Source of the DNA: Akkermansia muciniphila
Lineage (GTDB): Bacteria; Verrucomicrobiota; Verrucomicrobiia; Verrucomicrobiales; DEV007
DNA length: 64,000 bases
Direction: 5' to 3'
Assembly: GCA_945883495.1 (NCBI GenBank)
Contig: CAMCXS010000023.1
Coordinates: forward strand, 1 to 64,000
Shown here: piece after piece, positions 1 to 64,000 of the stretch
Position numbering within the stretch: the first letter of the stretch is position 1
Layout: every line of letters starts with the position of its first letter
Notes under the pieces: generated by a model
Seen by the model: the letters and a program-made list of their open reading frames with translations, nothing else
Told to the model about the DNA's origin: nothing
Databases searched by the model: none
Made by a program: the position numbers and the translations under genes

Positions 1-180
1 CGGAGTAGCGTATCCTTCGAACGCCCTCCAATCAGAGATTCAGAGTCCTTCGGTGGTCACCAGCAACTGCCGACTACTCCCTGCTATCTCCCCAAAGCAA
101 CTCCCGTTCTGCACAAGGCAAAGACTACGATCCTCCTCAACAAGAGTCCTCATTACCCGGCTCCCTAAGGTTCATTTGCT
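1..180. other. No gene identified
   Basis: This stretch lies downstream of the GspF-like gene. The only open frame on the minus strand that starts with ATG is about 38 codons long and resembles nothing I know. No convincing terminator or RNA gene is visible. The next gene of the pilus/secretion operon may lie beyond the window edge. Confidence 0.4.
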
Positions 181-1407
181 TCACTTTCTGGTAAGAAGCG
201 CATCCCCGAGCGAGAAGATGGGCGAATAAATCGCATAGATAAGAAATCCAACTAGAGTGCCAAGCACCAAAATCGTTACAGGCTCAATGAGCTTGTCGAT
301 TTGACTGGCCATGAGGTCGAGCTCCTCCTCATAATCGTCGGCAATCTCATTGAGTGGCTCGGCCCCGGACCCTGTCTCACCGGCGAGCTCCATAACGCCG
401 CAAATTGTACGGCCGTCACTGCCGAGCCAATGCGATTCCAAGAGAAAACTCTCCGCCATTGATCGTCCGACGGAAAGATGGTGATTCACCCTCGAGAAGA
501 ACTCCCTGTAAAAGACATGCTGCGCGCTCTCAGAGGTAATCTCCAAGGCAGTCTTTAGACGTACGTTCGCATCAACAAGCAACGCTAAGCAGCGGAAGCT
601 GGTTGCGGCCGCGGATTTCCGAATGATATCGCCAACGACCGGAATCCCAATCATGAAACGCTGGACGCTCGGCACAGCCATGATCTTCCCCCACCGCTTG
701 AACAGGAAGAAGAGTCCCACAAAGGGAATCACCGCTGTCCACGGGTATTTAATTAGCGTGTCTGACAACTTCATAAGCACCGTCGTCGCGAACGGGAGCT
801 TCGAGCCCAAAGACGAGTAAAGCTTCACCATCGCGGGGATGAGGGTAAAGCTCATGGTGATGATCACCGCAACTCCAATGACTAGAACAATTGCAGGGTA
901 GATCATACCAGCCTGGAGTTTCCTCATAATCGTCAGTGCCTTCTTCTGACTATTCCCTACCCGACGCAAAACGACTGGGAGTTGCCCGGCTTCTTCACCA
1001 GCCCGGATCAGCGCAATCATGTCCGGCGTAAAAATGTCTGAACTCTTCGCCATCGCGTCGCTGATGCGATCCCCGGACTGAAGGTCTCCACAAATGTCAG
1101 CAATCGCTCCACGGTACCTAGGCGACCTCACCCGATTTACCTGAAGCTGAAACGATTTAATGGTAGGGATGTTGCGCTCAAAGCACTTCGCCAAACCATT
1201 AAAGAATCCCACTCGATCACTCATCGAAGGTCCTGGCAGAAAAAGCCTTTGAACCATCTCATCTAGACCGCTAATGCTGTTGATCTCGGCCAGCTCATTC
1301 GACATCTGACCGGCACCAAGCAGCGCCCGATCGTCGCTCAAGGTATCCACTAGAACCTCGGACTTCTGCCGATTCTGTATATTCGTTAGCCTGACCTTCT
1401 TTAGCAT
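181..1407 (-). CDS. Type II secretion/type IV pilus inner-membrane protein, GspF/PilC family
   Basis: GspF/PilC is the polytopic platform protein on which the assembly ATPase acts to build pilins or pseudopilins. The 408-residue protein shows the usual layout. A first cytoplasmic T2SSF domain (about residues 55-150) contains the signature LIRAGEEAGQLPVVLRRV. A membrane segment near 170-192 follows, then a second near 222-238, a second T2SSF-like domain (about 265-375, with MELAGETGSGAEPL), and a C-terminal membrane helix (ILVLGTLVGFLIYAIYSPIF). The length is typical for the family. It is the last visible gene of a six-gene minus-strand operon, 24 bases after the preceding gene. The domain arrangement makes the family assignment firm. 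Whether the machine is a pilus or a secretion system cannot be decided here. Confidence 0.9.
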   Translation of the reverse strand: MLKKVRLTNIQNRQKSEVLVDTLSDDRALLGAGQMSNELAEINSISGLDEMVQRLFLPGPSMSDRVGFFNGLAKCFERNIPTIKSFQLQVNRVRSPRYRGAIADICGDLQSGDRISDAMAKSSDIFTPDMIALIRAGEEAGQLPVVLRRVGNSQKKALTIMRKLQAGMIYPAIVLVIGVAVIITMSFTLIPAMVKLYSSLGSKLPFATTVLMKLSDTLIKYPWTAVIPFVGLFFLFKRWGKIMAVPSVQRFMIGIPVVGDIIRKSAAATSFRCLALLVDANVRLKTALEITSESAQHVFYREFFSRVNHHLSVGRSMAESFLLESHWLGSDGRTICGVMELAGETGSGAEPLNEIADDYEEELDLMASQIDKLIEPVTILVLGTLVGFLIYAIYSPIFSLGDALLTRK

Positions 1408-1431
1408 ATGAGGTGGGGATAAAGGACCGAA

Positions 1432-2049
1432 TTACTGATTTGCGGGAGGCAAGCCTGATGTTGGCACAATCGCCCCAGGGGCCTTCGCCTTGCCTCGGAT
1501 CACCACGGCAGACTTCTTTCGATTCACCGACTCAATCGCCTCGGCGCCAGCTGACTGGCCTGGAAGATAGATCTGTACCTTCGGAGTAAGATCAATTTTC
1601 CGCCTCAGCACGCGCGGTTGAGTAACGACACGTCCGGCCTCCATGCGCCAGGCAATCACGACCTCCTCGTCTGTGAGGGACTGCACAACAAGCTCATCAG
1701 TCTGCCCTTCAAGCAACTGAGGAACAACGGCCCCACGCTCAAGACGAACATCACCGAGAAGGAGCGCCCTAACCTTGCCATCCTGCCCCCGCGTGAGTCC
1801 AGAAACAGGCAGGCTCTCAAGGATTGCAGCCAGCCTAGCTCCCTCTACACCTGTCGCCACCTCCTGTTTTGGAGCGGCGAACACGCCGTAAGGATTCCTT
1901 TCACCAGGCTGCACGAGCAGCCCTTTCTTAAATCCGGGGAGAATCCCGACAGAACTAACGCCGGAAGCGTTTTCCGGTGCCGGTGCCGCTCCTGTAAAAG
2001 CCGGAATAGCGACGATGAAGAAAAATGCAACCGCTCTCATGATGAACAC
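1432..2049 (-). CDS. Exported protein in PilP position of the pilus/secretion operon
   Basis: The 205-residue product begins with a signal peptide (AVAFFFIVAIPAFTGAAPAPE). It is otherwise hydrophilic, with a proline/alanine-rich C-terminus ending in VPTSGLPPANQ. I see no clear family match. Its place after PilN- and PilO-like genes suggests the role of PilP or GspC, linking inner-membrane parts to the secretin; this is inferred from position. A GTG start at 2049 shares one base with the upstream stop (TAGTG). An ATG at 2040 would give a slightly shorter signal peptide. The overlap implies translational coupling. Confidence 0.6.
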   Translation of the reverse strand: MFIMRAVAFFFIVAIPAFTGAAPAPENASGVSSVGILPGFKKGLLVQPGERNPYGVFAAPKQEVATGVEGARLAAILESLPVSGLTRGQDGKVRALLLGDVRLERGAVVPQLLEGQTDELVVQSLTDEEVVIAWRMEAGRVVTQPRVLRRKIDLTPKVQIYLPGQSAGAEAIESVNRKKSAVVIRGKAKAPGAIVPTSGLPPANQ

Positions 2050-2588
2050 TAGATTGAAGGGGCAATTGGCAGATCCACGATGAGACTTAGGTGGACATCA
2101 TTTCCGGACTCAGCCCTACGCAGAACACAGCTGGATAGACGGCACGTTGGGACAGACTCCTCCAGAAGCCCCAACCAGTTCATCGCCTTCACATACTCGT
2201 CTTTGATGATGATGTGGGCACGCAGTGAAGTTGGAAACACAGAATCTCCCTTGCGCTCCAGAACTTCAAATCGCTGAGACTCGGTAAAGATGTCAGACTG
2301 CTTGACAAGATCCACGACTCGCTGCTCCGTGGCTTGAGCACTCTGTGTAGCCCGGAGGTGCGGCTCCCACAGCTCAAGATAGTCGCGCAACCCAGCAGTT
2401 GTCGCAGTGAGTTGATCCAAAGCGCGTTTCGAATTCACGAACGCCTCCTGGGCAGCAATGGCGGCATCCCTTGCTGAATCCGCTTCCGACCGCTGAGTCG
2501 CAGAGCGTTGCTGGAAGGTCTGAGCACCATAGAAGAACACCCCGATGACGACCAGGAGTAGCGCGCAAGCAACTTGTTGTTCTCTCAT
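2049..2588 (-). CDS. PilO-like inner-membrane assembly protein
   Basis: A single N-terminal membrane helix (ACALLLVVIGVFFYGAQTF, residues 7-25) is followed by a helical, probably coiled-coil segment (about 26-90) and a small alpha/beta C-terminal domain. This is the PilO/GspM layout. At 179 residues it is close to typical PilO size. Identity rests on topology and on its place between PilN-like and PilP-like genes, since primary sequence is poorly conserved in these families. It lies 27 bases after the PilN-like gene. Confidence 0.6.
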   Translation of the reverse strand: MREQQVACALLLVVIGVFFYGAQTFQQRSATQRSEADSARDAAIAAQEAFVNSKRALDQLTATTAGLRDYLELWEPHLRATQSAQATEQRVVDLVKQSDIFTESQRFEVLERKGDSVFPTSLRAHIIIKDEYVKAMNWLGLLEESVPTCRLSSCVLRRAESGNDVHLSLIVDLPIAPSI

Positions 2589-2615
2589 AATCTCGTCTTT
2601 TCGTTGCAGCTCAAC

Positions 2616-3188
2616 TTACTTCCCCGCCCCGGCAGTGTTTTGCCATACCAAGGTGGCCTTGTAGTCCAATTGATCCAAATCTGTGCTCTGCTGAGCAGAG
2701 TAGGCACGGAAGTCAAGATTACGAATTCCCTGTAGGGTTGCGTCCATCACACCACTATCTGCTTTGCTCATTTTTAGCTCTAGCCGAACCTGATCCGGCA
2801 ACTCAGCATTCCTAGTCAAGACAAGCTCGCTGATACTAGCATCTCTTCCTGCTCCCCGACTTACGGCCACGCAGACAGGCTGAAGGTTCAGAGCCCCCTC
2901 CACCCACTTCGCCACAGCAGTCGCCCGTGTGTTGAGAGCTTCGATACGCGCTCGTTCATTCGCAACTCGCGCCGCCTCTGCTTGATAAGTCGCCGCCTGA
3001 GCTGCGGATGCCTGAGCATCAACCATCGACCGCCCTCGCTCCATCTCAAACCAGACAATCGCAGCTGTACAACCAACAAGCGTCAAATAAAACGCAATTG
3101 GAACCAGACGATACGCCGGAGGGAGCCCGGCGGAGATCTCGCCACGCTGACTCTTCAGATCGTGGCATACATAGACTTGAGTGGCCAT
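2616..3188 (-). CDS. PilN-like inner-membrane assembly protein
   Basis: The 190-residue protein has a short cytoplasmic N-terminus, one membrane helix (LVPIAFYLTLVGCTAAIVWF, about residues 28-47), an alanine-rich predicted coiled coil (about 50-95) and a C-terminal domain. This is the pattern of PilN/GspL-type proteins. It begins one base after the stop of the preceding PilM-position gene, so the two are almost certainly co-translated. Its function is inferred from layout and gene order. Confidence 0.6.
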   Translation of the reverse strand: MATQVYVCHDLKSQRGEISAGLPPAYRLVPIAFYLTLVGCTAAIVWFEMERGRSMVDAQASAAQAATYQAEAARVANERARIEALNTRATAVAKWVEGALNLQPVCVAVSRGAGRDASISELVLTRNAELPDQVRLELKMSKADSGVMDATLQGIRNLDFRAYSAQQSTDLDQLDYKATLVWQNTAGAGK

Positions 3189-3189
3189 A

Positions 3190-4056
3190 TCAGTTGTGAT
3201 TCATTACCATCCAAAGATGCTCAGGCTGGGTCACATCCACAGCGCCGTGAGCCTCAAGTCGCGAAAAGAGCGCTGATGCCAAGGGCGTGCCAGCGTGATC
3301 ATGAAGCAGAACGATTGCCACCCCTGGACTTGACCCGTTAATGAGCGGAGCCGAAATACTCATAATAGGCTCAATGTCTACCCCAGAATAGAATCCACCA
3401 CGCGCCCGCAGTTCGCTCCACTGCCCCTTCTTCTGAGACATCACACAAGCCGATCCCTCGCAACAAGCAATTAGCACGAAGTCACGACGCACACCACCCA
3501 CCTGATGTTGCCGACGCAGATAATCTTCAACCATGGCAAATAACCCGCAGCTGATCCGCAACGCCCGAAATCCAGCCCCCTCCAATCCGTCCTCAATACT
3601 CCGAACTAAAGAGTCTTCGCACGCCAACAGAAGACTCGCGCTAGTCTCAGGGTTATGATGAATTGCATACCGCCTAGCCCGATCGTACTTCGCGCCGATC
3701 ACGGCTCTAGGATTCGTCCGAATCAAGCTCTCCGTTCCAGGCTTCCGTGACATATTTGATTCAAGCGTGATCACGAAGCGATTGTTGATGGAGACATTCA
3801 CCCAGCCGCCATCGCAAAACCCATGCCACTCCTCGGCATACTGCGTAAGAACATCAGAGAATTCTCCGTCAGCCTGACCAGCCGATGAGAACCTCCCCTT
3901 CCGATCGACCCCGCGCCAGACCACACGACCTTTGCTTATGTTTAGGCAGAGATACTTCTTCCCCGCCAATCGTTGAGGCACCGGTGTAGTTGGATCATCC
4001 GGATCGGGACGGAACGCCTGAAACGTCAAGACTTGCTTCAATGCACTATCACTCAT
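3190..4056 (-). CDS. Hypothetical cytoplasmic protein in PilM position
   Basis: The 288-residue soluble protein has no signal or membrane segment. Segments such as RDFVLIACCEGSACVMSQ and the alternating strand/helix pattern fit an actin-like fold such as PilM/GspL-N, but the classical phosphate-binding motifs are not recognisable. It lies 11 bases after the ATPase gene and one base before the PilN-like gene. In type IV pilus operons pilM occupies this place, so I infer a diverged PilM equivalent that binds the PilN N-terminus. The family call is tentative. Confidence 0.5.
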   Translation of the reverse strand: MSDSALKQVLTFQAFRPDPDDPTTPVPQRLAGKKYLCLNISKGRVVWRGVDRKGRFSSAGQADGEFSDVLTQYAEEWHGFCDGGWVNVSINNRFVITLESNMSRKPGTESLIRTNPRAVIGAKYDRARRYAIHHNPETSASLLLACEDSLVRSIEDGLEGAGFRALRISCGLFAMVEDYLRRQHQVGGVRRDFVLIACCEGSACVMSQKKGQWSELRARGGFYSGVDIEPIMSISAPLINGSSPGVAIVLLHDHAGTPLASALFSRLEAHGAVDVTQPEHLWMVMNHN

Positions 4057-4067
4057 ACTTTTATCAG

Positions 4068-5162
4068 TTAAGCAGCCAAGACAGATTCCCGCTCAAGATA
4101 ATCTTTGACTTCATGAGCCGAAAACCCAGTTGAGCGCGCCCCAACTGGAGCGCGCCAGCCCTGCATAAGCCGCTCCTCTAAGCTATGGTCGAAGCTAAAC
4201 ATCCCCTTCGACTGACCAACCTCAAGCTCCTGATCTAATTTCTTAAACTCGCCCCGGCGAATCATCGCACACACCGAATCGTATTGCAGGAGCAACTCAT
4301 GCACCGGAAACCGCTTCCCTTTAGTTTCATCCAAGAGCAACCGCTGGCACAAGATCGCCCGCAACGAGTCCGCAAAGGATAGCATTGCATTCTCGACACG
4401 CTCTGTTGGAATCAACTTCAAGAAGCGCTGCACAGTCTGCGCCGCAGAAGATGTATGCAGCGTCGCTACAACCACGTGACCGGTTTCAGCAGCCTGCAGA
4501 GCAATCTCCGCCGTCTGACCATCCCGAATTTCACCAACCATAATTACATCAGGCGCCTGACGCAGGGCAGCTCGCAAGGAAGACACAAAGTCAACCTCAT
4601 CGGTACCCATCTCGCGCTGCGAAATCAAAGAAGGCAGCCCGGACGGATACAGATACTCAATCGGATCCTCAAAAGTGATTACATGCTCCTGTCGACGCTC
4701 TGCACGCGCCTTGACCAGAGAGGCAATCGTCGTCGACTTCCCACTACCCGTCGCCCCACAAACAAGAAAGAGACCATTCTTCGCCTCCAAGAAAGCCTTT
4801 ACCGCCGCCGGAGGAACCATGATTCTCTCCATATCCGGAATCACCTCCGGCAACAACCGCATAACCCAGCGAGCACGCCCCTGAGTCATCATACGGCTCA
4901 CCCGGAATCGCCGCCCTGCAACCGACATCGCATAATCTTCACACCCGGGCCCAAAAGCTAATTGAGCCTGAGGCTGATAGACAAATGAGTCAAAGTGAAG
5001 CTTACCATTGTACTTAAACGACAGAGGCTCCCAGGGAGTGATATAGAAGTCACTCACCGCCGAGTCCCGCGATAAATGCAGAATTCGATGCCCTAGTGGG
5101 GAATGTTCGTTGAAGTCTTCCATATGATCACCGTCTCCTGACAGATGAAGCGGCCGCCCCAT
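4068..5162 (-). CDS. PilT/GspE-family secretion ATPase
   Basis: This hexameric ATPase powers pilin or pseudopilin assembly or retraction. Walker A is GATGSGKSTTIASL (about residues 136-149). It is followed by the Asp box (HVITFEDPIEYLY), Walker B (APDVIMVGEIRD) and the His box (TGHVVVATLHTSSAAQTVQRF). The PilT-like feature is the short N-terminal PAS-like domain with no GspE N1 extension; 364 residues matches PilT. The VGEIRD motif also favours PilT over PilB. ATG 5162 has an AAGGGG about ten bases upstream. ATG 5123 is a possible alternative start. It is the first gene of the operon, and a candidate promoter lies directly upstream. Confidence 0.88.
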   Translation of the reverse strand: MGRPLHLSGDGDHMEDFNEHSPLGHRILHLSRDSAVSDFYITPWEPLSFKYNGKLHFDSFVYQPQAQLAFGPGCEDYAMSVAGRRFRVSRMMTQGRARWVMRLLPEVIPDMERIMVPPAAVKAFLEAKNGLFLVCGATGSGKSTTIASLVKARAERRQEHVITFEDPIEYLYPSGLPSLISQREMGTDEVDFVSSLRAALRQAPDVIMVGEIRDGQTAEIALQAAETGHVVVATLHTSSAAQTVQRFLKLIPTERVENAMLSFADSLRAILCQRLLLDETKGKRFPVHELLLQYDSVCAMIRRGEFKKLDQELEVGQSKGMFSFDHSLEERLMQGWRAPVGARSTGFSAHEVKDYLERESVLAA

Positions 5163-5208
5163 CGGGATGGCCCCTTAATTGTTAAAGGTCACAAGATGAC
5201 AGTCTCTA

Positions 5209-5236
5209 TGGATAGTCACGACTTGAAGAAAGTCAA
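5209..5236 (-). promoter_or_regulatory. Candidate sigma70-type promoter of the pilus/secretion operon
   Basis: On the minus strand a TTGACT (5231-5236) and a TATCCA (5209-5214) are separated by 16 bases. They lie about 47 bases upstream of the ATPase start. The -35 match is good and the -10 match moderate. Confidence 0.4.
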
Positions 5237-5244
5237 CATTCTTT

Positions 5245-5278
5245 AAGCAAAAGTACGTAAATCTCTAAACTTTTGCTT
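5245..5278. promoter_or_regulatory. Perfect 10-bp inverted repeat, possible operator
   Basis: AAGCAAAAGT (5245-5254) and its exact complement ACTTTTGCTT (5269-5278) flank a 14-base spacer. The repeat lies just upstream of the candidate -35 element of the pilus operon, a place where an activator or repressor could bind. It lacks the GC-rich stem and U tract of a terminator. Confidence 0.45.
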
Positions 5279-5358
5279 AGATCTGGCCCATCCAACGGGG
5301 CAGCGGAACGTCAACGGGCCTGAGTTCCCGGAGATAGGTGGGGAGGGAGCGCGAAGAA

Positions 5359-5430
5359 TGCGCGATACTGGGTTCGAACCAGTGACCCCTTCGGTGTGAA
5401 CGAAGTGCTCTACCGCTGAGCTAACCGCGC
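5359..5430 (-). tRNA. tRNA-Val (anticodon CAC)
   Basis: The minus strand folds into a full cloverleaf. The acceptor stem GCGCGGT pairs with ATCGCGC, with one G-T pair. The D arm is GCTC/GAGC, and the anticodon stem CTTCG/CGAAG holds the loop TTCACAC. The variable loop is GGGTC, and the T arm ACTGG-TTCGAAC-CCAGT is canonical. The anticodon CAC reads GTG codons. The discriminator base is A, as usual for tRNA-Val. CCA is not encoded. Confidence 0.95.
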
Positions 5431-5498
5431 CTTAAACGATGCTGGGGGAACAAACTAAACGATGCTGAGCCGAACGCAAGCGGCTCTCGCTACTTCCT

Positions 5499-5515
5499 TT
5501 CCGGAAGATCCGGAA
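5499..5515. terminator. Candidate hairpin after the DUF1501 gene
   Basis: TTCCGGA and TCCGGAA form a perfect 7-bp stem with a 3-base loop directly next to the stop codon of the minus-strand DUF1501 gene. A second weaker hairpin (GAGCCG/CGGCTC) follows at about 5466-5486. There is no long U tract, so factor-independent termination is uncertain. Confidence 0.35.
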
Positions 5516-6775
5516 TCACGCAAAGAGCTGCGTGACTGGCTTCCCTTTGTCTGAGAAGGTGAATGGGCGGCCATTGGGCGCGAAAATGGTTTCCTGCAAG
5601 TTTATTCCCAGGCCATAGCCGATCGTGGCCACCCAATCTTCTGGCATGACCTTGCCTTCAACGACCTTTTTGCCCTGTTTGTCTGTCTTGCCCCAGACTT
5701 GGCCGCCTTTGACTCCCCCGCCGGCGAGAAGGGTGGAGAAGGCAATGGAGTGGTGATCACGGCCTGCATTGAAGTTGATCTCCGGAGTCCGCCCGAACTC
5801 AGTGGCGACAGCCACCAGAGTCGATTCAAGCAAGCCCTTGGCCTTCAAGTCCTCGAGCAAGGCGGCGACAGCCTGGTCTAGCTGCGGCCCTTTGTCTGCG
5901 AAGCCCTGATCGACACCAACGTGCATGTCCCAGCCGTCATTGATAACCTCGATGACCCGGACACCATGTTCAACCAGGCGTCGCGCCAAGAGACACCCTT
6001 GGCCTACCCGCGTCATACCATAAGCCTCGCGGTTCGACTCTCCGGTCAGGTCGAAGGCTGAAAGTTCATTGCTGCGCAGGAGTTTGGTGGCTTGATCATA
6101 ATATTCCACGTAAGACTTCGGCCCTGCGTAGTTGTATTTCGCCACGAACTGTTCCCCGAGCTTGTTCGCAATCGACATTCTCTTGTCGAAGCGCTCTGTT
6201 TCCGTAAGAAGGGTGGTGTTCGGAACGCCGCCGGATGGATCCGCTATGGGCAGCGGACTGTATTTGGGATCAAGGTAGCCAGCGTTGGAAGTACTTTCCC
6301 CAACCAGAACGGATGCAGGAAGGATCTGTCCGCTCGGTTTGCCAAGCAGTCGTTCCGCGAATGGCCCAACCGTCGGGTGAGAAATCGTGCCGATGCGGTT
6401 GTAGCCGGTGCGCATCTGGTAAGTCCCGCGCTCATGTTCGGCATTGAACGACATCATGCCGTTGATCACCGCAAGTTTGTCCGCATGCTTGGCCAGCTTC
6501 TCGAACTTGTCGCCGAATCGAATCCCTGCCACGTTTGTCGAGATCGCTGTAGTCTTGCCCATGAGCGCCTCACCTTCTTTCGGATCGAAAGTGTCGAGAT
6601 GGCTCATCCCGCCCCGGTTGAAGATGTAAATCAGCGCCTTGGCCTTCTTTGGTGCCGTCTGGGCGTTGGCCAGCTGCGTGTAAGAGAGACCGACGCCAAG
6701 GGAGAACAAGGCGGTGCGCCGCATGAAGTAACGGCGGCTGGCGCAGTCCCGGGAAGCAAGTTCAGCGATATGCAT
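5516..6775 (-). CDS. DUF1501 family exported protein
   Basis: DUF1501 proteins have a sulfatase/alkaline-phosphatase-like fold and are usually encoded next to DUF1549/DUF1553 cytochrome-type partners in Planctomycetota and Verrucomicrobiota. Their substrate is not established. The N-terminus has a Tat-like signal (SRRYFMRRTALFSLGVG, about residues 13-29). Family landmarks are IYIFNRGGMSHLDTFDPK, a histidine-containing NDGWDMHVGVDQ segment, and the EFGRTPEINFNAGRDHH block near residue 330, which carries likely metal ligands. At 419 residues it is of normal size. It lies 35 bases downstream of the DUF1549/DUF1553 gene, the standard pair. Confidence 0.9.
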   Translation of the reverse strand: MHIAELASRDCASRRYFMRRTALFSLGVGLSYTQLANAQTAPKKAKALIYIFNRGGMSHLDTFDPKEGEALMGKTTAISTNVAGIRFGDKFEKLAKHADKLAVINGMMSFNAEHERGTYQMRTGYNRIGTISHPTVGPFAERLLGKPSGQILPASVLVGESTSNAGYLDPKYSPLPIADPSGGVPNTTLLTETERFDKRMSIANKLGEQFVAKYNYAGPKSYVEYYDQATKLLRSNELSAFDLTGESNREAYGMTRVGQGCLLARRLVEHGVRVIEVINDGWDMHVGVDQGFADKGPQLDQAVAALLEDLKAKGLLESTLVAVATEFGRTPEINFNAGRDHHSIAFSTLLAGGGVKGGQVWGKTDKQGKKVVEGKVMPEDWVATIGYGLGINLQETIFAPNGRPFTFSDKGKPVTQLFA

Positions 6776-6810
6776 GGCGAGTTCGGGTAAAAATGGAGAA
6801 TCGGATCAGC

Positions 6811-8901
6811 TTATTGGATGAAGAGGAACTCAGGACTGTTGATCAGCGCCCAGGCCAAGTCGCGGATGCCGTCATCCCCGTAGGAATCCAGCATTTCCAC
6901 CCCCATGGCCTGCTCCTCATCAGAGGGGAATCGCGACAAAATCGTGAAGAAGACCCCACGCACCTTGTCCTCCTCTGCATCAAGGCTTTTCAAGTCCTCA
7001 ACCACTTTTGACGTCGGGCCCGTCAAGCGATCCGTGATACTTCCATTCATCAACGCAAGCACCTGAGGAACGGATCCGTCATACGTGTGCTGATCGGTGA
7101 TGATTCGGTCCGATTGCCCGAAAGTGTCCACCAAGGAGGCACCTGGCGCCGGCTGCACCATCTCCGAGGCGCGAATTAGCTCCAAATTCCCGAGTTTCGG
7201 CACGTCCGGCTCCACGCCGGAGAGCGAGCCCGACTCCGATGCAAGAATCATGGTCGAGCCATAGCCCCGGCCGCGATTCTGTTTGAACGCCTCATACTTG
7301 GACCAAATCGCCTCGAAGCTGTCCTTCTCGAAATTGACGTTGAGAAGCTCCTTATAGAAAGAGCCGTCCCGGCCTTTGATCTCATCGATCTGCTCTCCGT
7401 GAGCCAGGAGCATGAACGAGTCCCAAGCCTGTTCAGCCCGCATCCGGCGGAGGACGGGCCCCGCGAACAGGTAGTTCTGCGTTGAGGCCGGCTCAGCCGC
7501 CGTCGCGTAGGTTTGGTAAGCTTTGGTATTGTAGAGAATCCGCATAAACTCACGAAGATCGTAGTTCACCCGCTTCATCTCCTCTGCCACAAACGCAGTC
7601 ACCTCCGGCTGCCCCGTCGCCTTCGCCCACTCCAGAGGGAAATCCTTCACCGGCTCCAGGAGTGCTCTCCCAAAGGCACGCGACCACATCCGATTTGCGA
7701 TGACCAAGGCAAATCGTGGATTGTCCTTAGCGGTCAACCACTCCGCCAGCGCCTCCCGCCGAGTCTTGCCTCCAGTGCCCGGCTTGTCTCCGACGATCGG
7801 ACGCGGCTTGAACACCTGCCCACCAATCTCCCCGACCGTCGTCGGCACCGGATGATCCATGGTCGCGTTGTCCGCGATGTTCCACCCCAGCGCGTTGTTC
7901 ACAAAGAAGTTGAAGGGGCGCGAGGCATCCGGATCCTCCAGATTCAGCCCCTTGGTCTGCGCAAACTTGCGAAAGGAATCGACCCAACCATCCGGCGCAT
8001 TCGGCATTGTCGCCCGCTTCATTCCCATGGAATCCGCAACCGCGTATTGCCCCATGGTGCGCTGCGTGTTTCCGAAATACGCAGCCATTTCATAGAAATC
8101 CGACATCACCCAGTCGGCAAATGGGTGATCGTGACACTGCGCACAGGAGAGATCCACCCCAAGGCCAATTTGCCCAAAGTTCGAAAAGGCGTCGAACTCC
8201 ATCCCGGCATCGCGCAGCAAAAAGCCCGAAGCCGGGTTCTGGCCGATATTGCCGTTCGCCGTCAGCATCTCGCGCACCATCACGTCATAGTGCGTGTTCT
8301 TTGCGATTTCGTCTTTCCACCACTGGATGTAAGGCTCGGCACGCTGCCCTGGAGCGAAGTCCGCATTCCCGTTCAAGCGGAACATGTCGGCAAAGTAGTT
8401 GAAAAGGTGGGAAGCCCGTCCCGGTTCCGTCAACAGCTCATCGATCAACGCCTCCCGTTTGTCCGGCCGGGAATTCTCCGCGAACGACTGGAATTCTTCG
8501 CGAGTCGGAATTCGCCCAATGATATCGAGGTAAACACGGCGGGCGAACAGGTCATCTGGCAGCGGTTGGTTGAACGAACGGATGCCGCCCTTGACCAAGT
8601 TTTTGGCCAGCAACGCGTCGATCATCTTCGCGGAGCGCATCGTGGCGGTGTCGTCCCCCAGAATCGCGAAACGTCCCGCCGCCTCTTGGTCGGCCTTGCT
8701 CAGCCGAGCCAGCGGAACCGGAATGGTTCGACCGCCGGCAATCTTCAACAGAACGTTTTCTCCCTGGAGCGCGACAAATTCCGCTGCCAGCGGGCGGCCA
8801 TCGGCGCTCGTCCAAACTCGGGCGTGCACACTCGAAAGCGAGGCAACCGCAACCAACGTCGCGGCAAGGCGATGGGCGAAGCGTGAGGATGCGTAAAACA
8901 T
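6811..8901 (-). CDS. DUF1549/DUF1553 protein with N-terminal SHD1-like domain
   Basis: ATG 8901 is chosen because it starts a clean signal peptide (RLAATLVAVASLSSVHA). The mature protein opens with an SHD1-like beta domain (about residues 28-75, RVWTSADGRPLAAEFVAL). DUF1549 follows (about 90-310), with DIIGRIPTREEF and a CAQCHDHPF haem-type CxxCH motif. DUF1553 is C-terminal (about 370-660), with NRMWSRAFGRALLEPVKDF. Such proteins are thought to be periplasmic c-type cytochrome-related partners of DUF1501 proteins in polysaccharide or carbohydrate use; the reaction is unknown. An upstream in-frame start at 8961 would spoil the signal peptide. Confidence 0.88.
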   Translation of the reverse strand: MFYASSRFAHRLAATLVAVASLSSVHARVWTSADGRPLAAEFVALQGENVLLKIAGGRTIPVPLARLSKADQEAAGRFAILGDDTATMRSAKMIDALLAKNLVKGGIRSFNQPLPDDLFARRVYLDIIGRIPTREEFQSFAENSRPDKREALIDELLTEPGRASHLFNYFADMFRLNGNADFAPGQRAEPYIQWWKDEIAKNTHYDVMVREMLTANGNIGQNPASGFLLRDAGMEFDAFSNFGQIGLGVDLSCAQCHDHPFADWVMSDFYEMAAYFGNTQRTMGQYAVADSMGMKRATMPNAPDGWVDSFRKFAQTKGLNLEDPDASRPFNFFVNNALGWNIADNATMDHPVPTTVGEIGGQVFKPRPIVGDKPGTGGKTRREALAEWLTAKDNPRFALVIANRMWSRAFGRALLEPVKDFPLEWAKATGQPEVTAFVAEEMKRVNYDLREFMRILYNTKAYQTYATAAEPASTQNYLFAGPVLRRMRAEQAWDSFMLLAHGEQIDEIKGRDGSFYKELLNVNFEKDSFEAIWSKYEAFKQNRGRGYGSTMILASESGSLSGVEPDVPKLGNLELIRASEMVQPAPGASLVDTFGQSDRIITDQHTYDGSVPQVLALMNGSITDRLTGPTSKVVEDLKSLDAEEDKVRGVFFTILSRFPSDEEQAMGVEMLDSYGDDGIRDLAWALINSPEFLFIQ

Positions 8902-9061
8902 GGTCAGGGTTCTGTGGGGCGATCTTCGATGAAAAACAAGGCAATCGCAACTGGGAAGCAATCGTCTTTGATGGCCTTATGCCAGAGTTCGCGCTAGTCA
9001 GGCAAGCACGAAATTGCCGTCCTCAAAATTTGCATAATCCTGCCCAAAAAATGCTTCCTCG

Positions 9062-9090
9062 TTGACACTTCGGCGTAGGCGCAATCAATA
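9062..9090 (+). promoter_or_regulatory. Candidate promoter of the sugar isomerase-like gene
   Basis: TTGACA (9062-9067) and TCAATA (9085-9090) are 17 bases apart and end 20 bases before the ATG at 9111. The leader would be very short and has no Shine-Dalgarno sequence. Confidence 0.45.
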
Positions 9091-9110
9091 TTTCGGCCCG
9101 CACCCGATCC

Positions 9111-10031
9111 ATGGCCACCGCTTCATCCGCCTCCCGCCGCCGGTTTCTAGCTTCGCTCGCCGCCCTCGCCTGCCCCCTCCCAAGCATCGCCCACGGAGCA
9201 ACCCCAGTGAAGCGCGAGGCTTTTCTCGTCAGCGGCCTCAGTCTAGCCGCCTATTCCCTGAAATCAGAGTTCGCCTGGATGCGGGGCAAGCCTGGCACCG
9301 GCAAACTAGACATTCCCGGCTTCCTCGACTATTGCGCATCGCTCGGTCTCAGCGGAGCGGAGCTCACCGCCTATTTCTTCCCGCCAGAAGTCGACGCCGC
9401 TTCCTGCCGCAAAATCAAACGGCACGCCCATCTCCTCGGCATTGATCTTACAGGCGGAGCCATCGGCAACAACTTCAGCCACGCTCCCGGCAGCGAGAAA
9501 GCCAAGGAGCAGCTCGACTACACCCGCCAGTGGATCGACCTCTACGCCGAAATGGGGATTCCCGCGATCCGGGTTTTCGCCGGCAACCCCACCAAGGATA
9601 TCCCTGAAGACCAAGCGATCGCCAACATCATCACTAATCTCAGCGAAGCCCTGGTCCACGCCGAATCGCGCGGCATCCTGCTCGGGATGGAAAATCATGA
9701 CTTCACGACGCACGTCGATCGCTTCCTAAAGATCGTGAACTCAATCGATTCCCCTTGGCTTGGAGCCACGTTCGATTCCGCCAACGTCGATCCCACCCTT
9801 GAGCCCTACGCGCAAATGGAGCAAATCGCGCCCTACGCCGTCACCGCACAGATCAAAACGATGATCAAAACGCCCGAAGGCGAGGTTCCAACAGACTTCG
9901 ATCGCGTGGTCGCAATCCTCAAAGCGGCGAACTATCGCGGCTATTTGGTCCTCGAATACGAAGAAGAGGATCCCTATACGGCCATTCCGCTGCACATCGA
10001 GAGCTTGCGCCAAGCGATCGCGAACGCGTGA
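9111..10031 (+). CDS. Tat-exported sugar phosphate isomerase/epimerase-like TIM barrel protein
   Basis: The family (xylose isomerase-like TIM barrel, AP endonuclease 2 fold) isomerises or epimerises sugars with a divalent metal. The 306-residue protein starts with a twin-arginine signal (ASRRRFLASLAALACPLPS). It shows the barrel hallmarks: GLSGAELTAYFFPP, IPAIRVFAGNP, the metal-site region GMENHDFTTHVDRFLKIV, LGATFDSANVDP and, near the C-terminus, GYLVLEYEEEDP. Export of such proteins is common in Verrucomicrobiota and Planctomycetota. The substrate cannot be read from sequence. Confidence 0.85.
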   Translation: MATASSASRRRFLASLAALACPLPSIAHGATPVKREAFLVSGLSLAAYSLKSEFAWMRGKPGTGKLDIPGFLDYCASLGLSGAELTAYFFPPEVDAASCRKIKRHAHLLGIDLTGGAIGNNFSHAPGSEKAKEQLDYTRQWIDLYAEMGIPAIRVFAGNPTKDIPEDQAIANIITNLSEALVHAESRGILLGMENHDFTTHVDRFLKIVNSIDSPWLGATFDSANVDPTLEPYAQMEQIAPYAVTAQIKTMIKTPEGEVPTDFDRVVAILKAANYRGYLVLEYEEEDPYTAIPLHIESLRQAIANA

Positions 10032-10051
10032 CCCAAGTCCCCCCTCAGTCC

Positions 10052-11023
10052 TCAGCCAGAAAGGCCGACATCCCCCGCCCCACCGGGCAGCCCCCGCGCT
10101 GAAAGACCGGTCGCGCGCGCCGGAGCCTTTTGCTTCTTCGGCTTGGCGGCGACCGAATGGAGCGGCTCATGTTGGAGATGACCCGCCTCCTGGAAGAAGA
10201 GATGCACCGGAGCACCGAGACGAAGTCCCTCGTTGTGGTAATTCCGCCCGGCTGCGTCGGTGTCGCAAGTCAGCTCCGCGAACAAATCCTCCGCTAGCCT
10301 GCGCTCCGCATCCCCCAACGAAGACTGCTTTGTTGGCGACAAGCGCTTCGGGAGCTCCACCTCCGCTGGATCACATCCATGCCCCAAACTCCGCAGCAAA
10401 GTCGCGGCGCCAAACGGGTTCACAACATCCTCAAAGCGGACCGAATGCATCCGGATCCGCTGATCCGTGACCACGAGGCGCTCGTAGTAGGCCCCGCGAG
10501 CCTCCATCTCGTGCACATACCACAGCGCTTGGCCAAACATGCGATGCTCCAGATACGGCGCTGGATTGACAATTACGTTTGGATAATGCGCATCCAGAGT
10601 GAACAGCCAGGTAAAGTGCGCCTGGATGAAATCGAATCGATTCAAGTGCGACCAGTACGTCTCAAACGTGTTTCGTGTCAGCCGCACCAAGTCGATCCGC
10701 ACGGAGGAAGGCAATAAATCGAGATTCTCGATCAAGCCGGCCTTGGCGTGAATATGGGCCATCTCCGCGTACACCCGGGCCCGCGATTTTTGGTCCTCCG
10801 TGAATTTCTTGCGCCAGAAGGAACGAACTTCTGGGACATTGCCGATATGGTTGAACGTCGTCAGCTGCGAGGCATCCGGCGTGCGGCGTCCGAAGTGAGG
10901 AAACCCGCTGAACTCGTGATGCACCTCCGCGCCCGCGATGTTCAAGTGCAGCAACCGGGTAAGAAATGCCGTGCCGCTGCGCCCGGTGGTGATGGAGTAG
11001 ATGAATTGGCTAGGCGCGTCCAT
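10052..11023 (-). CDS. Sulfotransferase-like protein
   Basis: The protein (323 residues from ATG 11023) opens with YSITTGRSGTAFLTRLLHLN, which matches the 5'-phosphosulfate-binding loop of P-loop sulfotransferases. A later RNTFETYWSHL segment fits the 3'-phosphate-binding region. The overall layout resembles short bacterial sulfotransferase-fold proteins, so transfer of sulfate from PAPS to a surface glycan or other acceptor is possible but unproven. The reading frame stays open to 11464, but that extension lies opposite the DUF1552 gene and looks non-coding. ATG 11083 is a second possible start. No clear Shine-Dalgarno sequence is seen. Confidence 0.65.
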   Translation of the reverse strand: MDAPSQFIYSITTGRSGTAFLTRLLHLNIAGAEVHHEFSGFPHFGRRTPDASQLTTFNHIGNVPEVRSFWRKKFTEDQKSRARVYAEMAHIHAKAGLIENLDLLPSSVRIDLVRLTRNTFETYWSHLNRFDFIQAHFTWLFTLDAHYPNVIVNPAPYLEHRMFGQALWYVHEMEARGAYYERLVVTDQRIRMHSVRFEDVVNPFGAATLLRSLGHGCDPAEVELPKRLSPTKQSSLGDAERRLAEDLFAELTCDTDAAGRNYHNEGLRLGAPVHLFFQEAGHLQHEPLHSVAAKPKKQKAPARATGLSARGLPGGAGDVGLSG

Positions 11024-11146
11024 GTGGGGCAATTCAGATTTGCTGACTGCTTGCAATTCTAAACCATTTCCAAACTTCTGCATCTCGAATTCTTCGCTCG
11101 CCACCTCACGGCGCTTTTTCGCAAACTCCTGCCAGCCCTTTGCCCC

Positions 11147-12448
11147 ATGTTTGTCAGCACCAAAGCCCATCTTCCCCGCCGCACCCTCCTCCGGGGCGCC
11201 GGAGCCGCCGTGGCACTGCCTTGGCTGGAAGCGATGTTGCCAGCCTTTGCCAGCCCCGCCCAAGCCGACGTCGCCACCACGCCGCCCCGCCGCTTCGTCG
11301 CCATCAACTACGGGCTTGGCTTCCATGGCCCGCACCTGTTTCCGAAAGAATCTGGTCCGGAACACGCCCCCACTCCCTACCTGGAGTTGCTGAAAGCGCA
11401 CCGAGGGCAGTTCTCGCTGATCTCCGGCCTCTCTCATCCCGAGCAGAACGGCGCCAACGGCCACACCTCCGAATTGACGATCTTAACCTCGGCTAAGCAC
11501 CCGGGATTGCCCGGCTTCCGCAACAGCATCTCGCTCGACCAATTTTTGGCGGAGAAGCTTGTGCCCGATACCCGCTTTCCCAGTTTGGCTCTGAACGTCT
11601 CCGGCCGGGAATCGATCTCCTGGTCTAGCAACGGCGTAAACATCCCCGCCGCTGGCTTGCCGGAAACGCTTTTCCAGATGATGTTCGTCACCGGAACCCC
11701 CAAGGATATCGAGCAACAAACTGCTGAACTCCGGCGAGGCCGCAGCATTCTCGACACCGTCAACGAACGCGCCAAACAGTTGCACGGTACCCTGGGCAAA
11801 CAGGACCAAGAGAAGTTCGATCAATACCTCACGAGCGTCCGTGAACTGGAAACCCGCCTCCAAGACTCCGAAAGCTGGGTGCACAAACCGAAGCCAACGA
11901 CCACGGCGAAACCGCCCAAAAACGTCACCGACCGGCTCGACTTCGTCGCCCAAAGCCGGCTGATGCACCAAATGATCGTCCTCGCCCTGCAAAGCGATTC
12001 GACCCGCATCGTCACCCTACGCTCCTCCGCGATGAACGACGTTCCCAAGCTGCCGGGCGTGGATACCGGGTGGCACGACCTCAGTCACCATGGGCAAGAT
12101 GACCAAAAGATCGAGGAGCTGAAGTTGATCGAGACCGCGGAGTTTCGCGAGATCAACGCCCTCCTCTCGCAGCTCCGGCAAGCGCCGGAAGCTTCCGGCT
12201 CGGTGCTAGAATCCACCCAATTGCTCATCTCCAGCAATCTTGGGAACGCGAGCAGCCACAGTTGGCGCGATCTCCCCATCATTCTCGCGGGAGGCGGGTA
12301 TCGGCACACGGGCCACCTCGTGGGCGGCGGGGCAGGAAACGAGAACACCCCGCTTTGCAATCTCTTCGTCCAAATCGCTCAACGCATGGGCGTCGAAACT
12401 GAACGCTTCGGAAGCAGCACCTCCAATGGGATCAACGGGCTCGCTTGA
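11147..12448 (+). CDS. DUF1552 family exported protein
   Basis: DUF1552 proteins accompany DUF1587/DUF1592-type cytochrome proteins in Planctomycetota, Verrucomicrobiota and some other phyla, in the way DUF1501 accompanies DUF1549/DUF1553. The 433-residue protein has a twin-arginine signal (RRTLLRGAGAAVALPWLEAM). Family landmarks include RFVAINYGLGFHGPHLFP near the N-terminus, SLISGLSHPEQNGANGH, and the central helical region SVRELETRLQDSESW. It is followed after one base by its usual partner, so the pair forms an operon. Function is unknown; a carbohydrate-related periplasmic role is guessed from context. Confidence 0.9.
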   Translation: MFVSTKAHLPRRTLLRGAGAAVALPWLEAMLPAFASPAQADVATTPPRRFVAINYGLGFHGPHLFPKESGPEHAPTPYLELLKAHRGQFSLISGLSHPEQNGANGHTSELTILTSAKHPGLPGFRNSISLDQFLAEKLVPDTRFPSLALNVSGRESISWSSNGVNIPAAGLPETLFQMMFVTGTPKDIEQQTAELRRGRSILDTVNERAKQLHGTLGKQDQEKFDQYLTSVRELETRLQDSESWVHKPKPTTTAKPPKNVTDRLDFVAQSRLMHQMIVLALQSDSTRIVTLRSSAMNDVPKLPGVDTGWHDLSHHGQDDQKIEELKLIETAEFREINALLSQLRQAPEASGSVLESTQLLISSNLGNASSHSWRDLPIILAGGGYRHTGHLVGGGAGNENTPLCNLFVQIAQRMGVETERFGSSTSNGINGLA

Positions 12449-12449
12449 G

Positions 12450-14849
12450 ATGAGATTCGCCTTCGCTACCGGCGTCCTGCTGATTCTGCTTGCCCCCTCC
12501 CGCTCGCTCGCCGCGCCCCCATCCGTCTTCGTCCCTTTCCTGGAGCGGCACTGCTACGACTGCCACGACTCCGAATCGAAAAAGGGCGGGCTCGACTTCG
12601 ATGCGCTGGGCACCGATCTGACCGAGGCCGCGACCCTCGCCAGATGGGTCCGGATCCATGATCGGGTCCGCGATGGCGAAATGCCGCCTCCGAAACAGGG
12701 GCCACTGGCAGCCGACGAGAAATCCGGATTCTTGGAGCCACTCAGCGTTTCGCTCACCAAAGGTCATGCCCGCGTCAAAGGCACGGTGATGCGCCGCCTT
12801 AACCGCGCGGAATACGAGCGCACCCTGAGCGCCATCCTCGGCACGAACGTCGATGTGGCCGCGATGCTGCCGGAAGACGGGAAGTCCCACGGATTCGACA
12901 ACGTCGGCGAAGCCCTCGACCTCTCGCCCACGCATCTGCACCGTTACCTCGAAGCCGCCGGGATGGCACTCGACGCCTCCGAAACCTTTGGCCCCCGTCC
13001 CGCCGCGGAAACCAAGCACTACACGCTCGATGCCGGCCGCAACAAGGATCACGTCGGCAAACACTGGCTCAAACGCGCCGACGGCGCCCTCGTCGTTTTC
13101 ACCGCCGGTGATTACCCGGCCATCAAATTTGAGGAATTCCGGGCCCCAAAAAGCGGAAACTTCCGTCTGCACCTCACCGTGTCCGCGCACGCCTCCACCG
13201 CGCCTGTGACCTTCGGCGTCTATCTCGGCGGCGACAACGCGGAAAGACCGGTCACCCTGCGCGATGATTACCAGGCGTCCCCGGGAAAACCGCAGCTCCT
13301 AGAGATCACCGCTCCCTTGCGTCGTGGTGACACCCTGCGCATCAAACCACGTCTCAATCATCCTTTCGACGCCCTGCAAAAAGACCCAGGAGCGGAACAC
13401 ACGCCGGGCCTGGCCCTCCACGGATTGGAAGTCGAAGGCCCCTTGTTCGACGAATGGCCCTCGCGCGGACACATCTTGCGTTTCGGTGATCTCGCGGCCG
13501 AGGACTCCGGCCCCATGAATCAACGGGATAAATCCTGGTACCGGCCGCAATACCGGCTCCAATCCACCGATCCCGCCGCCGACTGCGCGCGCCTGCTCCC
13601 CCCATTCATCGAAGCGGCCTTCCGGCGCCCCGTCCCCACCGAAATGGTGCAACCGTACCTGGCTCTGGCTCAGGCCGAACTTGCCGGTGGGGCCAAGCTC
13701 GAACAAGCCTTGCGCACCGCGCAAACCGCCGTCCTCTGCGCCCCAGACTTTCTCTACCTCATCGAGCCAGCTGGCAAACTCGACGACTTCGCCCTTGCCG
13801 CGCGCCTGAGCTACATGATTTGGGGCACCCCGCCTGATTCGGAACTCCGCACGCTCGCCGCCGCCCGAAAACTCCTGGCGCCATCCATACTCCGCGCCCA
13901 AACCGAGCGACTCCTCCACGATCCCCGTTCCATCCAGTTCACCCGCAGCTTCACCGGCCAGTGGCTCAACCTCCGCGACATCGATTTCACGGTGCCCGAC
14001 AAACAACTCTACCCGGAATTCGACGAATCGCTGAAGCACGCCATGCTCCGCGAGACCGAGCTCTTCTTCACGGAGATCCTCCGGAACAACCTGAGCATCC
14101 GCGAGTTCATCGATTCCGACTGGACCTACGCCAACGAACGGCTTGCGAAGCATTACGGTTTGGAAGGCATCGATGGTCCAGTCCCGCGCAAGGTTTCCCT
14201 AAGACCGGAACATCACCGCGGCGGCATCCTCACCCACGCCAGCGTCCTCAAAGTCTCCGCAAACGGGACGACGACGTCTCCGGTGGTTCGCGGCGCTTAC
14301 GTCCTGGAACGCATCCTCGGCATCCAACCGCCACCGCCTCCGCCTGGCATCCCCGGCGTGGAACCGGACATCCGCGGCGCCACCACCTTGCGGCAACTTT
14401 TGGAGAAACACCGCGCCCAGGAATCGTGCAACAACTGCCACCGCATCATCGATCCCCCCGGCTTTGCCCTGGAGAATTACGATGTGATGGGCGGCTGGCG
14501 CGCGAACTACCGCAGCCTCGGCCGCGATCTCCCCAAACCACCGCCTGAACTCACCTCCGGCCGGAACGTGCAGTGGCGCATTGGTCCCCCGGTCGATGCC
14601 TCGGGCCAAACTCCGGACGGCCAGCCGTTCACGGATCTCGTCTCCTACAAAGCCTGGCTGCTCCACCAACCGGAGACCTTCGCCCGCGCCTTGGTGGAAA
14701 AAGTCGCCACCTATGCCACGGGCCGTCCCATGGGCTTCTCCGACCGCACGGAAATCGCACGATTGGGCCAGCTCGCCACGACACCCGGCCATGGATTCCG
14801 GGACTTGATCCACGACATCGTCCAGAGCGGCCTGTTCACAACCAAGTGA
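12450..14849 (+). CDS. Planctomycete-type cytochrome c protein, DUF1587/DUF1592/DUF1588/DUF1585
   Basis: ATG 12450 sits one base after the upstream stop and begins a signal peptide (RFAFATGVLLILLAPSRSLA). The 799-residue protein has a cytochrome-like motif CYDCH (about residues 34-38), then DUF1587 (RLNRAEYERTLSAILG), the DUF1595/DUF1592 region (ARLSYMIWGTPPDSELRTLA), DUF1588 (HRGGILTHASVLKVSANGT), a second haem motif CNNCH followed by RIIDPPGFALENYDVMGGWR, and DUF1585 at the C-terminus. The full standard domain series is present. The open frame reaches back to 12240 inside the previous gene; that part is rejected. Confidence 0.92.
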   Translation: MRFAFATGVLLILLAPSRSLAAPPSVFVPFLERHCYDCHDSESKKGGLDFDALGTDLTEAATLARWVRIHDRVRDGEMPPPKQGPLAADEKSGFLEPLSVSLTKGHARVKGTVMRRLNRAEYERTLSAILGTNVDVAAMLPEDGKSHGFDNVGEALDLSPTHLHRYLEAAGMALDASETFGPRPAAETKHYTLDAGRNKDHVGKHWLKRADGALVVFTAGDYPAIKFEEFRAPKSGNFRLHLTVSAHASTAPVTFGVYLGGDNAERPVTLRDDYQASPGKPQLLEITAPLRRGDTLRIKPRLNHPFDALQKDPGAEHTPGLALHGLEVEGPLFDEWPSRGHILRFGDLAAEDSGPMNQRDKSWYRPQYRLQSTDPAADCARLLPPFIEAAFRRPVPTEMVQPYLALAQAELAGGAKLEQALRTAQTAVLCAPDFLYLIEPAGKLDDFALAARLSYMIWGTPPDSELRTLAAARKLLAPSILRAQTERLLHDPRSIQFTRSFTGQWLNLRDIDFTVPDKQLYPEFDESLKHAMLRETELFFTEILRNNLSIREFIDSDWTYANERLAKHYGLEGIDGPVPRKVSLRPEHHRGGILTHASVLKVSANGTTTSPVVRGAYVLERILGIQPPPPPPGIPGVEPDIRGATTLRQLLEKHRAQESCNNCHRIIDPPGFALENYDVMGGWRANYRSLGRDLPKPPPELTSGRNVQWRIGPPVDASGQTPDGQPFTDLVSYKAWLLHQPETFARALVEKVATYATGRPMGFSDRTEIARLGQLATTPGHGFRDLIHDIVQSGLFTTK

Positions 14850-14912
14850 AGGGGAGCCTCTGCAAGACGGCCGCCGTTCTCACCGTGTGAGACTAGGTCA
14901 CTTACCGAACTG

Positions 14913-17900
14913 ATGCTCCGTCGTCTCATTCTCATCCTCATCCTCCTCGCCGCCGTCCCGTCCGCCTCGCCCGGCGCCACGTCTTCGGAGAAGCTCATGT
15001 TCAACCGCGACGTCCGGCCCATCCTTTCGGACGCCTGTTTCCATTGCCACGGCCCCGATGAGAAGAATCGCAAAGCAGGGCTACGGCTCGACCTCGCCGA
15101 AGCAGCCGTCCAACCCGCCAAGTCCGGCGCCCTTCCCATCGTCCCCGGCAAGCCCGACGACAGCGAGGTCCTCGTCCGCGTGCTCCTCGATCCCGATGAC
15201 TCGGACGTCATGCCGCCGCACGAAACCGGCAAAGTGCTGACCGAGGACCAAAAGCGCATCCTCCGCACCTGGATCGAGCAGGGAGCCGCGTATCAGGGGC
15301 ACTGGGCCTTCCTCGCTCCGCAACGTCCCCCGGTGCCCGCCCAAACCAGCGCCGATCACCCGGTTGATGCCTTCCTCCTCCATCGCCTCAAGCAGGAAGG
15401 GCTCACCATGCAGCCCGAGGCCGATCGCTCCACGCTCCTGCGCCGGGTTTCCCTTGATCTCACGGGCCTTCCCCCCACTTTAGCGGAGCAAGACGCCTTT
15501 GAAAAGGACACCGCCCCGGGCGCCTACGAACGCGCCGTGGACCGGCTCCTCGCCTCCCCTCACTACGGCGAACGCATGGCCATCGAGTGGCTCGATCTCG
15601 CCCGTTACGCCGACAGCAACGGCTTCCAAAGCGATGGCAGCCGCCAAATGTGGATGTGGCGGGATTGGTTGATCCAAGCCTACAACCGCAATCTCCCGTT
15701 CGATCAGTTCACCGTCGAGCAACTCGCCGGCGATCTCCTCCCGAACGCCACCCGCGACCAACTCATCGCCACCGGCTTCAACCGCAACCACCGCCTCAAC
15801 GGCGAAGGCGGCCGGATCGAAGCGGAATGGTTCGTCGAAACCGTCATCGACCGAGTCGAAACCACCGGGATGACCTGGATGGCGCTCACGCTCAACTGCG
15901 CCCGTTGCCACGACCACAAATACGATCCGGTTTCCCAAAAGGAATTCTACCAGCTCTTTGCCTTTTTCAATTCCGTTGAGGAAAACGGTGTGCTCGGGCC
16001 CGAAGGCAAGAACGGTGTCAACACCCCGCCACTCCTGCGCGTGCCATCCGAGGCTCAAGCCGCCGAACTCGCCAGCTTGGAAGCCAAGGTCGCCGCCGCC
16101 GAAGCCGCCCGCAAATCCGCCGAAAGCGCCATGCCCGCCGCCTTCGCAGCTTGGGACGCCACAACTCGTGCCAAACTCACCGCTGGAAGCAAAAGCCTGA
16201 CCGCTTGGCAACCGCTCACCGGAGATTCCGCCAAGAGCCTCAAAGGCGCCTCCCTGGCCCGCCAACCCGATGGATCCTGGCTAGCTGGCGGCCGCAACGC
16301 GCCCAACGACACCTACGAAATCACCGCCACGCTCGAAGAGGGAAGCTTCGGTGGCCTCCTCCTCGAAGTGTTTCCGGATCCCTCGCTTCCCAATCAGAGC
16401 CTCGGTCGCGGCTCCAACGGCAATTTCGTCCTCACCAGCGTCGAGTTGGCCTTCCATCAACCCGGCCAGGACGAAGCCGGCGGATCCCCCATCGCTCTCA
16501 CCAAAGCGTCCGCCACCTACGAGCAGCGGGGTTGGCCCGTGGCCTCGCTCGTCGATCCGTCCGCCAAAAGCCGCGGCTGGGCCATCGACGGCAACTCGCC
16601 GGACAAACGCATCGCCCGTCGCGCCATGTTCCTCCCCGCCGCCTCCGTTCAGGTCGTCAAGGGCACCAAGCTCACCGCCCGGCTCCGCCATGCCTCGGGC
16701 TTTGGAGATCACAACGTCGGCCGTTTCCGGATCTCCGTGACGCAACTGCCTCCGGATCAAGCCACGCTCGATGGCGGCACCGGCCTTCCCCCAGCGATTC
16801 CCCGGATCCTGGCGATCGCCCCGGAAACCCGAACCTCCGCCGATCGCCAGGCGCTCGAAAAACATTTTCGGCAAGCCGTCGATAACCCCGTCCGGCAAGC
16901 CCAAACCGCCCTGGACACCGCGCGCAAAGTCCGCACCGACTTCGAACAAAGCCTTCCCTCAACCATGGTCATGAAGGAAGAACCCGCGCCCCGCGATGCC
17001 TTCATCCTCGCCCGTGGCGAGTACGACCGGCCTGCGGACAAGGTGACCCGCGCACTCCCCGCCGTCCTTCCCCAGCTCCCGCCCGGCGCCCCGGTGAACC
17101 GGCTCGGCTTGGCGCAATGGCTCGTCTCCGGCGAGCACCCGCTCACCGCGCGAGTCTGGGTCAACCGAACCTGGGAACGCCTCTTCGGCGCCGGCATCGT
17201 GAAGACTTCGGAAAACTTCGGTTCCCAAGCTGACTGGCCGATGCACCCGGAATTGCTTGACTGGCTTGCCGTGGAGTTCGCCTCGCCCACCGTGCTTCCC
17301 GTCGTGAACGGCAAACCGGCCACCGCGTGGGACATCAAGGCGATGCTGAAATTCCTCGTCACGAGCCGGGCCTATCGCCAAAGCTCGACCAGCACGCCGG
17401 AATTGAACCAGCGCGATCCCGACAATCGCCTCCTCGCCCGCGGCCCACGCTTCCGCCTCCGCGGCGAATTGCTCCGGGATCAGGCCCTGGCCGTCAGTGG
17501 GATGCTCGCTCCGGCCATCGGCGGCCCCAGCGTCCGTCCTTACATGCCGGAGGGTGTTTGGGACGAGACCAACCGCTACGGCGATCTGCGCAACTACAAG
17601 CCCGGCACTGGCGCCGACCTCTATCGCCGCACGATGTACACCATCTGGAAACGCACCGCCGCGCCTCCGACCATGTTGATCTTCGATTCGCCAACCCGCG
17701 AGGTCTGCACGCCCAAGCGATCCCGGACGAACACGCCACTGCAAGCGCTCGCGTTGCTCAACGAAGTCACGTTTGTCGAAGCCTCCCGCGGTTTGGCCGA
17801 ACGAATGCTGCGCGAAGGCGGCGGGACGGCCGAGGAACGCCTCACCACCGGTTACCGGCTCGCCTCCGGACGCCGTCCGGATTCCGCGACGCTCGCGATC

Positions 17901-18080
17901 TTGCGCCAAGGACTCGAGGCCCGCCTCGCTCAGTACGCCGTCGCTCCGGAAGCCGCTCAGCAACTCATTGCGCACGGAACATCCAAGCCCGATCCCGCCC
18001 TTTCCCCGGCGGAACTGGCCGCCTATACCGTTACCGCCAACGTCCTCCTCAACCTCGACCGCGTCATCACCCGCGACTGA
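14913..18080 (+). CDS. Cytochrome c (PSCyt1)/DUF1549/DUF1553 protein
   Basis: This 1,055-residue exported protein has a signal peptide ([17 protein letters not shown]). An N-terminal cytochrome domain carries CFHCH in [21 protein letters not shown]1549 (about 150-360) contains [16 protein letters not shown], a second CxxCH motif. A variable central part (about 380-640) includes a coiled-coil-like stretch. DUF1553 is C-terminal (about 720-1000), with [20 protein letters not shown]. The length is normal for this three-part family. It is separated by five bases from a DUF1501 gene, the standard partner. Likely periplasmic and haem-binding; the reaction is unknown. Confidence 0.93.
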
Positions 18081-18085
18081 TTGCC

Positions 18086-19540
18086 ATGAACCGGATCACC
18101 GAATCTCCCAACGCCAGCGCGATCCAAGATTACCTGAATCGCCGAGTCTTCCTGCGTCGCGGCGCCTCCGCCCTCAGCGCCACCGCGCTCGCCTCGCTCG
18201 CGCAAGCCGAGGAAGCGCGCCCCGGGTTGCCCGGCTTCCCGAACTTTCCGGCCAAGGCCAAGCGGATTATTTACCTGTTCCAGTCCGGCGCCCCCTCGCA
18301 AATGGATCTCTTCGATCCCAAGCCGCAAATGGAACAGCAACGCGGCAAGGATCTCCCCGAATCCATCCGGAAAGGCCAACGCCTTACCACGATGACGTCC
18401 GGGCAGAAGAGCTTTCCGGTCGCTCCCAGTATCTTCAAGTTCGCCCAACATGGCCAAAGCGGCGCCTGGCTCAGCGAACTGATGCCGAATATCGCCAAGG
18501 TCGCGGATGAGCTGTGCTTCATCCGCACCATGCATACCGAGGCGATCAATCACGATCCGGCCATCACCTTCTGCCAAACCGGTCACCAACTCGCCGGCCG
18601 TCCCAGCATCGGTTCCTGGCTCAGCTATGGCCTCGGCACGCAGAATAAGAATTTGCCGGCTTATGTCGTGCTCACCTCGTTCGGCTCTGGTCGTCCCGAT
18701 GACCAACCGCTCTACGATCGCCTCTGGTCCGCTGGGTTCATCCCCGCGCAACACCAAGGGGTGAAATTCCGCAATTCCGGCGATCCCGTCCTCTATCTCT
18801 CCGATCCAGCCGGCATGGATCGCCAGATGCGCCGTGGCATGCTCGATGAATTGGCCGCCCTGAATCGCAAAGATCACGAGACCTATGCCGATCCCGAGAT
18901 CGATGCCCGGATCGCCCAATATGAAATGGCCTTCCGCATGCAAAGCAGCGTGCCGGACCTCATCGATATCTCCAAAGAACCGGCCCATATCCTCGAGATG
19001 TATGGCCCGGACGTGAAGCGCACCGGCAGCTATGCAGCGAACTGTCTTTTGGCCCGCCGCTTGGCGGAACGCGATGTCCGTTGCATCCAACTCTTCCACA
19101 TGGGTTGGGATCACCACGGCGGCCTTCCCAATGCCATCAAAGGCCAGTGCCGCGACACCGATCAAGCCACCGCCGCCCTGATCACGGACCTCAAACAACG
19201 CGGTCTCCTGGAAGACACCCTCATCGTTTGGGGCGGAGAATTCGGCCGCACGATTTATTCCCAAGGCACGCTCACGGAAACCAACTACGGCCGGGATCAC
19301 CACCCGCGCTGCTTCACCGTTTTCCTGGCCGGTGCCGGAGTGAAGAAAGGCTTCACTTTAGGCGAGACCGACGATTACTGTTACAACGTCATCAACGATC
19401 CCGTCCACGTCCACGACCTCAACGCCACCATCCTTCATCTCCTCGGCGTCGATCACAAAAGGCTGACCTACCGCTTCCAAGGCCGCGATTACCGGCTGAC
19501 GGATATTCATGGCGAGCTGGTCAAAAAGATCTTGGCGTAA
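18086..19540 (+). CDS. DUF1501 family exported protein
   Basis: ATG 18086 starts five bases after the upstream stop. The 484-residue protein has a strong Tat signal ([19 protein letters not shown]). Landmarks include [19 protein letters not shown] near the N-terminus, the conserved [13 protein letters not shown] segment, HMGWDHHGG, and [13 protein letters not shown] followed by GRDHHPRCF, which together hold probable metal ligands. It differs clearly from the other DUF1501 protein in this window and is the longer form usually paired with PSCyt1-DUF1549-DUF1553 proteins. Confidence 0.92.
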
Positions 19541-19555
19541 TCCACAACAGACCGG

Positions 19556-19702
19556 TTCGGAAAACATTCCGGCCCGTTCGGAGCCGTTCCCGGTCGAATC
19601 TGGAGCACTTCCCGGCGGATCTGGAACACATCCCACACACCAAATGGACCTGCCCGGCCGCTCCAAACGCTCGCCCGGTCCGTCTGGACGTTGGAAGGAA
19701 GA
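19556..19702. repeat. Array of degenerate 21-bp tandem repeats (orphan)
   Basis: Seven consecutive units of exactly 21 bp start at 19556, 19577, 19598, 19619, 19640, 19661 and 19682. An eighth, weaker unit overlaps the preceding stop codon. Typical units begin ATCTGGA or TTCGGA, have a variable middle, and contain CCCGG near their ends (for example CTTCCCGGCGG in unit 3). The array fills the gap between two convergent genes. The pattern matches the array at 48992-49264, including the conserved GGA and CCCGGC blocks, but no gene of its own is attached. Confidence 0.8.
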
Positions 19703-19730
19703 ACCGCCCCCCCCAAGAAGGGGCGTTGAC

Positions 19731-20300
19731 TCACCGCAAATCGTAACGGTAGCGGACCTCCACCAATCCTTTGCCCCGAATCGAACCTCCTTTGATGGCC
19801 CCATCCAGGAAGCAGCCGCGCGATTCGTAAAACTTCCGGGCCGTTGAATTGCTATCGAGCACCCACACCGTAATCGCGCTCAGGCCGCGTTCCTTGAAAA
19901 CCTTCATCGCCTCCCGCCAAAGTCCGGAACCAAGGCCACGCCCTTGATGCCCCGGCCGCAGATAAATGGCATACACCTCCCCGGTCGACTCAGGCTCCGC
20001 GTCCTCATCCCGGGACGGCCCCAAACTGACGAACCCCTGGGTCACCCCGCTCTCCTCCGCGACCAGGATGCAGTGATTGGCATCGCCAAACAACTCGCGC
20101 CACGCCGCCTCCCGCACCGGCACGGAAAGCGATGCCAGATACTCCGCTGGGATTTGCCCCACATACGTATGCCGCCAAGCCTCCACCTGAGTCTCCGCGA
20201 TCGACCAGCTGTCTTCAATCCTCGCGGCGCGGATCAGGGTGCCTCGTTCACGGCGGGAACGCACTCCGGAGGTCCGCTCGCATGAAATCTCGTTCCCCAT
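19731..20300 (-). CDS. GNAT family N-acetyltransferase
   Basis: GNAT enzymes move an acetyl group from acetyl-CoA to an amine. The 189-residue protein has the core fold. VYAIYLRPGHQGRGLGSGL carries the acetyl-CoA pyrophosphate loop (Q-x-x-G-x-G/A variant HQGRGLG). WVLDSNSTARKFYESRGC is the C-terminal motif B, with the usual Asn-Ala/Ser-Arg-Phe-Tyr pattern. The first 20 residues are extra to the domain, so the true start could be slightly downstream. The substrate cannot be predicted. Confidence 0.88.
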   Translation of the reverse strand: MGNEISCERTSGVRSRRERGTLIRAARIEDSWSIAETQVEAWRHTYVGQIPAEYLASLSVPVREAAWRELFGDANHCILVAEESGVTQGFVSLGPSRDEDAEPESTGEVYAIYLRPGHQGRGLGSGLWREAMKVFKERGLSAITVWVLDSNSTARKFYESRGCFLDGAIKGGSIRGKGLVEVRYRYDLR

Positions 20301-20339
20301 GCCGCAGCTAGGATCAACTTTTCTTGAAAATCAAGCGTC

Positions 20340-21509
20340 TCATGGCCGGACGTCGGCATCGGATCCCACCCGATGCCTAGGAAAGTCAGCAGTGCGTTCA
20401 CAGGCGAGCTGTTCCATCACCTGCCGGAGCTGCCGTTTCAGCATCGTCATGGTGTGATCTCCGCCCATTTCTCCCAACGCCGCCACGCCATACATAAAGC
20501 TGCGGCCCAGGAATCCAAACCGTGCCCCGCTCGCCAACGCACAGGCAATGTCCGGCCCAGAGCGCAAGCCGCTGTCCAACATCAACGTCGTGCGTTCCCC
20601 GAAACGCTGCGCCAAGCGAGTCAGCGGTGCGATGGTCGATTCTCCCGCATCGAGCTGACGTCCTCCATGATTCGAGACGATGACGCCATCGACCCCAATG
20701 GCGAGCGCCGTCTCCACATCGGCCTCACTGACCAATCCTTTGACGACCAGTTTTCCCTTCCAGCGGTCGCGCAACGAGGCCAGCCGCGCCGGATTGAGCC
20801 GCCCCGAAAAGGTCCGGTTCATGAACAGGCCGAGATGCTTCATGTCGAGCCCACGTGGCAGATACGGCTTCAACGTCGCGAATTCCGGCGCACCGGTGAC
20901 CAATTGAGACAAGGACCAGTGAGGACGCTGGCTCATCTGGACGATATTGCGCAGCGTCATCTTCGGCGGCATCGCCAAGCCATTCCGGATTTCACGCGGC
21001 CGGTAGCCAAACACCGGAGTGTCCGCCAGAATTACGAGCACGGGCAAACCGGCCGCTTCCACCCGATCGAGGAGCTTGTTCCGCAAATCCTCCTCCACGG
21101 GATGATACAGCTGAAACCAAGCCTTGCCGCCGGTGATCTTGGCCACGGTCTCAATGCTCGCGGTCGCCACGGTGCTCAGAATGAAGGGCAAACCATGCTT
21201 CGTCGCCGCCTTCGCCAGGATCTCCGTAGCGCGCGGCCAGATCATCCCCTGCAGACCGATGGGCGCCACGCCGAACGGTGCTTCATACATCTGGCCGAAC
21301 AACTCGGTCCTTAGGTCCGCCCCGCCGAATTCGCCAAGGTAGCGGGGCATGAGCCGGACCTCACGGATTTCATCGGTGTTGCGGCGCAGGTTGATCTCCG
21401 AGTTGCATCCGCCCTCAAGATACTCCAGCACGAACCGAGGCAGGCGCCGGGCGCTGCGTTCGCGCAGATGCTCAATCGAGGGAAACCGGGGGTCAAAGCG
21501 TTCCTCCAT
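20340..21509 (-). CDS. FMN-dependent alpha-hydroxy-acid oxidase/dehydrogenase
   Basis: The family oxidises L-2-hydroxy acids (lactate, glycolate, mandelate) using FMN. ATG 21509 follows a strong GGGGAGG ribosome-binding site and gives 389 residues, the normal size. Landmarks are GVAPIGLQGMIWPRAT, FILSTVATASIE, the substrate-binding WFQLYHP, KGLVSEADVETAL, the catalytic His-Gly-Gly-Arg in VSNHGGRQLD, and the FMN-phosphate site DSGLRSGPDIACALASGA. Substrate specificity is not evident. It stands alone between a GNAT gene and an ABC exporter operon. Confidence 0.9.
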   Translation of the reverse strand: MEERFDPRFPSIEHLRERSARRLPRFVLEYLEGGCNSEINLRRNTDEIREVRLMPRYLGEFGGADLRTELFGQMYEAPFGVAPIGLQGMIWPRATEILAKAATKHGLPFILSTVATASIETVAKITGGKAWFQLYHPVEEDLRNKLLDRVEAAGLPVLVILADTPVFGYRPREIRNGLAMPPKMTLRNIVQMSQRPHWSLSQLVTGAPEFATLKPYLPRGLDMKHLGLFMNRTFSGRLNPARLASLRDRWKGKLVVKGLVSEADVETALAIGVDGVIVSNHGGRQLDAGESTIAPLTRLAQRFGERTTLMLDSGLRSGPDIACALASGARFGFLGRSFMYGVAALGEMGGDHTMTMLKRQLRQVMEQLACERTADFPRHRVGSDADVRP

Positions 21510-21556
21510 GCGCCTCCCCTTACGGCAGATTGGGGGGAATACAACTCCGCGTGGAG

Positions 21557-23221
21557 TCACTTCCGCCCCTTCTCCTGCGGTTTCGGGATCACCTCGGCCA
21601 TCTGTTCGGGAGTGAGATCGAAGTCCACGATGCCGCGCTCCTGCGCGTGCCAAAAGCTGGCGTTCTGGCTGTCAATCCACTGGTCGAGCGTGCGCTGCAG
21701 GATCGCTTCCTGTCCTCGTGGTAGCTTCGGGTTCAAACAAGTTCCTCTTGATTCCTCTACTTGCCACTGATCTAGGACGCCCCTCGGGTGCGAAATCGGC
21801 CAAAAGCTCATCGCCCCAGCTAGGTTCTCCCGGAGTTCGCCATCTTCCAGCACGAGGAAGAGTCCTGCGCTCAAATCCCGGTCGCGGACATGAACAGGAC
21901 GGTGGCGCTCAATCGGCAACACGGCGGACGACACGCGATGTGCGCAGCCCCGCATCAGGTAAGATCCTCCTTCAAAGTTGATGGCCCTGCATTCGAAACG
22001 TAAACCAGGACGGATAAGGAAGTCGTGGTCCCGCGTCCAGAGATGGCGGAACGGTACGGTGGCGACCCGGTTCATCTCATGAACGACCAACCGGAGCCTC
22101 CAAGGACGGGCGATGGCCTCTTCGCGCTTTAGCCTATGCGCCTGCAGGACTTCTTCGAGAGTTCGGCGGCCGAACCGGAGTCCCTGGTTGCGGATCTCCT
22201 CCCGCCAAAGTGTCGCTTTGGGATAATGCTTGAAGAGTGCCCGGGTGTGATCTGAGTGCAGCCAATCATCAGAATACCCATCCCGATCCAAATCGGTGTA
22301 ACTGGTTTCCGGAGGCCATGGCTTGCCGTCCTCCACGGGGGAAAACTCCACGATGCTGGCGACCTCATCTTGTCCCAGCCCGCCAATGTGCAGGGTGGGC
22401 CATAGGGCGAGTCCCAGCATCGAATCCGCCGGGTCCGCATTCCCGGTTTTGACCGTGAGCCTGGCGGAGTTCGGGTAGGTCAGGAGAGGCGGGGTGACCC
22501 AGTCGATCCGCCAAGCGCCGGCGACCAATGGCGCCGCCACCAAGGTTCCCATGACCAGTCCAGCTCCGATCTCACGCATCCGCGGGACGGTGAGCAGCCA
22601 CCAAGCCGTCATGATTCCAATGAACGCGCAAAGTCCACCGGCCAAGCTGCCGCAGATCGCCAAGTTGCGTGCTTCCAGGCTCGCCGTGGGCTGCGGCAGA
22701 ATCCCCTGAATCGCCAACCAGAAGCCCAGGCCCACGACGGTCAACACTGCCAGGCCGGTGACTTGGCGTTGGGTGGCAGCCAAGGCCGTGAGCGCGGCAG
22801 CGGCGGCTCCGAGCAACCCACAGCTCAGCACCACCGCGCCCGTCATGGAGATCCATTGTTCCGGTCCTAGCCCGAAGCCGCTCCAGCTCAGCCACTCCAT
22901 GGCGAGCACCGGCACGAGCAGCGCGCTGGCCAAGAAAAGCAGCTTTCCGAACCAGAGTGCGGCTTGGCCAATCGGCCGCGTCAGGCTGAAGGTATCCGTG
23001 TTCGCGGGCGCGTCCGCGCTCACGCAGCGACAAACGAGGGCCCCAGCGGTGAGCACTAGCGCTACTTCAAGCCACGGGCCGATGCCAAAGTCCGGAAACG
23101 CTATGGTTTTCCAGTGCCGCACGCCGACAACGGCCAGCCACCCCAGGAAGAGACCATGCCCGCGCCGCCACTCGGTGCGGATTTGATGAATGATGCGGAA
23201 GAAGAACGGTGCGGCCTTCAT
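21557..23221 (-). CDS. ABC-2-type exporter membrane protein with C-terminal soluble domain
   Basis: The 554-residue protein has about seven hydrophobic segments in its first half (for example VLSCGLLGAAAAALTALAA and LAVLTVVGLGFWLAIQGIL). A large hydrophilic domain of unknown fold makes up the second half. The segment GALVCRCVSADAPANTDTFSLTRPI resembles one in the upstream-encoded membrane protein (PEDRPGTDRSFISTRPL), as seen in ABC permeases of bacitracin/YtrB-like exporters. It overlaps the 845-residue permease gene by four bases (ATGA). With the ATPase and the GntR regulator it forms one operon. Confidence 0.7.
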   Translation of the reverse strand: MKAAPFFFRIIHQIRTEWRRGHGLFLGWLAVVGVRHWKTIAFPDFGIGPWLEVALVLTAGALVCRCVSADAPANTDTFSLTRPIGQAALWFGKLLFLASALLVPVLAMEWLSWSGFGLGPEQWISMTGAVVLSCGLLGAAAAALTALAATQRQVTGLAVLTVVGLGFWLAIQGILPQPTASLEARNLAICGSLAGGLCAFIGIMTAWWLLTVPRMREIGAGLVMGTLVAAPLVAGAWRIDWVTPPLLTYPNSARLTVKTGNADPADSMLGLALWPTLHIGGLGQDEVASIVEFSPVEDGKPWPPETSYTDLDRDGYSDDWLHSDHTRALFKHYPKATLWREEIRNQGLRFGRRTLEEVLQAHRLKREEAIARPWRLRLVVHEMNRVATVPFRHLWTRDHDFLIRPGLRFECRAINFEGGSYLMRGCAHRVSSAVLPIERHRPVHVRDRDLSAGLFLVLEDGELRENLAGAMSFWPISHPRGVLDQWQVEESRGTCLNPKLPRGQEAILQRTLDQWIDSQNASFWHAQERGIVDFDLTPEQMAEVIPKPQEKGRK

Positions 23222-25755
23222 GGCTGGCGGAGTTTCCAGGCTCGTTTTTGAGGCGAATACTCAAAGTCGCTCACCCTGAGTCGGCGGAAGAATTGAGCCC
23301 TTTCGTAGTCCGGCATTTGCTCATAATTCCGGAGGGGGCGTCCATCGGCTCGCAGGCCCCTTGGCCGCGGGTAGGCATTTTGCTGGTCGGTTATATCGGC
23401 GACCAACGATAGCCAATGCAAGCAAAGCGCGAAGGCCTCCGGGGAGCCAAAATCAGCGGCCAGGCTTGCTGGGTAGCCGCTCTTCCACGAGGGAACCAAC
23501 GGAACGAATTCCGCAAACTGTTTCCGAACAGTGGCTTCGACCACCGGGCGCAATTCCGGCAGCGTGTCCAGGGCTTCGGTAATCCTTGGATCGCTGTGAG
23601 TCGAGACTTCTTGGAGCAACCGGGAAACGCACTCGGGATCATCCTTCCACGCGACGAACAGCGTCTTCGCTCCCTCGGACAGAACCGGGCGGGACAGGAT
23701 GCCGGGTTTGAGCCGTTTCGCCTCTTCCGCCCAGCCCTTGCGGATCACCAGTCTCGCCAGCATCTCTTCGTCCGGCGCGCGATCGATCACGGCTTGCCGA
23801 TGCGAGTCCGTCAGGTAGTGTTCGAGTTGGTTGCCGGGAGGAACCTCCGGTCTTCCAGGCCATCCTTCTGAGCGCAGATCAAGCATGAGAGGCAGATGGT
23901 GGTGCCCCAACGGCGCAAATGCACCAGCGATCAATGGATAGGCAAGGAAGTTCTCCGCCGCCCCCGTAGCGCCAGCGGCGGAGAACAAATCGTAAGCGTA
24001 GCGGCGTGCCTCCTGCTCGCTACTTTCCGCCGTCGGCGGCTGGAGCGTGGCCATCCGTCCCTCAAAGGCTTCCGAGCTGCGGCCGGCGTACACCGTTGAA
24101 CCCTGCATCCAGTGATGTGAATCGTCATGCTTGAAGACAAAGTCGGTAAGCCGAATGCCGGGATGTTTCCAGTGATGCTGGCTTTGACCAAGAAAACGGC
24201 TCCGGAGGAGAAGAATACGCGCCTGGCTTAGGTCGACTCCGGTGGGTTGGCCGTCCGCGTGGGTGAAGACGTGGTTCCAGGTCAGCGCCACCTGTTGATG
24301 CTTCCAGCCGGTGTGCTCGGCGCGCTCACCCAACTGCCGGGTCGTAAGGGCTTCCAGGCGAACTACCTTCTGATCCGGCAGGTGCAGTAGAATCGCCTGA
24401 CTGTTCTTGTCATGCCAGTGATCCCGTGTCTCCATCCGCAGATCAACGGTCAGTACGCCCCGTGTCGAAGTGATCCTGAGGACTTCCCACCTTGCGTCGT
24501 CGCACGAAGCCTTTGCGCCCACGTTCAATGGGAGCTTCAGTGCCAGATCCCGCTGATACCATTTGACCAGAAACCGAGTTTCAAGGTCCAAAGGTTGATC
24601 GAATTCCGGTTGGGGGCCGGAAAAGACTGCGAGTCGAGAGTGGTCCTCGAGATTAGCGGATGGATCCCAGCCCTCAGACTTTCCATATCCGTTCCAAATC
24701 AGCAGAGTGCCGGGGGGAAAGAATTCGCGCAGAATCCGGTCAGTCTGATACACTCCGTTGGAAGCTTCCAAGAACGCGACATCAAAGCGCTGGGAGCGGT
24801 TGGGGTGAGCCCTGTGTATGGTTCCGGCTTGAGAAAAGGTGCTGCCTTGGGCATCGAAGAGCACATGCACGTTCTTCTCGATCGGAGCCGCATCGATGCG
24901 AGAGCTAAAGTTTGTGGCATCGCGGTCGCCTGTGAATGACGCCCTGGAAAGGTCCACATCAAATGTCAGCGATGGCGCCAGGCGGCTCACCATTGTCTGG
25001 TTCTTCGGTAGCGGCGACGACGCCCACCAGGCGACTGTCTCAAACGTGAGCACCGCGATCGCTCCGGCCAAGATGGTGAACCCAAGACGGTGCGTAAATT
25101 TCATTGCCTGATTGAGATGCCGCCACGCCAGCACGCTGGTCACAATGGCAAAAACACTCCATCCCGCGGCGAACACTGGCGCTGGATTCCACCGATTTGG
25201 AGAATCGAAAACCTTTAACCAATTCCATTTCAACTCATCCACGAGCAGGAAAAACACGATAAGCAAAGGCACCACGGCAAGCCCGGCCTTCCACCACTCG
25301 TTTTGCCGCCAGAGCACGAGCGTGGGTAGCAACCAAGCCGAGACGCCGGCAGCGTAGGCGAAGCGTTCTCCCATCCCTCGGGCCACGTCCACGGCAGAAC
25401 GGCCTGATAGAGCCAAGTAGACTCCGTTTTGCAGCACAGAGGGAAGGACAAATAGCAGCAGCCAAATCAGCAACCTTGCTCCCCAATACGCTTTTTTCGG
25501 CAGGGGCCGAGTGCTGATGAAGCTCCTGTCGGTCCCTGGCCGATCTTCCGGACAGGAGAACAGTAGCGAGAGTCCTCCCAGAAGAAGGATGGCCGGAACG
25601 AATTGCAGCCAACCCGGGGATGCGACGCCGGCCCGCATCGGCACCAGCCATTCCAGATTCAAGGCCATCTCAAAGCCCAGCATGACCAGAAAGGCTACCC
25701 AACGCCACCGCAGGTAACGGAACTCTTTGCCAAAATGGTGCAGAATCAGGTTCAT
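23218..25755 (-). CDS. ABC-2-type exporter membrane protein, large
   Basis: The 845-residue product has about six N-terminal membrane segments (for example WVAFLVMLGFEMALNLEWL, LLIWLLLFVLPSVLQNGVYL, FTILAGAIAVLTFETVAWW), then a roughly 570-residue soluble region of unknown function. It starts three bases after the ATPase gene ends and overlaps the next gene by ATGA. Two membrane partners, one ATPase and a YtrA-type repressor match the Ytr-like exporter layout. The long extracytoplasmic part is unusual and could bind substrate or envelope components. Family assignment is by context and topology. Confidence 0.7.
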   Translation of the reverse strand: MNLILHHFGKEFRYLRWRWVAFLVMLGFEMALNLEWLVPMRAGVASPGWLQFVPAILLLGGLSLLFSCPEDRPGTDRSFISTRPLPKKAYWGARLLIWLLLFVLPSVLQNGVYLALSGRSAVDVARGMGERFAYAAGVSAWLLPTLVLWRQNEWWKAGLAVVPLLIVFFLLVDELKWNWLKVFDSPNRWNPAPVFAAGWSVFAIVTSVLAWRHLNQAMKFTHRLGFTILAGAIAVLTFETVAWWASSPLPKNQTMVSRLAPSLTFDVDLSRASFTGDRDATNFSSRIDAAPIEKNVHVLFDAQGSTFSQAGTIHRAHPNRSQRFDVAFLEASNGVYQTDRILREFFPPGTLLIWNGYGKSEGWDPSANLEDHSRLAVFSGPQPEFDQPLDLETRFLVKWYQRDLALKLPLNVGAKASCDDARWEVLRITSTRGVLTVDLRMETRDHWHDKNSQAILLHLPDQKVVRLEALTTRQLGERAEHTGWKHQQVALTWNHVFTHADGQPTGVDLSQARILLLRSRFLGQSQHHWKHPGIRLTDFVFKHDDSHHWMQGSTVYAGRSSEAFEGRMATLQPPTAESSEQEARRYAYDLFSAAGATGAAENFLAYPLIAGAFAPLGHHHLPLMLDLRSEGWPGRPEVPPGNQLEHYLTDSHRQAVIDRAPDEEMLARLVIRKGWAEEAKRLKPGILSRPVLSEGAKTLFVAWKDDPECVSRLLQEVSTHSDPRITEALDTLPELRPVVEATVRKQFAEFVPLVPSWKSGYPASLAADFGSPEAFALCLHWLSLVADITDQQNAYPRPRGLRADGRPLRNYEQMPDYERAQFFRRLRVSDFEYSPQKRAWKLRQP

Positions 25756-25758
25756 GGC

Positions 25759-26661
25759 TTATTTCCCTTCCAGCCGGTAAGCCCGCGCCAGGGCGACGAA
25801 GATTTCCCGCAGGCTCATCGGACGGATGCTCGGTGCAGTTGCAGTAGGGAGAACCTCGCCCAACGTGGCGGCCAGGGCATCCTCCCCGGCAAACCGGCTG
25901 GCGATGAAGCGCAGCGTGCGGCCCGCTTGTTCGGCATGGAGCCAATCCACAGGCAGGTTGGCCGGGGCGCGTTCCTCGCCAGGAAGCACCGTCTCCACGG
26001 CACGGAAACGGCTTTGCAGGCTGTCGCTGGTCTCGTCCAACGCCAGCTGACCGCGATTGATGATCGCCACGCGGTCCGCTAGGCGCTGCACCTCCTCGAT
26101 GTCGTGGGAGGAGACGAAGACTGTCCATCCCTCCTGCTCCGTCAGCTCCAACAGACCGCGGATGAACTCGTCCCGCACCAGGGGATCGAGTCCGCTGAAC
26201 GGCTCATCCAACACCACCAGTTTGGGCCGATAAGCGAGGCTGCTGAGCAGCGCGGCCTTCATGCGCATGCCGCGGGAAAGATCCTTCAGCCTGGTGCCGG
26301 GCGGCAGGTCAAACTCCCGCAAGAGCCGGGCCTCAAAGTCGCGGTCCCAGTTTGGATAGAGCGGGCGGCAATAGTTGAGGAACTGGGTGACCGTCATCCA
26401 GAGCGGCAGCTCCATATTCTCCGAGACGTAACCGATTTGCGCAAACTGAGCGGGGCCGAGCCGCCGGGAATCGCAACCGATCACCGTGGCGTGACCGCTG
26501 TCGGGCCGGTGGAGGTTGAGCAGGCACTTGATGGTGGTGCTCTTCCCGGCGCCGTTGGGCCCGAGGAAGGCGGTCACTTGTCCTTCTGGAACGCTAAGAC
26601 TGAGGCCCGCGACCGCCTCGGTTTGGCGGAAGCGCTTGTGCAAGTTGGTGATCTCGATCAT
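25759..26661 (-). CDS. ABC transporter ATP-binding protein
   Basis: From ATG 26661 the protein is 300 residues. It has Walker A LGPNGAGKSTTIKCLL, a Q-loop near IGYVSENMELP, a degenerate signature loop DLSRGMRMKAALLSSLAYRP (SRGMR in place of LSGGQ, common in YtrB/EcsA-like exporters), Walker B KLVVLDEPFSGLDPLV, and the switch histidine in FVSSHDIEEVQRLADRV. A C-terminal accessory domain of about 80 residues follows. It overlaps the GntR gene by ATGA. It energises export with the two downstream membrane proteins. The frame continues upstream to 27843 but that part is non-coding. Confidence 0.92.
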   Translation of the reverse strand: MIEITNLHKRFRQTEAVAGLSLSVPEGQVTAFLGPNGAGKSTTIKCLLNLHRPDSGHATVIGCDSRRLGPAQFAQIGYVSENMELPLWMTVTQFLNYCRPLYPNWDRDFEARLLREFDLPPGTRLKDLSRGMRMKAALLSSLAYRPKLVVLDEPFSGLDPLVRDEFIRGLLELTEQEGWTVFVSSHDIEEVQRLADRVAIINRGQLALDETSDSLQSRFRAVETVLPGEERAPANLPVDWLHAEQAGRTLRFIASRFAGEDALAATLGEVLPTATAPSIRPMSLREIFVALARAYRLEGK

Positions 26662-27032
26662 GGCGCGATTTGCAGAGTCTTGAGGTGGTCGATGACTTGA
26701 TGGAGCGTGAGATTGAGTTCCGCGGCCTCGTGAAGCAGGGCCCGGCAGTGCGGCGTGATCTGGGCGAGACGTTGCTCGACCCCCGCCTGCTCTGGTTCCG
26801 TGACCACCATGCCAATGCCCGGCCGCGCGTTGAGCCAGCCCGCCTCTTTGAGTTGCAGGACCACCTTGTGCGCGGTGGTCGGGCTGATCTTGAGCTCTTG
26901 GCTGAGGGTGCGGACGCTGGGAAAGACGTCGCCCGGCTTCATCTGCCCGGTGAGCAACGCCTTGCGCACGGCCAGAAGGATCTGGTCGGAGACGGGGGAG
27001 CCGTCTTGAAGGCGGATGGAGAAGGGCAGCAT
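26658..27032 (-). CDS. GntR family (YtrA-type) transcriptional regulator
   Basis: The short winged-helix regulator has the GntR DNA-binding domain (about residues 10-70: FPSVRTLSQELKISPTTAHKVVLQLKEAGWL) and only a small C-terminal helical tail, which defines the YtrA subfamily. YtrA-type proteins repress operons for ABC exporters that they head, as here. ATG 27032 gives 124 residues. A TTG 27065 start is also open, but it lies inside the palindromic operator, which favours 27032. The gene is first in the exporter operon. Confidence 0.88.
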   Translation of the reverse strand: MLPFSIRLQDGSPVSDQILLAVRKALLTGQMKPGDVFPSVRTLSQELKISPTTAHKVVLQLKEAGWLNARPGIGMVVTEPEQAGVEQRLAQITPHCRALLHEAAELNLTLHQVIDHLKTLQIAP

Positions 27033-27051
27033 GAGCAGTTCGGTGTGGCAG

Positions 27052-27074
27052 CTGTAACAGAACAACTGTTACAG
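27052..27074. promoter_or_regulatory. Palindromic operator for the GntR/YtrA-type regulator
   Basis: CTGTAACAG (27052-27060) and CTGTTACAG (27066-27074) form a perfect 9-bp inverted repeat around five bases. It lies 20 bases upstream of the regulator ATG. GntR family operators are typically short two-fold symmetric sites of the GT-N-AC kind, and TGTAAC/GTTACA fits. Autorepression is the natural reading. Because the neighbouring gene at 27169 is divergent, it could be affected as well. Confidence 0.75.
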
Positions 27075-27168
27075 ATACAAGAAGAATTTTCGTCGGCGCC
27101 GTTCCTCGCATCGACATGGAAGAGCAACCAACTCGCGCCCGTGAACGCTCCGCACCCTCTGATTTCCG

Positions 27169-30100
27169 ATGCCGCTCCGGTTCATCCTTACTTGTCTCGC
27201 TTTCCTCCCATTCGCCGCCGCCGCCGAACCCGTCATCGACATCTACGTCAGCACGGGCGATAACCATTTTCTCGGCTCGTCGCTCCCCATTGATTCCCCG
27301 GCCAGCATCGAATCGACGTTTGATCTGTTCCAGAAAGTCCATCACGCCCGGCGGATCTACTGGCGCGGCTTGGAGGCGTCGAGTTGGCTGGCCACCATGG
27401 AGGCGCGGCCAGAGAATCCGCGTTACCACTCGTTTTGGGAATGGTTGACCTCGCTTTACGCGGAGGTGGAACCCGACAAACTCGCGGTGAAAGCCGCTCA
27501 TGCCCGCGGCATGGAGATTTGGGGCATGGGCTCGTTGTGGGATTGGGGGGCGCAACCGGATACCCCGGGATTTGGCGATTACCCCTTCACCTTTGAGTCG
27601 AGATTGCGCCTCGAACATCCCGAATGGGCGCCCGTCGACAAACAGGGCGTGCGCCGCCAGGGCGGGCCGATCGAACTGGCGTATCCCGAAGCCCGCAAAG
27701 CGCTCATCGATCTCACTGTGCGTGAGGCGCTTGAGGCCGGTTATGACGGCATCACGTTTCTGACCTACGTCGAGAACTACTCCATCCGCTTCGAAGATGA
27801 ATTCGGATATAGCGATCCGATCGTCGAAGATTTCAAGCACCAATATAAGCTCGACCTTCGCACTGAACCGTTTCGCCGAGGCGCCTCACGGGAGGATTGG
27901 CTGCGGCTGCGCGGCAGCTATGTCACCGCCTTTTTGCGGGAACTCAAAGCCGAGTTGGACAAACAGCAGATCAAACTCGGGATAGTCGTCAATTCCAACG
28001 ATCCACATCGTCCGCAATCCTGGAACGTCCCCGAACTCATGATCACCGCCGGGAGCCACCACATGGACGTCGAGACCTGGGTGCGGGAAGGGCTTGTCGA
28101 TGCCCTCCTGATTTACGGGAACAACAGCTCGCAATCCCAAATGAAAACGCTGGACGATCTGCGCTTCCTCGCTCGCGGCACGAAGACGGAAGTCAGCGTG
28201 ATCACCTCCGGACCATTTCGCGAAACCTGGAAGCAGTATCAAGACCAAGGCATGCCGACGATTCTCGCGGTCAGCGACGACGTGCAACATCTTGAACGTG
28301 GGTTTATTCCCGAACAAACCGCCGATTCCCTGGCCAGCCCCGATCTGCCGGTCCGTTGGCGCTCCTTGGCCCAGTGCATCGCCGGAAAACTCAAGCTCGA
28401 CGACGCCACGATTGCCACCCGGACCACCTCGCTGGACCTGATTGAGCGCCGTTTGGCGATCCAAGCACTCGGCAAATCTCCCACGGCCGAACTTGCGCCG
28501 CTCCTCGCGGCGCTGAACGACACAGAGAATGGCGTCCGCTGCGTGGCCGCCTTGGCCTTGGGCGAGCGCAAAGATCCCGGCAGCTGCACCGCGTTGCTCG
28601 ACGCCGCCGCGAAGCATGGGAATCACATGTTGCGCGAGTGTATTGTGATTGCGCTGCGACGGTTGGCTCCCCTTCCCACCGCAGTCTTGTGCCAAGCCGC
28701 AGTCAATAGCGAAAGCCCTGCGACTCGCGAAGTCGCCATGCGCGCCCTGATTCCGTTTGCCACGGCGGCGATGCTTCCGACATTCACCGCCGGGATTCAA
28801 GACACCGCACGATTTCCCCGCTATGCAGCCGCCGAGGCCTTGGGAAATCTCTCCCGCTCTCCAGAAGCGATTGCGCTCCTTAGCCAAACGCTTCAGCACC
28901 ACGATATTGCAGTCGCGAACCGGGCCGCAGCTTCGCTCGGAAAGCTTGCCCAGCAAGCTCCCGCTGGGACGCTGGAGAAGCTTATCGCTCGCTTCCAAAC
29001 CGCACCGGACGATGGCTGGAGCTTCCGGGTGATTGGAAATGCGATCACGGACTTCGGTGATCCCGGCCGGACGGCGCTGGAAGCGATCCGCAACGGAGCC
29101 GATCCACGGCTCGCTGAGTTGGCCTGGCGCGTCGTCGATCTGCCGCAACGCCCCAACACCTTTAGCGCCGTCACTCCGGAGCAAAACGACGCAGCGATGC
29201 ACAGGAGACCGGGCCGCGCTTCCATTTCCGTCGATCCGGCCGCTGGCGACGACGCGAACGATGGACGAACCCAACCTGTGAAGACCATCGCCCGAGCCAT
29301 CCGCTTGGCCCAGCCCGGCGACACCATTCACCTCACTCCCGGCACTTATTTTCAGAGCGCGGACTTCATCAACAAACACGGTCTACCCGGTCAGCCAATC
29401 ACCCTGGACGGACACGAGGCATTGCTTGATGGAAGCGAACCGGTGACGTCGCGAGATTGGGAACAAGTCGAGCCAGGGCTGTACCGCCGGGCAAAACTAT
29501 ATTCAAGGCCTGATGACCACCTCGTGGGCCGTTGGTATCTGCTCTGGAACGGCCAGATGAACCGGATGAATCGCTGCTCCAAAGGTCCCTCCGCTCCTCT
29601 CAAGGAAGTCGCCAATCTGCTACCGGGCGAATGGACCTACGTCAAAGTCGAGGACGCGTTCTACTTACGCATTTCTCCGGAACAAACCCTAGAACAGGCA
29701 AACATCCGCTATCCCGCCCGCGCCAATGCCGTTTCTTACAGTTCCAGCGGTTCCTGGATCACCGTGAAAAATGTCACCGGAACGCATTTCTACAATGACG
29801 GATTTAACGTCCACGGCGCCCAACGCCACCTCGTCTTCGAGAACATCACCGCCATCGAATGCGGCGACGATGGTTTCAGCGCGCACGAAGACGCGGACTG
29901 CCATGTCGATGGCTTCACCAGCATCGGCAATGCCACCGGCTTGTGTGATACAGTCACGAGCCAAACCCATTATCGCAACGTCACCATCAAGGATTGCCTC
30001 GGTTACGATCTGTATTTTATTGGCCTTAGGCATTCCCTGGAGAATGCCACGATCCAAAGCCGGGCCGTCCGGGCATTTCATCTTTCTGGAGATCATCTCC

Positions 30101-30474
30101 TCGATGGGCAAGTTTGCGAACTCCGCATGAAAAACGTCCGTTTAGAACGCGTCGGCGGCGGCCCTCAGGAACTGCGCATCGGCAAAGCGGGACGGATGTT
30201 TGCCGAAGGCTGCACGTTCCTCGGATTGAATCTTACGATGACCCCGGGCGCGTCCGTCCAGCTGCGCGGTTGCCAGCTCGGAGGCGATCCAAAGCCCGAA
30301 GTGCTGCTCTTTGCCAATACGATTTGGCAAGGCGAACACAACCGCTATAACTTGAAGAGCCTCCGCATTGGGCAAACCAGTTTCACGCCGGCCACGTTCA
30401 GCGAATTCCAGAAGATCACCGGCGACAAGAGTTCCCTCTGGATCACCGGCGAAACAACGCCAGCACCACGCTGA
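27169..30474 (+). CDS. Secreted three-module protein: barrel domain, HEAT repeats, parallel beta-helix
   Basis: The 1,101-residue protein has a signal peptide (FILTCLAFLPFAAAAEP). Residues about 20-400 look like a glycoside-hydrolase-type barrel (HARGMEIWGMGSLWDWGA, GYDGITFLTYVENYSIRF). Residues about 420-680 form HEAT-like helical repeats (VRCVAALALGERKDPGSCTA, RYAAAEALGNLSRSPEAIAL). Residues about 695-1085 form a right-handed parallel beta-helix that begins with a DUF1565-like lead (SVDPAAGDDANDGRTQPVKT), a pattern of polysaccharide lyases. A role in binding or breaking down polysaccharides is inferred. No catalytic residues can be named with confidence. It is divergent from the GntR operon. 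Confidence 0.75.
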   Translation: MPLRFILTCLAFLPFAAAAEPVIDIYVSTGDNHFLGSSLPIDSPASIESTFDLFQKVHHARRIYWRGLEASSWLATMEARPENPRYHSFWEWLTSLYAEVEPDKLAVKAAHARGMEIWGMGSLWDWGAQPDTPGFGDYPFTFESRLRLEHPEWAPVDKQGVRRQGGPIELAYPEARKALIDLTVREALEAGYDGITFLTYVENYSIRFEDEFGYSDPIVEDFKHQYKLDLRTEPFRRGASREDWLRLRGSYVTAFLRELKAELDKQQIKLGIVVNSNDPHRPQSWNVPELMITAGSHHMDVETWVREGLVDALLIYGNNSSQSQMKTLDDLRFLARGTKTEVSVITSGPFRETWKQYQDQGMPTILAVSDDVQHLERGFIPEQTADSLASPDLPVRWRSLAQCIAGKLKLDDATIATRTTSLDLIERRLAIQALGKSPTAELAPLLAALNDTENGVRCVAALALGERKDPGSCTALLDAAAKHGNHMLRECIVIALRRLAPLPTAVLCQAAVNSESPATREVAMRALIPFATAAMLPTFTAGIQDTARFPRYAAAEALGNLSRSPEAIALLSQTLQHHDIAVANRAAASLGKLAQQAPAGTLEKLIARFQTAPDDGWSFRVIGNAITDFGDPGRTALEAIRNGADPRLAELAWRVVDLPQRPNTFSAVTPEQNDAAMHRRPGRASISVDPAAGDDANDGRTQPVKTIARAIRLAQPGDTIHLTPGTYFQSADFINKHGLPGQPITLDGHEALLDGSEPVTSRDWEQVEPGLYRRAKLYSRPDDHLVGRWYLLWNGQMNRMNRCSKGPSAPLKEVANLLPGEWTYVKVEDAFYLRISPEQTLEQANIRYPARANAVSYSSSGSWITVKNVTGTHFYNDGFNVHGAQRHLVFENITAIECGDDGFSAHEDADCHVDGFTSIGNATGLCDTVTSQTHYRNVTIKDCLGYDLYFIGLRHSLENATIQSRAVRAFHLSGDHLLDGQVCELRMKNVRLERVGGGPQELRIGKAGRMFAEGCTFLGLNLTMTPGASVQLRGCQLGGDPKPEVLLFANTIWQGEHNRYNLKSLRIGQTSFTPATFSEFQKITGDKSSLWITGETTPAPR

Positions 30475-30535
30475 TCAGGATGTAGGTCATCACCGGGAAG
30501 TGAAGACTGAAGCCTTCCCGTTCGCGCCACCATTT
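30443..30535 (-). pseudogene. Remnant of a DUF2905-like membrane protein (C-terminal end)
   Basis: On the minus strand 30 codons ending in TGA at 30443 encode REREGFSLHFPVMTYILISV followed by VLALFRR. This resembles the conserved C-terminal helix of the small DUF2905 membrane proteins. An in-frame TAG stands just upstream, and the expected N-terminal membrane helix is missing. The end overlaps the 3' end of the plus-strand gene. It is most likely a decayed fragment. Confidence 0.4.
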
Positions 30536-30779
30536 CTAGGGGCGCCAGTCTCGGCTTTCCGAAACAATACCGCCAAAACCGGCTCCGGTGAGCTAAAATG
30601 CCGTCCGACGAGGGAGAAGTAGATTGACTGCCTACTGCCTCCAGAATCGCGCCTCGCGTGCCCAGCGCAGCCGGGATTTCACCAAATGTTCAGGACGATC
30701 AACCATTGACCTTTGTTTATTTTATGTAATTTTTATAATTATCATGCCATTCCTCCTCGCCCCCTCGCCGGACAAGGTG
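30475..30779. other. Intergenic region with AT-rich promoter-like segment
   Basis: Apart from the DUF2905-like remnant, the region holds an AT-rich stretch at 30706-30743 that contrasts sharply with its surroundings. It has a TTGACC (30706-30711) and a perfect TATAAT (30734-30739), but they are 22 bases apart, too far for a standard promoter. The TATAAT with some other upstream element probably drives the glycosyltransferase gene. Confidence 0.4.
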
Positions 30780-32060
30780 ATGGATCTTTGTCCGTCGACC
30801 GCTGCATCCGCCCGGCATCCCCGAGTTCTGATCGTCACCGAAAATGCTTCTCCAGCTATGGGAGGCGAAGCCGTCTTGCCATTGCACTACTTCCGCCGCC
30901 TTCGCTCCCGCGGAATTGAGACCTGGCTTATTGTCCACGAGAGGAACCGAGAGCAACTCGCGGCGCTGCTACCCAGCGAGGCTTCCCGCATCCATTACGT
31001 TCGAGAGACGAAACTCACCAAAAAACTCTCATCTGCATTTCCCCGCATTCAGGGCGCAATCCGCAATTGTACGCTGTCTCTTGCCATGCGGCATACTTCC
31101 CAAGTGGAAGCTCTACGGATCACCAAAGAGTTGGTAGCCCGACATAAGATCGACGTGATCCATCAACCCACCCCCGTTTCGCCAAAGGAACCTTCCCTTC
31201 TAAGAAACGTTGGCGTCCCGGTTGTCATGGGTCCAATGAACGGCGGGATGAGTTTGCCACCAGACTACGCATCGAGTCGCGGAAGGCTATCCGTAATCGT
31301 CACGGCGATCGGCAGATCCGCTTCCGGGCTCTTCCACAGGCTTGCTCCAGGCAAACTTGAGGCTGATCTACTGCTCGTCTCCAACGAACGCACTCGGCTT
31401 GCCTTGCCCGCCTGCACCAGGGGAAAAATCGAGCATCTGGTGGAGAACGGTGTCGATCTCTCGCTTTGGCAGCAGAGCGACCGGCCCACCAACGCGAAGG
31501 GTTCTCCGATTCGATTTATCTTCGCCGGCCGCCTGGAATCGTGGAAGGGGGGACGCCTCGCGATTGGGGCCTTTGCCCAACTGCGGCAAACTTGTGCCGC
31601 CACGCTCGATATCATCGGAGACGGCGAGACGCGGGAGGCGATGGAAGAACAAGTCCGGAGCCTTAGACTAACCGAATCGGTTCACTTTCTCGGTTGGATG
31701 CCGCAGGAGCAAGTGGCAAAACGCTTCGCGGAATCGGACGTCTTCGTTTTGCCCAGCTACTTCGAGTGTGGGGGCGCAGTCGTATTGGAAGCAATGGCCT
31801 GCGGACTCCCAGTGATCGCCATGGATTGGGGAGGCCCGGCGGATTATGTGACTCCGGAAACTGGCCTCCTGCTGCCGCCCCAAGCGGAACCGCTCTTCAT
31901 CCAGAGTTTGGCCAAAGCGATGGCTCAACTCGCCCTCAATCCGGAGCTGCGAACGGCGATGGGCCGCGCCGGCAGAACCCGGGTAGAGACCTGTTTCGAC
32001 TGGGAACGCAAGATCGATCAGATTATCGAGATCTACGAACGGGCGATGGCCCGCCGATGA
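30780..32060 (+). CDS. Glycosyltransferase family 4 protein
   Basis: GT4 enzymes move a sugar from a nucleotide sugar with retention of configuration, usually to build exopolysaccharide or LPS. The protein shows an N-terminal Rossmann domain (RVLIVTENASPAMGGEAVLP, with the donor/acceptor glycine loop) and a C-terminal GT-B domain with FIFAGRLESWKGGRLAIGAF, GDGETREAMEEQV, VHFLGWMPQEQV and the E-x7-E motif in ECGGAVVLEAMACGLPVI. ATG 30780 gives 426 residues and is near the expected domain start. ATG 30744 and an upstream start at 30624 are open but extend into the AT-rich promoter region. Confidence 0.88.
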   Translation: MDLCPSTAASARHPRVLIVTENASPAMGGEAVLPLHYFRRLRSRGIETWLIVHERNREQLAALLPSEASRIHYVRETKLTKKLSSAFPRIQGAIRNCTLSLAMRHTSQVEALRITKELVARHKIDVIHQPTPVSPKEPSLLRNVGVPVVMGPMNGGMSLPPDYASSRGRLSVIVTAIGRSASGLFHRLAPGKLEADLLLVSNERTRLALPACTRGKIEHLVENGVDLSLWQQSDRPTNAKGSPIRFIFAGRLESWKGGRLAIGAFAQLRQTCAATLDIIGDGETREAMEEQVRSLRLTESVHFLGWMPQEQVAKRFAESDVFVLPSYFECGGAVVLEAMACGLPVIAMDWGGPADYVTPETGLLLPPQAEPLFIQSLAKAMAQLALNPELRTAMGRAGRTRVETCFDWERKIDQIIEIYERAMARR

Positions 32061-32064
32061 GCAA

Positions 32065-35000
32065 TCACGGCTTGGCGAATCGTTTAAAGATTTCCCCGCG
32101 GGTAAACTCGCCCCAGCCCCAGCGAATCCACCGCAAGGCGGAAGCGGCGAGCCAGAGTGCCCAGAAGAGCATTAGCAATCGGTAAAACCAGACGGATACG
32201 CTGATTGCCTCCGCATGAGGCAAATCGCTCTCGGCGCGCTGCGCAAACCAGCGCAACTCGAAGGGCGTGGAGCCGTTCCCCTGCACCATCATTTCTGGCG
32301 CGCCCAAAAGGCCGCGATGCAAAATCACCAGCAACGTAACAACCACCGGAAGGACACCGATGATAAGCCCCCATTGAAGGACGTTGAAAGCCAGCGGACG
32401 CAGGGCCACACCCCGGTCACTGCCTCGCCAAGCGAGCAGGAAAAACCAACCCACGAGAAGCAGCGCCGCCACGGCATTCACCTGCGTGAGCCCGAGCGCC
32501 AGCAGCGCCCACTCGCTCCCGCCCAACGGTGTGCGTTTGAGCCGTCCCAACACAAAGGCCCCGATCAATGCCAACGCCGCCACCACCCAGAGCCGCACAG
32601 CAGGACCGCGCAGAGGGCCGTCCGCCCACAAGACCCACCGGTCCTCCGGGACGGACAGCGTCGTGGAAATGTTTGAACTCTCCACGGGCAATGTCACCGG
32701 ATCCACCGCGGACCGAACCGAAATCGGCTGCGCAATTTTCCACTCCAGGTCAATGCTCTGCTCCCCAGGCCGGACCCGAATCACGACTTGCGCTCCATCC
32801 CGTCGCACGGGTTGCTCAGTGCCCTGCAGCCGCAACGAGGTGACATCGGCTGCCGGATCCAAGCCCACGGCAAAGTCCTGCCCCAAGCTGGCCTGTAAGT
32901 TAAGCCGAAGCGACGAGGTCCGCTGCCGGGAACCGAAGTTCGTGGAGAGCTCGACACTGCGCACCGTCACGGTGGCGCCGGGAATTGCTTCGGGACGCGT
33001 CAGCGCCAGGTCGACTTTTTCTCCGGGCCACGGTCGCCAGACAGGCTCCAAACCTTCGGCACCCGATTCATAGACCGGCGCCAATCCGGTAAAGGCGACA
33101 TTCCAAACCGGCGAAGCCACTAGGCGCCAAGATTCCACCCAACGCCCCGAAGCATTGGCCTGAAGGGCTAGACCTTTGCCTTGCGAAATCTCGCTCTCCC
33201 AGGATACCTCGTTTTCGGCCGCCCCGAGTCGCGCCTCGACGGCTCCGGCTGCCACCGTGAAGTTCGAAGACAGCACTTGTTCTCCCGGAAGCAAGGGAAT
33301 CGGCAGCGCGATCGCTTTTCCGGCGGGTGAAAGCCGCCGCAGCGTGGTGCGCACCTGCCAAATGAGGCCGAGCTCAATCGACCTTTCCACCTCCACGACC
33401 GGGGTAAAGTCTTTGCGGTCGTAGGCCACCTCGGCCTCCGCGGCTGGGCTTTTGATAGCGAAAAAGACTTGATCCTCGGGCACGCCATTCGACTTCACGC
33501 CAGTCACGGTCCAACCGGGAGCCTGGATAATGACTTGGCGCGGCTTCAGGAGAAAGCTCCACTCCCACTCCGTCGTTCCTGGAAGCACGCCCTCGACCCG
33601 CACCTGATGCGTTCCCGGCTCCAGTGCAACCCAGAGAAAGCTATCCCGGCGCAGAACGGCTGGAGATGGCTGGCCATTGAGCTGCACGCTGACGGGCGAC
33701 CACACGGGCAACCGTCCTGGCAAGGGCACGGCGCAGGCCGCCGCCACGTGGATCTCCGCGTCCATGCTGATGGTTTTCGGACTGACGGACAGGTTCACCC
33801 GGGCGACCTCCGCCGCGTGAGGAAAGGCGTCCGGCACCTCCGTAATTCGAGATCGCAACTCCTCCAGCAACGTGTCCGGAGGAAACGACTGCGACTGGGC
33901 CTCTTGGCTCGGGAAGGCTATGAAGCCGATCACCAAAGCCAAGGCGGCCGGAATCGGAGGAGGAACCACTGGCTTGCGGCGCAAGAGCGGAGGCAACAGG
34001 CGCTTCACGTCAAGGAGGATCGCCGCCAGGAGAATCAAGAGTAACACCCGGACCAAGGTGATCCCACGTTGCACAAGGGGAGGGATCAAGATGACCTGAA
34101 CCGATTCGTCCGGCGTAACCGGACCACGCCAGCCAAACCGCACTTCCCGCCAGGACCAGCTGGGAACCGCCGGCCCGGTTTGGATTTGCGCCTTAGAATC
34201 GTATTGCAGGTTGGAGGCGAGCTTGGCGGCTTTGCGCTGCACCTTCTGCTCCATCTGCATCATCACGTTATCAACCGACTCCGCCATCCTTGAAACGGAC
34301 GGCCCGCGGTTGCCTGTTTCGACATCCTCATACATCCCGTTCCGCGGCCCACGCATGAAGCCCCAGTCCCGCACCGGCTCCAGTTGCGGATAGAGCACGC
34401 CCTGAACTTGCCCACCCACAAACGGCACCAGCCCGGCCATCAAGGCCGCCACCGCGAGCACTTTCCAAATTTCCACCGCCGTACGCAACCGGCTTGGGGG
34501 CAACACCCGGAGAATCGCCAGCGGCACGAGCAGCAAGAACCAGAGCCAACGCGGCGCCCCCGGCTCGTGATAGGTCAATCCGAAGCCGAGGAAGGCCACC
34601 ACCGCCGGCACTATCCCCCAGAGTTTGCCGATCGACATTGCAAAGACGAGGAGCAAAAACAAATCCAGGAGCGTCCAGGCTGTCACCCAATCTCCGTTCA
34701 CCGATTCCGCGCCGAACAAGGCCAACACCCGCCAGCCCGGCGGCAGATGCAACGTGGCCTCGCAATGATCAACGTCTGCCTGCCACCCGCTGGCCGGGAA
34801 ATTCCGCGCATCCTCAATCCGGCCGACCGCCTCCAATTCGATCTGCCGGTCGCGCACCTCGATCCCGCTGGTTTGCGTCTGAGGATTGCGCGTAATCAGT
34901 TGGCCCTGCCCCGCCATCCGCGCCGCGCCCAGCGTTTGCCCGGGCGACACATCGAGCCGCCACACCTGCTGCGAGGTGCCGCGAACCTCATCACGGAACG

Positions 35001-36090
35001 TCATGAGCTGCCCTCCATCCTCGAGCCAGAACTCCCGGGTCACCGAAAGCCCGGCCGGACGCTGGAAGCCCATGCCTCGCATCTTTTCCTCAATCCGGAA
35101 TCCCTTGGCGGTATCCCAACGATACACCGGCAAGCCGCGCCATTTCGCTGGGAACGTCGTTTGCGACACATCGATGGCGGGCACGTCGAGGACCTCGATT
35201 ACGCGAAAGTCCGGCTTCGCTTGAAACCCAACAATCTCCTCCGCGACCATCGGCGTCACGCCCTCCGCATACGCCATCGTGCTCTCCGGCAGGGAACGGA
35301 AGGCATCGATCCGCACCGTCCATTTTCCAGCGCGGACCTGAACTTTCACCCGGCCCGCGTCGTCAACCGCGCAGGGAATCGGCGCATCCACGGTGGCGAC
35401 TTTCCAACCCTTCGGAAGGGCGTTTCCTAGATCCTCTTCCCGGCTCTTTCCGGAGACGCTCAACTCAATCTCCGTGCGCAACCACATGGGAATACCGTCT
35501 TCCAGGACGCGATAAACTTGGGCGGCGAGGAATTCCCGCTCCGTCTCTTCCTCAATCCGAGTGCGCTTGAGCCAAAGCTGTCCGGACTCATCCCAATTTG
35601 GAACCTCGATCACGGCCCCCTCCATCGTCAGGCGCAAGACCCCAGTCTCCGCCGGGATGGCGAGCCGCTGCGGCATCTCTTTCCACGGAAACGTCCCGGT
35701 GATCTGATGCAGGCCAGGTGCAAGCTGAATCGCGGGCCGCCCCTCGCGTTCCACCACCACCGCCGCCGCTCCATTCAAGGTGACCTGCTGCGGCCAAGTA
35801 TCGCCATCCCCTGGTAACCCCATCCAAGCCGTCGCATAGGCGCGCACACTCACCTGAAACGTTCCGCCCGTGGCATTCGCACTGATGGTCAGTTCGCCCG
35901 GCCAAATCGCTTCGCGCGCTTCGGCGTTGTTGAAGTGACGAGGCGCTCCGGACAGGCGGTCCTTCGCGATGACCCAATCCTTCCACTCTTGCAGCGGAGC
36001 CGGGATCGGTGCCTGCGCGCCAAGACGGGACGCCAGCGCAAACAGAAGAAGAAGAGCCAATCCGTGCTTCATCGTGACGAGACGCACCAT
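32065..36090 (-). CDS. Giant membrane protein of unknown function at the end of the Bat operon region
   Basis: The 1,341-residue protein has a signal peptide (from Met7: KHGLALLLLFALASRLGAQA; ATG 36072 may be the true start). Long beta-rich extracytoplasmic segments follow, then membrane helices clustered at about 480-580, near 690-745, and again near 1180-1330 (for example VVAALALIGAFVLGRLKR and AVAALLLVGWFFLLAW). It matches no family I can name. It follows the MoxR-DUF58-Bat genes on the same strand, but across a gap of about 300 bases that contains a small ORF on the other strand, so it may be a separate unit. Envelope stress or assembly is a guess from context. Confidence 0.7.
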   Translation of the reverse strand: MVRLVTMKHGLALLLLFALASRLGAQAPIPAPLQEWKDWVIAKDRLSGAPRHFNNAEAREAIWPGELTISANATGGTFQVSVRAYATAWMGLPGDGDTWPQQVTLNGAAAVVVEREGRPAIQLAPGLHQITGTFPWKEMPQRLAIPAETGVLRLTMEGAVIEVPNWDESGQLWLKRTRIEEETEREFLAAQVYRVLEDGIPMWLRTEIELSVSGKSREEDLGNALPKGWKVATVDAPIPCAVDDAGRVKVQVRAGKWTVRIDAFRSLPESTMAYAEGVTPMVAEEIVGFQAKPDFRVIEVLDVPAIDVSQTTFPAKWRGLPVYRWDTAKGFRIEEKMRGMGFQRPAGLSVTREFWLEDGGQLMTFRDEVRGTSQQVWRLDVSPGQTLGAARMAGQGQLITRNPQTQTSGIEVRDRQIELEAVGRIEDARNFPASGWQADVDHCEATLHLPPGWRVLALFGAESVNGDWVTAWTLLDLFLLLVFAMSIGKLWGIVPAVVAFLGFGLTYHEPGAPRWLWFLLLVPLAILRVLPPSRLRTAVEIWKVLAVAALMAGLVPFVGGQVQGVLYPQLEPVRDWGFMRGPRNGMYEDVETGNRGPSVSRMAESVDNVMMQMEQKVQRKAAKLASNLQYDSKAQIQTGPAVPSWSWREVRFGWRGPVTPDESVQVILIPPLVQRGITLVRVLLLILLAAILLDVKRLLPPLLRRKPVVPPPIPAALALVIGFIAFPSQEAQSQSFPPDTLLEELRSRITEVPDAFPHAAEVARVNLSVSPKTISMDAEIHVAAACAVPLPGRLPVWSPVSVQLNGQPSPAVLRRDSFLWVALEPGTHQVRVEGVLPGTTEWEWSFLLKPRQVIIQAPGWTVTGVKSNGVPEDQVFFAIKSPAAEAEVAYDRKDFTPVVEVERSIELGLIWQVRTTLRRLSPAGKAIALPIPLLPGEQVLSSNFTVAAGAVEARLGAAENEVSWESEISQGKGLALQANASGRWVESWRLVASPVWNVAFTGLAPVYESGAEGLEPVWRPWPGEKVDLALTRPEAIPGATVTVRSVELSTNFGSRQRTSSLRLNLQASLGQDFAVGLDPAADVTSLRLQGTEQPVRRDGAQVVIRVRPGEQSIDLEWKIAQPISVRSAVDPVTLPVESSNISTTLSVPEDRWVLWADGPLRGPAVRLWVVAALALIGAFVLGRLKRTPLGGSEWALLALGLTQVNAVAALLLVGWFFLLAWRGSDRGVALRPLAFNVLQWGLIIGVLPVVVTLLVILHRGLLGAPEMMVQGNGSTPFELRWFAQRAESDLPHAEAISVSVWFYRLLMLFWALWLAASALRWIRWGWGEFTRGEIFKRFAKP

Positions 36091-36203
36091 TCACTCACGG
36101 CTAGCGATTTGCGTCGAGTGGAATCGGAGTGCGGCGAGACGACTCAGCCCGGAGCCGGACATCCGCCAAGCCACTTGCCTTCGTTCTAGGCCGTCTTACT
36201 CCT

Positions 36204-36392
36204 ATGTCCGAGAACATGAAACTCAATCCCGAAATCATCGGTTACTGGGTGCGTGAATCCCCAGCTGTGAATGGCGAGCTGGAATATCTGCTGATCGACA
36301 GCGAGGGGCGAATCATTCTCGAGGTTCCGGACTCAAAGACTCCAGGGCGGATTTTTCCGATGCGTCTTTGGTGCTGTCTTCACCCCAATTGA
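36204..36392 (+). CDS. Small hypothetical protein
   Basis: A 62-residue open frame fills the gap between two minus-strand genes and ends one base before the 3' end of the BatD/E-like gene. The sequence (for example LEYLLIDSEGRIILEVPDS) looks protein-like, with alternating hydrophobic residues. ATG 36204 or ATG 36216 could start it. There is no clear ribosome-binding site and no recognised family. It may be a real small gene, since it is not opposite any other coding frame. Confidence 0.35.
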   Translation: MSENMKLNPEIIGYWVRESPAVNGELEYLLIDSEGRIILEVPDSKTPGRIFPMRLWCCLHPN

Positions 36393-39011
36393 TCATCCCC
36401 GGCTCTCCCCTCCCACCAACTCCGCCGCATCCGCCGGAATCCAACCTTCATTTCCATCCTCCACTCGCACCCGCCACCAGGCGCCTCGCCGTTCGAGCAC
36501 GATGACCTCGGCTCCGGCGTGCAGGGGCGCGCTGAAGGCGGATTCGTAGATCGCGGCGTCGCCTTTCCGCACGGTCACTTCCCGGGCCAAAATGACGGCG
36601 TCGTCCCGCGAACCAGCCCCGGAAGCGTGGAGAACACTCGAACCCGCCATCAGCCCCATCACCACGGCTAAGGCGCCCAAAGCCTTGGGCATCCAAACCG
36701 GCCGAAGATACAACCGCACAGCCGCCAAGATCCAACCGCCGGCCAAGCAAAGCCCGATCACCACCAGCCGAGTCTCATCCGTCCAATCATAATGCCAGAA
36801 AAAGGCTCGCCGCCAACCCGTCATTGCGAAGCCCATAGGAAACGAATCGGGACGCTCGTTGCGGACATGAGCCAAGGCTTGTCGCCATTGCAAATCCCCG
36901 CGCATCCACGGCTCCGCTCGACGGTAATTCAGCACGGCACGCCCGGGATCGCCCGCCAGAAAATAGCAGTTCCCCATATTGTAATAGGCGAGCCCACGAT
37001 GCACCGGCGCCGATCCCTTGAGAAGCGCTTCATAACGCGCCGCCGCCAGCCCATAGAATTGTTCCGCCTGCTGCGGATCGACTGGAGCCACTTCGTTGGC
37101 GCGAGCGAAGATTGTTTCCGCTTCGTTCAGCAACGTCGCGGGTGATTCCGCTCCTAGAGCCGAAGCCAAGCCGAGAGCAAAGAGCAGCGCGCCGAACCAA
37201 GTCCGCTTGGCGTGCGTCCGCCTTTCAAATTCCCGCACCAGTGCAGCGAGTTCCTCTCCTTCAATCGCCTCCCGCTCCCGGCTAGATGGCGCGAACGCGG
37301 CCCATTCCGCTTGGCCCACCCAAACTTCCAAAGCCCCCACCGTCTCACTAGCCACGCCCAATCTTTCACCCAAACGGCGCAGTTCCCCGCGATCTCCGCC
37401 ATCGACGTGCACGGCGAACCGGTCGGCGAAGTACCGGCGCAAAACGACGCTGGCCTGATTCACGTCGAGAGGTTCACGCAAAGCCCGGCGGAAGCGTTGC
37501 CAAGCCAACTCGCGCCGGGCCGCTTCGGGATCGCGCCGTTGCCAGCGGTGATCACGCGTCAACCGGCAAAACCCAAGCCACAGCAACGGCGGCAAACCGA
37601 AAAGTCCGAGCCAGGCCCACCACGGCCAGGTCCAGCCGCCCGGAGGAACCGGCGCGAGCAGCGCCGCCCCGGTCCGGTTGTGAAAAATCCCACCGAACTC
37701 CGGCCGGATCTCGGAGCGCAGCTTGGTGCCATCGGCAAACTTTGCTTCCGTCAAACTCACGGCGGCTACCGGTTGGACCCGCAGTGGGATCGGCTCGCTC
37801 TTAGCCACCTCGTAGCGCCCGGTGGCGGGATCGAAATACGTGAACGAAAGCGCCGGAACCGCCGCGACCTTCTCATGAAGCGGACGGATCGGGAGTGACC
37901 AGGACGCGCTCCCAGCCTCCAGCGCGGGCAAGACGGTGTGCTCCGGAAATGCGAACTGCTTCGCGAGCGCCCCGTCTTTCAACAGCGACGGCAAATCGAG
38001 CAAATTCGGGAAAACGCAATCCGTTGCCCGCAATGTCAACGCGACCGGCTGTCCCACGGCAACGCTCGTTGGCTCCGCCGCCGTGTCCACCCGGAATCCG
38101 CCAATGATGCCGCTGAAATCCGACGGTCGGCCGCTTTCAGGCAAGAGCTTCACCCGCAAGGCGAAAGGTGCCGAGCGCACCAAATACCGGGTAAACTCGC
38201 CGCTGAGATCTTCGTCGAAAAACTCGTTATTGAAGTAGCTTGGATAACGCGCGCCCTTAAACTTCGCTGTGCGCGGCTCGGCGTATGAACAAAGCAGCAC
38301 AGCCGACGGAATCGTCAGATGTTCCGGAGTTCCCGGCTGCGGCACCACCAAACGTTGAAATTGGATTTTGACGGCTTCTTTTCCATTGAGTTTTGCGTCA
38401 CTAAATTTTGCGATCACGCGCTCTTCAGATACCGGCAATCCAATCGCCCCCGGCTCCTTGGGATCGGTTTCGGGAAACGATGGATAGATCTTGAAATGCG
38501 GCGAGCCGGCCAGCGGCAGCCGCAAATGCACCGCCTTGATCCCATTGAACGAAAGCGTCGATGTCCAACTCACGTTCACCACGAGTGGTTCGCCTAGATA
38601 GCACTCCGGCTTCGCGAAACTCACTTCCAATTTCATCTCCTCCGTGGTCGACGGCTCCAACACGCTCACGGCTGTGGCGGGAATTTCGAAACGCTGATCT
38701 CCCCAGAGAATCTCCCCCGCCGGAAGCTGCAAATTTCCACTGCGCCGCGGAATCGCTTCGTAGGTAAACACGGTTCGCTTGTAGCCATCTTGAGTGGCCG
38801 GAGCTGACCCGCTGAGGCGAATCACAAAATCCTCGGACGGCTGAAACGTCGGCTCGGTAGGCGTGGCGGACACTCCGGGCAACTGCACATAAAATCCAAA
38901 GGGCTGTCCCGGATATCGCGAAACATCACGCAACCGCACTGGAATCGTCTCAGCCCAAAGCGGTGCGGCAGCCCATAAAATAGCCACCCAAACTAGCAAA
39001 ACGCGGTTCAC
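36393..39011 (-). CDS. BatD-like protein fused to BatE-like TPR and SH3 domains
   Basis: Bat proteins (Bacteroides aerotolerance type) form a membrane complex with MoxR ATPases. The N-terminal 400 residues are BatD-like: a signal peptide, then Ig-like modules such as YPGQPFGFYVQLPGV and LGEPLVVNVSWTSTLSF. A membrane helix (WPWWAWLGLFGLPPLLWLGF, about 465-484) and a DUF4381-like region follow. TPR repeats come next (about 640-720, RGLAYYNMGNCYFLAGDPGR). Two membrane helices lead to a C-terminal SH3-like domain (about 815-865, GAWWRVRVEDGNEGWIPAD). TPR plus SH3 is BatE-like, so this is a D/E fusion. A GTG start at 39011 overlaps the upstream stop as GTGA. Confidence 0.75.
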   Translation of the reverse strand: MNRVLLVWVAILWAAAPLWAETIPVRLRDVSRYPGQPFGFYVQLPGVSATPTEPTFQPSEDFVIRLSGSAPATQDGYKRTVFTYEAIPRRSGNLQLPAGEILWGDQRFEIPATAVSVLEPSTTEEMKLEVSFAKPECYLGEPLVVNVSWTSTLSFNGIKAVHLRLPLAGSPHFKIYPSFPETDPKEPGAIGLPVSEERVIAKFSDAKLNGKEAVKIQFQRLVVPQPGTPEHLTIPSAVLLCSYAEPRTAKFKGARYPSYFNNEFFDEDLSGEFTRYLVRSAPFALRVKLLPESGRPSDFSGIIGGFRVDTAAEPTSVAVGQPVALTLRATDCVFPNLLDLPSLLKDGALAKQFAFPEHTVLPALEAGSASWSLPIRPLHEKVAAVPALSFTYFDPATGRYEVAKSEPIPLRVQPVAAVSLTEAKFADGTKLRSEIRPEFGGIFHNRTGAALLAPVPPGGWTWPWWAWLGLFGLPPLLWLGFCRLTRDHRWQRRDPEAARRELAWQRFRRALREPLDVNQASVVLRRYFADRFAVHVDGGDRGELRRLGERLGVASETVGALEVWVGQAEWAAFAPSSREREAIEGEELAALVREFERRTHAKRTWFGALLFALGLASALGAESPATLLNEAETIFARANEVAPVDPQQAEQFYGLAAARYEALLKGSAPVHRGLAYYNMGNCYFLAGDPGRAVLNYRRAEPWMRGDLQWRQALAHVRNERPDSFPMGFAMTGWRRAFFWHYDWTDETRLVVIGLCLAGGWILAAVRLYLRPVWMPKALGALAVVMGLMAGSSVLHASGAGSRDDAVILAREVTVRKGDAAIYESAFSAPLHAGAEVIVLERRGAWWRVRVEDGNEGWIPADAAELVGGESRG

Positions 39012-40723
39012 CAATCTTTCTCCACGGGTTTGTATTGCGTCGATCGCTGCTTTTGCCGCAGCTCTCCCTGTTCACTCTCTTGCCGAAACAGCTCTTCCGG
39101 TTCCACCATGGGAGGCGGGATGTCCTTGGCTTCCAGATCCAGAGCATTCGCGCCTTTGGATTCACTGGTGGGAGTGGCTTCGCCCTCCCCTTCCTCCTTG
39201 GTCGATTCTCCTTCCGCCTCGTCGTCGGACTCAGACTTCTCACCCTCCGCCGATTCCTTCTCGTCTCCCTCTTTGGGCTCCTCCTTGGCTTTGTCCTTGT
39301 CCGTGGGCGGTTTGTCCTTATCCGCGATCCGGGCCGCTGCCCGCGCTTCTCTGGCCAACGCCAGTTCGAGGTTGAACGCGGCATCGGCAAAGTCCGGGTT
39401 CATCTCCAGACAAGCGCGGAACGAATCGATCGCCTGTCCGAAGTATTCCACCGCCGCCTGAGGATCGAGTTCCTCATCAGTGACGGCTTGGAGAAAACAG
39501 CTCAGCCCCGCGTTGTAGACCGCCACCAGCCTGCGCTGAGGATCCGGGAGCCGTTGCGCGGCTTGCACGAAGCTCGCGGCGGCGTTCGCATGGTTCTTGG
39601 CTTTGAGTTGGGTGCGGCCCCGTTCAAAAAGCCGCACCGGATCCTCCACCGCATCGGCCGCCGGAACCGCGAACAGCAAAGCCAAAGGCACCGCCAGATT
39701 TCGCGGACGCCAAGGCATCGCCAAACAAATCAACGCCAGTCCAAGAAACAACGGAAACGTCTCCTGTCCTTGGCGCAATCGTTCCCCCGTCCCGCTCTCC
39801 TTGCGGCCAAGGTGCTTTACGAGCTGGGGATAAATCTTCCCAAGAGGCAGCACCCGGGTCCCGGCTTCCAAATAGACGCCTTGCGGGCAGGCCTTGGCCA
39901 ATGCTTCCAAGCCGCGACTCTCCAACCGCGACCAAACCTCCGCGCCGTCATGCCGGACAAACTCCGTCTCCGATCCCGCCGGCGCCGGAATCCGCGCGCC
40001 GCGCACGGAATCCCCAACGCCGATCGTGATCAGGCTAACTCCGAGTTCCCCGAGCTGGGCCACCGTCGCTTCGGGGGAACTTTGTTGATCTTCCCCATCC
40101 GTAATCAGCACCAAATCCTGAAATCCGCGCCGCTCCGCGGTGAAAAGCTTTTCCGAGGCTTTGCGAATCGCGTCGCCGATGCGGGTGCCCCCCACCCGCA
40201 CCTCGCCCGCCGGAATAAAATCTGGGTGCGCCTCCTCAAGCTTGTCCTGAAAAAACGCCAGATCCGTGGTCAGCGGACAAAGGATCGAAGCGGAGCCGGA
40301 AAAAGCCACCAAAGCGAGCCGGTCCCCGGCCATCCCGCGGACGCAATCACGAATCGCCGTTTTCGCCGATTCCAAGCGGCTCGGCGCCGCATCCGCCGCC
40401 AACATGCTCCGGGAAACGTCGAGCAGGAAGACGATGTCCCTTCCCTCGCCGGAGGTATCGACCCAAACATCGCGCCACGTCGGCCGCGACAGCGCAAAGA
40501 TCAGACAGGCCGCCGCCGCCAAAACAAACCCGAATTCAATCCGCCGCTCCCGAAGAATCCCCTGAGCCTCGCCAGGAGCCCCCGCCAGGGCACGCAACGC
40601 CCGGCGCCGTTTGCGTTCCGCCGCCACGAAGAGAACAGCCACCAACGGCAGCAAGCCGAGCAGCAGCAGCACCTCCCACCGCACCACTCCGCGAATCGTG
40701 GAATCTGGACGTCGGACGGTCAT
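39008..40723 (-). CDS. BatB-like vWA protein fused to BatC-like TPR region
   Basis: The start at 40723 forms an ATGA overlap with the upstream gene. The 571-residue protein has an N-terminal membrane helix, a second near 55-75, and a vWA domain (about 80-290) with an intact MIDAS motif DVSRSM and LVLITDGEDQQSSPE. A third membrane helix follows near 320-350, then TPR repeats (about 360-470) and a long acidic low-complexity tail rich in Glu/Lys/Asp (about 470-545). TPR plus charged tail is typical of BatC, so BatB and BatC are fused. Expected to act in the periplasm/membrane with BatA. Confidence 0.82.
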   Translation of the reverse strand: MTVRRPDSTIRGVVRWEVLLLLGLLPLVAVLFVAAERKRRRALRALAGAPGEAQGILRERRIEFGFVLAAAACLIFALSRPTWRDVWVDTSGEGRDIVFLLDVSRSMLAADAAPSRLESAKTAIRDCVRGMAGDRLALVAFSGSASILCPLTTDLAFFQDKLEEAHPDFIPAGEVRVGGTRIGDAIRKASEKLFTAERRGFQDLVLITDGEDQQSSPEATVAQLGELGVSLITIGVGDSVRGARIPAPAGSETEFVRHDGAEVWSRLESRGLEALAKACPQGVYLEAGTRVLPLGKIYPQLVKHLGRKESGTGERLRQGQETFPLFLGLALICLAMPWRPRNLAVPLALLFAVPAADAVEDPVRLFERGRTQLKAKNHANAAASFVQAAQRLPDPQRRLVAVYNAGLSCFLQAVTDEELDPQAAVEYFGQAIDSFRACLEMNPDFADAAFNLELALAREARAAARIADKDKPPTDKDKAKEEPKEGDEKESAEGEKSESDDEAEGESTKEEGEGEATPTSESKGANALDLEAKDIPPPMVEPEELFRQESEQGELRQKQRSTQYKPVEKDW

Positions 40724-41778
40724 GGGATGCGGCGCAGCCAAGTCGAGGTGAGGATGAATTCCACCGAGAGCAATACCAAAGCGGCTCCGGCGAACCAGGC
40801 GAATCTCTCCTCTGGCACCCGCCGGATGGCCGAGCGCATTTCGGAGCGTTCCAAGGCGTCGATCTCTTGGTAAACGGCCTTGAGGGTATCGAAATCGTGG
40901 GCGCGGCGGAAGATTCCTCCCGTCGATTTGGCCATCTGTTCCAGGACTTGCTCAGCGGCGGTCCGGCCCCGGGCGACCTCGATCGATTCTTCGCCTTCGA
41001 CGCGAACATACTGGTTCTTCGGCGGATCGGTGAGGCTGATGGTATAGACGCGGATGCCCCATTGCTTGGCCAACGCGGCGGCTTGCAACGGCAACATCCG
41101 GCCACAGTTGTTCTCGCCATCAGTGAGCAGGATAATCAGCTTGCTCTTGATTTGCACCGGAGCCGCGCCCTTTTCCGTGGCCGGCAGCGTCTCTTCCAGG
41201 CGGGCCAAGCGCGCGGCAGCCAACGCTGTGGCATCGCCATACGCAGTTCCGTCCTCGTTGGGCCGGTCGTTGATCACGATCTGGTCCGCCAGGAACGCCA
41301 GCGCCTCGTGGCTCAGCGTCAGCGGACAAATCGTATCGGCATAGCGCGCAAAGGTGATCATCCCCATCAAATCGTTGGGTCGGCCCGAAAGTTCCCCTTC
41401 CTTCCCCTGGATGAACTCACGGAGGACCTCCTTGGCCACGAACATGCGGGGAACCTCCTTATCCTGGTAACGCACCCGCATCTCCATGCTGCTGGAGATG
41501 TCCACCAAAAGCTCAATCGCCACGCCGTCCCGCTCCAAGGTCGACGTCAGCTTCTCCGTTTGCGGACGCGCCAGGGCGATCGTCACCGCCGCCAAGGCGA
41601 CGATGCGCAACGCTCTCGGCAACCAAAGCCAACGCCGGCGGACGGATGGCGGGACCGCCCCGGCCACGTGCACCGAGGACCAATCCACACTCGCGGCCCC
41701 GAATGCCCTGGCGGTACGGAGATACAAAAGCAGAGCAGGCACGAACGCCGCCAAGGCCCATGGATACGCCAGTGTCAC
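40720..41778 (-). CDS. BatA-like vWA membrane protein
   Basis: A GTG start at 41778 overlaps the preceding stop (GTGA) and gives 352 residues with the usual BatA layout. There are two N-terminal membrane helices (ALAAFVPALLLYLRTARAF and ALRIVALAAVTIALARP), then a vWA domain with MIDAS motif DISSSME and LIILLTDGENNCG, and a C-terminal membrane helix (FAWFAGAALVLLSVEFIL). The open frame extends upstream to 41955 but that part overlaps the previous gene. It probably pairs with the BatB/C protein in metal-dependent protein contacts. Confidence 0.88.
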   Translation of the reverse strand: MTLAYPWALAAFVPALLLYLRTARAFGAASVDWSSVHVAGAVPPSVRRRWLWLPRALRIVALAAVTIALARPQTEKLTSTLERDGVAIELLVDISSSMEMRVRYQDKEVPRMFVAKEVLREFIQGKEGELSGRPNDLMGMITFARYADTICPLTLSHEALAFLADQIVINDRPNEDGTAYGDATALAAARLARLEETLPATEKGAAPVQIKSKLIILLTDGENNCGRMLPLQAAALAKQWGIRVYTISLTDPPKNQYVRVEGEESIEVARGRTAAEQVLEQMAKSTGGIFRRAHDFDTLKAVYQEIDALERSEMRSAIRRVPEERFAWFAGAALVLLSVEFILTSTWLRRIP

Positions 41779-42611
41779 CGCTCGGTCTCCCGGATGAAGG
41801 TTTCCAACCGCTTGCGCAACGCCTTGGGCCGCACCGCCCCTTCCCGTCCGAACCGCAGCACGTCGAGATCCCGCACGAGCTGACGCAAGCGACCGTCGGA
41901 AGCCGCCGCCACCTCCAAGTCCGCGCCGAGATACTCGCGGAGAATCTCGCGCCATCGGCTTGGCTGTTTGCTGCTGGCCAATTCCCGCAGCGCAGCCTGG
42001 CGAGAATCAGGACGCTCCGCGATCCCATGACCCGGCTCCGCCTTCTCTCTCCAAATCCAGAACGCCGCCCCCAGCGCCAACAAGAGGGCCAAACTCGCCG
42101 CTCCGGCGGCATTCCGCGTGACTCCGGGCAAATCGAGAGCGGGACGAGGCGCGGCTTGCAACGGATCGCCGTCCACCAAGCTCCGCACCGTGAAACGAAA
42201 CGGCTCGGTCCGCAGCGTAATGGGAACCCCGAAAGCCGAGGAGAACTCGAGGTCCAGCGCGGGGACTTCGATCGTTCCGGTGCGACGCGGCTCAAAGCGA
42301 AACGAGTAGGTGGTTCGGACCGTTCCTTCGATCGACGTCTCGGTGACCGGTTCATCAGGCAGAAGCCGCAAGCCTTCGAGCGCGCGCAGTTGCCCTTGCA
42401 ACGGTTCCAGCCAGTAAAGCCGGTCGTGCCCCGTCCGCAGCGTCTCCTCCAGGGTAACCGCAGGCACGGAGGCGATGAGCCGGAACTCGCAGCGCTGCGC
42501 CACCGTTACCGCCCCTGGATCCGCCTCAAGCGCCACGGAAACCGGCCCGCTCTTCCATTCCTGAGTGAGCAAGAGCGATCCGGCCGCGAAGATGGTACAC
42601 AGCGAGCCCAT
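41775..42611 (-). CDS. DUF4381/BatD-type membrane protein of the MoxR operon
   Basis: From ATG 42611, two bases after the DUF58 stop, the 278-residue protein has a signal/anchor (GSLCTIFAAGSLLLTQ). An Ig-like extracytoplasmic domain follows (about 20-165, with YSFRFEPRRTGTIEVPALDL), then a membrane helix (ASLALLLALGAAFWIW) and a helical cytoplasmic tail. This matches short BatD- or DUF4381-like proteins that lie between DUF58 and BatA genes. Exact family is uncertain. The tail may contact MoxR. Confidence 0.65.
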   Translation of the reverse strand: MGSLCTIFAAGSLLLTQEWKSGPVSVALEADPGAVTVAQRCEFRLIASVPAVTLEETLRTGHDRLYWLEPLQGQLRALEGLRLLPDEPVTETSIEGTVRTTYSFRFEPRRTGTIEVPALDLEFSSAFGVPITLRTEPFRFTVRSLVDGDPLQAAPRPALDLPGVTRNAAGAASLALLLALGAAFWIWREKAEPGHGIAERPDSRQAALRELASSKQPSRWREILREYLGADLEVAAASDGRLRQLVRDLDVLRFGREGAVRPKALRKRLETFIRETER

Positions 42612-42613
42612 GA

Positions 42614-43474
42614 TCAGCGCCGGTGCTGCAATCTGGCTTGGAAAAACGCCCGCAGATCCGCCACGTAGTCCTCCCCGCAGCGGACATCGAACACTTCCGC
42701 TCCGCACGCCTGCAAGCGTTCCCGAACGTTCGCGTCCTGCTCAGCGGCGCGGGCGGCGAAGGCTCGGCGGCTCCGCGCGTCTCCGGCATCCAACCAGGTG
42801 AATCGGCCCGATTCGTTATCGCGCACCCGGCACAGTCCGCCTTCCTCCGGCAACCCGGACTCACGCGGATCTTGCAAGCGCACCGCGATCAAATCGTGCG
42901 AGACCGCCGCGTTCTCCAGGGCGTCGTCGTAACCGAGACACTGGAAATCCGAAATCAGGAACACCACACTGCGGCGCCGCGTTACGTGCATCAGCAAATC
43001 GAGGGGCTCGCGTAGCTCCGTCCCTCGTCCGGCGGGCGGATGATTTTGGATCAGGTCGAGAATACGGGAGACTTGATTGAGCCCCTTCGCCGGTGGGAGA
43101 TGCGATTCGACTTCCTCGGCAAAGAGAATCAGCCCTGCCCGGTCGTGATTGCGGATGGCGGCATGAGCCAGTAAACCGGCCAGTTCCGTGGCGGCGGCCA
43201 GCTTGTCTCCGAATCGGCTCGAAGCAGAGATATCGATCAGCAGATAGACCGTAAGATCCCGTTCCTCGATGAACCGCTTTACGAATGGTTTGCCGGCTCT
43301 CGCGGTGACATTCCAATCAATGGAACGAACCTCGTCTCCCGGCTCATAAGGACGGACATCTTCGAACTCAATTCCCCGTCCCTTGAATACGCTAAGATAC
43401 TCGCCCGCAAGCATCTCCTCCACAGCGTGCCGGCAGCGGATATCGAGGTCGTGGAGATGGGCGTCGGTCATCAC
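42614..43474 (-). CDS. DUF58 domain protein
   Basis: DUF58 proteins contain a vWA-like fold and act with MoxR AAA+ ATPases. The 286-residue protein has all landmarks: GEYLSVFKGRGIEFEDVRPY, EPGDEVRSIDWNVTARAGKP, the MIDAS-like LLIDISASSRFG, and a second-half DLIAVRLQDPRE. Its GTG start (43474) overlaps the moxR stop as GTGA. ATG 43471 is the next in-frame codon. It has no membrane helix, so it is the short soluble type. Confidence 0.92.
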   Translation of the reverse strand: MMTDAHLHDLDIRCRHAVEEMLAGEYLSVFKGRGIEFEDVRPYEPGDEVRSIDWNVTARAGKPFVKRFIEERDLTVYLLIDISASSRFGDKLAAATELAGLLAHAAIRNHDRAGLILFAEEVESHLPPAKGLNQVSRILDLIQNHPPAGRGTELREPLDLLMHVTRRRSVVFLISDFQCLGYDDALENAAVSHDLIAVRLQDPRESGLPEEGGLCRVRDNESGRFTWLDAGDARSRRAFAARAAEQDANVRERLQACGAEVFDVRCGEDYVADLRAFFQARLQHRR

Positions 43475-44457
43475 GCCGGGACGGGCACCTTGCGGAAAAT
43501 GGCTTCAATGACCTGGTCGGACGTGAAGTCGCGTGCCTGCGCTTTGTAGGTCAACGCAATCCGGTGCCGCAACACTTCCGGGCCGATCGACTGAACATCC
43601 GAGGGAACGACATAATCACGTCCCTCCATCAAGGAACGCGCCTTGGCAGCCTTCGCTAGATAAATGCTGGCGCGCGGCGAGGCTCCGTGCCGGATCAGGG
43701 GAACCAAATCATCAAGCTGATATCCCCCGGGGCGCCGAGTGGCATCGACGATTTGCAGAATATACGACTCGATCACATCCTTCATGAACACATTGTCCAA
43801 CGCCTGGCGCATCTCGAGAATGGCCGGGGCCGAGGTCACTCGTTCCACGCGGAGGATCGGCGTATTCTTCGACATCCGGCGCAAAATTTCCCGTTCCTGT
43901 TCCAGTTCTGGATAGCGGACGATGATCTTGAAGAGGAAGCGGTCGAGCTGCGCTTCGGGGAGCGGATAGGTCCCCTCTTGTTCAATGGGGTTCTGGGTCG
44001 CCAGCACCATGAAGGGCTCGTCGAGCGGGAAACTCTCATCGCCGATCGTCACCTGCTTCTCCTGCATCGCCTCCAGCAGGGCACTCTGCACCTTGGCGGG
44101 CGAGCGGTTGATCTCGTCCGCGAGGATGATTTGCGCGAAGACGGGGCCCTTGCGAGTGTGGAATGCGCCGGTCTGGGGATGGAAAATTTGCGTTCCCACC
44201 AAGTCGCCTGGAAGCAAGTCCGGGGTGAACTGGATGCGGCTGAACGAGGCGTCGAGGGTCCGCGCCAGGGTGCTAATCAGCAAAGTCTTGGCCAGCCCCG
44301 GCACGCCCTCAATAAGAACGTGCCCGCCACAGAGGATCGCGATGAGAATGCGGTCAACGACCTGTTCCTGCCCGACGACGACCTTCCCGATCTCCGTGCG
44401 AATTCGACACAACAACTCCTGCTCGCGGGCAAACGGCTTCGGGGGTGACTCCGGCAT
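43471..44457 (-). CDS. MoxR family AAA+ ATPase
   Basis: MoxR ATPases act as chaperones for vWA-containing partners, here the DUF58, BatA and BatB/C proteins encoded just downstream. Walker A is [13 protein letters not shown], Walker [16 protein letters not shown], sensor 1 [19 protein letters not shown], followed by QLDRFLFK. The C-terminal lid contains [18 protein letters not shown]. From ATG 44457 the protein is 328 residues. A GTG start at 44505 is also open. It heads a chain of overlapping genes down to 36393. Confidence 0.93.
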
Positions 44458-44517
44458 GGGAGGCAGATTCTGCCGTTTCCCGTGCCACCGCGCAAGGGGA
44501 AGCACGCAAGGTCCGCC

Positions 44518-46503
44518 TCAGCCCGCGAATCCGGGTGCAGGAGGAGGCGGAGTTTCTGGTGACCCGGGCTCGACTGGTCCGACTGGTCCGACTGGTCCGA
44601 CTGGTCCGACTGGTCCGACTGGTCCGACTGGTCCGACTGGTCCGACTGGTCCGACTGGTCCGACTGGTCCGACTGGTCCGACGGGTCCGACGGGTCCGAC
44701 GGGTCCGACTGACGTCACTTCCACCTCAGAGGTGCTCTCAACCACCGCAGAGGTGCTCTCAACCGCCTCAGAGGTGCTCACAACCGGGTCGGGCGTAGCC
44801 GCCACGGGCTCACTCAGCGGCTCAGGCACCGCCACTACCGGCTCAGCTTCAGGCTCAGGCGCGGACACCACGGACTCGGGCTTCGGCTCCGGCACCTCTA
44901 CTACCGGCTCAGGTTCAGGCTCGGGCGCGGACACCACGGACTCGGGCTTCGGCTCCGGCTCCGCCACTACCGGCTCAGGTTCAGGCTCGGGCGCGGACAC
45001 CACGGACTCGGGCTTCGGCTCCGGCACCTCTACTACCGGCTCAGCTTCAGGCTCGGGCGTGGACACCACGGACTCGGGCTTCGGCTCCGGCACCGCCACT
45101 ACCGGCTCAGCTTCAGGCTCCGGCGTGGACACCACGGACTCGGGCTTCGGCTCCTCAGTGGCAGGCGTTTCCACCAGCGGGAGTTCCGGTGCGGCCCAAG
45201 CGGGATCCGCCACCGGGATCATGGAGTTCAGGTTCTGCAACCGGTTGCGGACAATGCTGCCATCCCCAGCGATCGCGTTCTTGTATCCAGCTTCCTTCAG
45301 TTCCTCCAAAATGGGTTGCACGTCCCGGTAAGCCTGCGCTGCCTTGGCCGCGATGCTTCCGAAGTCCGGCGTGATCCGGTACAGCTTCGGAATAAACCAA
45401 CCATGCACCACTGCCGCTAGCAAATGCATCTGGGCACGCTCATCCCCTGCCGTGGACGGATGCCGGAACAGATCCGCATAAAACTCGCCCCAGGCGAACG
45501 GCCGTCCCACCGGCTTGTTCTTGATCCCGGATAGATAGAGGAGGAACTCCGAGACGTTCTGCTCCGGGCTCAACCGGGAATGATCCAAGGGCGCATCATC
45601 GCCGTTCCAATAGGCCAGATTTGCGGGAAGTGGGAGCAGCCCAATCTCTTTCTCACTATGCACGTGCTTCGGATCCACATGGGCGCCTTTCAGCCCCATC
45701 TCCGCATTCATAATGCAGAACGCATCCACCAAGCTCAGCGGCACAAAGAACTCACCGTGCGCGCGCTCCTCCTGCACTTTATTGACGTTCTCCACCGCCA
45801 TCGCCAGCAAGGCATGATTGCGCGAGAAAAACTCTTCCTTGGTCAGATCCTTGGTATCCAGCTTCAAGGTGCCAAAAACATTCCGCGGATTGACCGCCGT
45901 GGAGCCCGGGGAAAGTTCTTTGTCGATCCCCGCATACGCCATCAGTCCTTCGAGATACATCTTGGCGAACCCGGTGATCCCCACCCGCTGCGCCGCGACC
46001 AGATCGACCGAGTTCGAGCAGAAGAACGGCTCCACCAACACGGCAGTGGCCCGAGCCGAGTGCAAACTCCGGCCCCCGCGGTCATCGGGTCCCAACACCT
46101 TGAGCCCACGGTCTGGCCGCCCCAGCGCCTTGACCATTGCCTTTTGCAGGTGCCCGGCCAGGGCCAGCGACTTCGCGGAACCGCTCGACAACGTTTCAGT
46201 CCCGGTGGCGCTGGGCGAAGCCGCGTTGAAGTGCAGCTCGATGCTGGCATCCGCGCCCTTCGCATCAACTTGGTCGTAGGCGGCATCGATCTCCGCACTG
46301 TAGCTGGAATGGAAGGTGCGGTTGACTTTGAACAGCTCCAGCTTCTGCCCGCCCCGGAGCAGATTGAACAAGTTGTCCGTGGACAGCCGCAGCATCTCGT
46401 CGGCGATCAGGTTATTGAAATCAAATTCCGACATGCCAATCGGGGTCGGCGCATAAGCCCCCGGAGCCTTGGCGTTGTGTCCGACAACGATTGCGATTTT
46501 CAT
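44518..46503 (-). CDS. N-acetylmuramoyl-L-alanine amidase-like protein with 22-residue repeats and collagen-like tail
   Basis: ATG 46503 starts the domain directly ([16 protein letters not shown]). Residues about 1-190 match Amidase_3, which cleaves the amide between MurNAc and the peptide stem: a zinc-ligand-like [13 protein letters not shown] (His-x-Asn), and [11 protein letters not shown] with the likely catalytic Glu. Residues 190-455 form a helical domain of unknown role. Five 22-residue Pro/Glu/Val repeats follow ([18 protein letters not shown] type), and then about 15 GPV triplets. There is no signal peptide, which is odd for an amidase. The last part may be a stalk or entropic spacer. 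Confidence 0.75.
44572..44706. repeat. 9-bp tandem repeat encoding GPV triplets
   Basis: Fifteen units of GACTGGTCC (the last three GACGGGTCC) run without interruption. In the minus-strand amidase frame each unit is Gly-Pro-Val. The near-perfect identity suggests recent slippage expansion, so copy number may vary between strains. Confidence 0.95.
44822..45151. repeat. Five 66-bp tandem repeats encoding Pro/Glu/Val-rich units
   Basis: The minus-strand amidase frame carries five consecutive 22-residue units of the KPESVVS-PEPE-EPVV kind, differing at a few positions (Thr/Ala, Ala/Pro, Ala/Glu). The edges are approximate. These units lie between the helical domain and the GPV tract. Confidence 0.9.
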
Positions 46504-46666
46504 GGAGCCATCGGTAAATGCGAATTGGTAGACTGGCAACAGAGTCGCGCCCAGATGCACGCAATTGTCACAGACCGCCGCCAGTCCCGTAAGCGATCGT
46601 TGCGCCGCTGGCAGTTGCGTCTAACAGTCTTCAGGATTATCGAAACCACATCCATCCTACGCACTC

Positions 46667-47254
46667 ATGAAAGCTTCTCCCCGTTTCCGAGCGATGCCCC
46701 TAAACCTCGCCCTGGCCGCGATTTGGATTGCCGGATCGTTTGGCTTGGCGTCCTTGGCCAAGGCGGACCTCGACGCCGCCACGCCCAACGCCATCGTCAG
46801 GTTGATCGCCAAGCACGGCGCCAACTTCACTGAGACTTTGGAGAGCGTTCCAGAGCTGCAATCCTATTTGGCCAAGTCCCCCTCCCCGGAAAAAGCGCTC
46901 AACCAATTCCTCGCGAAGGAATCCGCCGCGGAACAAGCCAAGTGGATCACCCGCTTTTCCGACACGCTCGATATCCGGACCATGCTGGGACGCGAATCCG
47001 CCAAGGTGCCGAATGGCCTCTATGAAGTGGCATCGCTCATCCCCCCCCTGGACAAGACCGCCATCGCCGCCCTGCGGGAAGCCGGGATGCCGATGAACTC
47101 CAAAGACGCCGCCGAAGTGGCCTCCAACATGAGTTCCGCCCAAGCCTCCCACCTCCAAAGCAAGCTCGCCCTGAAAATCGCTGAATTGAGCCCGTCAGAG
47201 AAACAGCGGCTCATCGCCAAGTTCAAAGAAACCGCCAAGGCCCGCCGCCGCTAG
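46667..47254 (+). CDS. Hypothetical exported protein
   Basis: The 195-residue protein begins with a probable signal peptide (LNLALAAIWIAGSFGLASLAKA, about residues 12-33, cut after AKA). The mature part is mainly helical and hydrophilic, rich in Ala, Lys and Ser, and ends in a basic KAKARRR-like tail. No known domain is visible. The TAG stop is at the same time the first three bases of a 59-bp REP-like unit. Confidence 0.6.
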   Translation: MKASPRFRAMPLNLALAAIWIAGSFGLASLAKADLDAATPNAIVRLIAKHGANFTETLESVPELQSYLAKSPSPEKALNQFLAKESAAEQAKWITRFSDTLDIRTMLGRESAKVPNGLYEVASLIPPLDKTAIAALREAGMPMNSKDAAEVASNMSSAQASHLQSKLALKIAELSPSEKQRLIAKFKETAKARRR

Positions 47255-47541
47255 CCCGGACTTTAGTCCGGGAATGGCGGACTCAAGTCCGCACCACAGA
47301 TCAGGTAACGTAGCCCGGACTTTAGTCCGGGATTGGCGGACTCAAGTCCGCACCACATATCAAATAACGTAGCCCGGACTTTAGTCCGGGAATGGCGGAC
47401 TGAAGTCCGCACCACAGATCAGGTAACGTAGCCCGGGCTTTAGTCCGGGATTGGCGGACTCAAGTCGGCACCACAGATCAGGTAACGTAGCCCGGACTTT
47501 AGTCCGGGATTGGCGGACTGAAGTCTGGGCTACCTTGGCAC
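47252..47541. repeat. REP-like array, four full 59-bp units plus a partial fifth
   Basis: Units begin at 47252, 47311, 47370, 47429 and 47488, exactly 59 bp apart. Each has two hairpins, CCCGGACTTTAGTCCGGG and GCGGACT-CAA-AGTCCGC-like, followed by an ACCACAGATCAGGTAACG linker. The fifth unit is truncated and closes with GTCTGGGCTACC, which pairs with the opening GTAGCCCGGAC. The array lies between convergent genes and supplies the stop codons of both. Hairpins of this kind could terminate transcription from both sides and are targets of the adjacent RAYT enzyme. Confidence 0.92.
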
Positions 47542-48164
47542 AAATACTCCCAGGGCCGCAGCCGACCTTTCACCGGATTGTCCACGATATATCGCCGGAA
47601 ATGGTCGAGCTGTTCCGCGCTCCGGACGATGTGATCAAACGACTCCTCCTGCCACAGCGTCCCGCTCCGCCCAAGCCGCCGGTTGATGAACCGGGAGGAA
47701 GCCCCTTTCCAGCGTTGCACGATCCGGCTCAGGTCCTGATTCACCGGGGTGACCAAGGCATGCAGATGATTCGGCATCACCACCCAGGCATCGAGCCAGT
47801 ACTCGTCCGGATGCCCTTTGACGAGCTGATCTTTCACCAGTTGGGCGATGCCCAGTTGGCGCAGGACACACTCTCCCTCTCCGGCGTCCAGCCAGTCGTG
47901 CCATTTCTTGGTGAAGGTCCGTTGAAACTCGCGTTGCAACGGTTCCGGCAAGGTCGGGAGATCCCTGGCATCCTTCAACCCGTGGGCGCCGAGCCAGGCG
48001 TCGCGTTCTTCCTTCCACTGCTCAATCCGGCTCCGGGGCATCGAATCCTCCAATCTTGCGGTGACGAAATAGGTGACGCCTTCTTGACGCCAATGGGGAA
48101 GCTTCTTCCGGTATTTGACAACTTCACCCTCGGGGTCGAATGGCTGGAATTCCATGCTGTTCAA
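47499..48164 (-). CDS. REP-associated tyrosine transposase (RAYT, Y1/IS200-like)
   Basis: RAYTs are single-strand HUH nucleases related to IS200/IS605 TnpA that cut REP hairpins. The 221-residue protein contains GVTYFVTARLEDSMPRS (first strand), the HUH-type WVVMPNHLHALVTP, and the catalytic tyrosine helix in DHFRRYIVDNPVKGRL, preceded by SFDHIVRSAEQ. REP-like repeats flank it: the array at its 3' end and a single copy 39 bases upstream. Its last dozen codons and its TAA stop lie inside the fifth repeat unit. The start may be TTG 48164 or ATG 48155. Confidence 0.9.
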   Translation of the reverse strand: MNSMEFQPFDPEGEVVKYRKKLPHWRQEGVTYFVTARLEDSMPRSRIEQWKEERDAWLGAHGLKDARDLPTLPEPLQREFQRTFTKKWHDWLDAGEGECVLRQLGIAQLVKDQLVKGHPDEYWLDAWVVMPNHLHALVTPVNQDLSRIVQRWKGASSRFINRRLGRSGTLWQEESFDHIVRSAEQLDHFRRYIVDNPVKGRLRPWEYLCQGSPDFSPPIPD

Positions 48165-48202
48165 AATAGCAACTCAATGAGTTCGCGAAAGAAAAAAGTA
48201 AC

Positions 48203-48249
48203 GTAGCCCGGACTTTAGTCCGGGAATCCGGGACGAAAGTCCCAGCTAC
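48203..48249. repeat. REP-like element upstream of the RAYT gene
   Basis: GTAGCCCGGACTTTAGTCCGGG is followed by a second, different hairpin (GGGACGAAAGTCCC) and then AGCTAC, so the whole element is bounded by GTAGC/GCTAC. The first half is identical to the array units on the other side of the RAYT gene. Confidence 0.88.
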
Positions 48250-48273
48250 TTCCCCGCTTGACTGACAGAACTC

Positions 48274-48981
48274 TTATTGGCTCGGTTGCCCAGCCCCCGC
48301 CGACTTCTTAGTCCGCCGCCGTCCCGCATCGACGACACTCCGCGCGGCAAAGTAGCCGTCGATGAACACATCGTCCCGGAACTGCCCCACCAGGCCGTCC
48401 ATTTTGCGGAAGATGGCTTCCACCGCGTTGAACCGGTCCCGCAAAGCCGCCGTCAAGGCCCGGCGTTCTCCGATCGCCACCCGCGGCGCGCCCAAGGCGC
48501 CCTCGAACTCGTTCGCCTCCCGCTCCGTTTCGTTGACCGTCTCCGCCGAGATCCCACAGTCCTCCGCGTCTTCCCCATGATCCGCCAAGAGCTTACGGGC
48601 GATTCCGATCGTCTCCCGCGCGGTGCTCAAGAGGATGGCATCCCGCATCCGGCGCCAATCCGTTTGGCTGAAGTCCACCTTGGCAGCGTCCGTCTCATTC
48701 CCCAACTCCCGGCAGCACACCGCCACGGCTTGGCCGAGCAGATACGCCGCATCTTCGAGCTCCTCTTCCTCACGGGCTTTATCGGCCGCCACCCCGCTGA
48801 TCTGCGACGCCTGTGCCTTACAAAAATCCGCCAGGACGGCCACTGAGTTCTTGGCCTCCAACACTCGTTTGCCGAAGCGCAACGGAGTTTTGTCCTTCCA
48901 GATCCTCTCGGATTCCGGTTCGTGAAGAAACGTGAGCGTCGCGCGGAAGGCGTCGAGCCGGTTGGTGTAAGCGTCTTTCAT
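48274..48981 (-). CDS. Helical hypothetical protein downstream of a 21-bp repeat array
   Basis: The 235-residue protein (ATG 48981) is soluble, acidic and predicted nearly all-helical, in the manner of a four- or five-helix bundle. Segments include LDAFRATLTFLHEPESERIW, AVLADFCKAQASQISGVAAD, a C-terminal RFNAVEAIFRKMDGLVGQF, and a final DGYFAARSVVDAGRRR. From memory, similar helical proteins with an internal duplication occur in Bacteroidota and Verrucomicrobiota and have no assigned function. Its start codon lies 10 bases from an array of 21-bp repeats that, in transcript order, would form its leader. No Shine-Dalgarno sequence is seen. Confidence 0.7.
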   Translation of the reverse strand: MKDAYTNRLDAFRATLTFLHEPESERIWKDKTPLRFGKRVLEAKNSVAVLADFCKAQASQISGVAADKAREEEELEDAAYLLGQAVAVCCRELGNETDAAKVDFSQTDWRRMRDAILLSTARETIGIARKLLADHGEDAEDCGISAETVNETEREANEFEGALGAPRVAIGERRALTAALRDRFNAVEAIFRKMDGLVGQFRDDVFIDGYFAARSVVDAGRRRTKKSAGAGQPSQ

Positions 48982-48991
48982 GTGAGGGTGG

Positions 48992-49264
48992 TTGTTCTTG
49001 GAAAAAGGCCGATTTCCCGCACCGCTCGCCCGGCTGCGAAGACTTTCCGGGCGATTGCTGGCACGTCCCGGTGGATTGCGGAGACCTCCCGGCCAATTGC
49101 GGAAGCACCCCGGCCGATGGTGGCAACGTCCCCGCCGGTTGTTGGCACGTCCCACGCCATTGCGGAAACGTCCCAGCCAATTGCGAACCGCGCCCGGTCA
49201 CCAACGCGAACGGACCGGCCGATTGTTTGCGTCGACCGGCCGATTGCGAAATCGGAGTGAGGAA
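48992..49264. repeat. Array of degenerate 21-bp tandem repeats upstream of the helical protein gene
   Basis: About 12 consecutive units, each exactly 21 bp, start at 48992 and repeat every 21 bases to 49243. A thirteenth degenerate unit ends at 49264. Units typically begin TTGCGGA, vary in the middle, and end in CCCGGCCGA or CCCAGCCAA. There are no unique spacers between them, so this is not CRISPR. Because 21 is a multiple of three, several frames on both strands remain open and show 7-residue periodicity. The same repeat type occurs at 19556-19702. Confidence 0.88.
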
Positions 49265-49538
49265 AAGCAACGGGCATCGCGGGAGGCGTGCTAGGAAATC
49301 GCCTACCTCGTTCGTGCGCTCTTTGTGTTCCGGCTAGGGAATTTTGGTGACGCTTTCGTCACAATTTGGGAAAGAGCGGGAACCGTTGGCATCGGGGATG
49401 TTTCTTTTGCCTGATCGCATTCCATTCCTCTGCGTCTCGGCGCCTCCGCGTAAGGCCAAACACACGTAGCCATGTATGTTTCATCCTCACTCCCGCCTCG
49501 CTCAGGACGCCAAGGATCTGTCCCTCCCCGCGTTGCAG
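49265..49538. other. Intergenic region with a dispersed repeat
   Basis: No gene is seen. At about 49418-49467 a segment of the type CCTCTGCGTCTCGGCGCCTC + CGCGTAAGGCCAAAC resembles parts of the repeats at 54475-54650 and 57460-57500. This suggests a dispersed family of CTGCGTCTCTGCGTGAG-like sequences. Confidence 0.5.
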
Positions 49539-50021
49539 TCACTCTTCCAAGGTCCAGCCCTGCATGACCGCAACCTCGCGAACGAATGTCTCGCAAACCG
49601 CCCCCAGGTTTGACGCCACCTTGCCAACGATCGTGGCCAGTTCACTCATCCGGTCCTCCCGGAGCTTCACATCGTAAGCATGGTGGACGAGATGGCGAAA
49701 GCGGCGCAACTCATCCAATTCACTTCTCAGGTCCGCTCCAAACAGAGCCGGGCGCACCCCTGGAACGTGGAGAGTCATGCGCCGGAGGAGAGCTTCGTGC
49801 CAGCCGCCGTCCTTCGGCAAATTGTTCTCGAAACTTCGAGCCACTCTCAACCCCATCTGCTCGATGATGTTGTAGGCACGGGCCAACTCGAATGCTGTCG
49901 CTTGCAGCTTGCCGTGGGTGCCTTGCTCCAGGTGCGCGGCCGCCTCCGAGGCCGTTTCTCCGAAAATGCGGCAGTCCTCGCGCATTTCTTCACGGAGGGC
50001 GATCAATCCTAAACGGTCCAC
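49539..50021 (-). CDS. HepT-like HEPN toxin
   Basis: HEPN-domain HepT toxins are RNases held in check by MntA nucleotidyltransferases that AMPylate a tyrosine. The GTG start at 50021 is preceded by a strong AAGGAG at the right distance and gives 160 residues. The frame upstream to 50129 is rejected. The all-helical protein carries RHLVHHAY, an R-x4-H-x-Y motif: Arg and His are the HEPN catalytic pair and the Tyr is the modification site. It overlaps the mntA-like gene by 13 bases, so the two are coupled. Confidence 0.85.
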   Translation of the reverse strand: MDRLGLIALREEMREDCRIFGETASEAAAHLEQGTHGKLQATAFELARAYNIIEQMGLRVARSFENNLPKDGGWHEALLRRMTLHVPGVRPALFGADLRSELDELRRFRHLVHHAYDVKLREDRMSELATIVGKVASNLGAVCETFVREVAVMQGWTLEE

Positions 50022-50362
50022 GGTGCTCCTTGGCGTCGGATCTTCTCTCTCAACAAAGGCCGGACGCTGGCCAGATTCAGCAGGTCCACCGGCCGGCCGA
50101 GCGCTTCTTCCAGGGCGACGGCCAGACACGTCAACTCGCGCTCCTCAAGGACCTGATCCGGGTTCGACTCCCAATCCAAAGCCAAATCGACATCGGAATG
50201 CTCGTCAAACTGGCCAGGGACCAGGACCGACCCAAACACGATGACTCGGTATCCTTTGGGGAGAATCTTCTTCAGGGTTTCTTCCAGAACGTGGAGCGCG
50301 AGCAGGCGTTGCGACTCCCGAAGCCGGAGCCGTTCTTCATGGGTCTCTTGAAGGGCCGTCAT
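50009..50362 (-). CDS. MntA-like nucleotidyltransferase antitoxin
   Basis: The minimal nucleotidyltransferase has the signature GSVLVPGQFDEHSDVDLALD (G-S-x(n)-D-x-D), with the two aspartates that bind metal. It is expected to add AMP to the tyrosine of HepT. ATG 50362 follows GGGAGG and gives 117 residues. A start at 50404 is open but has no ribosome-binding site. It precedes the HepT gene, as is common for the type VII MntA/HepT system. Confidence 0.86.
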   Translation of the reverse strand: MTALQETHEERLRLRESQRLLALHVLEETLKKILPKGYRVIVFGSVLVPGQFDEHSDVDLALDWESNPDQVLEERELTCLAVALEEALGRPVDLLNLASVRPLLREKIRRQGAPWTV

Positions 50363-50445
50363 GCCTCCCGTCAGCGTAACCGCCGTCCGGCTCAGGACAA
50401 GCACAATTCAAGTCGACGCCCCGCGCGCGCCCCGCCCGTCGAGGT

Positions 50446-50529
50446 TCAATCTGAGGAAAACACCTCCGCCAGCGTCACCTCCATCCCAACCGCCTCATCG
50501 CGAACGGATCCCTCGCTGAAGCTGCGGCT
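50446..50529 (-). pseudogene. Gene-tail remnant A (SEGSVRD-EVTLAEVF type)
   Basis: The minus strand encodes SRSFSEGSVRDEAVGMEV followed by TLAEVFSSD and a TGA stop. The same tail recurs at 57562-57650. No start or upstream domain remains, because a REP-like element adjoins. The ending resembles the last strands of Uma2-type nucleases, but this is uncertain. Confidence 0.45.
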
Positions 50530-50543
50530 GGCCGCTCCCCAAC

Positions 50544-50597
50544 GTAGCCGGGACTTCAGTCCCTGCGAGAGGATTCCTGGACTGAAGTCCAGGCTAC
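50544..50597. repeat. REP-like element (diverged)
   Basis: Bounded by GTAGCC and GGCTAC, it holds two hairpins, GGGACTTCAGTCCC and TGGACTGAAGTCCA, separated by GCGAGAGGATTCC. The layout is that of the RAYT-linked elements at 48203-48249, with different stem sequences, and may be a second REP subtype. Confidence 0.8.
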
Positions 50598-50760
50598 CTT
50601 GACGCAACACCAGAATCCGACGCTAGTCAGCTCAAGAACGAGCCCCCACCACCCCAGGGAGACGCTCGTTCCTCGCTTTGCCGGGTCAGTTCCCAGTAAA
50701 CGGTGCTTATCTGACACCAAAAATCTTTGTCATCGAGGGGGAACATGCTACGCTAACACC

Positions 50761-51090
50761 ATGTCCAAAGGAACCCAGATCAGTTCCAAGAAAGCCGGAC
50801 GCCCCGCGAAGGCACGGACGATTCGCATCAGCCCGCGCTTTCCTGAAAACGTCGCGGAAACCGTGCAACGGGCTGCGGATCTGCGTGGCGTTTCGGTCGC
50901 CAGTTTCGTCGTGGATTCCGCGCAACGCGCTGCGGAACGGGTCATCGAGGAAGACACCCGGTGGCGCTTGGACGAGGCGGAGACATCCAAGCTTGCCGCT
51001 TCGCTGGCCAATCCTCCCCATGTGAACGCTGCGGCCCGGATGGCCCAAGCCCTGGCCACCGATGTCGAGATTCGTTCTTTTTCAAACTAG
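50761..51090 (+). CDS. DUF1778 family antitoxin
   Basis: ATG 50761 starts a 109-residue ribbon-helix-helix-type protein with ARTIRISPRFPENVAETVQR and ADLRGVSVASFVVDSAQRAA, typical of DUF1778/TacA antitoxins, which bind DNA and a GNAT toxin. The C-terminal part (WRLDEAETSKLAASLANPP) fits the toxin-binding tail. No GNAT toxin gene follows; instead a Phd-type antitoxin gene begins 22 bases later. The toxin may have been lost. Confidence 0.82.
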   Translation: MSKGTQISSKKAGRPAKARTIRISPRFPENVAETVQRAADLRGVSVASFVVDSAQRAAERVIEEDTRWRLDEAETSKLAASLANPPHVNAAARMAQALATDVEIRSFSN

Positions 51091-51112
51091 CCAGATAATT
51101 TAGTCTAAGGCG

Positions 51113-51352
51113 ATGACCTGGAAACTTGCCGACGCAAAGAACCGGTTGAGCGAGCTCGTGGACCTAGCCCTCGCTGAAGGTCCGCAGACGATCACCCGGC
51201 GGGGTGACGAACTCATTTTGATTTCCAAGGAGGATTACCTGCGCCGCGTTGGCGAACGGGAGTCCTTCACCGAATTTTTGATGGGCCAACCGTCGCTGGA
51301 AGGAGTCGATCTCGGAAGGGCTCCGGATGAGATGCGGACCGTCTCGACATGA
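51113..51352 (+). CDS. Phd/YefM family antitoxin
   Basis: The 79-residue protein begins TWKLADAKNRLSELVDLALA and has TITRRGDELILISKEDYLR, the standard Phd/YefM dimerisation and DNA-binding domain, and a C-terminal tail (SFTEFLMGQPSLEGVDLGR) that would neutralise the toxin. It overlaps the PIN gene by ATGA. Confidence 0.9.
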   Translation: MTWKLADAKNRLSELVDLALAEGPQTITRRGDELILISKEDYLRRVGERESFTEFLMGQPSLEGVDLGRAPDEMRTVST

Positions 51353-51603
51353 GGGTGCTGCTCGACACCAATGTCATCTCCGAAATCCGCCATCCGAATG
51401 GGAACGAGTTCGTCAAGCATCGCATCGCGGCGGTCCATGCGGATGTCCTTTTTGTCAGCGCAGTTGTCTTCGCCGAATTGACCAAGGGCGTGCTGCGGTT
51501 GCCCAAAGGACGCAAACGAAAGGAATTGCTCCTCTGGCTAAAGCGGTTCGAATCGGATTTCGGAGATGATCGCACAGTCAACCTGCCTGACTGTCGTTTG
51601 TGA
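51349..51603 (+). pseudogene. PIN domain toxin (VapC/FitB-like), truncated
   Basis: The first 75 residues are a normal PIN N-terminus: RVLLDTNVISEIRHP with the first catalytic Asp, and VSAVVFAELTKGVLRLPKG with the catalytic Glu. Full-length relatives have about 135-140 residues and two more acidic residues in the second half. Here a stop follows at codon 85 after an unrelated NLPDCRL ending, and no continuation is visible in any frame downstream. The gene appears broken by a deletion or rearrangement, so the toxin is probably inactive. Confidence 0.75.
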
Positions 51604-51948
51604 TCGCTGGCTTTGCTTGAGGCGTGAACCGTTCCCTCGCAACTCCAAAGAATAAGACGCCTGGATCAGGCTCGCGATGAAGGCGGCGCTAGATGACCGA
51701 ACGCCCCCCTCCAAGCGGGAGGCGAGTGTTGAAAGAGACTCCGGCATTATGCCGGAAAATAGCAGACTGTGAATTCAATCCGGCCTTGCCTTGACCAACT
51801 AATTGACGCCGCTTTTTCCGGCATGAACCTTAAAGTGCTCCCTCGAGCTATCAGCCGCCAAAATGCCGCGGACGCTGCAAGTGATCTCAATTGACTCGGG
51901 CTTCGACTTTTCAACAGCATCCTCAATCGGGTGAGGCGGGCCAAGTCG
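51604..51948. other. Intergenic region with hairpin
   Basis: No convincing gene is present. TCCGGCA and TGCCGGA (51741-51757) form a perfect 7-bp stem with a 3-base loop. A further CCGGCATGA copy of the half-site occurs near 51820. The hairpin may terminate transcription of the minus-strand conflict operon, although the flanking U tract on that strand is weak. Confidence 0.4.
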
Positions 51949-54438
51949 CTAGATTCTCCCCATAAATCTTACACCGTCCAACTTCAGCGGTAAGATGATA
52001 GTATCTTTCTCATCTTCGTCTGAAAAATAAACCTTAATCTGCGTAATCCCCTTGCCCTGCACTACTCGAACTCCTTCCCAATTGGTCAACGGAATCCCCG
52101 TCTCCTGCAATAGTCGAATTGGGTCAAGATCGGCCCAGCGCATTACAAAATTACCAATAGAGTGGCGGCTCGCTTCCCGCACGGAATCAATTGAATCCTG
52201 ACTCCTTGCTGTTTCTTCCAATTGCCTAGTCAGATTTGTGCGAAGTGCCTCGATTTCATCCAAACCGACGTCCTGGACCGCCTCCAAGCTTCTACTGTCA
52301 AATGCGACGGGCAGTGTTGGCTCAATTTTAGGGGCGATCACGATCAGCGACATGGTTCCGTCGTGCTCTTTTTCTTGGCGTAGAGTCCATTGTCCATCAA
52401 GCATGATGTGGTACCGGAACGTGGCCATCACCGAACTTTCGCCGTAATCCTCTCGGCTTTCCTTCACAGCGACTTCTAGAACATTCCCATTGGTGGCGGT
52501 AAACTCTGCCAAATGCTGGCGGAAGGCCTTGGCAATATCTCCCTCCGCCCCCCCTTTGCTCATGCCCCACCAATACCCAACACCCACCAGGGCCATCACT
52601 GCTATGCCCCAACGCCACCCCACCCCCCATCCTCTGTCCGGCACCGGCACGAGAATCCGCAACGCCCCTTCCCCACCGAAGGTCTCCACCACGGTCCGTT
52701 CCTTCCAACCCGCCCCGGGCTCGCGTCGCTTGAGCTTGCGGGCGAGGCGGTCGATGAGGCTCGGGTTGTTCGCGATGAGCTGGTGCACTTCGTTGCGGAC
52801 GGCGGGATCTCCGGTGACTTCGGCGGCGCCTTCGACGAGGATGCGGTTCAGGGCGCGGTGGATTTCTTTGCGTTCCGGGCCGCGCAAGGGCCGCAAGAGC
52901 GCGCGCCGCAGCCACTGGGGCATGGCTCCTTCTTGGAACCAGGGGAGCGCGATGAGGCGGTTGAGGAGATCGGGCCGGGCGGACTTCGCGATCCGATCAT
53001 CCAACTCCCGGCCCAAGGCCACGGTGAGGTTCCAGTCCAGTTCCGGATAGGCGGCGCAAGCGCGCAACCAGAACATGCCGCCCGCCCCCAGGTAGTCTTC
53101 CAAGACTTCAAGGCCTGCGGCGATGGTCCCGGACGAGGGCGGACGCACCTCCGTCCACCGCCCCCGGTCCGCGGTGAGCAGGACCGGAAGTTCCTCCCGC
53201 ATCCCCCGCCCCGGCGCCATCGCGCGCAAGGAAGCCCGTTCCCCCCGCAGCACCGCGGTGTACGCCTCCAATCCCGCCGCCCCCGCCGGCGCCGCCAACA
53301 GAGAGCCGGGAAAAGCCGCCAAGTCCGGATGCCGATCCGCAAACCACGCGCCGCCCTGCTCCCACAAGCCGAGTGCGGACTGCGGAGTGCGGAATGCGGA
53401 ATACTCGGAGAAGATGAGCAGCCGATGATCCGGCATGCGGACGTGGAGCTGTTCCAGGGAGAGGGCGTTGGCGGTGCCGTCGTCGTTTTCGGGGTAGAGG
53501 ATGTCTGGCTCGTGGCGGAACGTCCAGACGTTCACCGGGACGCCTTCGGCGCGGAGTTGCGCGGCGAGGTAACGGGCGAGCCGGCCCCGGTGATCCGCGC
53601 CGGAGAGTTGTTGGATGAGAATGAGGTATTCCGGGGTGCGCTTGAACCGGCGGCCCACCGGGGTGAACCATCCGCCGCGGCGGACGGAGGCACGGACGGT
53701 GGCGGGGACATCGAGATGGTCCAGGAGATCGATGTCCCGGTGCTTGCGCAGCTCCAAGGCACAGGCGCGGATCACCCCTTCCGGAAACGGGGACCGGATC
53801 GGGACCTGGAAGAGGACATCGTTCTCGGCGTCTTCCACAGCATCAAGGAGGCGGCGGTTGAGGTAACGATGTTTGTTGGGCGTCAGGAAAGCGAAGAACG
53901 TGAGCAGAACCGCTAGAACTCCGCCCGCTCCAACGACGTGAGGAAGCCAACTGGGCCAGGAATTGGCGGATTCTGCGCTGACGGGTGCCGGGATCGTCAG
54001 CTCGTTGGCGTCGGGCCCCGGGACTTCGATGTCCGGCTCGGCCGGGGTGGTTGGCTCCGGTTTCGGCCCAAACTCTTTCCACGTCCAGATTCCAGCTCCC
54101 GCCAATACGAAAAGGACTGAGGCAATGAGGAATCCCCGTGCCCAGCGGATCGGCTTGGGCGCTTTGCGTTTCTTGGGACCGGGCCCGACGGGAACCAGAC
54201 TTTGCGGAAAGACCTCGGCGAAGATATCCTCGTAGGTCCGGATTTGGTCCCGGCTCCGGCAGAGCACGGGCCGGAGGGCATCGCGCAGGTCCTCGGCGGT
54301 TTTTGGCGATTCCCCGCTCGCGGCCAAGGCGAGGAGGACATCCCGGACGGCGACTTCTTCCCGCACGGACACAGCGAGCCCGACGTCGCGCAAAGCGACG
54401 CAGACCTTGGGGATACGCTCGAGGTGGGAGGGATGCAT
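51949..54438 (-). CDS. Membrane protein with CoxE-like N-terminus and vWA-like domain, conflict-system component
   Basis: The 829-residue protein opens with a helical region (residues about 5-80: VALRDVGLAVSVREEVAVRD, LRDALRPVLCRSRDQIRTYE, DIFAEVF) that resembles the N-terminus of CoxE-type vWA proteins. Two membrane helices follow (about 102-120 and 166-186). A region at about 268-410 looks like a diverged vWA domain (PEYLILIQQLSGADHRGRLA, RMPDHRLLIFSEYS) in which the metal-binding DxSxS motif is degenerate. A third membrane helix lies near 620-640, and the C-terminal 190 residues are a soluble domain of unknown fold. It shares an operon with MoxR and TIR genes. The vWA call is by pattern. 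Confidence 0.65.
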   Translation of the reverse strand: MHPSHLERIPKVCVALRDVGLAVSVREEVAVRDVLLALAASGESPKTAEDLRDALRPVLCRSRDQIRTYEDIFAEVFPQSLVPVGPGPKKRKAPKPIRWARGFLIASVLFVLAGAGIWTWKEFGPKPEPTTPAEPDIEVPGPDANELTIPAPVSAESANSWPSWLPHVVGAGGVLAVLLTFFAFLTPNKHRYLNRRLLDAVEDAENDVLFQVPIRSPFPEGVIRACALELRKHRDIDLLDHLDVPATVRASVRRGGWFTPVGRRFKRTPEYLILIQQLSGADHRGRLARYLAAQLRAEGVPVNVWTFRHEPDILYPENDDGTANALSLEQLHVRMPDHRLLIFSEYSAFRTPQSALGLWEQGGAWFADRHPDLAAFPGSLLAAPAGAAGLEAYTAVLRGERASLRAMAPGRGMREELPVLLTADRGRWTEVRPPSSGTIAAGLEVLEDYLGAGGMFWLRACAAYPELDWNLTVALGRELDDRIAKSARPDLLNRLIALPWFQEGAMPQWLRRALLRPLRGPERKEIHRALNRILVEGAAEVTGDPAVRNEVHQLIANNPSLIDRLARKLKRREPGAGWKERTVVETFGGEGALRILVPVPDRGWGVGWRWGIAVMALVGVGYWWGMSKGGAEGDIAKAFRQHLAEFTATNGNVLEVAVKESREDYGESSVMATFRYHIMLDGQWTLRQEKEHDGTMSLIVIAPKIEPTLPVAFDSRSLEAVQDVGLDEIEALRTNLTRQLEETARSQDSIDSVREASRHSIGNFVMRWADLDPIRLLQETGIPLTNWEGVRVVQGKGITQIKVYFSDEDEKDTIILPLKLDGVRFMGRI

Positions 54439-54474
54439 AAGTCAAGCCTCTAAAAATTCCGCGAAGGATTTACA

Positions 54475-54650
54475 GCCTACGTTGGTTTGAACCTCACGCA
54501 GAGACGCGGGGACGCGGGGGATGTTTCCCACATGAAACCCCAGAAATCCCCTGCGTCCCTGCGTCTCTAGCGCAGCGAGCGTGAGGCCCAAACAATCATC
54601 GGCTACGTTGGTTTGAACCTCACGCAGAGACGCGGGGACGCGGGGGATTA
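54475..54650. repeat. Two direct copies and one inverted relative of a CACGCAGAGACGCGGGG repeat
   Basis: A roughly 45-bp segment (TACGTTGGTTTGAACCTCAC continuing with GCAGAGACGCGGGGACGC and GGGGGAT) occurs at 54478-54522 and again at 54604-54648. Between them, at about 54548-54593, lies an inverted related copy (CCTGCGTCCCTGCGTCTCTA ... GTGAGGCCCAAAC). The minus strand is open across it, but the encoded peptide merely repeats IPRVPASLREVQTNV, so I read it as repeat DNA. It sits between the vWA-like gene and the GxxExxY gene. Confidence 0.85.
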
Positions 54651-54692
54651 GACCTAGATTGAGGCCCGGAAGCGTTAGATCACCAGCATCCT

Positions 54693-55091
54693 TCATAAGT
54701 CGCTCTCCTCTCTGCCCAATCCGTTTACGACTCTTTTGATCCCTTCCTTCATCCGGGGCGCGCCGAAATTGAGGAGGTAGCCAAGCTTTAAACCGGTCAG
54801 CTTCAAATACGTGAAAAGCTGCTTGGGATGCACTTTGTGCAGCTCTTCCACGGACTTCAGCTCCACGATCACCAAGCCGGCGACGATCAGATCCGCCCGG
54901 AAGCCTTCTTCAAATTTTAACCCTTGGTATTCGATAGAAATGGGCACCTGCCTCCGCACCTCAATGCCTTGCTTTTCCAGCTCTTTGGCCAGGACCACCT
55001 CGTAAACGGTCTCCAACAACCCAGGCCCCAGATCCGTATGAATCTGGACGGCGGCGACCACAACCTTGGTCCCGATGTCGTTCTCTTCCAT
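54693..55091 (-). CDS. GxxExxY family protein
   Basis: The 132-residue protein has the name-giving motif in GPGLLETVYEVVLAKEL (G-x-x-E-x-x-Y) and a PD-(D/E)xK nuclease-like core: VPISIEYQGLKFEEGFRADL, then IVAGLVIVELKSVEELHKVH, with the E-x-K pair in VELKS. GxxExxY proteins are small, widespread in environmental genomes and of unknown function, often next to dispersed repeats, as here. It lies 21 bases from the MoxR gene, so it is probably co-transcribed with the conflict operon. Confidence 0.88.
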   Translation of the reverse strand: MEENDIGTKVVVAAVQIHTDLGPGLLETVYEVVLAKELEKQGIEVRRQVPISIEYQGLKFEEGFRADLIVAGLVIVELKSVEELHKVHPKQLFTYLKLTGLKLGYLLNFGAPRMKEGIKRVVNGLGREESDL

Positions 55092-55112
55092 GCCAATCTC
55101 CGCCTGCCCCCG

Positions 55113-56048
55113 CTACGCGGCCCAGCCATCCACAATCCGCGCCGCTTCCTCGACGTCCCCGCCAGATTTGAACAGCACGCCCAGGGATTCCTTAATCGCG
55201 TCCGGCTTGTCCTTCAGCGAGCCGCCATCCAGGACCACCGCCAGCACCTCCACCCAACGGATCAGCTCCGCCGTGGCCGGGAGTTTGTCCATCCGCCTTG
55301 CCCCGCCGTGCCGCAGCGCGCTGAAGAGATCCAAGGCTTCTTCCACCAACGGCTGATTCTTCAGCGTGGGATGATGATTCGCCACGATGCTCCGCAGCCG
55401 CTCGTCGTCCGGGAACGGAATGTGGGCGAAGACACACCGGCGCAGGAACGCTTCCGGCAGGTGCTTCTCCGAGTTGCTCGTGATCAGCACGATCGGCCGG
55501 AGCTCCTTGGCCTCGCTGATCGCAAACGAAGCGCCGTCCAGCTCGGGGACGCGGAAGCGGAGCAGTTCGATCTCGCTCAAGATATCGTTCGGGAAATCGC
55601 GGGGCGCTTTGTCGATTTCATCGATGAGCACCACGGAGCGGACGGGCGTGGGAGCGGCCAAGTCTCCGAGCAGAGCATCGCGACGCGGTTCTGGCGGGAG
55701 GCTGCGGAGAATCGCGGCGCCCAAGGCTTCGGCGCGGAGGAAGCTCTTCACATCGGGATTGGCTCCGGTCTGAGTGGCGCGGTAATGAGCCAGGGCGTCG
55801 TAGCGATAAAACAGCTCTTGGCTGGCGCTTGTCGACTTCGTGTTGAAGCGGAGCGGCTCGCCGAGCTTGAGCTGATTGGCGATGGAATACGCCAAACGGG
55901 TTTTGCCGGTGCCGGGTTCGCCAGTGACCAGGAGCGGTTGCCCCAGGAGAATGGCAATGTTCACGGCATGAGCCAGAGCCGGGTCCGGAAGGTAGATTTC
56001 CTCCTTGGGGCCGGGTTGGTAATCGGTGCGGTAGTGGCGGAAGGACAT
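55113..56048 (-). CDS. MoxR-type AAA+ ATPase of the conflict operon
   Basis: The 311-residue protein has Walker A VTGEPGTGKTRLAY (about residues 42-55), Walker B SVVLIDEIDKAPRDFPND, sensor 1 IVLITSNSEKHLPEAFLRRC with an arginine finger, and a helical lid. It belongs to a MoxR branch different from the one at 43471-44457: it lacks the QNPIEQEG signature and has the EIELLRFRVPEL insert seen in MoxR proteins paired with vWA proteins in bacterial conflict systems. It lies 36 bases after the TIR gene and is probably the NTP-driven switch of the set. Confidence 0.88.
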   Translation of the reverse strand: MSFRHYRTDYQPGPKEEIYLPDPALAHAVNIAILLGQPLLVTGEPGTGKTRLAYSIANQLKLGEPLRFNTKSTSASQELFYRYDALAHYRATQTGANPDVKSFLRAEALGAAILRSLPPEPRRDALLGDLAAPTPVRSVVLIDEIDKAPRDFPNDILSEIELLRFRVPELDGASFAISEAKELRPIVLITSNSEKHLPEAFLRRCVFAHIPFPDDERLRSIVANHHPTLKNQPLVEEALDLFSALRHGGARRMDKLPATAELIRWVEVLAVVLDGGSLKDKPDAIKESLGVLFKSGGDVEEAARIVDGWAA

Positions 56049-56084
56049 GGGTGGAAGATTGGAGTGGTGGAGTGCGGGGACTCG

Positions 56085-57407
56085 TCACCGCCTTTTGCCC
56101 GAAGCTTGCTGAGGAGATTCCGGTCCCTCGAAAAGCAACTTGCGCAAGGCAGGAATCATCTGGCGCATGGGGAGTTTATCCTTCCGCCCGAAGATGCTCT
56201 GAATCGCACTGGTGCCGGGCGGATGCGGATGGAGTTTCAGGGCGGCTTCGACGGCGGGGAGTTCCAGCCAATCGAGCACATCTTGGGGCCGGACGCTGGC
56301 CAGGGCATCGAGGAGGAGGAACCGGCCGTTGGGGAGACGCTTTTTCCCGTAATCGGCCAGGCGCTGTACGGCGCGGGCTTGGTTCTTGCGGGGCAGATGG
56401 GTAATGGAGAGCAACACCAAGCACCGCGTGTCCGGCCGGAGTTGCCAAGCCGGCGTGGCCCAAAAGTCGATGAAGGTGCGCAGGAATCGTTGCATCTCTC
56501 CACCGTTCGAAGTGGAGAGATAATGAAACGTGAACAGGTGGCAGGCGGGAGACGATTCCAAGCGGCGCCTCACGCCATCGAATCCACCCGCGACGCCGAC
56601 CGCCTTGGCCAAACGATTTGGCAACGCGGCAGCGAACTCCCGGGACCGGACGATATCGTCCGCGGAGCACGGTTTCACCGGGACGGGTTCAAACTTGCGG
56701 AAGCGGGTCCGGGCACGGGTGCCGATGATCCGGTCCCGGTCCGAGGCCTCAGGGAGATGCCGCCGGATGAGGAGCTTTTGAAACTCCGAGGGCTCCTCTT
56801 CATCGGCCCCGTGAAGGATGATGACGACTGGCCCACCGGCGGGCAGGGTCTCGGGGCGTTGTTGGAGGAGACGGAACTCATTGAGCACGGCGGCCTCCAC
56901 CCGTTCCTTGGGCTGGGCGCGATCGACGAGCCAAGGGAGTTCAGTCCAAAGTTCATCGTGGCGGGCGTTGCCTGCGCGAAACGTCTGGTCTTTCAACAAG
57001 GAACCGGGAGGGAAGTCGCGCTTCAGATCGTGCAGGTGATCGCCATTGGCGGCATGCCGAAGGTGATCAAACCGGCCCAACCACGCCAGGAAATCCGGAT
57101 ACGGCTCCCGATCCAGGAGAAGGGGGATGATCCGCTTGTTCAGGTCCCGGGCGGTGACCAACTCGTGACGGCAATTGTCCGAGAGATACGAGTTGATTGA
57201 AGCCACATAAAGAATGGCCCCGGAACGGCGGAGACCCGCGGAGATCTGCGCTTCCCAATCGTCTCCGGCGCGGATTTGCTCCTCATCGAACCACACGGAA
57301 TAGCCCAGCGCCTTGAGCCTGGAGAGCAAGACCTGGACCGTCGGCAGATCCCGTTTGCTGTGGCTCAGGAACAGATCAAAGACCGTTGAGGAGACAGGCT
57401 CGGCCAT
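56085..57407 (-). CDS. TIR domain effector with C-terminal iSTAND-like domain
   Basis: Residues 1-140 are a TIR domain. DLFLSHSKRDLPTVQVLLSR opens it, GYSVWFDEEQIRAGDDWEAQ follows, and YVASINSYLSDNCRHELVTA contains the glutamate (about position 82) that serves as catalytic residue in NAD-degrading TIRs. Residues about 185-400 hold an alpha/beta domain beginning GPVVIILHGADEEEPSEFQK with a degenerate P-loop position, as in inactive STAND (iSTAND-like) modules of conflict systems. The most likely action is NAD depletion on threat detection. It is the first gene of the operon. Confidence 0.82.
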   Translation of the reverse strand: MAEPVSSTVFDLFLSHSKRDLPTVQVLLSRLKALGYSVWFDEEQIRAGDDWEAQISAGLRRSGAILYVASINSYLSDNCRHELVTARDLNKRIIPLLLDREPYPDFLAWLGRFDHLRHAANGDHLHDLKRDFPPGSLLKDQTFRAGNARHDELWTELPWLVDRAQPKERVEAAVLNEFRLLQQRPETLPAGGPVVIILHGADEEEPSEFQKLLIRRHLPEASDRDRIIGTRARTRFRKFEPVPVKPCSADDIVRSREFAAALPNRLAKAVGVAGGFDGVRRRLESSPACHLFTFHYLSTSNGGEMQRFLRTFIDFWATPAWQLRPDTRCLVLLSITHLPRKNQARAVQRLADYGKKRLPNGRFLLLDALASVRPQDVLDWLELPAVEAALKLHPHPPGTSAIQSIFGRKDKLPMRQMIPALRKLLFEGPESPQQASGKRR

Positions 57408-57759
57408 TGAGGACTGCTCTGTCTAACGCAGACGAAAACGGGATGCAAGGCCAGACCGCCGCAACCTTTGCGTCTTGGCTCTCTTGGCGTGAGCCGCAAA
57501 CGATTCTAGCGAATACTCTGCTTCGCCGACGCTTCCTCCACGTCTGCGAAGGGGAACGATCTTAGGAAAACACTTCCGCCAGCGTCACCTCAATCCCCAG
57601 CACCTGGTCACGCACGGAGCCCTCGCTGTAGCTGTAGCTGTGGCTCATCCGGCTGAAGCACAGGGATCGGATTCATGGTTCCAGGCTACGTCAAGGGGAG
57701 CGGGATTGCAAAAGGGAACGGAGGCGCCCCCTCGACGTGAGGCAATCACCTCGCTAACC
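57408..57759. other. Intergenic region with dispersed repeat and gene remnant
   Basis: Contains a CTTTGCGTCTTGGCTCTCTT-GGCGTGAG segment (about 57460-57492), related to the repeats at 49418 and 54475, then gene-tail remnant B (57562-57650), then half of a REP-like end (CCAGGCTACGTC, about 57680). No intact gene is seen. The promoter for the TIR operon must lie in its first 100 bases. Confidence 0.5.
57562..57650 (-). pseudogene. Gene-tail remnant B (SEGSVRD-EVTLAEVF type)
   Basis: The minus strand encodes SYSYSEGSVRDQVLGIEV followed by TLAEVFS and a TAA stop, nearly the same tail as at 50446-50529 with several substitutions. It has no start or upstream domain. The downstream DNA also resembles that near remnant A, so the two are copies of one decayed unit. 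Confidence 0.45.
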
Positions 57760-58665
57760 TCACTCCCCCAGCGCGGTGAGCGCCGTGGCATCGTTCAGCT
57801 TTCTCCGCGCCCAAGGCAAACCCATGACCACGGCGATGATAATCCCCGCGCCGAGGTAAAAACCGCCGCTCATCCGTTCGGTATCCCCGAGGATGAGCGC
57901 GGCCAGGACGATTCCATACACGGGTTCCAGGTTGTAGACCACGTTGATGGTGAAGACCGACATGCGCTGCAAGACGTCGAGATACCCGATGTAAGCCCCC
58001 ACCGTGCAAACTTGGGACAGGACCAAAAGCCAAAGCAGGTCCGGGCCCGCCGGAATCGTCAAAGAAGTGCTGGTGAATGGTAGCAGGGCGACGCAAGACA
58101 AACACGCGCCCACCATTTGGAAGCCGCAAATCACCACCGGCGGATGCTTCCCGGCGAACGACTTGTTGATCACCGCGAACAGCGCCGCGAGAAATGCCGA
58201 CACCAAGCCCACCGTAAACCCAAGCCATTGGGCGAATTCAAACCGGTAGATCATCCAAACCGCTCCCCCCATCACCAGCCCCACGAGCAGCTCCGTCCGG
58301 CTCCAACGCCGCGTGCCATCGAAGAGAGGCTCGATCAGGGAACACCAGATCATCACCGTCGGCATGGCGGCCAAGGTGACGGAGGCACTTCCCAAACGGG
58401 CCGAGAGAAAGAACAGCATCCAGTGCCAGCCAATCAACAGCCCAGTCCCCAAAAACGCCCCGGCGGTCGACGCCGCCAGCCGAATCCGGATGCGCGCCAC
58501 GAGCGCAATCACCGCCAACCCGGCCGCTGCCATCGCCGTGCGCCAGATCGTGACGTCAATGGCGGGCAGCGTGATCAACTTCCCCAAAATCGCCGTAAAC
58601 CCCCAGGCCAGCACGACCAAGTGGAGCTGGAGCATGTCTCGCAAGGAGGGGCGTTGGGAAGGCAT
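57760..58665 (-). CDS. EamA/DMT family transporter
   Basis: Drug/metabolite transporters export small metabolites across the inner membrane. From ATG 58665 the protein is 301 residues with ten predicted membrane helices in two EamA repeats. The first includes LHLVVLAWGFTAILGKLITL and WHWMLFFLSARLGSASVTLA. The second includes LWLLVLSQVCTVGAYIGYL and VVYNLEPVYGIVLAALILGD, with the conserved Asn-Leu-Glu-Pro. A TTG start at 58698 is open but unlikely. Substrate unknown. Confidence 0.9.
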   Translation of the reverse strand: MPSQRPSLRDMLQLHLVVLAWGFTAILGKLITLPAIDVTIWRTAMAAAGLAVIALVARIRIRLAASTAGAFLGTGLLIGWHWMLFFLSARLGSASVTLAAMPTVMIWCSLIEPLFDGTRRWSRTELLVGLVMGGAVWMIYRFEFAQWLGFTVGLVSAFLAALFAVINKSFAGKHPPVVICGFQMVGACLSCVALLPFTSTSLTIPAGPDLLWLLVLSQVCTVGAYIGYLDVLQRMSVFTINVVYNLEPVYGIVLAALILGDTERMSGGFYLGAGIIIAVVMGLPWARRKLNDATALTALGE

Positions 58666-58948
58666 GGAGGAAGCAAAATGACCGGGGACCGTCTCCAAGG
58701 CAACTTCTCACCGAAGGCCTTTTCGGCGGATTGTCGGTGACTCGTCGATACAAGCGTCGTGCTTGAAACGTAGGGGACTTTTCAGCCGCGACGATTCCGG
58801 TTTACGAACCACGTCAGTTGGTGGCGCTCCTCGGGTTGTAAGCTACCGCAGAGGACGAACGGTGAAGCACCTGCAAACGTGAATCACACAATTGAATCGC
58901 CAGCAGCGCCTTGCACTGGACCCGAAGCAGTCATAGGACAGCATATCC

Positions 58949-59962
58949 ATGAGCGACTCCCTCTTTCGTGGCGCGTTTTCCAATCCGTTGGTCGCCCGCC
59001 AGTTCCTCAGCGCTTGGCTGCCCAAGGTCTTTCTCGACTTGATCGATTGGACCAGCCTGGAAGTTCGCAAGATCGCGGGAATCAATGAAGCCCTGGCGGA
59101 GCGGCGCGAAGACGTGGTCTACCGGGTCAAGGCAGCTGGACGCGAGGTGCATTTTTACATCCTGGTCGAGCATCAGTTAACTGTGCCGCGCCGCATGGCG
59201 CTGCGGGTGCTGGATTACGTGCTCTTGATTTGGCGGCAGTGGCGCAGCGAGGCGGAGGCCGACGGCGGGGATGCGGACTCGGTCAGCTTGTGGCTTCCGC
59301 TGGTGGTGCCCATCGTCCTTCATCCTGGACCACGAACCTGGGGGCGGGTTTGGCGATTGCGGGAGTTGATCGATGTGCCGGAAGAGCTTCGCGCCTGGGC
59401 GGATACGTTTGCGCCGGACTGTGGCTTTTGCCTGGTGGAACTGGCGGGCGTGCCCTGGGAGAAGCTGGCCGAAGGTCACTTGGCCCGAGCGATTCTGGCC
59501 GCCATGCAGGGCGAACGCCAGGGACCGCTCGGCTTTGAGGAGGTGAGGCGGATCGTAAGCGAGCTCTTCGAGGAAGAGCACCGGGAAGTGGCCACTGAAT
59601 TGGCGGCCCTTCTCTGGACCTTTCTGCTCCAAGCATCGGACTTGCGACGCGAGGAAGTCCGGCGCATTGTGGAAGAAACCATCCCACCGGAAGAAAAAGA
59701 GCACTTCATGAGCACGGCGGAAATGCTGAAGGAAGAGGGACGCAAAGAAGGACGCAAAGAAGGACGCCAGGAGGGACGCGCTGAGGGACGCCAAGCGGCT
59801 CTGTGTGATGCGGTGCTGGATTTATTGGAAACAAGATTCGAAGCCGTTCCGGCTGCACTGCGTGAATCTGTTCTTCGTGTGGCCGATCTGAACTGCCTCC
59901 GCGGCCTTGTGCGGCGGGCCGCCGTTTGCTCGTCCTTGGAAGATTTTGCTGCGGGTTTGTGA
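58949..59962 (+). CDS. Rpn family recombination-promoting nuclease/putative transposase
   Basis: Rpn (YhgA-like, PD-(D/E)xK) proteins are DNA endonucleases that raise recombination and often lie in accessory DNA. The 337-residue protein shows the N-terminal family pattern (SDSLFRGAFSNPLVARQFLS), RREDVVYRVKAAGREVHFYI with the catalytic Asp, and ILVEHQLTVPRRMALRVLDY with the E-x-Q pair. A charged tract of EGRKEGRKEGRQEGRAEGR repeats (about 260-280) precedes a C-terminal helical domain, as is common in this family. Confidence 0.85.
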   Translation: MSDSLFRGAFSNPLVARQFLSAWLPKVFLDLIDWTSLEVRKIAGINEALAERREDVVYRVKAAGREVHFYILVEHQLTVPRRMALRVLDYVLLIWRQWRSEAEADGGDADSVSLWLPLVVPIVLHPGPRTWGRVWRLRELIDVPEELRAWADTFAPDCGFCLVELAGVPWEKLAEGHLARAILAAMQGERQGPLGFEEVRRIVSELFEEEHREVATELAALLWTFLLQASDLRREEVRRIVEETIPPEEKEHFMSTAEMLKEEGRKEGRKEGRQEGRAEGRQAALCDAVLDLLETRFEAVPAALRESVLRVADLNCLRGLVRRAAVCSSLEDFAAGL

Positions 59963-60110
59963 GGTTGGGCTTGTTTTCCCCGGCTTCCTTTTCACAATTT
60001 ACATTGAGGACAACGCTACCGGGTAAACCCTTCCAGCGCCCCAAGGGGACAGCCTACGCCCCTCGCCCACTCGCGCTTGCAACTCGCTCCTCCCCAGCCC
60101 AAGTCTCCCC

Positions 60111-62324
<2,214 letters not shown>

Positions 62325-62338
62325 CGGCGAGGCCCATC

Positions 62339-62770
62339 TCATGTCGGCTCTCCATCGCCAGCATCGAGGATCTCCAGAAAACCGGACGGCGAAATCGCTG
62401 GAACAGGACTTCCCACGAAGTCCTGTTCATTGCGAGTGATGATCCAACCGCATCCCGAGGATTCTCCGGACGCCGCCACCACGGAATCCTCGAAATCGAA
62501 AAGCCCCAAGCTTCGGGCACGCTTGAAAACCCGATGGTCCAATGTCGCGATCCGGAAATGAAGCAAGTGCCAGTCAATGGCGGCATCCGCGGTAGCCAGA
62601 TTGCGATGCCGCTCAATGAGATAATGCAGTGTGGTGAGCGAATGCGCAGCCATCCAAGCCTCGAAGCGTTGGGACAGGGCTGCCGAAAGAACGGCGGCGG
62701 ATGCGGGAAAATGTGGTGCTCTTTGCTGAGCCACATCCAGAAAAACATTGAGATCGATCAATGCCTTCAC
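62339..62770 (-). CDS. PIN domain toxin (VapC-like)
   Basis: The 143-residue RNase-type toxin has KALIDLNVFLDVAQQRAPHF (first Asp), the middle AAHSLTTLHYLIERHRN, the third-acid region LFDFEDSVVAASGE, and WIITRNEQDFVGSPVPAISP, the usual C-terminal T-R-N-x-x-D-F motif. All four acidic positions appear present, so it should be active. It overlaps its upstream antitoxin by ATGA and lies between the recQ stop and a partial recQ copy. Confidence 0.9.
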   Translation of the reverse strand: MKALIDLNVFLDVAQQRAPHFPASAAVLSAALSQRFEAWMAAHSLTTLHYLIERHRNLATADAAIDWHLLHFRIATLDHRVFKRARSLGLFDFEDSVVAASGESSGCGWIITRNEQDFVGSPVPAISPSGFLEILDAGDGEPT

Positions 62771-63012
62771 GAATGCTTCAGAAGGCGGTATTCGTGGATC
62801 TCTTCGGTCCGCACGCCTTGTGGAAGTATCCCTACGAAGCCTTTGAGGTCTGGATGCACATCCCCTCGATCGCCCGCCGGCTCGGATGGCTCGGCAGAGG
62901 GCTTCGTCTCCGCCATGGCGGTGAGAAAATCAACCAACTCGCGGCGCTCGGCTTCGGGCAACGACAACGCCGCTCGCTCAATCACCTGAAGCAAGCTCAT
63001 GCTAGATTCCAT
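62767..63012 (-). CDS. Antitoxin partner of the PIN toxin
   Basis: The small protein (81 residues from ATG 63012; ATG 63000 is equally possible) has SLLQVIERAALSLPEAERRE and LVDFLTAMAE, a helical segment found in antitoxins of the DUF2281/VapB-like kind. A tail with DVHPDLKGFVGILPQGV would wrap the toxin. Identity rests mainly on the ATGA overlap with the PIN toxin gene and on the size. Confidence 0.75.
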   Translation of the reverse strand: MESSMSLLQVIERAALSLPEAERRELVDFLTAMAETKPSAEPSEPAGDRGDVHPDLKGFVGILPQGVRTEEIHEYRLLKHS

Positions 63013-63130
63013 GATAGACGCATGAGAGAAGGCTGACAATCTGGATTCCAGCCTCGCCGATGGTGCTCCGCAACGACGCGGTAAGAAAGGAGCTCCCGTC
63101 CAAATACAGATCGTTGCCCTTCAATCCACC

Positions 63131-63274
63131 GCCGAAGCGGTGGCGGGAACTGAGACCGGTTTGGACCAGCTTGGCCCGATCCACGAAGCCTTGGGCGGGA
63201 AGATCACTTACGAGAAGCTGCACGTTTACCGGGCGTTTGCGCAGCGTGCGGAACGAGGAGCTGCGGGCAGTTAG
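63131..63274 (+). pseudogene. Partial duplicate of the recQ 3' end
   Basis: This segment repeats the last 140 or so bases of recQ, coding for the end of its HTH_40-type domain (ETGLDQLGPIH then EALGGKITYEKLHVYRAFAQ) and finishing at a TAG stop. It has several base differences from the copy at about 62185-62324. No start or upstream recQ sequence is present. With the intact end it flanks the PIN toxin-antitoxin pair. Confidence 0.85.
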
Positions 63275-63277
63275 CTC

Positions 63278-64000
63278 CTACCGCCGCACGGAACTGGCCG
63301 GGTTGCGGAAATCCGTGACGAGTTCCGTTCCTACGTTCCGCAGAATGTTCCCGCTTAGAGCGTTGATCCGAACGGTGCCCGGGGCGGCTCGGTCTGGAGG
63401 TAGCGGTCCGTCCGAGGCAAAAACCCCTAAGCTGGCATCCAGGATCAGATTGTCCGTGATCCAGACCTCCGTAAGTCCCGGGGATTGATAGCTGAACACG
63501 GCGATTGCTGAGTCGGTGGTGCGTATCACGTTATTCCGAATGTGGGCGCGGGTGGTTACCGCAGGGAAGTCAGGTTCGTATGGGATGCTACTAATCACAA
63601 TTCCAGTCGCAGAGAAGGTGTTTGGCTCAGATTGCCAAATCTCGTTGCCTTCTATCACGGCGAACGCGGTGTTTCTGACTGTTACGGCACCAGCGTAGCT
63701 GACTGCGGTGAGTTGTGGCCAGTCATGGGTAGGCCAAATTCGGCCGGCGGAGTTCCGGAAACCGGTGCCAATCTGGTTGTCGTGAATCCACAGTGATTCC
63801 ACCCCGTCACAGCTGATCTCCTTCGCCATCACGCCGGTGACCTCAAAAGTTTTCAGATGCCCAACGTAAATTCCTTCAAACCACGGCGCCACGCCTGACC
63901 CAAACGACATTCCGCCACGGCCTTGCAGCAATGCACCGCTCCCCAAGAGCCGAAAGCCGCGCCCCCCGCCCGCCCACAACCAATATCCCTGCCGATCGTA
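63278..64000 (-). CDS. Right-handed parallel beta-helix protein, partial at window edge
   Basis: The frame is open to the window edge (reading YDRQGYWLWAGGGRGFRLLG ...), so the N-terminus is missing. The visible 240 residues consist of short repeated strands with asparagine turns (SLWIHDNQIGTGFRNS, AFAVIEGNEIWQSEPNTFSA, THAHIRNN-like ARAHIRNNVIRTTDSAIAVF, VWITDNLILDASLGVFASDG), the hallmark of parallel beta-helix (NosD/pectate lyase-like) proteins. Many are secreted and act on polysaccharides; the role here is unknown. It ends four bases from the partial recQ copy. Confidence 0.75.
   Translation of the reverse strand, partial: YDRQGYWLWAGGGRGFRLLGSGALLQGRGGMSFGSGVAPWFEGIYVGHLKTFEVTGVMAKEISCDGVESLWIHDNQIGTGFRNSAGRIWPTHDWPQLTAVSYAGAVTVRNTAFAVIEGNEIWQSEPNTFSATGIVISSIPYEPDFPAVTTRAHIRNNVIRTTDSAIAVFSYQSPGLTEVWITDNLILDASLGVFASDGPLPPDRAAPGTVRINALSGNILRNVGTELVTDFRNPASSVRR

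Follow-up and report, generated by a model that had tools for sequence, protein, structure and literature searches.

Bacterial minisatellites, or VNTRs, are tandem arrays of 10- to 100-bp units in variable copy number, usually with one locus per sequence and with no period in common. Iteron- and centromere-type arrays are composed of phased repeats of about two helical turns that adjoin the gene of their binding protein, a plasmid initiator or a partition protein, and REP/RAYT elements are intergenic, dispersed hairpins. Non-coding satellite families have rarely been reported from bacteria. The available portions of Subirana and Messeguer (2019; PMC6749651) describe dispersed non-coding families of long repeats only in Leptospira interrogans and Methanocella conradii, together with a 14-bp family in Chloroflexus aurantiacus, the non-coding families having lengths such as 46, 37, 69 or 14; in these portions no step common to several families appears, and a word search returns no mention of Verrucomicrobia. 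Among the results listed by a limited open-access search, no paper deals with such arrays in this bacterial group.

The element studied here, located at 19.5 kb in a 64-kb stretch of DNA (the window), is an old, diverged copy of a dispersed non-coding satellite family, family A, whose unit is 21 bp long and close to GTCCCGGYCRATTYGGAANNY. Family A shares its tandem units with minisatellites, but several loci carry the same sequence and the step is common to families. Its period near two helical turns fits iteron and partition arrays, whereas no initiator or partition gene is adjacent (DUF1501 and GNAT genes at 19.5 kb, the hp gene at a second array at 49 kb), the copies are dispersed in the chromosome, and binding by a cognate protein is putative here. 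It is intergenic and dispersed like REP/RAYT elements, but its units are not hairpins. Like the satellites in the portions of PMC6749651 referred to above, family A forms non-coding tandem arrays that belong to families, are scattered in one genome and are largely species-specific; unlike them, unrelated families here keep one 21-bp step, one family crosses genera, and one of its copies is linked to a gene.

The 19.5-kb array and its copies in the genome

Over positions 19556-19702, the identity of the sequence with itself at lag 21 is 0.468, compared to 0.261 (sd 0.039) in 2000 dinucleotide shuffles; this value was attained by 0/2000 shuffles at lag 21 and by 2/2000 at any lag between 5 and 60, which rules out chance as the origin of the period. 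The preliminary description had staked its reading on a 21-bp autocorrelation above that of shuffled sequence, and this excess is present. TRF independently reports a period of 21 at 19580-19634 (score 68). Manual division of the array into units places their starts at 19552, 19568, 19589, 19611, 19632, 19653 and 19674, with lengths of 16, 21, 22, 21, 21, 21 and 21 bp, so that the seven units of 21 bp counted earlier were slightly generous: six are full, one of them of 22 bp, and one is a 16-bp partial. The array nearly fills the gap between the two convergent genes, as had been described, with the exception of 11 bp past the DUF1501 stop and ~36 bp before the GNAT stop, where a terminator-like hairpin is found (Table 1). 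It is the most worn among the arrays measured, its units averaging an identity of 0.438 and one of them being 22 bp long, a wear that suits decay as well as use.

Table 1. Features of the window in order of position
Feature	Coordinates	Strand	Remark
DUF1501 gene, 5' of the 19.5-kb array	18086..19540	+	Pfam 8.8e-159
Orphan family A array	19552..19694	+	16-bp partial unit and 6 units of 21, 22, 21, 21, 21, 21 bp
3' block, three units	19632..19694	+	unit order shared by the genome's four full family A arrays
Terminator-like hairpin of the GNAT gene, adjoining the 19.5-kb array	19705..19725	-	consensus match only
GNAT acetyltransferase gene, convergent	19731..20300	-	Pfam 6.6e-18
Three 21-bp repeats in coding tail	44721..44785	-	unit resembles the C8/C39 intergenic unit by eye
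hp, orphan all-helical protein	48274..48981	-	no Pfam, NCBIfam or PHROG match
Second family A array	49019..49260	+	~11 units, each exactly 21 bp long; immediately 5' of the hp gene

A location at the 3' ends of two genes would suit an RNA element or a transcription terminator between convergent genes, and arrays are indeed somewhat frequent in such regions (5/15 array-bearing regions against 37/259 of regions). However, the RNA of the 19.5-kb array folds no better than shuffles on either strand (z -0.08 and -0.24), Rfam over the window matches only a tRNA, away from the array, the terminator-like hairpin is separate and lies outside the repeats, and 10/15 array-bearing regions are not convergent. 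We consider this explanation very unlikely. Neither a transposase nor a gene remnant was found at the locus, and the earlier suggestion of a remnant whose gene was lost finds no support there. The statement that no gene for a helical protein stands beside the array is confirmed, the sole significant tblastn match to hp in the window being hp itself, at 49 kb.

The genome that carries the window (G000) comprises 6.46 Mb in 206 contigs. BLAST with the 19.5-kb array retrieved C48:43823-44078 (E 9e-16), and the C48 array used as query retrieved an array at C65:6309-6441. With the one at 49 kb, family A has at least four full arrays on three contigs and at least two partial ones (C22 and C1), these counts being lower bounds. 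Hand and MAFFT alignments of the four full arrays reveal a 3' block of three units (Table 1), whose first unit, third from the array's end, has CACCAA where CGATT is usual, in all four. The preliminary description was right to see in the 19.5-kb array an orphan related to the 49-kb one, but the "different core" that was said to separate them gives way to homology, since both contain this ordered block. A model of the 3' block scores the four full arrays at E 1.8e-22 to 1.3e-19, a match by construction, and yields the further partial copy on C22 (E 2.1e-5); a model of the unit yields the half copy on C1. The copy at C22:20717-20767 contains an inverted repeat, CTGCCCGG...CCGGGCAG, and the one at C1:76105-76162 passes into a (TTGGAGTC)n microsatellite. 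Pattern matches and low-scoring profile matches in coding-like sequence were discarded after reading that sequence.

Over the last four units, the 19.5-kb and C48 arrays agree at 15.25/21 bp when units are matched by position and at 9.4/21 off position. The corresponding values are 11.25/21 and 8.3/21 for 49 kb versus 19.5 kb, and only 11.0/21 against 9.8/21 for 49 kb versus C48. As corresponding units match best, the array appears to have formed first, then to have been copied to several places, and then to have diverged. Tandem units above chance, at several unlinked loci and outside coding sequence, are what defines a satellite family, and we are highly confident that the 19.5-kb element belongs to family A and is non-coding.

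A comparison of the same locus in relatives, as proposed at the outset, gave a mixed picture. The DUF1501 orthologues of two genus mates, G001 (93% identical) and G002 (89%), are followed by no array, and in G001 an apparent gene on the other strand comes immediately after; in G014, which belongs to another genus of the same family, a worn array of different sequence, with a 22-bp step, comes after the orthologue (82%). At E 1e-15, neither genus mate yields a match to the GNAT gene. The 19.5-kb copy appears to be specific to its own lineage at the DUF1501-GNAT place, and family A was not convincingly found elsewhere in either same-genus genome. A first profile, R1, returned nothing convincing in 113 other genomes, nor in 386 others of the phylum at 1e-4, but these negatives are weak evidence, because a search with hp and a refined profile, R3, did find family A in G014 and in a further genome, G030 (see below). 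A pattern scan with the 3' block gave 76 stretches in unrelated bacteria, which we rejected: their lag-21 self-match is at most 0.409 within ~180 bp at all 76, the sequence having been inspected for the 12 highest only.

A 21-bp step shared by unrelated arrays

From the two arrays of the window, the preliminary description had inferred a genome-wide class and had proposed a scan for 21-bp segments. A lag scan and TRF were run on the window and 40 stretches, 864 kb of G000 in total, with TRF scores of at least 60 and intergenic status taken from a home-made gene caller. The class is borne out and is larger than supposed, with many unrelated arrays sharing the step. Arrays of unrelated sequence with a 21-bp step are present on C7, C8 (two), C10, C12, C39 and C48, and further arrays have periods of 41-43 bp or multiples. 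By eye, they group into families: the two C8 arrays with C39, C10 with C12, C11 with C18 (42 bp) and, on the doubled step, two 41-bp loci and two 43-bp loci. The GGA...CCCGG layout, put forward as the hallmark of the class, does not extend to it, other arrays having the 21-bp period without that motif. These families lie among ordinary genes and have no common partner gene.

In the whole sample, 22/30 intergenic arrays have a period of 20-22 or 41-43 bp. The proportion is 16/22 in 36 unselected stretches (the sample minus the window and four stretches picked because of matches), and 11/16 remain once arrays lying no more than 700 nt from the start of a stretch are left out, because assemblies break at repeats. 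Six other genomes provide 2/16, and G014 17/23, eleven of which are at 22 bp; Fisher p-values against the six genomes are 3e-4 (16/22), 3e-3 (11/16) and 2e-4 (G014). The five strongest self-match lags of intergenic DNA in G000 are 42, 21, 84, 126 and 63, and in ten near-perfect arrays (seven from G000, three from G014) 119/121 steps between units measure 21 bp, the other two 20. Overall, these data indicate that family A is one among several sequence-unrelated intergenic families with a 21-bp step, or one of 41-43 bp (about twice 21), and that the class is mostly built on a 21-base step, two helical turns, which is unusual for bacteria.

Three side observations concern individual arrays. L168:9247-9591 and L286:9922-10055 form one family of 43-bp arrays whose unit looks like a dimer of 21 + 22 bp, as expected for higher-order repeats. 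G014 has a dispersed 22-bp intergenic family, approximately GGGTTCGATCGGAGAGGAGACA, in many places (L328, L333, L325, L326, L327 and others), which resembles family A by eye. Finally, the 21-bp array of C39 (L289:1-918) lies ~230 bp upstream of the gene for a 158-aa protein with no Pfam match above cut-off, possibly a second array-protein pair (n=1).

The 21-bp step is divisible by 3, there are several open frames, and one gene of the window (44518-46560) indeed has repeats of 21 bp in its coding sequence, so that the unit could be read as the 7-residue repeat of a lost or unannotated protein. Against such a coding relic, the period-3 component expected of codon positions is absent from the conservation of family A in four array sets (p 0.77-0.96), 22-bp arrays dominate G014 and 41- and 43-bp arrays exist, lengths that would break the frame, and called genes contain 4 arrays of the class (three of 21 bp, one of 42 bp), the other 22 being situated outside them. 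A coding origin is, in our view, highly improbable. In the same gene, the C-terminal part encodes tandem repeats of 9, 21 and 66 bp.

The window also contains a Y1 (IS200-like, RAYT-type) transposase gene (47499-48164, minus strand; Pfam Y1_Tnp 5.9e-9) next to a hairpin array with a 59-bp period (47252-47525), a pairing that could suggest a mobile element array of the REP/RAYT type. Nevertheless, the 59-bp array is unrelated to family A in sequence and period, family A units form no stable hairpin and lack the hairpin-forming palindrome of REP/RAYT, no transposase lies at 19.5 kb, and visual inspection of the neighbouring genes of ten arrays revealed none, which leaves this origin extremely improbable. 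A palindromic operator was also rejected as a feature of the class: 7/40 units reach p<0.05 and the combined p of 0.008 is driven by those few, covariation in support of a palindrome in family A units being weak.

Family A and the hp gene in another genus

The hp protein, encoded next to the 49-kb array, has an all-helix AlphaFold model (single sequence) of poor quality, with a mean pLDDT of 55.5; it has no relative in the PDB better than E 0.29, and searches of viral contigs and of plasmids returned no match within the limits applied. Just past the array on the other side, adjacent HepT-like and nucleotidyltransferase genes (49539-50404) are likely a HEPN/MNT toxin-antitoxin pair. At E 1e-8, hp is found in 4/95 genomes, its own included (G000, G014, G030 and, weakly, G081), and within G000 at three places, one partial and one weak.

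Family A is also present in another genus of the same family, with one copy upstream of an hp homologue. On contig C25 of G030, an array of 15 consecutive units of exactly 21 bp (consensus GTCCCGaTcAATTTGGAaACT) lies directly upstream of this homologue, in the same orientation as at 49 kb, and the two loci have in common the array edge GCACCGCTC-CCCGGC. From the hp start codon to the array edge, they align with a score of 15.8 against -0.9 (sd 3.0) in shuffles; note that this score comes mostly from the edge itself, and that 48/1000 shuffles equal it once the edge is removed. Out of 73 sources, the G030 array is the top match (E 6.4e-4 and 9.9e-4) of R2, a unit model whose training sequences all came from G000.

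The refined model R3, applied to 40 genomes, matches family A in G030 (C302, C86) and G014 (C106, C61, C66), with weaker single profile matches in G024 (2.1e-4) and in G003, G061 and G001 (0.008-0.009). The hp gene and family A coincide in G000, G030 and G014, the latter two being of one genus; because the training set of R3 came from G000 and G030, and hp was what had led to G030, G014 is the sole independent co-occurrence and we claim no significance for it. Adjacency of hp and array is seen at two loci (49 kb and G030 C25), and no array lies upstream of the hp genes at G014 C112 and G030 C449.

Candidate explanations for the two-turn step

The register of three old family A arrays is exact. 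No unit is off register in the C48 array (11 units, 65 differences from consensus), the 49-kb array (11 units, 65 differences) or the G030 array (15 units, 86 differences), although differences within an array are non-independent if units were amplified after diverging, in which case the scarcity of indels may be overstated. Conservation along the unit has a 10.5-bp component in the G030 array (p 0.006), in C48 (p 0.012) and in the 19.5-kb and C65 arrays pooled (p 0.003), which does not stand out clearly in the 49-kb array (p 0.10) or in all 49 units pooled (p 0.067). In three of four array sets, conservation mostly amounts to two blocks one helical turn apart.

We give about an even chance to the reading that makes the 19.5-kb element an orphan member of a non-coding satellite family whose step is fixed at two helical turns, the array probably being phased and protein-binding and hp being its candidate partner. 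Family A copies would have spread through recombination or copying and afterwards diverged in place, the step being kept at two helical turns because a protein would read or pack the units on one face of the helix. As its gene has an upstream array in both genera, hp is the candidate partner of family A; the 49-kb array would be the hp gene's own site, and the 19.5-kb copy either a relic in decay or a putative orphan site for binding in trans. Action in trans, which the preliminary description had raised, is compatible with the data. Taken separately, we hold only tentatively, somewhat short of evens, that a putative binding protein keeps the 21-bp phase, and it is rather doubtful that hp would be this protein. 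Binding is favored by the register kept despite divergence, by the two blocks one turn apart and by the array-gene arrangement found across genera; hp genes without an array, families without a common partner and the lack of a consistent palindrome argue against it.

The main rival is that these are neutral or selfish minisatellites, unbound, which grow through slippage or unequal crossing-over and disperse through recombination, and whose step stems from their manufacture, either as two turns of DNA between paired breaks or by amplification from pre-existing arrays. Several sequence-unrelated families with an identical step, near-perfect young arrays beside worn old ones, doubled 41- to 43-bp units that look like higher-order repeats, ordinary genes as neighbors and the failure to find family A convincingly in two same-genus genomes all speak for it. 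It accounts less readily for the exact 21-bp register of old arrays despite 65-86 differences, for conservation in two blocks spaced by one turn, as seen in three of the four array sets, and for the one array-gene arrangement preserved between genera. We regard it as a serious possibility, though clearly below an even chance.

The unrelated families among ordinary genes favor a two-turn ruler in the mechanism that builds the arrays; for family A itself, we lean slightly towards a protein that would read or pack the units. In a further, unlikely proposal, this bacterial family would have a satellite system with a sequence-independent two-turn ruler, in which array-binding machinery would build unrelated families and hold them at 21 bp. 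The partner of family A would be hp, which would target both the array upstream of its gene and dispersed orphan arrays, the 19.5-kb one among them, the system serving to pack or segregate the chromosome much like a simple centromere-like satellite.

With a common two-turn step, a family that crosses genera and a link to a gene, the difference between protein-bound and passive satellites becomes directly testable in these bacteria. The link between hp and the satellite, if true, would give a role to an unclassified protein family.

Follow-up and report, generated by a model that had tools for sequence, protein, structure and literature searches.

Iterons are tandem direct repeats of approximately two helical turns that lie beside the gene of their cognate binder. 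In the case of TRAP, about 11 evenly spaced NAG repeats are found upstream of the regulated gene. TRAP is an 11-mer beta-ring that reads RNA triplets, whereas the locus described here has an all-alpha protein and a 21-bp period, which is that of DNA pitch. Type II plasmid partition systems consist of parC, a direct-repeat centromere, and its binding protein ParR, and are represented by R1, pSK41, and the ParMRC families of C. perfringens (PMC9426499, PMC5016525). The parC repeats of pSK41 are 20 bp (PMC9426499, PMC5016525). There are about ten coexisting ParMRC families, each with its own type of array, and a given ParR binds the parC of its own family alone (PMC9426499).

The family described here resembles parC/ParR in having an upstream direct-repeat array with paralogue-specific motifs, and in our sequences the motif follows the protein. 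Its likeness to iteron/Rep systems lies in tandem repeats of approximately two turns that adjoin the gene, with the role of binder being a predicted one. However, ParR is a small ribbon-helix-helix protein, whereas the protein here has approximately 220 amino acids, matches no ribbon-helix-helix family, and is predicted to be all-alpha without a beta strand. ParR is encoded together with the actin-like ParM on plasmids, whereas the module here is chromosomal and dispersed, with no recurring ParM-like neighbor in about 90 loci and no plasmid match. Similarly, Rep is a winged-helix initiator located beside an AT-rich origin, whereas the helical module has no replicon, reaches up to approximately 20 copies per chromosome, and encodes a protein that matches no Rep family in Pfam or NCBIfam. 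The copies are dispersed over many chromosomal contigs of one genome. The family is thus a member of neither the parC/ParR nor the iteron/Rep systems, and we regard parC/ParR centromeres and iterons as what may be its closest working analogues.

The array and its gene in the window

The window, i.e., the whole stretch of 64,000 nucleotides analyzed here, carries a gene for a helical protein with an array of 21-bp units on its 5' side (Table 1). The open reading frame and the start of this gene are conserved among its homologues. The array had been noticed from the sequence alone in the original prediction, and it proved to be real: the lag-21 identity for positions 49010-49259 was 0.557, compared with 0.273 ± 0.029 (maximum 0.387) in 2,000 dinucleotide shuffles, the units could be aligned in rows, and Tandem Repeats Finder also called a period of 21 (49047-49184). 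The units have constant ends and a variable middle, as had been described, and the consensus of the core in gene orientation is.tccgCAATcGgCcGGga.GT. The original prediction counted 12-13 units; the 21-bp periodicity held, but the count was slightly generous (about 11-12). One degenerate unit within the core was skipped by the unit finder, which accepted 10 units in 11 periods. A gap of only 10 bases to the start codon had also been stated; the degeneracy of the last units brings the actual gap to about 20-40 bp. No sigma-70 consensus was found in the short spacer before the start codon.

Several other features surround this pair. Directly 3' of the helical gene lies an IS200-like Y1 transposase (RAYT-like, 47499-48164), flanked by REP-like 59-bp palindromic repeats, of which 4.6 tandem copies occupy 47252-47525 and one more is found at about 48204. 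Just upstream of the array, 49539-50404 encodes a HepT-like protein and a nucleotidyltransferase (PF20797, PF18765), probably a HepT/MNT toxin-antitoxin pair. Two small open reading frames at 51113-51603 resemble, by eye only, an antitoxin and a PIN-domain toxin (VapBC-like). Finally, a 680-aa open reading frame at 44518-46560 contains a (PVG)n stretch from 9-bp repeats and PEPEPVV-type units from 66-bp repeats.

Table 1. Positions of the array, its gene, and related features in the window and at other loci
Feature	Position	Strand	Remarks
Gene of the 235-aa all-helical protein	48277..48981	minus	ATG 48981-48979; stop just below 48277
Short spacer, last degenerate unit to start codon	48982..48999	minus	
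Degenerate gene-proximal unit	49000..49020	minus	holds GAAATCGGCC; row alignment only
Array core	49021..49251	minus	11 periods of 21 bp; 10 units pass the weight-matrix test
Whole array, including degenerate units	~49000-49254	minus	about 11-12 degenerate 21-bp units
G030 copies with integrases	L080:759-2006; L081:2711-4033; L083:1994-3307		
Orphan array	L231:1514-1765		12 units of 21 bp, CAAAY/CGGTCG type; no family gene beside it

The helical protein and the arrays of its family

The protein of 235 residues is predicted to be all-helical, as the original prediction had it (AlphaFold, pLDDT 91). Both AlphaFold models of family proteins consist of long helices (pLDDT 91 and 95; pTM 0.63 and 0.70). 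Searches of Pfam, NCBIfam, PHROGs, and PADLOC with 26 members gave no family match beyond single chance hits, a PDB sequence search gave no significant relative, and Foldseek gave no match with E < 1e-3 in the PDB or among the viral models of BFVD. The structure-search results contained no recognized DNA-binding fold. VIA-align 2 returned generic helical bundles with Z up to 9.3, which is below the meaningful level for such folds. S23/intervening-sequence protein (IVP) and Avd-like bundles (PDB 2rld) have a similar four-helix arrangement over residues 63-165 (Z 9.3, against approximately 13 as the meaningful value for helical bundles; rmsd 3.2; 97/228 residues), and 2rld was not among the VIA matches listed for the first model. 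However, these bundles are half the size, with no sequence match and no known array. The core of the family protein is mildly acidic on average, and the strongly conserved positions are the basic K68, R113, R173, and R214, plus D195. The tails vary from member to member, frequently with a high content of Pro, Ser, or Ala. Among the G014 and G030 members, L077, L078, and L084 have long C-terminal tails of low complexity that are rich in serine and proline, and many G000 members end in L-x-[SAG] instead. A literature search found no paper on such arrays or on the family, which, having no match in the curated libraries searched either, is previously undescribed.

In the order to which the window belongs, the family was found in 39 of 387 genomes; it is also present in other orders of the class Verrucomicrobiae, and it was not found outside this class in 383-388 genomes of the phylum. 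The named relatives are metagenome-assembled genomes of Verrucomicrobiaceae and Akkermansiaceae. From other phyla came a single contig labelled Proteobacteria (L199; 32% identity), without an array, and the viral, phage, and plasmid collections yielded no relative. The distribution is patchy, with 1 to about 20 copies per genome (about 20 matches, fragments counted, in the genome of the window), and truncated or frameshifted copies are common; the family has high birth and death. Homologue pairs are under purifying selection (dN/dS 0.10-0.29). In the protein tree, the window copy clusters with genomes of another family (support 100/99), and this grouping points to horizontal transfer.

Arrays with a period of 21 bp were detected upstream of 52 of the 88 homologues, an array being defined as a 126-bp stretch with a lag-21 identity of at least 0.5 within 900 bp upstream. 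Only 21 bp stood out in the scan of periods 15-40, the others giving 0-2 of 88 at each. Control regions examined at period 21 were positive in 3 of 80 cases far upstream and in 8 of 90 cases downstream, and some of the latter are probably repetitive coding tails. In a second set of 16 homologues from other orders, gathered once this definition was fixed, 12 had an array; the homologues are therefore not mostly devoid of arrays. The median number of units was 12 (range 6-19; 54 arrays). Among 581 steps between units, 553 were exact multiples of 21, 27 were off by 1 bp, and one was off by 2 bp; the unit finder tolerates a shift of at most 2 bp per step, so larger departures would terminate an array. 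The remaining 36 of the 88 homologues, whole clades among them, had no detectable array. Arrays occur in all deep clades of the protein tree and appear to have been lost repeatedly (15 changes). L067 has two upstream arrays: besides the proximal one, a stretch at -712 to -565 relative to the gene, some 230 bp farther upstream, consists of 21-bp units that are nearly identical to one another and carry another motif.

Motif divergence and copying of the array with its gene

A loose oriented motif is common to the arrays: approximately C-S-M-A-A-Y, followed after 4-5 free bases by another block, for example CGGTCG, CTTCG, or CTGAC. The alignment score of this common motif was 4.87, compared with 2.83 ± 0.06 in column-shuffled controls (related arrays included), and once close relatives had been removed, the motif was on the same strand in 28 of 35 arrays. 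Between sister arrays, the motif-block positions diverge by 20.7%, compared with 34.8% elsewhere (Fisher 1.5e-8), and the array length is constant. When L129 and L130 were compared unit by unit, CCAAA and GGTCGG were kept and the bases between them were altered. The variable positions of this pair differ at 29.7%, against 14.8% at silent sites (p = 0.002). General acceleration at variable positions was rejected: L129/L130 showed it, but L105/L137 and L061/L062 showed the reverse. The within-unit conservation of the first array set had a 10.5-bp component, which was not reproduced in the second set (13 arrays) and therefore counts as support and not as proof.

The motifs differ among the paralogues of one genome and are common to relatives in different species. 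Motif similarity correlated with protein identity over all pairs (Mantel r = 0.605; 0/2000 permutations) and over pairs less than 50% identical (r = 0.342; 0/2000 permutations). This correlation could come partly from linked inheritance, but where silent sites are saturated, such linkage by itself would not be expected to preserve motifs. Taken at the level of sequence, these comparisons suggest that the protein recognizes its own array. Two cases run against a strict coupling of motif and protein. First, at the orthologous loci L121 and L122, the flanks are kept and the proteins are similar, but the arrays are largely rewritten. Second, the genes of L066 and L067 are 95-96% identical, but the scored array units differ; the units scored for L067 are those of the distal second array, and its proximal array has CTAAGG..TGTGAC in common with L066. 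A search for specificity residues gave no more than five candidate columns, a number that does not suffice for a claim.

Three pairs within the same genome (L129/L130, L105/L137, and L061/L062) share a unit of approximately 1.3-1.5 kb in otherwise unrelated surroundings. The copied unit starts approximately 100-200 bp before the array and stops shortly after the gene. The idea that array and gene form a two-part element is thus well supported by their recurrence in homologues, by their being copied together, and by the motif following the protein. The element had further been called mobile; dispersed multi-copy duplication and horizontal transfer agree with this, but no transposase and no shared element ends were found with it. 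In the neighborhoods of about 90 loci, no transposase, terminal repeat, or conserved neighbor was found, and recent copies of G645, G564, G000, and G030 had no consistent shared termini or target duplications. An inverted repeat, AGGGTTNNGTCG, upstream of the G030 copies was considered as an element end and proved not to be general. Integron integrases are present in 12 of 19 carriers; as a general mover they were rejected, because an integrase adjoins the gene only in G030 (plus a fragment in G038 L089). In G030, three copies and their neighboring integron integrases (TIGR02249) are arranged tail to tail, and these integrases are mutually only 49-71% identical (Table 1). A role in defense islands was also rejected: HsdR, Dcm, and AriA-like neighbors occur, but equally many housekeeping genes do, and we claim no enrichment. 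PADLOC gave no meaningful match to a known anti-phage defense family among the 26 members.

A search of 387 genomes for two tandem units of the commonest motif was positive in 6, compared with none for the backward control pattern. Most of these matches adjoin a family gene; those that do not are a 12-unit array without a gene (Table 1), a small remnant, and an array located closely 5' of a transposase-like open reading frame.

Proposed binding and alternative explanations

The reading that we favor, with a probability of roughly one half, is that of a two-part chromosomal module, in which an oriented 21-bp array is joined to the gene of an all-alpha protein that would bind its own array cooperatively. 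We infer binding by the cognate protein, cooperativity, and autoregulation as follows. Approximately 12 oriented sites directly upstream of the gene are spaced at exactly 21 bp, i.e., two helical turns, and with this spacing all sites face one side of the DNA. The protein or its oligomer would bind with one protomer or dimer per site, the bound proteins would build a continuous nucleoprotein filament, and the filament beside the start codon would autoregulate the gene. The filament may also pair or position DNA, as iteron or centromere arrays do, and the different motifs in the paralogues of one genome would represent separate specificity groups. The adjacent gene is the best candidate for the binder because it is inherited with the array and matches its motif. 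A two-turn period kept despite sequence drift is what a one-sided binder requires. On the other side stand the acidic core, the lack of a known DNA-binding fold, the array-less homologues, the orphan arrays, the motifs of L121/L122 and L066/L067, and the 10.5-bp component that was not reproduced. As for the cellular purpose, a selfish dispersed module, DNA positioning, and plain regulation are the candidates. It is a tentative suggestion, with the odds somewhat against it, that these loci constitute a hitherto undescribed class of self-propagating DNA-protein modules on chromosomes, with one-faced filaments and orthogonal paralogue specificities, similar to centromeres or iterons but without a motor or replicon.

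A general host factor, such as a nucleoid protein or a regulator, or DNA shape itself might instead act at the array, with the neighboring protein being unrelated and merely regulated. The loose motif common to the arrays, the acidic core of the protein, and the array without a gene would all fit this explanation. However, the motifs of paralogues differ within a genome and follow the protein branch, which a single factor would not explain, and the commonest motif, where its units stand in tandem, is almost confined to the vicinity of a family gene. We consider a host factor unlikely. 

It is distinctly unlikely that the array is a transcribed, unstructured 5' leader whose repeated RNA is bound by the protein or another factor that controls translation or stability, somewhat as TRAP does through NAG repeats. 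In favor of such a leader, arrays tend to lie in one orientation with respect to the gene, and a few of them end 6-26 bp before the ATG, where they are probably in or beside the transcript, but a selected period of two helical turns lacks an obvious reason in single-stranded RNA. Moreover, the folding energy of 48 arrays was at the column-shuffled level (mean z -0.07), and Rfam returned only sub-threshold noise; a structured RNA leader or riboswitch is accordingly without support.

The array might also have no function, having arisen as a by-product of tandem duplication and slippage in an ancestor and having since been passed on with the gene. Nearly identical units in the arrays of L120, L131, and L133, which reflect recent expansion, and the loss of the array in many homologues are in line with this. 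It is nevertheless highly unlikely, because spacing and length are kept at a base divergence of up to about 45%, the motif positions are constrained, and the same period recurs across orders with unrelated motifs.

Lastly, the original prediction allowed for translation of the array into a heptad peptide, and such a peptide might stand by itself or be joined to the protein. The window array does have several open frames, one of them a heptad open reading frame that overlaps the gene by ATGA, and at L009/L079 of G030 the frame of the gene continues open across the array. Translation is scarcely credible now, however, because no phase relative to gene or motif is consistently open across arrays, the gene-phase frame is stop-free in only 16 of 53, the phases of the motif with respect to the ATG are distributed 18/14/11, stops occur in all six frames in some arrays (L062, L126), and the reading frame is shifted wherever a step measures 20 or 22 bp.

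Returning to the proposed cooperative binding of the array by its own protein, a new all-alpha protein is paired in most copies with an exactly helix-phased DNA array, and many diverged versions of this pair are present inside one cell. If the proteins do bind their arrays, the family would provide dozens of protein-DNA recognition pairs that are natural and mutually orthogonal, on a fold for which no DNA-binding relative is recognized. It could then be asked for what reason a chromosome carries as many as about 20 arrays resembling centromeres or iterons, and how the specificities of array and protein co-evolve.
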